Part shown: one piece after another, positions 1 to 18,084 of the stretch
Position numbering within the stretch: position 1 is the stretch's first letter
How the letters are laid out: every line of letters starts with the position of its first letter
DNA from: Bacteroidetes bacterium ADurb.Bin302
Lineage (GTDB): Bacteria > Bacteroidota > Bacteroidia > Bacteroidales > Paludibacteraceae
Direction of reading: 5' to 3'
DNA: 18,084 nucleotides
Assembly (NCBI GenBank): GCA_002069025.1
Contig: MWBK01000127.1
Coordinates: 1 to 18,084 of the forward strand
Program-made: the position numbers and the translations under genes
The notes under the pieces: model-generated
The model's input: the letters and a program-made list of their open reading frames with translations, nothing else
Database searches by the model: none
Told to the model about the DNA's origin: nothing

Positions 1-97
1 CGAATTGTTCATCTCTCGAAAGTTTTGCAGAGCTTACATCTTCATAAATATAGTGTGTTTCTTTTCCTGTTAGGTAGGGTTTATTAAAGGGGATCAT
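1..97 (-). CDS. wecE: WecE/RffA-like sugar aminotransferase, N-terminal part (runs off left edge)
   Basis: Reading the minus strand from an ATG at 95-97 gives 32 uninterrupted codons to the window edge, starting MIPFNKPYLTGKETHYIY and continuing with an AKLSRDEQF segment. This opening is characteristic of dTDP-4-amino-4,6-dideoxygalactose transaminases (WecE/RffA), PLP enzymes of the DegT/DnrJ/EryC1 family that aminate dTDP-4-keto-6-deoxyglucose to dTDP-Fuc4N. The PLP lysine lies outside the window and cannot be checked. The gene starts 65 bp after the stop of the WecD-like gene, on the same strand. WecD-type enzymes acetylate the product of WecE, so the pairing supports the call. The identification rests on only 32 residues plus context; another DegT-family sugar aminotransferase is possible. 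Confidence 0.75.
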   Translation of the reverse strand, partial: MIPFNKPYLTGKETHYIYEDVSSAKLSRDEQF

Positions 98-162
98 TTA
101 TTAGTTTATTTTTTATTACTTTACCTAGTAAATCAATATAATTAACACTTAGTTTCGGTAAA

Positions 163-894
163 TTAATCGACCCAAAGATGCATCGTAATCTCAGATTTAA
201 TAATTTTAAATCCCAAATCGATATATGTACCATTTACAGGATAATTTGTATTTAAAACATTTGTCCTCACACTTTTAAGGTCTAAATCTCTCGCCATTTT
301 CAGCCCCTCAAAGTTAATTGCCTGAAAAACACCTAATTTACGAAAATCCGGATTTACTGCACCTAGACTTGCAAATGTATAATTTTCATTTATGAAGTGT
401 TTGAATGCTAAATAACCTGCAATTTTATTATCCTTTTCTGCGACAATTACTTTATCTGCAAAAGTTTTATTCAAGCAACAGTTTTTTGCCCAGTCCAAAT
501 ATACTTCAAGACACTTTACTCTATCTAATTTATTATCATTAAAATAATGTCCATAATTATTGAATGAGTGCCTGGTAATTTCAATGATTTGAGGCAAATC
601 ATTCTCAACAAATTCTCTTAAAATTAGATTATTCTTATTATAATATTTAATTTCATTGTCTTCTTTGAAGACATAATTATATATTAACTGAACATCTTTT
701 ACAATAAATCCAATTTTTTCTAAAATATTGATAATTTAAATATCAGAGGCATCAACTCTGATTATTATCATCTTAACATCTACCTCTTTCAATTTATCAA
801 TTAACAAAGCTGTATCTTCATTAAACAAATTCAATTTTGCAATTTTAAATCCAAATCTTTGCGTATCTAGTTGACTTATATATTCATCAATCAT
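163..894 (-). pseudogene. wecD: WecD-like GNAT acetyltransferase interrupted by one in-frame stop
   Basis: An ATG at 892-894 overlaps the TGA of the upstream glycosyltransferase in an ATGA. From it the frame reads MIDEYISQLDTQRFGFKIAK and continues for 52 codons to a TAA at 736-738. The same frame then stays open for 190 further codons to a TAA at 163-165, so the gene would be 243 codons with one nonsense codon at position 53. The downstream part carries a GNAT fold: an acetyl-CoA loop (RKLGVF, about residues 185-190) and an ARDLDL helix. Its layout resembles dTDP-fucosamine acetyltransferases (WecD/RffC), and a WecE-like gene follows. A C-terminal piece of about 144 residues could start at a TTG at 595-597, but that start lies mid-protein and the same-frame sequence before it is coding-like. 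A sequencing error, recent inactivation or stop readthrough would each explain the pattern. Confidence 0.8.
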
Positions 895-1832
895 TGTTTA
901 TTTATATTTATTTTATTTGACACTATAAATAACTGTCTTTCTTTAACCTGATCAAATATTTTTCCAATATAAAGACCTACAATACCCATTACAAAAAGTA
1001 AAAGGCCACCAACAAACCAAATGGAAAATACTGTTGTAGTGAATCCCTCCACTTTAATTATTCCTGCAAAATGGGCAAAGATATTGTACAAAGCTAATAA
1101 AAATGACAGTATAGAAATAAAAAAACCAAGTTTTACAGTCATTTTTAAAGGTTTATTACTATTAGAAAGTATTACATCCGTGGTTAAACGAATTAATTTT
1201 GAAAAAGTGTAAGTAGTTTTACCTTCAAATCGTTCGGCATGTTTTACGTCAAGTGTAGTACGTTTAAAACCCAGATACTGAACCAAGGATGGAAACGATC
1301 GGGCAGTTTCTCTCATGTTATTATATTCACTGATAACTTTTTGTTGAAATATCCCAAAGTTGGCAATAGAGCTATCTGTTTTTATTCCGCTTAAGTATGA
1401 GTAAATTCCATGAAAAAGTTTTGAAGACATTTTCTTATAAAAAGAATCCTTTCGTTCTGATCTTCGGGCAAACACAATTTCCCATCCTTCCTGAGCCTTT
1501 CTGTAAAGATTCGGTATTTCATCCGGCCTGTCCTGCAGGTCACAATCCATTACCACTACCCATTCGCCTTTAGCATAATTAAGTCCGGCAGTAATGGCAT
1601 AATGCTGTCCGAAATTGCGGCTCAGGTTTATTCCCTTTACACGTTTATCTTCGGCACAAACCTTTACAATTCGGTCCCAAGAAGCATCGGGCGAAGCATC
1701 ATTTACAAGAATTATCTCGTAATCGTGCGTAATCAGTTGAAGTTGTTCATGCAGCTGACGCACTAATTCTTCTACAATATTCTCGGTACGATAAACTGGT
1801 GATACGACAGACAGAATAATATTATTTAACAT
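891..1832 (-). CDS. Membrane-anchored GT2 glycosyltransferase (DPM1/ArnC/GtrB type)
   Basis: A 313-residue family 2 glycosyltransferase, predicted to move a sugar from a nucleotide donor to undecaprenyl phosphate at the inner face of the cytoplasmic membrane. The N-terminal GT-A domain shows the SVVSPVYRTE start, VNDASPD at about 43-49, and the metal-binding DCDLQD at 96-101. An FGQHYAITAG segment typical of this subfamily sits between them. Two transmembrane helices follow at about 235-255 and 266-290, with a short basic tail, which is the GtrB/ArnC arrangement. It starts 28 bp after the EamA-type gene, and its TGA overlaps the start of the WecD-like gene (ATGA), so translational coupling is likely. 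The sugar is unknown; the WecE/WecD neighbours make an aminodeoxyhexose plausible (inference). Confidence 0.9.
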   Translation of the reverse strand: MLNNIILSVVSPVYRTENIVEELVRQLHEQLQLITHDYEIILVNDASPDASWDRIVKVCAEDKRVKGINLSRNFGQHYAITAGLNYAKGEWVVVMDCDLQDRPDEIPNLYRKAQEGWEIVFARRSERKDSFYKKMSSKLFHGIYSYLSGIKTDSSIANFGIFQQKVISEYNNMRETARSFPSLVQYLGFKRTTLDVKHAERFEGKTTYTFSKLIRLTTDVILSNSNKPLKMTVKLGFFISILSFLLALYNIFAHFAGIIKVEGFTTTVFSIWFVGGLLLFVMGIVGLYIGKIFDQVKERQLFIVSNKININKQ

Positions 1833-1860
1833 TTTATTATTTATGTATAATTGTTTTCAT

Positions 1861-2241
1861 TTATAATTTCACTGTAATAATCACACCAATAATTATTAAC
1901 GCTAATCCAATTACTTTTCCCCATGTAAATGTTTCACCTAACAACCATATTCCTAATAAAAAAACAATAGCAGGAGCCAAGCTCATAAATGGATAGGCTT
2001 CTGTAATCTGAAACTTAGTCATCGCTGCCATCCAAAACAAGGAAGCAATAAACGCAGATGCAAAACCTGAAAAAATGAATGGATCCAATAAAAATTTAGT
2101 ATAAGAAACCACCATATCCCATAATCCCGTTGATGGCATACTCCAATTCAACTTCATGATTCTCCACTTAAGAATCATTTGACCATACACTGTAAAAAAA
2201 AGTGTTGCAAATATGTAAAAATAGTGCATAATAATTTTCAT
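1861..2241 (-). CDS. Small EamA/ArnE-like 4-TM membrane protein, possible lipid-linked sugar flippase
   Basis: A 126-residue, very hydrophobic protein with four predicted transmembrane helices at about 5-25, 55-75, 84-102 and 107-124. The ITEAYPFMSLAP segment before helix 3 and LLGETFTWGKVIG between helices 3 and 4 are typical of half-size EamA/SMR-superfamily proteins such as ArnE/ArnF. In the arabinosamine pathway, ArnE/ArnF flip undecaprenyl-linked sugar across the inner membrane. It sits directly upstream of an ArnC/GtrB-type glycosyltransferase, so a charge-and-flip pair for one lipid-linked sugar is a reasonable inference. Half-size members usually work as dimers. No second partner gene is visible in this window, so a homodimer or a distant partner would be needed. 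A multidrug-export role is possible but less likely here. Confidence 0.8.
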   Translation of the reverse strand: MKIIMHYFYIFATLFFTVYGQMILKWRIMKLNWSMPSTGLWDMVVSYTKFLLDPFIFSGFASAFIASLFWMAAMTKFQITEAYPFMSLAPAIVFLLGIWLLGETFTWGKVIGLALIIIGVIITVKL

Positions 2242-2342
2242 TTTTGTATCAAATTAGCACAAATCAAGCAAAAAATATTATTTAACCCAATGTGAAAATA
2301 TGACCTAAAGATGTAAAGGTACTTTTTTTCAGTATATTTTGT

Positions 2343-3452
2343 TCATATTTTAAATCGTTTTTCGGCTTGATAAATAAAATATCCGCTTCTATCCGCACTG
2401 CACTGAATATTATGTAGTTCAGAATCTGTAATTTCCGTCTCAACAATCTCGCTGTATTTTCCTGAATTTTGAATGATTGGCAACAAATGTTCAGTCTCTT
2501 TACATAAGAAATAAACTCCCGAACATTTTTTATTATTTAAATTTGGCATTTCAAAGCTGCCTAAAGCAATTTCAATTACACCTTTTACAAAATCGTACCC
2601 TGTTGAAAGTCTTACTAAATCAGAACCAATAAAATCACCACCCATACGCGCTCCCACCTCAATAGCATAAACATGCCCATTCTGTGTTATTTTAAATTCC
2701 GAATGACTGGCTCCATAATTGATATTTAACGCTGAAAGTGCTTTTAAAGTTTCCTTTTTAACTTTCTCTTGAATATCATCGCTGAGATTAGAAGGCTGAT
2801 GATGTTCCAACTCCACAAAATAAGGTTCATTCGTAGTTACTTTATCTGTAATTGCTAAAATATAATGTTGACCTTGCCAAGAAATGGTTTCTACACTCAC
2901 TTCAACACCCGAGATAAATTCTTCAATTATAGCTTGATGCGTGAAAGACTCTTTTCGCGCTCTATTTACAGCCTCTTTCAATTCGCCTAAAGATTCAATT
3001 TTCATCACCCCCCTACTTCCCGAACGATCTGTTGGTTTAACTATTAACGGAAATCTAAAACCTTCAACAGAATAATTACTTTCAGCAACTAAAAACTGAG
3101 GACAAGAGACATTATTCTGAATAAACCGTTTTCGCATTTCGTATTTATTGGTTGCTGACAATGCATCACTGTAATTGTTAGCAATTAAATTCATTTTTTC
3201 AGCCACAAAACACACAGTTGGTACTGCAGCATCTGAGGCAATAGATGTTATCCCATCAATATTAATATTTTTACAAATATCGAGAATTATTTCTTTATCA
3301 AGAATCGATATAGGATAAAAAAAATCACATATTTCTTTGCAAACTGCTCCTTCTTCCCATGCAAAACAATGTGTTTCTAATCCCATTTCTTTAGCTTTTA
3401 AAACCAAAGGTTCTTGTAAGTAGCCGGCTCCTATAATTGCAAGTTTTTTCAT
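2343..3452 (-). CDS. ATP-grasp domain ligase of a surface-polysaccharide cluster
   Basis: A 369-residue ATP-grasp protein of the PurK/carbamoyl-phosphate-synthase-like group, which couples ATP hydrolysis to joining a carboxylate with an amine or similar nucleophile. The N-terminal pre-ATP-grasp domain opens MKKLAIIGAGYLQEP. The grasp fold follows, with FPLIVKPTDRSGSRGVM (nucleotide-binding Lys139 and a glycine-rich loop), IIEEFISGVEVSVE at about 175-188, and the metal-binding AIEVGARMGGDF at about 263-274 containing Glu265. The substrate cannot be told from sequence. Genes of this type in O-antigen and capsule clusters may attach amino acids or other acyl groups to sugars, and that is only inferred from context. 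It lies 71 bp after ugd and about 100 bp before the EamA gene, looser spacing than the upstream part of the operon. Confidence 0.85.
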   Translation of the reverse strand: MKKLAIIGAGYLQEPLVLKAKEMGLETHCFAWEEGAVCKEICDFFYPISILDKEIILDICKNINIDGITSIASDAAVPTVCFVAEKMNLIANNYSDALSATNKYEMRKRFIQNNVSCPQFLVAESNYSVEGFRFPLIVKPTDRSGSRGVMKIESLGELKEAVNRARKESFTHQAIIEEFISGVEVSVETISWQGQHYILAITDKVTTNEPYFVELEHHQPSNLSDDIQEKVKKETLKALSALNINYGASHSEFKITQNGHVYAIEVGARMGGDFIGSDLVRLSTGYDFVKGVIEIALGSFEMPNLNNKKCSGVYFLCKETEHLLPIIQNSGKYSEIVETEITDSELHNIQCSADRSGYFIYQAEKRFKI

Positions 3453-3523
3453 TAAAATATATTACCATATATCTAAAACACTACCTTTCTGCACGCATTG
3501 GATTCTGTATAAAATCTTGATTA

Positions 3524-4831
3524 CTATACCCCTATACCCTCGTAATAAAATCCGAGATTTTCTAATTCTTGCTTATCATAAATATTGCGACCATCAATTA
3601 TAATTGGCGTACGCATTGTTTTAAGCAATACCTGCCAACTTGGCAACCTGAATTCTTGCCATTCTGTTACCAAACAAATTGCATCAACATTTAATGCTGC
3701 ATCATATATATCGGAAGCAAATGTCAGGTTTTTGTCTGTGATGTTTATTTTCTTTACAACAGGATCGAATACCCTAAGCTTACAACCTGCTTCCAATAAC
3801 TTATTAATCAAAACTACTGATGGTGCCTCGCGCATGTCATCTGTATTTGGCTTAAATGTAAGCCCCCATATTGCGACTGCCTTATCATTCAAATTATTAT
3901 TAAACTTATTCGCAAGTTTCTGGTATAAGATAGACTTTTGATTATCATTAACCTCTTCAACAGCATTTAGCAATTGCATATTGTAGCCGTTTTGCTGTGC
4001 AGTTTTAATAAGAGCCTTTACATCCTTAGGGAAGCAAGAGCCACCGTATCCGCAACCTGCATACAAAAACTTACTACCAATACGAGGATCGCTACCTATG
4101 CCTCGTCTTACATTGTTTATATCAGCCCCTACCAATTCACAAAGATTTGCAATATCGTTCATAAAACTAATACGAGTAGCCAACATCGAATTTGCAGCAT
4201 ATTTAGTCATTTCGGCTGATGGTATATCCATAAATATTACTCGGAAATTATTTAGTAGGAATGGTTTATAAAGCCTGCTCATAATCTCCTTTGCAGTATC
4301 ACTCTCTACGCCAACAACTACTCTGTCGGGGCTCATAAAATCTTTAATTGCAGCGCCCTCCTTTAAAAATTCGGGGTTGGAAGCAACATCGAATGTAAGT
4401 TTTGAATTACGTTTATCTAATTCTGCTTGTATAGCTTGCCTTACTTTTTTTGATGTGCCAACTGGTACTGTACTTTTTGTAACAAGCAATATGTGCTTGT
4501 TCATATTTTTACCTACAGTGCGTGCTACTTCTAATACATATTTAAGATCTGCACTGCCGTCTTCATCAGGTGGAGTACCTACAGCACTGAATACTACTTC
4601 TACTGTATTCAGCACCTCTGTTAAATCTGTAGTAAAACTTAGTCGACCGGCAGATACATTTCTTAGTACTATTTCTTCTAATCCCGGTTCAAATATGGGT
4701 ATTTCGCCTTGCTTTAAAGCATTGATTTTATTTGCATCAACATCAACACAAGTAACGTTTGTACCCATTTCGGCAAAACAAGCACCACTTACCAAACCTA
4801 CATATCCTGTACCTACTATTGCTATGTTCAT
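3524..4831 (-). CDS. ugd: UDP-glucose 6-dehydrogenase
   Basis: A 435-residue UDP-glucose dehydrogenase that makes UDP-glucuronate with two NAD+ per turn in the cytoplasm. The Rossmann motif GTGYVG is at 7-12 and the acidic DVD at 30-32. The middle domain has FLKEGAAIKDFMSPDR, EMTKYAANS (Lys210 and Asn214) and the catalytic cysteine Cys266 in GGSCFPKD. The C-terminal domain carries the WGLTFKPNTDDMREAPS signature. Length and motif order match the family. The product could enter the exported polysaccharide or be a precursor for other uronic or pentose sugars. Its ATG lies only 9 bp from the degenerate edge of the left heptamer array (25 bp from the clean array), so its upstream context has been replaced by the repeat/S23 insertion and expression probably depends on transcription through it. 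Confidence 0.96.
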   Translation of the reverse strand: MNIAIVGTGYVGLVSGACFAEMGTNVTCVDVDANKINALKQGEIPIFEPGLEEIVLRNVSAGRLSFTTDLTEVLNTVEVVFSAVGTPPDEDGSADLKYVLEVARTVGKNMNKHILLVTKSTVPVGTSKKVRQAIQAELDKRNSKLTFDVASNPEFLKEGAAIKDFMSPDRVVVGVESDTAKEIMSRLYKPFLLNNFRVIFMDIPSAEMTKYAANSMLATRISFMNDIANLCELVGADINNVRRGIGSDPRIGSKFLYAGCGYGGSCFPKDVKALIKTAQQNGYNMQLLNAVEEVNDNQKSILYQKLANKFNNNLNDKAVAIWGLTFKPNTDDMREAPSVVLINKLLEAGCKLRVFDPVVKKINITDKNLTFASDIYDAALNVDAICLVTEWQEFRLPSWQVLLKTMRTPIIIDGRNIYDKQELENLGFYYEGIGV

Positions 4832-4840
4832 ATTTTATCG

Positions 4841-4968
4841 TGTAATTGTGTAATCGTTTAATGTTTAATGTGTAATGTGTAATGTGTAATGTGTAATGTG
4901 TAATGTGTAATGTGTAATGTGTAATGTGTAATGTTTAATGTGTAATGTGTAATGTGTAATGTGTAATG
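4841..4968. repeat. Left heptamer tandem array (TGTAATG)n, inverted partner of the right array
   Basis: Sixteen exact-length 7-bp units occupy 4857-4968. Thirteen read TGTAATG and three read TTTAATG (at 4857, 4864 and 4934). Two degenerate 8-bp copies (TGTAATTG, TGTAATCG) precede them at 4841-4856. The array starts 9 bp upstream of the ugd start codon and ends 1 bp before the TAA of the S23 gene (4970-4972). In the operon's sense strand it reads CATTACA and has no stop in any frame. The units run opposite to those at 5351-5469, so the two arrays are inverted repeats about 380 bp apart. Confidence 0.97.
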
Positions 4969-4969
4969 T

Positions 4970-5350
4970 TTATTTTGTTGTGCTGCGTTTTATGTAACTG
5001 CGTTTCAGTGCACATAATTTATTTGCTATTTTGTCTATATAATTTTGTTGTAATTCGTCTATTTGAATTTTAGTAATATAACTTAAATCCATTGCAACTT
5101 GAAATTGACAAAAGGTTTCAAGTAATGAGCCATAAGCAATTTCTATAAAACGTAACTTCTCTTTATCTGATTCACGAGAAGTACCCTCTACAATATTTGA
5201 TACAACAGAGACTGCAGCTCTTTGTAATTGTGTACATAAAGCATAACGTTCTTTATCAGGGAACATCGCAGTCAAAATATAAACCTGACCAACATACGAC
5301 CGCGCATCTTTATAAACCTCTAAATGCTCAAAACTATACTGTTTCGCCAT
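4970..5350 (-). CDS. Four-helix-bundle protein, 23S rRNA intervening-sequence (S23/IVP) family
   Basis: A 126-residue protein starting at the ATG at 5348-5350 (MAKQYSFEHLEVY). A GTG two codons earlier (5354-5356) lies inside the repeat array and is a poor start. It matches the S23/IVP four-helix-bundle family: F-x-x-L-x-V-Y-x-x-A-R near the N terminus, then QLQRAAVSVVSNIVEG at about 42-57 (family pattern QL-RA--S---NI-EG), then RFIEIAYGSLLE at about 67-78. The family is known from ORFs inside intervening sequences of bacterial 23S rRNA and is related to the accessory protein Avd of diversity-generating retroelements. Its molecular function is unsettled; a nucleic-acid-binding role is plausible. 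Here no rRNA, reverse transcriptase or variable repeat is nearby. The coding sequence touches a heptamer array at each end, so 5' and 3' untranslated sequence are all repeat. It shares no pathway role with the flanking sugar-dehydrogenase genes. Confidence 0.9.
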   Translation of the reverse strand: MAKQYSFEHLEVYKDARSYVGQVYILTAMFPDKERYALCTQLQRAAVSVVSNIVEGTSRESDKEKLRFIEIAYGSLLETFCQFQVAMDLSYITKIQIDELQQNYIDKIANKLCALKRSYIKRSTTK

Positions 5351-5469
5351 ACACACTACACATTACACACTACACATTACACACTACACATTACACATTA
5401 CACACTACACATTACACACTACACATTACACACTACACATTACACACTACACACTACACATTACCCACT
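5351..5469. repeat. Right heptamer tandem array (ACACATT/ACACACT)n, inverted relative to left array
   Basis: Seventeen contiguous 7-bp units: eight ACACACT, eight ACACATT and one ACCCACT (5463-5469). The two main forms alternate for most of the array. In the operon's sense strand the units are TGTAATG and TGTAGTG, so each contains an overlapping stop/start (TAATG or TAGTG). The array begins directly at the ATG of the S23 gene. Its other end supplies the TAG stop (5468-5470) of the upstream dehydrogenase. TTTAATG, the variant in the left array, is absent here, and TGTAGTG is absent there, so the two arrays have diverged separately. Confidence 0.97.
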
Positions 5470-6733
5470 ACAACCTCACAAACGCTTTAACATCGTATAT
5501 TACAGCTCCTTGATCTTTATATTTTTTAAAATCAAAATTCAGAAATTCATCATGAGATACAGCAGCTATAATAGCCTGATATTTTTTAGCGGGATTAATG
5601 CCATCCAACAAATCGATGCCGAATTCTTCTTTTACAGCATGTTTATCTGCCATTGGATCATAAATATCTACATTAACTCCAAAATCGAGTAATTCTTTAT
5701 AAATATCAATCACCTTGGTATTGCGCATATCGGGGCAATTTTCTTTAAATGTTATTCCTAGAATTAATACATTGGAATTTTTAATTTTATGGTCAGCTTG
5801 TATCATCAATTTAAGTGTGCGTTGAGCTATAAATTGAGCTATATTATTGTTTACTCTACGACCTGATAATATTACTTCGGGTTCGTAGCCTAATGATTTT
5901 GCCTTGTGAGCCAAATAATATGGATCTACACTTATACAATGTCCGCCAACCAAGCCCGGACGGTATTTTCGGAAATTCCATTTTGTACCAGCAGCTTCAA
6001 TTACATCATTGGTATCAATACCTATACGATCAAAAATAAGAGCCAATTCGTTCATAAACGAAATATTTATATCGCGTTGGGTATTTTCAATTGCTTTTGC
6101 TGCTTCTGCAACCTTCATACTAGGTGCTTTATGTGTACCTGCAGTAATAACTGAACGATACAAATCGTCAACTATATCGGCTATTTCAGGAGTAGAACCT
6201 GAGGTTATTTTCTTAATTGTAGTAAGGGTATTTTCTTTATCTCCGGGATTTATACGCTCAGGAGAATATCCGCAGAAAAAATCCTGATTAAACTTAAGAC
6301 CTGATTGCTTTTCGAGTACAGGTACACAATCGTCTTCAGTACAACCGGGATATACTGTAGATTCGTAAATTACAATATCGCCTTTTTTCAAAACCTGACC
6401 CAACATTGCTGATGACTTAAGTAATGGAGTAAGGTCTGGATTATTAAATTCATCAATAGGAGTTGGTACCGATACTATAAATGTATTAAAATCTTTTAAT
6501 TTTTCGGGATAACAAGCAAAACTTAAGCCTATTCCACTATCCGATTGATATAAATCGGTAGCTTCTTTCATGGCTTTTAAGTTGGCTTCGAGAGTATGGT
6601 CCTTACCTTCTTGTAATTCTGCTATACGAGCTGCATTTATATCAAAGCCTAAGACTCTATATTTTTTACCGAACTCGATGGCTAATGGTAAGCCTACATA
6701 ACCTAAACCGATTATCGCAATTTTTCGTTCCAT
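5468..6733 (-). CDS. UDP-N-acetylhexosamine 6-dehydrogenase (TviB/WbpO/CapL type)
   Basis: A 421-residue nucleotide-sugar dehydrogenase predicted to oxidise UDP-GalNAc or UDP-GlcNAc at C6 to the uronic acid, giving a charged sugar for surface polysaccharide. The Rossmann loop GLGYVGLP is at 9-16. IYESTVYPGCTEDDCVPVLE at about 122-141 is the segment that places it with TviB/WbpO/CapL rather than with UDP-glucose dehydrogenases. The catalytic Cys266 is in GGHCISVDPYYL, and the C-terminal domain has LGITFKENCPDMRNTK. It starts 12 bp after the Wzc-like gene. Its stop codon TAG is formed by the edge of the heptamer array, and the tail after DVK is only five residues long. The insertion may therefore have replaced the native C terminus; this is inference, as the catalytic parts are intact. 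GalNAc versus GlcNAc specificity cannot be told. Confidence 0.92.
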   Translation of the reverse strand: MERKIAIIGLGYVGLPLAIEFGKKYRVLGFDINAARIAELQEGKDHTLEANLKAMKEATDLYQSDSGIGLSFACYPEKLKDFNTFIVSVPTPIDEFNNPDLTPLLKSSAMLGQVLKKGDIVIYESTVYPGCTEDDCVPVLEKQSGLKFNQDFFCGYSPERINPGDKENTLTTIKKITSGSTPEIADIVDDLYRSVITAGTHKAPSMKVAEAAKAIENTQRDINISFMNELALIFDRIGIDTNDVIEAAGTKWNFRKYRPGLVGGHCISVDPYYLAHKAKSLGYEPEVILSGRRVNNNIAQFIAQRTLKLMIQADHKIKNSNVLILGITFKENCPDMRNTKVIDIYKELLDFGVNVDIYDPMADKHAVKEEFGIDLLDGINPAKKYQAIIAAVSHDEFLNFDFKKYKDQGAVIYDVKAFVRL

Positions 6734-6745
6734 AAATTTTAATAT

Positions 6746-9178
6746 TTATAATTCTTCTTCTGTATTATCGAAATAATTCAAATACTGACTACGTGGACTC
6801 TTGAATTTCTTATCATAATAATAATAGCCGCTCTTTTTACCATAACTTCCATAACTATCGTAATAACGAGAATATTCTAGTTTCTTTAGATTGACATCAT
6901 TAAAAATTAAGCCAACTTTTTTTACATTATTAGCCTCAAGCTGAGACATTGCCTTTTTATAAAAAGATTTATTGGTTTGTTCGGCACGAACCGCATACAA
7001 GATAATATCAACAGATTCTATTATACCATAAGCATCGGTTACTAAGCCTATAGGAGATGTATCAAAAACTATATAGTCGTATGTTTCTTTTAAAATTGAT
7101 ATAAGATTATTCATATTATCCGACTTAATAAGCTCACCCGGATTTGGAGGTACTACACCTACAGGCAGAATATCGAATTTATAATCAGGATGTTTGACTA
7201 TAGCTTCGTCTAAACTTATTTGATTAGCTAAATAATTACTTATACCCTTATTTACAGACAAGTACAACCCTGTATTAATACTTGGCTTACGCATATCCAA
7301 ATCGACCAATATAGTTTTACGGCCCGTCATAGCAAATACTCCTGCAATATTAGCAGAGATATAACTTTTGCCATCGCCGGACTGAGATGATGTTACCATC
7401 ACAGATATTCCTTTTGACTTACCCGAAAGAAATTCTATTCGAGTACGAATAACTCTAAATGCCTCAGTTATAGCAGATTTAGGATATTTATCAACTATTA
7501 CAGGTGTCTTTCTATCAGTATGCATGATTACACCTAATAACTGATATTGTTTAGGTGCCATAGAAATAACTTCGGACTCGGTACGAATATATGGCACCAT
7601 TAATTCAAGCAATACTATAATTGCAACAGGAACTAATAAGCCTATTGCTAAGAACATGGTATAAGCCTTATTTTTTTCACCTGCATTTGTCATGGATGCA
7701 AGCCTGGCTTTATCCAATATAATATTGTCAGGCGAATTTGAGGCTTTTTGAATTTGAGCATCAGCACGTTTTTGGACTAAAAATGTATAATAATCGTCAT
7801 TGATCTTAAACTTACGCTGAATATTAAGTAATTGCTGCTCCTTGTATGGCAATTCTTGCATACCTGCACTAAGTTTCTGTAAACGATTTTGCATATCTGC
7901 TTTTTGAATATCCAAACCAACCCGAATATTTTTTAAAGCCTCATACATTTGTGCTTTAACAGCATCAATATCTCGAGTGTATTTTGCATATAAGGGACTC
8001 TTAACCCCAATTTCTTTACGCTTTAATTGCATCTCTGTAAATTGACTTACAAGAGATGATAAATTAGCATCACTCACACCTAAATTATCAGGTGCTATAA
8101 TTGCACCTTCTTCTACATTACTTTTTAAGTAATTGGTAAGATAATTAAGATATGACTCTTTAAGACGCAAATCTGTTTGCATGGCATCTAATTGAGTATA
8201 TTGACCCATAAGATTAGAGCCACCTACTGATGCTACAACAAAATTATTGGCTTTATAGTCTTTTAAACGTCCTTCTGATATACGAAGAGAATCGGCTATA
8301 GTTGACAATTGCTCATCTATAAATTCTATGGTTTTTATAGCAGCATCATTTTTACGAGCAAGATTATCGGCAAGAAATTCTTCGCATAAGCCGTTTAAAA
8401 AGTCACAATCTCGCTCCGGAACGGTACCGCTAATGGAAGCTTGCACTACAGAAGCTCCTGTCATAAGAAAATCAAAAGATAGCTTAGCTGAATATGTAAT
8501 GGCAAGATTTTCGGGATTAAGCAGCTTAAAGCATATATTAAAATTACGGCGATAAATTGCAGATTTATCTACCTGTATAAAAAATGATGAATTCTGAATA
8601 GGAATACCATATTTACCGCTTATCTTAAGCTCAGGTAGTTGTTTTGTTCCGGGAGCACTAATCTCGAAATTGTTATTACCAAGATCTTGAATAGTAAACT
8701 CACGCTCGTAAGCTTGAGGTGATACAAAGGTCTTTGTAATTAAAATAGGTGCCGCCTTATACAAATTTGTGGATTTAAACCTGCCTTGAGTATAGTAATC
8801 AATGGTAAGTTCGGGTTGTTTGGCTATAACACGAGATATTAGCTCATAAGAGCCAAACATAATAACCTGATTGTTTACATTACGATAACCCCTTTCTACA
8901 CTAAAGCCTTGCATTAATGCAGCTTGTGCGCCACTTAAACCTTTATTTTCTTCAATAATAACTAAAGCCGATGATTTATAATTTGGTTGCCAACTGCGGT
9001 TTTTTACATAAGCTATACTCAAAAATATAGCTAAGGATATAACAAACAGATACCATGATTTAAGAAAGCGAAGCACCCATAGCATTATGTCAAACTTCTG
9101 ACCGCCACCATCGTCATCACTAAAAGCATTTGCTTGTGATGTATACTGATTTTGTGTATATTGTTGATTATTATCCAT
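6746..9178 (-). CDS. wzc: Wzc-like polysaccharide co-polymerase / tyrosine autokinase
   Basis: An 810-residue inner-membrane protein controlling polymer length and export together with Wza. Transmembrane helix 1 (about 41-58) is followed by a large periplasmic Wzz-like region with coiled-coil-rich stretches (about 275-480). Transmembrane helix 2 is at about 507-528. The cytoplasmic BY-kinase domain has Walker A SSQSGDGKS (597-605, Lys604), Walker A' ILVDLDMRKP (623-632) and Walker B YIVFDTSP (702-709). The last 45 residues contain 11 tyrosines, including four in a row at about 785-788, the usual autophosphorylation cluster. Activator and kinase are fused in one chain, as in proteobacterial Wzc, rather than split as in Firmicutes CapA/CapB. 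It lies 13 bp after the second Wza-like gene. No cognate phosphatase is visible in the window. Phosphorylation of the tail probably regulates polymer assembly, as known for the family. Confidence 0.95.
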   Translation of the reverse strand: MDNNQQYTQNQYTSQANAFSDDDGGGQKFDIMLWVLRFLKSWYLFVISLAIFLSIAYVKNRSWQPNYKSSALVIIEENKGLSGAQAALMQGFSVERGYRNVNNQVIMFGSYELISRVIAKQPELTIDYYTQGRFKSTNLYKAAPILITKTFVSPQAYEREFTIQDLGNNNFEISAPGTKQLPELKISGKYGIPIQNSSFFIQVDKSAIYRRNFNICFKLLNPENLAITYSAKLSFDFLMTGASVVQASISGTVPERDCDFLNGLCEEFLADNLARKNDAAIKTIEFIDEQLSTIADSLRISEGRLKDYKANNFVVASVGGSNLMGQYTQLDAMQTDLRLKESYLNYLTNYLKSNVEEGAIIAPDNLGVSDANLSSLVSQFTEMQLKRKEIGVKSPLYAKYTRDIDAVKAQMYEALKNIRVGLDIQKADMQNRLQKLSAGMQELPYKEQQLLNIQRKFKINDDYYTFLVQKRADAQIQKASNSPDNIILDKARLASMTNAGEKNKAYTMFLAIGLLVPVAIIVLLELMVPYIRTESEVISMAPKQYQLLGVIMHTDRKTPVIVDKYPKSAITEAFRVIRTRIEFLSGKSKGISVMVTSSQSGDGKSYISANIAGVFAMTGRKTILVDLDMRKPSINTGLYLSVNKGISNYLANQISLDEAIVKHPDYKFDILPVGVVPPNPGELIKSDNMNNLISILKETYDYIVFDTSPIGLVTDAYGIIESVDIILYAVRAEQTNKSFYKKAMSQLEANNVKKVGLIFNDVNLKKLEYSRYYDSYGSYGKKSGYYYYDKKFKSPRSQYLNYFDNTEEEL

Positions 9179-9191
9179 TTAAATTTTTTAT

Positions 9192-9965
9192 TTAAAAACT
9201 TAAGCCTAAATTTATTACAGTTACAAGAAAACCTATTGATGTACTAAAAGAACCGATTGTTGATGAATAATCTTGCACCTTAAAAAAATCTCCCTTAATG
9301 GATGATACATAAATAACATCATTTGGCTGTACATAATAAAATTCAGAGCCAATAATAGATGCTGTACGCATATCGAATTCTTTAATAAATGGTTTTCCTC
9401 CTTCGGGATTAGGACGGATAATGCGTACATGTTTTCTATCTCCGTTTTTAGAAAAATCACCAGAAAGCGAAATAGCCTGAAATATATTTAGTTTTTCCTT
9501 GTATAATTTATATGCACCACGACCACCCTCGCCTACTATATAGAAATTGTCGTTAGCAAGAGCAACTTTAACCATAGCATCGGGAGCAAAATCCTTAAGT
9601 CTAGCCTCAATTTGCTTTGCAGCCTCTCTTATAGTTAAGCCGGCAACTTTAATTTGCGATATAAAGGGTAGATCAATTGTCCCGTCATCATAAACTCTAT
9701 AGTTATATGAATTAGAACCGGAACCTTCAGAACCGGAAATATTAAAAATTGCTGTAGCCTCTTCATTAACACTGATAAGACGTATTATTAATTCGTCATT
9801 AGGCTGAATTTTATAATAGCTGTATTCTGCCTTTTCGTATTGAGGCAGTTTGGGGTCGTCTTGCAAATAGGTATTGCTTTTATTGGTTATGCAGGAGTTT
9901 GCTGCCAACAATAAAACAACGACTGCAAGATAATTTATTATTTTGTGCTTGTTGCAGGTAAACAT
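9192..9965 (-). CDS. wza: Wza-like polysaccharide export lipoprotein, second copy
   Basis: An outer-membrane polysaccharide export protein of 257 residues from the ATG at 9963-9965. A start six codons earlier (9983) is also possible, but the later one gives a cleaner signal peptide: KHKIINYLAVVVLLLAANSC with lipobox cysteine Cys25. The Poly_export domain includes YKIQPNDELIIRLI and YDDGTIDLPFISQIKVAG. An SLBB-like segment follows with GAYKLYKEKLNIFQAI, and then SEFYYVQPNDVIYV. The C terminus is hydrophobic and may be the outer-membrane helix used by Wza. The 5' end overlaps the upstream paralogue by 28 bp in another frame, so the two are probably translationally coupled. It is clearly related to that protein along its whole length. 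Whether both enter one mixed channel is not known. Confidence 0.92.
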   Translation of the reverse strand: MFTCNKHKIINYLAVVVLLLAANSCITNKSNTYLQDDPKLPQYEKAEYSYYKIQPNDELIIRLISVNEEATAIFNISGSEGSGSNSYNYRVYDDGTIDLPFISQIKVAGLTIREAAKQIEARLKDFAPDAMVKVALANDNFYIVGEGGRGAYKLYKEKLNIFQAISLSGDFSKNGDRKHVRIIRPNPEGGKPFIKEFDMRTASIIGSEFYYVQPNDVIYVSSIKGDFFKVQDYSSTIGSFSTSIGFLVTVINLGLSF

Positions 9966-10729
9966 AAGCGAACTATGCTCCATATTAATAAACCAAATGA
10001 TATTGTTGTAGTTGTAACTCCAAGTGCAGTAAGGAATGAATTAATTCTAAAGAACTGCCCATTGAATGCTTTAACATAAATAATATCGTTTGGCTGGATA
10101 TAATAAAATTCGGAACCTATAATATCTTTACTACGCAAATCAAACTCTTTCATAGAGGTTTCGCCGTTTTGTTGTTGGCGAAGTATCTTAACTCTTTTAC
10201 GATCTGAGAATTGTCCTAAGTCTCCACCTACCGCCAATGCTTCAAATATAGTCATTTTTTCTTTAACTATTTTGTAACGTGCAGCTTTAGATTCGGTAAG
10301 CAAATTAAAGTAACTATTTACCAAACGCACCTCGACAGAACAATCTTTTATATAGCTACGCAATGTGTCTTCGAGAGCAATTTTAATTTGCCTGGTTGTT
10401 TTACCGGATACCGGTACAGTACCAACGTATGGGAAATCGATAGTTCCATCTTCGTAAACGGTATAAGTATATAAGCCTTTAGAAGATCCTGTATTAGATG
10501 AAGATGAATTTGACGAATTGAATATTTTTTTTGATTCGGGATCTAGGGTAATTACACGAATATTTAATTCATCACTATTTTGTATAAGATAGTCGGCAGG
10601 GGTGTATACTTCAGGATATGAAGCAATGCCTTTATCAGGATCTTGAAGATAATGAGTTTTTCGTGGAGTTACACACGAAAAACATAAAATGCTCAATAAA
10701 ATAAAGCAAACAGTGTAGATTTTCTTCAT
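9938..10729 (-). CDS. wza: Wza-like polysaccharide export lipoprotein, first copy
   Basis: The first gene of the polysaccharide operon, 263 residues from the ATG at 10727-10729. A TTG three codons earlier is possible but has nothing to recommend it. The signal peptide MKKIYTVCFILLSILCFSC ends in lipobox Cys19, so the mature protein should be an outer-membrane lipoprotein. The Poly_export domain has YLIQNSDELNIRVI and YEDGTIDFPYVGTVPVSG. A Ser/Asn-rich linker at about 72-86 interrupts the first domain. The SLBB-like part has YKIVKEKMTIFEALAVGGDL and GSEFYYIQPNDIIYV. The C-terminal 35 residues are strongly hydrophobic. At about 260 residues both copies are shorter than E. coli Wza, in line with single-SLBB versions common in Bacteroidota. 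The promoter at 10749-10779 lies immediately upstream. Confidence 0.92.
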   Translation of the reverse strand: MKKIYTVCFILLSILCFSCVTPRKTHYLQDPDKGIASYPEVYTPADYLIQNSDELNIRVITLDPESKKIFNSSNSSSSNTGSSKGLYTYTVYEDGTIDFPYVGTVPVSGKTTRQIKIALEDTLRSYIKDCSVEVRLVNSYFNLLTESKAARYKIVKEKMTIFEALAVGGDLGQFSDRKRVKILRQQQNGETSMKEFDLRSKDIIGSEFYYIQPNDIIYVKAFNGQFFRINSFLTALGVTTTTISFGLLIWSIVRLCLPATSTK

Positions 10730-10748
10730 TCCAAACAATTTAACGCGG

Positions 10749-10779
10749 CAAATATACTACAAATCACTTATACGACAAA
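10749..10779 (-). promoter_or_regulatory. Bacteroidota-type promoter of the polysaccharide operon
   Basis: On the minus strand a -33 TTTG (10776-10779) is followed after 19 bp by TATATTTG (10749-10756), an exact match to the TAnnTTTG -7 element of the Bacteroidota primary sigma factor. Transcription would begin near 10743, about 14 bases before the first Wza-like ATG. A run of nine A/T bases overlaps the -33 element. The site lies between the malQ 3' hairpin and the first operon gene. Confidence 0.75.
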
Positions 10780-10801
10780 AAAAAATACGTTATGTATACC
10801 T

Positions 10802-10844
10802 TATATTGGCATATTGCATTAAAAAAATGCAATATGCCAATATA
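10802..10844. terminator. Perfect 19-bp inverted repeat after malQ, likely terminator or mRNA 3'-end hairpin
   Basis: Arms 10802-10820 and 10826-10844 are exact reverse complements (TATATTGGCATATTGCATT and its partner) around a five-A loop. The hairpin begins 7 bases after the malQ TAG and precedes the polysaccharide promoter. A T-run on the minus strand occurs only about 15-25 bases after the stem, so it is not a textbook intrinsic terminator. Transcript-end protection, or a dyad binding site, are alternatives. Confidence 0.65.
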
Positions 10845-10851
10845 AAATTAA

Positions 10852-13536
10852 CTATCTACCCGACTGCATTATATAATTATGCAACTCGTTGTTAAATTCA
10901 TCAGCTTGCAACAAATCTTCAACAGAAATGTGCATGCGATAACGCCAACTGTTTTTTGAATTTGAAGGTACATTAATACGCTCGTCTTGAGGATTCTCTC
11001 GGCGAATAGATTGATTAATACTAAACAAATCTTGTATTTGGAATATTGCCCACATTGCAGGAGAATACAAATGTTGTACTAATACATCTCTACAAACCCA
11101 CCACTCTGCAAAATAAGGAGCTTGCCCCCAGTGTCCTAATTGCTGGTTATAAAAACGTTGAGTTAAATCGCGTTTTTCTTCCCACCAGCCACGAATTGTA
11201 CTCATATCGTGAGTAGATGGTGTAACTACAGAAAGATATTTTGCATCTGAAGGATGGAAAAACTCTATAGTATCAATTTTGGGAGCACGCTGTATTTCTA
11301 AACTTAAAATTCCCAATTCGTGCATCACGGTAGTAACGCAATCGGCCATCATACCAAGGTCTTCACCACAAATCATCATATTGGTACTACGCTTAATTGC
11401 AGGTAATTTACGAAGAGCAGAATATTTCCAATGTCCGTCTTGACGGCGGAAGAAATAATCTACATAAAGTTCTTCAATTTTACGCTTGGTATCGTCATCG
11501 AGATAGCGGAATGAGCTAAGAACTTGCATACCGTAACGCGGGTAATATTGGGTACCGTTAGATCCCTTAACTTCAAAGAACAATACATTTGATATTAAAT
11601 CGAATAAGCCCCATTTAATCTTTTCGGTAATCTGATGCTTTTCATGCATCATACGTACCTTCTTTTGTGTATCACAAATAGGTTTAAGACGTAAAATCCA
11701 TCCATCAATAATATCTATGCAATTGGTTTTAACCCAAGCAGCATCGTCTCCAAATACTTCCCATAGTACTGAATCTGTTATAAAAGGCATACAGAAACGA
11801 TTATAATCGAAGCGAAGACCTTTAGAGCCAAACTCATTTATATGAACAGGTATTGACGGATTTAAGTAGCCCATGATACCTTCTTCTTGTTCCATTGGAA
11901 TTTGCCAAATACGGAAAAAGCCAAGTATGTGGTCGATACGGAATGTATCGAAATAATTGCTCATCTGGTGGAAACGTTTTTTCCACCAATCGAAATCGGT
12001 AGCTTCCATCTTTTCCCAATTGTAAGTAGGTAATTCCCAATTTTGTCCCTTTACTGCAAACATGTCAGGTGGTGCACCTGCTTGCATGTCCATATTGAAT
12101 AATTCGGGTGATACCCAGGTATCAACGCTATTACGATTAACTCCAATAGGAATGTCTCCTTTTAAGATTACACCATTTTTATGTGCATAATCTGCAGCTT
12201 CTTTAAGTTGAAGATGCAAATGGAATTGTATAAAGTAATTCAGACCTATTTCGTCAGGATGTTCTGCTTGTAATTTTGCAAGTTTTGCAGGGCTGAAACT
12301 TGAATATTCGCCCCATTGAGAATAATCTGATGTGCCATATAGGTCGCGTAAGCAACAAAAAGCAGCGTAAGCCTCTAACCAATATTTGTTTTCATCAAAA
12401 AAAGTGATGAATGTTTTGTTGGCTGTAAATTTGTCTTTATTATCGGCATATAAAGCTTTTGCGTATGCTAATTTATAATTGATTACTTCCATGAAATCTA
12501 CCAATGGAAGAGCATTCAGGCTTTCTTGTTTTGCCTTGTATTCTTTCATTAAAGGATTTGACGGAGATAATTTACCCATTTTTGGCAAATTCAAATATAA
12601 GGGGCTAAGACCGAAGGCTGTAATTGCAGCATAAGGCAATACGTCTGCATCGGTATGAGTACCTATGGTATCATTTAATGGTAAGACTTGTATTAATTTT
12701 AAACCTACTTTTGCTGCCCAATCAATAAGCAGTTTCATATCGGCAAAATCGCCTACACCAAAACTACTTTTGGTACGAATACTAAACACGGGAATTCCTA
12801 CACCTGCACCATGGAATTGTTTATTATCAAAATTTGCAAAGGATGCGGAAATTATAGATTGTGTTTTAGGTTCATGTTTTATTTCGGCATATCTGTCGGG
12901 ACCGTTTTCAAAATACTTAAAGCGTTTATCCTCAAGGTCGTATACTGCAAATTTATAGCTTACTGAATTTTTTGTTTCTTTACTTAAATCAACTTTTGCG
13001 GTCCACCATGGAGACTCAGTATTAGACATAAGCAGTGCTTTAGTAGTGTCCCATGAGCCTAAGGCTTTGGCATCACCAACCATACAAAGGGCTTCGCCGT
13101 GTTTAAGCATAGGAGCTTTTACCTTGAAGATTTGTGTATATTTTTTCGTTTCTTTAGCTTCTACAGCTATATAATTATCACGAAATAGTACATCTTGGAA
13201 AGGAGATGTCATAAACACGTTTTCGATAGCAGAAGGTGCATTCCAAGTATCAACCAGATATAAATCGTTAACTTCATTAGGATTAATCTTAACGGTTCTG
13301 AAATCGCCCCACTCGTGGCTGTCGATACCATTTACATCTTTAAGAACATATTTGTATTTAAATTCTAATGGTGTGGAACTTTTAATTTCTAAGTCGTAAG
13401 TCCAATCTTCGCGCCATTGAAAATTCATTAGTGCTGCTTTTTTGGAATCATTTTCTCCTAATTGAGGTAATGAGCCAATGATTGCCATATTTTGCCCCCA
13501 GTGCGTAAAATAGCTGATTTTAAAATGTAGTTTCAT
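10852..13536 (-). CDS. malQ: 4-alpha-glucanotransferase (amylomaltase) with two N-terminal CBM20 modules
   Basis: An 894-residue GH77 enzyme that moves alpha-1,4-glucan segments between maltodextrins in the cytoplasm. Two starch-binding CBM20-like modules lead: residues 1-100 (FKISYFTHWGQNMAIIGSLP) and about 133-230 (VKAPMLKHGEALCMVGD, ALGSWD). The GH77 barrel starts around 245 with GIPVFSIRTKSSFGVGDF. Catalytic residues are visible: nucleophile Asp535 in TFRIDHILGFFRIW, acid/base Glu725 in MICGEDLGMM, and stabilising Asp777 in TPSTHDMSTIRGWW. KGDIPIGVNRNSVDTW at about 459-474 is also a family motif. The long form with two CBM20s is common in Bacteroidota and resembles plant DPE2. It starts 31 bp after the PBP gene on the same strand with no promoter match between, so co-transcription is likely. 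The hairpin at 10802-10844 follows. Confidence 0.95.
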   Translation of the reverse strand: MKLHFKISYFTHWGQNMAIIGSLPQLGENDSKKAALMNFQWREDWTYDLEIKSSTPLEFKYKYVLKDVNGIDSHEWGDFRTVKINPNEVNDLYLVDTWNAPSAIENVFMTSPFQDVLFRDNYIAVEAKETKKYTQIFKVKAPMLKHGEALCMVGDAKALGSWDTTKALLMSNTESPWWTAKVDLSKETKNSVSYKFAVYDLEDKRFKYFENGPDRYAEIKHEPKTQSIISASFANFDNKQFHGAGVGIPVFSIRTKSSFGVGDFADMKLLIDWAAKVGLKLIQVLPLNDTIGTHTDADVLPYAAITAFGLSPLYLNLPKMGKLSPSNPLMKEYKAKQESLNALPLVDFMEVINYKLAYAKALYADNKDKFTANKTFITFFDENKYWLEAYAAFCCLRDLYGTSDYSQWGEYSSFSPAKLAKLQAEHPDEIGLNYFIQFHLHLQLKEAADYAHKNGVILKGDIPIGVNRNSVDTWVSPELFNMDMQAGAPPDMFAVKGQNWELPTYNWEKMEATDFDWWKKRFHQMSNYFDTFRIDHILGFFRIWQIPMEQEEGIMGYLNPSIPVHINEFGSKGLRFDYNRFCMPFITDSVLWEVFGDDAAWVKTNCIDIIDGWILRLKPICDTQKKVRMMHEKHQITEKIKWGLFDLISNVLFFEVKGSNGTQYYPRYGMQVLSSFRYLDDDTKRKIEELYVDYFFRRQDGHWKYSALRKLPAIKRSTNMMICGEDLGMMADCVTTVMHELGILSLEIQRAPKIDTIEFFHPSDAKYLSVVTPSTHDMSTIRGWWEEKRDLTQRFYNQQLGHWGQAPYFAEWWVCRDVLVQHLYSPAMWAIFQIQDLFSINQSIRRENPQDERINVPSNSKNSWRYRMHISVEDLLQADEFNNELHNYIMQSGR

Positions 13537-13567
13537 AAGTATTTTTGTTTAAAGGGTTTATATTGTT

Positions 13568-15916
13568 TTAAAAATCGGTACCGAATATATTATCAGAATC
13601 ATCAGAACTCTCAACTTGAGATTTACAATCGTAAAGCTGTGATATTTCACTTGGTATGTTAAATGAGGCATCCTCTGAATATCCTAATGTTTTATCTGCA
13701 TAAACTTTTTTCATATACAAGGCCCATATCGGTAATGCCATTGATGCTCCTTGACCTTCGGACATACTATCGAAGTGAATTGAACGATCTTCACCTCCTA
13801 CCCATGCTCCGTTGACTAATTGAGGAGTGATGCCGATAAACCAACCATCAGAATTATTCTGTGTTGTTCCGGTTTTACCTCCTATTTGACCCCTAAAGCC
13901 GTAACGATAACGTAAGCGAACACCGGTACCTTCGTTAATAACCGATTGCAGCATTATAAGCATCTCGTATGAGGTTTTTTCATTTATTATTTCGGTAGTA
14001 CGAGGCGAGAAACTTGTTATTATGTTTCCTTTATTATCTCTAATATTGGTAACATAAACAGGCTCTACACGGATACCTCTGTTTACAAAGGTAGTATATG
14101 CTCCAACCATCTCTTTAACAGACACTTCGGCAGGACCTAAGCAAAGAGAAACTACAGGATCCAATTGACTTAAGATACCGAATGAATGCATCAAATTAAC
14201 TAATGATTGAGGGCTGTATTCTTTAATAAGATAGGCAGATATCCAGTTGTTTGAATTTGCCAATCCCCATCGAAGAGTTACCATCTCGCCAATACGTTTT
14301 TTCAAAGAATTACGAGGTTGCCACACATCACCACTTGGCAAGTAGAATGTAGGTTGTATATTAGGAACCTTATCGCATGGCTGCGAGCCTTCTTCCATTG
14401 CAAGGGTGTACAAGAATGGTTTTATTGTTGAGCCTACTTGACGTTTCCCTTGGGTAACCATATCGTATTGGAATTCGCTAAAATTAGGACCTCCGACGTA
14501 TGCCTTAACATGCCCGCTTATAGGATCCATAGACATAAAACCGCAACGTAAAAAATACTTATCCCAACGAATTGAGTCGAGCGGTGTCATAATGGTATCT
14601 ACATCGTTTTTGCCGTCAAACACTCGCATTTGAACAGGAGTGTTGAAAATTTTATTTATTTGGGCAGCAGGTACATTTGCCTGTTTAAGTTTGAGATAAC
14701 GTTCCGATTGACGTTTTGAACGTTCCATAATGCCCTTGATTTCTTCTTCTGATACTAAACGAGAGAAAGGAGCATAAGACTTCTTTTTCTTTTCTTTAAA
14801 AAATGCAGGTTGAAGAGTTTCTGTTACATGCTCACGAACAGCATCTTCGGCATATTGTTGCATACGCGAATCAATAGTAGTGTAAATACGTAAGCCGTCT
14901 GTATAAATGTTATAGGGTGAGCCATCGGGTTTGCGATTTTTCTTACACCAACCATATAGAGGATTGTTAACCCAGGCAATTGAATCTTCGTAATATTTTT
15001 GATATTGCCATGATGCGTAATTTTTGCGTTTAGGTTCGGGTGCCGTTAAAATTTGACGTAAATATTCTCTGAAATATGGAGCTAGACCGGCTTTGTGATC
15101 GGCTTTCCTAAAATCTAATTTAATAGGTATCAGTTGTAACGAATCACACTGCTCGGTAGTAATGTAATCCATCTTTTCCATCTGCGACAAAACTGTATTT
15201 CGTCTGCCTTGAGTGCGTTCGGGAAAGCGATTAGGATTAAAATATGATGGATTTTTACACATTCCGACCAACATTGCAGATTGCTCTATGTTAAGTTTAT
15301 CGGGTGTTGTATTAAAATAAATTTGAGATGCCGATTTAATACCCACAGCATTGTTCAAAAAGTCGAACTGATTAAGGTACATGGCTATGATTTCTTCTTT
15401 AGTATAATACTTTTCGAGCTTCGCAGCTATAACCCATTCAATAGGTTTTTGTAAGGCTCTTTGAAAAATACTTTCGGCAGTTGGCGAATATAACAATTTT
15501 GCCAATTGTTGAGTGATTGTACTACCACCGCCTGCACTTTTAATACCTAATAAGCCTCTAAAAACTATAGAACGAATCAAAGATTTAACATCAATACCCG
15601 AATGGCCGTAAAAACGAGCATCTTCAGTAGAAATTAAAGCTTGTACCATATAAGGAGATATGTCGGCATAAGCAACTGCAACTCTATTGTCTTTACCATA
15701 GAAATAACGACCTAAAAGAACGCCGTCTGATGTATATAACTCTGTTGCAAATTTGTTTTTAGGGTTCTGTAGTTCTTCGATATCCGGTATGTAACCTATT
15801 ACCCCATAGGAGATTAGAGTAAACATAAGTACTGCTGTAACTACCACTGATGCAAATAATATCCAAATAACCTTAATCCAAGGAGAATTGTTTTTTCTAT
15901 GTAGCTTGTTGATCAT
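13568..15916 (-). CDS. mrcA: Class A penicillin-binding protein (PBP1A type)
   Basis: A bifunctional peptidoglycan synthase, 782 residues from the ATG at 15914-15916. An in-frame GTG at 15941-15943 would add nine residues but overlaps the -7 promoter element, so I prefer the ATG. One signal-anchor helix lies at about 14-38. The GT51 glycosyltransferase domain has the catalytic Glu98 in STEDARFYGHSGID and GGGSTITQQLAKLL at about 129-142. The transpeptidase domain has the SxxK motif in GSTIKPF (Ser496, Lys499), SNN at about 555-557 and KTGTT at about 681-685. A charged Lys/Arg/Glu-rich insertion (about 370-420) separates the domains. It builds and cross-links wall in the periplasm. malQ follows 31 bp downstream without an obvious functional link. 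Confidence 0.95.
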   Translation of the reverse strand: MINKLHRKNNSPWIKVIWILFASVVVTAVLMFTLISYGVIGYIPDIEELQNPKNKFATELYTSDGVLLGRYFYGKDNRVAVAYADISPYMVQALISTEDARFYGHSGIDVKSLIRSIVFRGLLGIKSAGGGSTITQQLAKLLYSPTAESIFQRALQKPIEWVIAAKLEKYYTKEEIIAMYLNQFDFLNNAVGIKSASQIYFNTTPDKLNIEQSAMLVGMCKNPSYFNPNRFPERTQGRRNTVLSQMEKMDYITTEQCDSLQLIPIKLDFRKADHKAGLAPYFREYLRQILTAPEPKRKNYASWQYQKYYEDSIAWVNNPLYGWCKKNRKPDGSPYNIYTDGLRIYTTIDSRMQQYAEDAVREHVTETLQPAFFKEKKKKSYAPFSRLVSEEEIKGIMERSKRQSERYLKLKQANVPAAQINKIFNTPVQMRVFDGKNDVDTIMTPLDSIRWDKYFLRCGFMSMDPISGHVKAYVGGPNFSEFQYDMVTQGKRQVGSTIKPFLYTLAMEEGSQPCDKVPNIQPTFYLPSGDVWQPRNSLKKRIGEMVTLRWGLANSNNWISAYLIKEYSPQSLVNLMHSFGILSQLDPVVSLCLGPAEVSVKEMVGAYTTFVNRGIRVEPVYVTNIRDNKGNIITSFSPRTTEIINEKTSYEMLIMLQSVINEGTGVRLRYRYGFRGQIGGKTGTTQNNSDGWFIGITPQLVNGAWVGGEDRSIHFDSMSEGQGASMALPIWALYMKKVYADKTLGYSEDASFNIPSEISQLYDCKSQVESSDDSDNIFGTDF

Positions 15917-15942
15917 TTTTTCATTTTTTCGAAAATATTCCA

Positions 15943-15950
15943 CAAATATA
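15943..15950 (-). promoter_or_regulatory. Probable -7 promoter element of the PBP/malQ unit
   Basis: The minus strand reads TATATTTG, an exact TAnnTTTG match identical to the element before the polysaccharide operon, 26 bases upstream of the PBP ATG. I see no TTTG at the expected -33 distance, so the call rests on one box plus position. It argues against the GTG at 15943 as the PBP start. Confidence 0.5.
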
Positions 15951-16001
15951 TAAAATTTAGTTGGAAGTAATAGCGGTATTTGTACGCTTTATTTATAAAC
16001 T

Positions 16002-16031
16002 TTTGTATGTCAATTATTTTTACTATCTTTG
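16002..16031 (+). promoter_or_regulatory. Bacteroidota-type promoter of deaD
   Basis: TTTG at 16002-16005 and TATCTTTG at 16024-16031 (exact TAnnTTTG) are 18 bp apart. A start site near 16036-16038 would give a leader of about 125 bases before the deaD ATG at 16164, long compared with the other promoters here. The leader holds a short ORF at 16108-16167 and a weak AGGG/CCCT hairpin around 16119-16134. Confidence 0.7.
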
Positions 16032-16107
16032 CAGCGATTTTGGAATTTGTTTATACGCTTGGGAAGATAAACAGATTCTTCTAAGGGGTAAATAAATTTA
16101 AAAAGAG

Positions 16108-16167
16108 ATGCGGCTGACAGGGTTCATAGTCCCTACCTTCTATTGCTGCACAGAAAAATTTTCATGA
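16108..16167 (+). CDS. Possible 19-codon leader ORF overlapping the deaD start
   Basis: An ATG at 16108-16110, preceded by a purine run (AAAAGAG), opens a 19-residue frame that includes a Cys-Cys pair. It ends in TGA at 16165-16167, which overlaps the deaD ATG at 16164-16166 as ATGA. The overlap would allow translational coupling, and the ORF lies wholly inside the predicted leader. An ORF this short can occur by chance, and I recognise no family. I list it as a candidate only. Confidence 0.3.
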   Translation: MRLTGFIVPTFYCCTEKFS

Positions 16168-18026
16168 AAACATTTGAAGAGTTAGGCCTACAGGCCTCCA
16201 TTCTCGAGAGTATTTCGGAACTCGGGTTTGAACATCCTTCTCCTATTCAGGAAGAAGTTATTCCGTATTTATTGGCAAACACAGGCGACGTTGTTGGACT
16301 TGCACAAACAGGAACAGGAAAAACAGCTGCATTCGGATTGCCTATGTTGCAATTAGTTGATTCAAATTCGAGGAGTACTCAGGGTTTGATATTAGCTCCT
16401 ACTCGCGAATTATGCGTTCAGATAGCTACAGAAATGGGCCGTTATGGAGCAAAACTTCCTAATACACGTATTGTTGCGGTATATGGAGGTGAGGATATTC
16501 GCAAACAATTAAAAGATTTAGACAGAACACCGCAAATTTTAGTTGCCACTCCTGGACGTCTACTTGATTTAATTAAACGTAAAAAGGTATTTTTAGATAA
16601 GATATCGTTGCTGGTTTTGGACGAAGCTGATGAAATGCTTAATATGGGATTTTTGGACGATATTACAGAAATTATCGAACAGACATCAGACGAACGTCAT
16701 ACTTTATTATTTTCTGCAACTATGCCACGCGAAATTGCATCAATCGCAAGTCGTTATATGCATAATGCTAAAGAAATTTCGGTAGGTAAACGTAATGAGG
16801 CTGCTAAAAATGTAGAACATAATTACGTTTTGACCAAACCGACATGTCGTTATGAGGTTTTAAAACGCATTTTAGATTTCAATCCTGATATATATGGTAT
16901 AGTATTTTGCCGTACAAGACAAGAAACTAAGGATGTTGCGGATAAATTGATGATTGACGGATATAATGCTGATGCATTGCATGGTGATTTGTCGCAAGCT
17001 CAACGTGATTCTGTTATGAGTAAGTTCAGAATCAGGAATCTGCAAATATTGGTTGCTACTGACGTTGCTGCACGTGGTTTGGATGTAAACGATCTTACAC
17101 ACGTAATACATTACAATTTACCTGATGATCGCGAAACCTATACACATAGGAGCGGTAGAACAGGACGTGTAAATAAATCGGGTATTTCTATTGCTTTGAT
17201 AACTCCAAGAGAAAAAGGCGCAATCCGCCCTATTGAAAAGGAAATAAACAGAACATTTACACAGATGGATATTCCATCGGGACTTGAAGTATGCCAACGT
17301 CAAGTATTAAATATGGCTGAACGTATGCAACAAGTAGAAGTTGACGAAAAACTTCAGAAATATCTTCCTAACATACTTGAATTACTGAAAGATATGTCGA
17401 AAGAGGAAGTTATAAGCCGATTTATTTCTTTGGAATTTAATCGTTTCCTTGAGTATTATAAAAATGCTCCTGACTTAAACTCTATGATGAAACGCGAAGC
17501 CGTTTCGGGTGATGGAGATTTCAAAAAGAGCAGACGAGATGTACGTAGAATAGACAAAGGCAATACTATTCGTTTGAAAATTGACAAAGGTAGACGAGAT
17601 GGTTTTGAACCTAAACGTTTACTCGGTTTAATCAATGATGTAACTAACGATAAGAGTATAAATATCGGTGATATTGATGTAAGTCCTAAATTTACATTCT
17701 TTGATGTTGATAAAAGTCAGTTATCGCGTTTAATTGATGCCTTTGCAAACAATCCAAAAGCTAAAGGTGTTCAAATTAATGAGGTAAAAGGAGAGCAAAA
17801 ATCATCATCAGGAAGATCTGGTGGTGACAGAGGCGAAAGAAGAGATGATAACAGACGTAGTAGCAGCGGTTCGAGAGATTCAAGAAGTTCTAGCGGTTCG
17901 AGAGATTCAAGAGACGGACAATCTTTTGGAAGAAGACGCGAAAGAGTTGAAGACAGACGACCAAGTGAACATTCAACAAGCTCTTCGCAAAAAGATGATC
18001 GCGTAAGTAAACGTAAACGTTGGTAA
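16164..18026 (+). CDS. deaD: DEAD-box ATP-dependent RNA helicase, DeaD/CsdA type
   Basis: A 620-residue RNA helicase from the ATG at 16164; a TTG at 16143 is in frame but lacks support. All core motifs are present: Q motif with SPIQ at 26-29, AQTGTGKT at 47-54, PTREL at 79-83, ATPGR at 128-132, DEAD at 153-156, SAT at 184-186, ATDVAARGLD at 298-307 and HRSGRTGR at 328-335. After an alpha-helical linker, residues about 467-542 form a DbpA/DeaD-type RNA-binding domain (TIRLKIDKGRRDGFEPKRLL, then IGDIDVSPKFTFFDV). The last 75 or so residues are a disordered Arg/Ser/Asp-rich tail ending KRKRW. Proteins of this type unwind rRNA and mRNA structure, often in ribosome assembly and cold response. It is monocistronic here, with its own promoter and a strong terminator. 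Confidence 0.95.
   Translation: MKTFEELGLQASILESISELGFEHPSPIQEEVIPYLLANTGDVVGLAQTGTGKTAAFGLPMLQLVDSNSRSTQGLILAPTRELCVQIATEMGRYGAKLPNTRIVAVYGGEDIRKQLKDLDRTPQILVATPGRLLDLIKRKKVFLDKISLLVLDEADEMLNMGFLDDITEIIEQTSDERHTLLFSATMPREIASIASRYMHNAKEISVGKRNEAAKNVEHNYVLTKPTCRYEVLKRILDFNPDIYGIVFCRTRQETKDVADKLMIDGYNADALHGDLSQAQRDSVMSKFRIRNLQILVATDVAARGLDVNDLTHVIHYNLPDDRETYTHRSGRTGRVNKSGISIALITPREKGAIRPIEKEINRTFTQMDIPSGLEVCQRQVLNMAERMQQVEVDEKLQKYLPNILELLKDMSKEEVISRFISLEFNRFLEYYKNAPDLNSMMKREAVSGDGDFKKSRRDVRRIDKGNTIRLKIDKGRRDGFEPKRLLGLINDVTNDKSINIGDIDVSPKFTFFDVDKSQLSRLIDAFANNPKAKGVQINEVKGEQKSSSGRSGGDRGERRDDNRRSSSGSRDSRSSSGSRDSRDGQSFGRRRERVEDRRPSEHSTSSSQKDDRVSKRKRW
17865..17912 (+). repeat. 27-bp periodic direct repeat in the deaD tail
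   Basis: The 21-mer starting AGCGGTTCGAGAGATTC occurs exactly at 17865-17885 and again at 17892-17912, a 27-bp period in frame that duplicates a SSSGSRDSR-like nine-residue block. It explains part of the low-complexity tail and suggests recent local duplication. Confidence 0.85.
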
Positions 18027-18060
18027 GATAAAAAAAGAGGCTTCAGCCTCTTTTTTTATC
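18027..18060. terminator. Strong bidirectional intrinsic terminator after deaD
   Basis: Starting directly after the deaD TAA, 18027-18042 and 18045-18060 are exact 16-base reverse complements. The GC-rich core GAGGC/GCCTC is flanked by A7 on one side and T7 on the other, so the hairpin can act as a Rho-independent terminator on either strand. Confidence 0.93.
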
Positions 18061-18084
18061 CCTTCACCCTTCACCCTTAACCCT
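18060..18084. repeat. Start of a second heptamer array (CCCTTCA)n, cut by window edge
   Basis: CCCTTCA, CCCTTCA, CCCTTAA and a partial CCCT run from 18060 to the last base, a clean 7-bp period directly abutting the deaD terminator. On the minus strand the unit is TGAAGGG. Only about 3.5 copies are visible, so its extent and orientation relative to any partner are unknown. The sequence differs from the TGTAATG array, but the period and the tight abutment to a gene end are the same. Confidence 0.75.

Follow-up and report, generated by a model that had tools for sequence, protein, structure and literature searches.

The best described relatives of the locus reported here are the intervening sequences (IVS) of bacterial rRNA genes, which in Leptospira, Coxiella, CPR bacteria and others place an S23 open reading frame (ORF) within an inverted-repeat stem and have a patchy distribution. 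The original prediction had likened our locus to these sequences and the likeness holds, for tandem heptamers lie directly before the S23 ORF of the Coxiella 23S rRNA IVS, their number varying between strains (passages on the IVS in PMC4990558). The same passages report cutting of rRNA intervening sequences for Coxiella, Salmonella and Leptospira and state that a solved member of the S23 family forms a pentameric ring (PMC4990558). The 16S and 23S rRNA insertions of CPR bacteria sometimes encode IVP as well (passage on rRNA insertions in PMC11270868). Unlike an rRNA IVS, the unit that we describe sits between the protein-coding genes of an operon rather than inside an rRNA gene, carries tandem heptamer arrays on both sides and occupies a site behind a stop codon.

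Intergenic arrays of heptamer units with variable copy number form a second body of knowledge, which includes the cyanobacterial heptamer repeats known as STRR, GGGAATC in Xanthomonas and Nostoc, and TAACTGA in Beggiatoaceae. Heptamer repeats and convergent pairs have been noted in Xanthomonas and Nostoc, two Xanthomonas genomes having 70 and 75 convergent pairs at close spacing (passages in PMC4692102), and TAACTGA arrays occur in Beggiatoaceae, Cyanobacteria and Bacteroidetes, with a possible link to rearrangement (passages in PMC4679880). The heptamer-repeat passages of these papers draw no link to S23 genes (PMC4692102, PMC4679880), and a word search of the former retrieved neither 'S23' nor 'four helix'. 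Within the open-access literature, which leaves most subscription papers and bioRxiv outside, we came across no account of operon-borne S23 units flanked by heptamer arms.

The window, an 18,084-nucleotide stretch of contig MWBK01000127.1 from Bacteroidetes bacterium ADurb.Bin302, carries a run of polysaccharide genes on its minus strand, and the junction between two UDP-glucose/GDP-mannose dehydrogenase (ugd) genes of this run is filled by an S23 gene and two heptamer arrays. The S23 / 23S_rRNA_IVP four-helix-bundle gene (4970..5350, minus strand) has an ATG start and encodes 126 aa, with a GTG start at 5356 also open. Upstream of it on the coding strand is a 5' arm of 123 bp (5350..5472, minus strand) composed of the heptamers GTGTAAT/GTGTAGT (15 strict units, 17.6 copies by Tandem Repeats Finder, TRF), and downstream is a 3' arm of 130 bp (4840..4969, minus strand) composed of ATTACAC/ATTAAAC (18 strict units, 18.3 TRF copies). 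The strict count, which matched the coding-strand patterns GTGTA(A/G)T before the gene and ATTA(C/A)AC after it, places the arms in inverted orientation. At period 7, TRF gave 94% matches within the array at 4840-4969 and 86% within that at 5350-5472. The upstream host gene (5468..6733, minus strand), called as a dehydrogenase from its ORF and profile match, has its stop codon (5468-5470) inside the 5' array, and 8 bp separate the 3' arm from the start codon of the downstream dehydrogenase (3524..4831, minus strand). The S23 protein matched PF05635 (E=1.3e-29, 102.9 bits against a cut-off of 33.8) and TIGR02436 (E=2.2e-26, 92.2 bits against a cut-off of 24), has a solved relative in XCC0516 (2gsc; E=9.2e-22) and 233 homologues at E≤0.001, and combines a pI of 8.7 with the motif RxxxSxxxNxxE. 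It is the sole family-matching ORF of the unit, the other ORFs crossing the repeats on the opposite strand. An S23 gene between inverted heptamer arrays, as originally predicted, was thus borne out by TRF, the strict count and both family profiles. The 16 and 17 unit copies first given are close to the strict 15 and 18, and the 12-13 bp spacers described at the two preceding junctions measured 12 and 13 bp from the ORF coordinates. The polysaccharide operon proposed as the setting stands too, but it is not exclusive, as similar units adjoin many kinds of genes.

The unit strand folds as a long hairpin of -265.5 kcal/mol with the gene in the loop and the two paired arms as the main stem, whereas 20 shuffles averaged -156.4 kcal/mol (z=-27.5). 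Like its relatives, the unit bears terminal inverted repeats. We recognized no transposase or nuclease in the S23 element, 0 PADLOC families of anti-phage defence at E≤0.01, and no Rfam match in 18 sources, the window included. A second period-7 array (CCCTTCA, 3.6 copies) is located at 18060-18084, 33 bp beyond the stop of a DEAD-box helicase gene, and runs off the window end. A near relative (L323) has a short junction without this array behind the same helicase gene; the CCCTTCA array may be an arm of another element.

The nearest record (L001; RZYM01000006.1) carries at the same place an S23 protein identical to the window's, and its arms follow the same patterns with 2 strict units upstream and 21 downstream, versus 15 and 18 in the window. 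Given the TRF and strict counts, the fold and this second record with the same repeat unit, chance or an assembly artefact of this contig is an unlikely explanation of the window arrays. The window copy has unusually long ends, and its arms would have grown by tandem slippage. The upstream dehydrogenase is seven codons shorter at its C-terminus in the window than in its L001 counterpart and stops at the boundary of the array (window 5468-5490), as if array turnover were eroding the end of the host gene. Another S23 gene (L002, 75% identity) lies on the L001 contig, and a further relative (L003, 69%) comes from a soil genome bin; both have weaker inverted heptamer arms and lie between other genes.

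The generality of such arms was assessed in a sample of 24 loci from a genome scan plus a class-wide set (395 genomes, 253 with a match), from which we took 30 loci and 60 further stretches down the ranking, skipping three: a place already in the set, one at the edge of its contig and one interrupted by stop codons. Arms were scored by aligning the 150 bp upstream of a gene with the reverse complement of the 150 bp downstream. Controls were the other genes of the same loci, except those below 90 aa or near the S23 gene, and the counts excluded the window itself and ORFs with flanks shorter than 150 bp or containing N. The predicted excess of flanking inverted arrays at S23 genes, set as a test beforehand, was pronounced: scores of at least 24 were reached by 77 of 115 S23 genes versus 9 of 261 controls, and scores of at least 40 by 24/115 versus 0/261. 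Small control genes (up to 200 aa) reached 24 in 3 of 104 cases, and when arms of separate loci were paired with each other, 42 of 1131 combinations did so. A non-redundant set, from which repeated S23 copies were also removed, had inverted arms at 122 of 169 S23 genes (59/90 in the class-wide sample alone), while at this threshold 40/169 lacked arrays in either orientation and 7/169 had direct ones only. Direct-orientation scores of at least 24 were seen at 19/115 S23 genes and 13/261 controls, mostly alongside inverted ones (direct without inverted, 5/115 versus 10/261), and a rank test of direct orientation found no difference between S23 genes and controls (p=0.27). The arm units are degenerate 7-8-mers across S23 loci, and the periods of strong arrays were 7 (51), 14 (23) or 8 (18) in 92 of 102, with 7 or 14 in 74. 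Inverted arms at S23 genes are real and general. They also occur in bins labelled Cloacimonadota, Falkowbacteria (Patescibacteria) and Nitrospira, labels that were taken from metagenome-bin record titles and can reflect contaminated bins.

Cyanobacterial plasmids extended this pattern. Sixteen S23 places were drawn from 26 plasmid rows, some of them repeated, after Riemerella, Gemmatirosa and a duplicate Trichormus record were set aside, and nine of the 16 had inverted heptamer arms, two of the nine being near-identical copies. Because of this proportion, we suggest that some cyanobacterial heptamer arrays are arms or remnants of S23 elements. A phage collection searched with an S23 query (L290) gave no match at 1e-5. 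Arrays also stand alone. In Flavobacterium, this was so in five of the six genomes with a match to the unit: 11 of 16 array places had no S23 gene in the stretch examined and only 3 were directly beside one, and we rejected the notion that the arrays mark S23 genes exclusively. In one Flavobacterium genome (G610), two loci (L193 and L203) have short arrays of the same heptamer inside ORFs, apparently without closing them.

Genomes can harbor many S23 genes, as in one Cloacimonadota bin with 29 matches (some partial) and in six other genomes, picked for S23 richness, with 10 to 23. Nearly every locus carries its own unit, common to both arms. In eight genomes, the two arms of one locus matched in 34 of 46 cases but arms across loci in only 17 of 262, figures that led us to reject a single genome-wide heptamer for all copies. 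S23 pairs of at least 55% identity amid unrelated neighbours had an arm in common in 58 of 106 pairs, which derive from 52 loci and are not independent, whereas a permutation null gave a mean of 6% and a maximum of 22.6% (2000 permutations); arms scoring below 24 were left out of these sharing counts, as of the distance counts given below. Over all pairs, the rank correlation between S23 identity and arm similarity was 0.088 and not significant (permutation maximum, 0.111). On the evidence of these alignments, the link between arm and gene shows only for close relatives.

Two copies in a single-contig genome of 5.08 Mb (L084 and L085) delimit the unit that the relatives share. Their proteins are 84% identical and the DNA is alike from 60 bp before the gene to 44 bp after it, arm to arm, and unlike beyond. 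The copies agree at 93% of positions across 57 bp of the 5' flank, and their genes have a dS of about 1.6 and a dN/dS of 0.056. Among 69 S23 pairs, in which fourfold sites were on average 35% identical, the flank score exceeded the 95th percentile of the null in 51 (5') and 44 (3'). Judged from these comparisons, the arms are retained in copies that have come close to saturation at synonymous sites. Of 15 pairs named for dN/dS estimates, 3 were not computed and 2 were saturated; nine of the ten finite values fell between 0.04 and 0.10, the tenth being 0.30, ratios that reveal the signature of purifying selection on the S23 protein. Low dN/dS and flank conservation together make the protein and, in most pairs, the arms look as though they have been kept by selection.

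Junctions conserved between relatives were examined for the presence and absence of the unit. The thiolase|acyl-CoA dehydrogenase junction was followed within a single family, in which 32 of 36 genomes had a match and 30 loci were compared. An S23 gene was called in 6 of the 30, one of them broken; by eye, two more had decayed remnants with arms and one an array alone; the gene pair lacked a called S23 gene in 17, no dehydrogenase motif was present within 900 bp in 3, and one reached the contig end. The best filled and empty pair of genomes there (G336 with S23, G397 without it and with a 26-bp spacer) have thiolases that are 98% identical. At a permease|ATPase junction of Flavobacterium, for which 98 of 150 genomes had a match, S23 was present in 5 of 30 loci and the pair was without a called S23 gene in 19, the ATPase not being found in the other 6. 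The spacer of those 19 pairs was at most 98 bp in 15 and 0-1 bp in 5. Two S23 subfamilies with different units occupy this junction and therefore probably arrived independently, and some of the loci (L211, L234) hold an array without S23. One plasmid site has S23 in two records (L297 and L315) and lacks it in L313, while in a fourth record, L314 (Nostoc sp. ATCC 53789 plasmid pNsp_c), only the arms are present. These inverted heptamer arms lie at about 1150-1380 with no S23 between them; they are a MITE-like or decayed form.

Other plasmid sites of S23 were cas6|cas4, cmr2|cmr3 and, in antisense, the gap separating a pair of ribonucleotide reductase genes, positions that would be expected of insertions into junctions. 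A related PCC 7002 plasmid lacks S23 at cmr2|cmr3, where 12 bp lie between the genes. At the cas6|cas4 site of a Pseudanabaena galeata plasmid (L293, 1382-1956), the long arrays flanking S23 are direct rather than inverted. The passage on such genes in PMC3936711 reports 18 IVP genes in cas loci as an associated function. Comparisons of relatives at the same junction show the S23 element as a discrete unit, present in some and absent from others. The empty sites with short spacers that had been foreseen were thus found for other copies, but the window's own ugd|ugd junction gave no clean empty counterpart among 30 loci from 144 matching genomes. The nearest relative at that junction (L149) has a Ugd protein 75% identical, a 28-bp spacer and a different next gene. 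In another lineage (L154), a different S23 gene with its own inverted arms lies directly behind a dehydrogenase 61-62% identical, and a Flavobacteriaceae bin (L008) places S23 between two genes that resemble sugar dehydrogenases by sequence only.

The sharpest comparison came from related cyanobacterial plasmids, in which the unit is present in Trichormus variabilis ATCC 29413 (L301) and Scytonema NIES-4073 (L303) and absent from Aulosira NIES-50, Nostoc linckia NIES-25 and Microchaete NIES-3275 (L309-L311). The flanks of filled and empty sites are 97.5-99.6% identical per side. The sequence GTAAT, with the upstream stop codon inside it, occurs once in the empty site, and L301 has a copy at each end of a 423-bp stretch. 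By this alignment the insertion is clean and duplicated 5 bp of the target. No copy of the element's repeat unit is located close to the clean empty site (L310). The 5' arm of L303 is 14 bp, or two units, shorter than that of L301, and this particular element has a modest inverted score (22). Related elements with similar ends reside at other sites (L302, L320). Over seven filled and empty comparisons of related elements, the target duplication was clean in one, near-clean in one (TTCTA in L320 versus L294, read by eye) and not clean in the five others (L297, L304, L302, L294, L295). Two plasmids of one Nostoc strain carry the same row of genes with S23 at different junctions (L294 and L320), and the DNA identity of these S23 genes is 57%; on a third plasmid, two four helix bundle genes are listed in the corresponding stretch.

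Where both neighbours agree in direction, S23 was in sense orientation in 115 cases and antisense in 4, counts that depend on genes called mechanically from ORFs and on neighbour calls that may be wrong in places. The upstream stop codon was a median of 3.5 bp from the 5' arm (n=112; 35 overlap the stop), and the 3' arm a median of 8 bp from the next start codon (n=91). This sense bias and closeness to stop codons may reflect an insertion preference or the survival of harmless copies. Arrays acting as suppliers of stop codons or of stop-start coupling were considered and rejected, as the units differ too much between loci. Taken as comparative evidence, the loci show S23 elements that carry the same ends at different sites, lie mostly in sense close behind stop codons and decay in place.

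We interpret the window unit as one copy of a minimal mobile element with the order 5' arm - S23 gene - 3' arm, a reading to which we assign a probability of about 0.72. The arms of S23 elements are inverted repeats of a degenerate unit, 7 or 8 bp long and peculiar to each element lineage, and the element is best read as kin to rRNA intervening sequences, without a recognized transposase. A vertically inherited S23 gene could instead be part of a regulatory cassette embedded in the operon, with an mRNA hairpin that tunes the flanking genes and arrays whose length is phase-variable. The 115 to 4 sense bias, the strong purifying selection on S23, the strong hairpin of the window and the retention of the same junction in several Flavobacterium species are all in keeping with such a cassette. 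It accords poorly, however, with patchy presence at orthologous junctions that have short empty sites, with different S23 subfamilies at one junction, with close S23 relatives that have common arms amid unrelated host genes, and with decayed copies. Nor is there a G-U signal: in the 77 loci with arms, arm mismatches were G-U in 58 cases and A-C in 63, with no bias to the RNA strand, and because of this we do not claim selection on RNA pairing. On balance, we consider the cassette unlikely.

A passive unit, moved by homologous or microhomology-mediated recombination between dispersed arrays and carrying an S23 gene with a cell function, would agree with the lack of a recognized transposase, with the single clean target duplication in seven comparisons and with the arrays that are dispersed alone. 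The 5-bp duplication, the conserved ends at unrelated sites (L301/L302/L320) and the clean empty site (L310) without the element's repeat units nearby speak against it and leave it somewhat less probable than the cassette. More improbable still is that ordinary genomic heptamer repeats such as STRR, GGGAATC and TAACTGA expand anywhere and that S23 genes are merely among the places reached. Solo arrays of the same unit are indeed scattered in Flavobacterium genomes, and such repeats have been described in these groups (passages in PMC4692102 and PMC4679880). Yet inverted pairs of arms are much more frequent around S23 genes than around the control genes of those loci, the unit differs between the S23 loci of one genome while being the same in both arms, and close S23 relatives elsewhere have it in common. 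A mobile S23 element also resembles insertion sequences and MITEs in its terminal inverted repeats, its 5-bp target duplication (in one case), its decay products and its multicopy state. Unlike them, it has no recognized transposase, its arms are made of short tandem units and it has a strong sense bias in operons. REPIN/RAYT systems, in which a protein gene has its own dispersed short repeats, offer a looser analogy.

How a mobile S23 element would work may be gleaned from its relatives. Avd of diversity-generating retroelements, a protein of related sequence, binds RNA and reverse transcriptase. The window S23 protein matches Avd weakly and below cut-offs (25.8 bits against 40 for bAvd, PF22296; 23.4 bits against 80 for DivGenRetAVD), and no reverse transcriptase was found among the five window proteins scanned. 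To our knowledge, inverted arms are not a feature of diversity-generating retroelements. The resemblance of PF05635 to Avd has been noted before (passage in PMC10053308). The median pI of 164 S23 proteins is 8.7. Mostly basic and related to Avd, S23 would recognize its own arms, as DNA or as an RNA hairpin, and would assist a trans-acting enzyme in copying or moving the element. The arms would pair in the operon mRNA and, as with rRNA intervening sequences, RNase III would cut out the S23 frame, an excision that would limit harm to the host genes. A broader proposal would be a widespread transposase-free mobile class, spread over five phyla or more, whose S23 protein acts as a pentamer that reads its own arms and directs sense insertion at operon stop codons; rRNA intervening sequences would be the members residing in rRNA, Avd a domesticated relative and many dispersed heptamer repeats array-only remnants; we put it forward tentatively, as a possibility that we would not yet favor.

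The window unit is best filed as an operon-dwelling, apparently mobile variant of the S23/IVS kind. The S23/IVP family, whose members are usually annotated only as 'four helix bundle protein', thereby gains a testable biology as a self-contained element with cognate repeats. Mobility would explain why S23 genes are found beside so many kinds of genes, and the elements offer an origin for unexplained bacterial heptamer repeats. Furthermore, the spread of rRNA intervening sequences, an old question, becomes directly testable.
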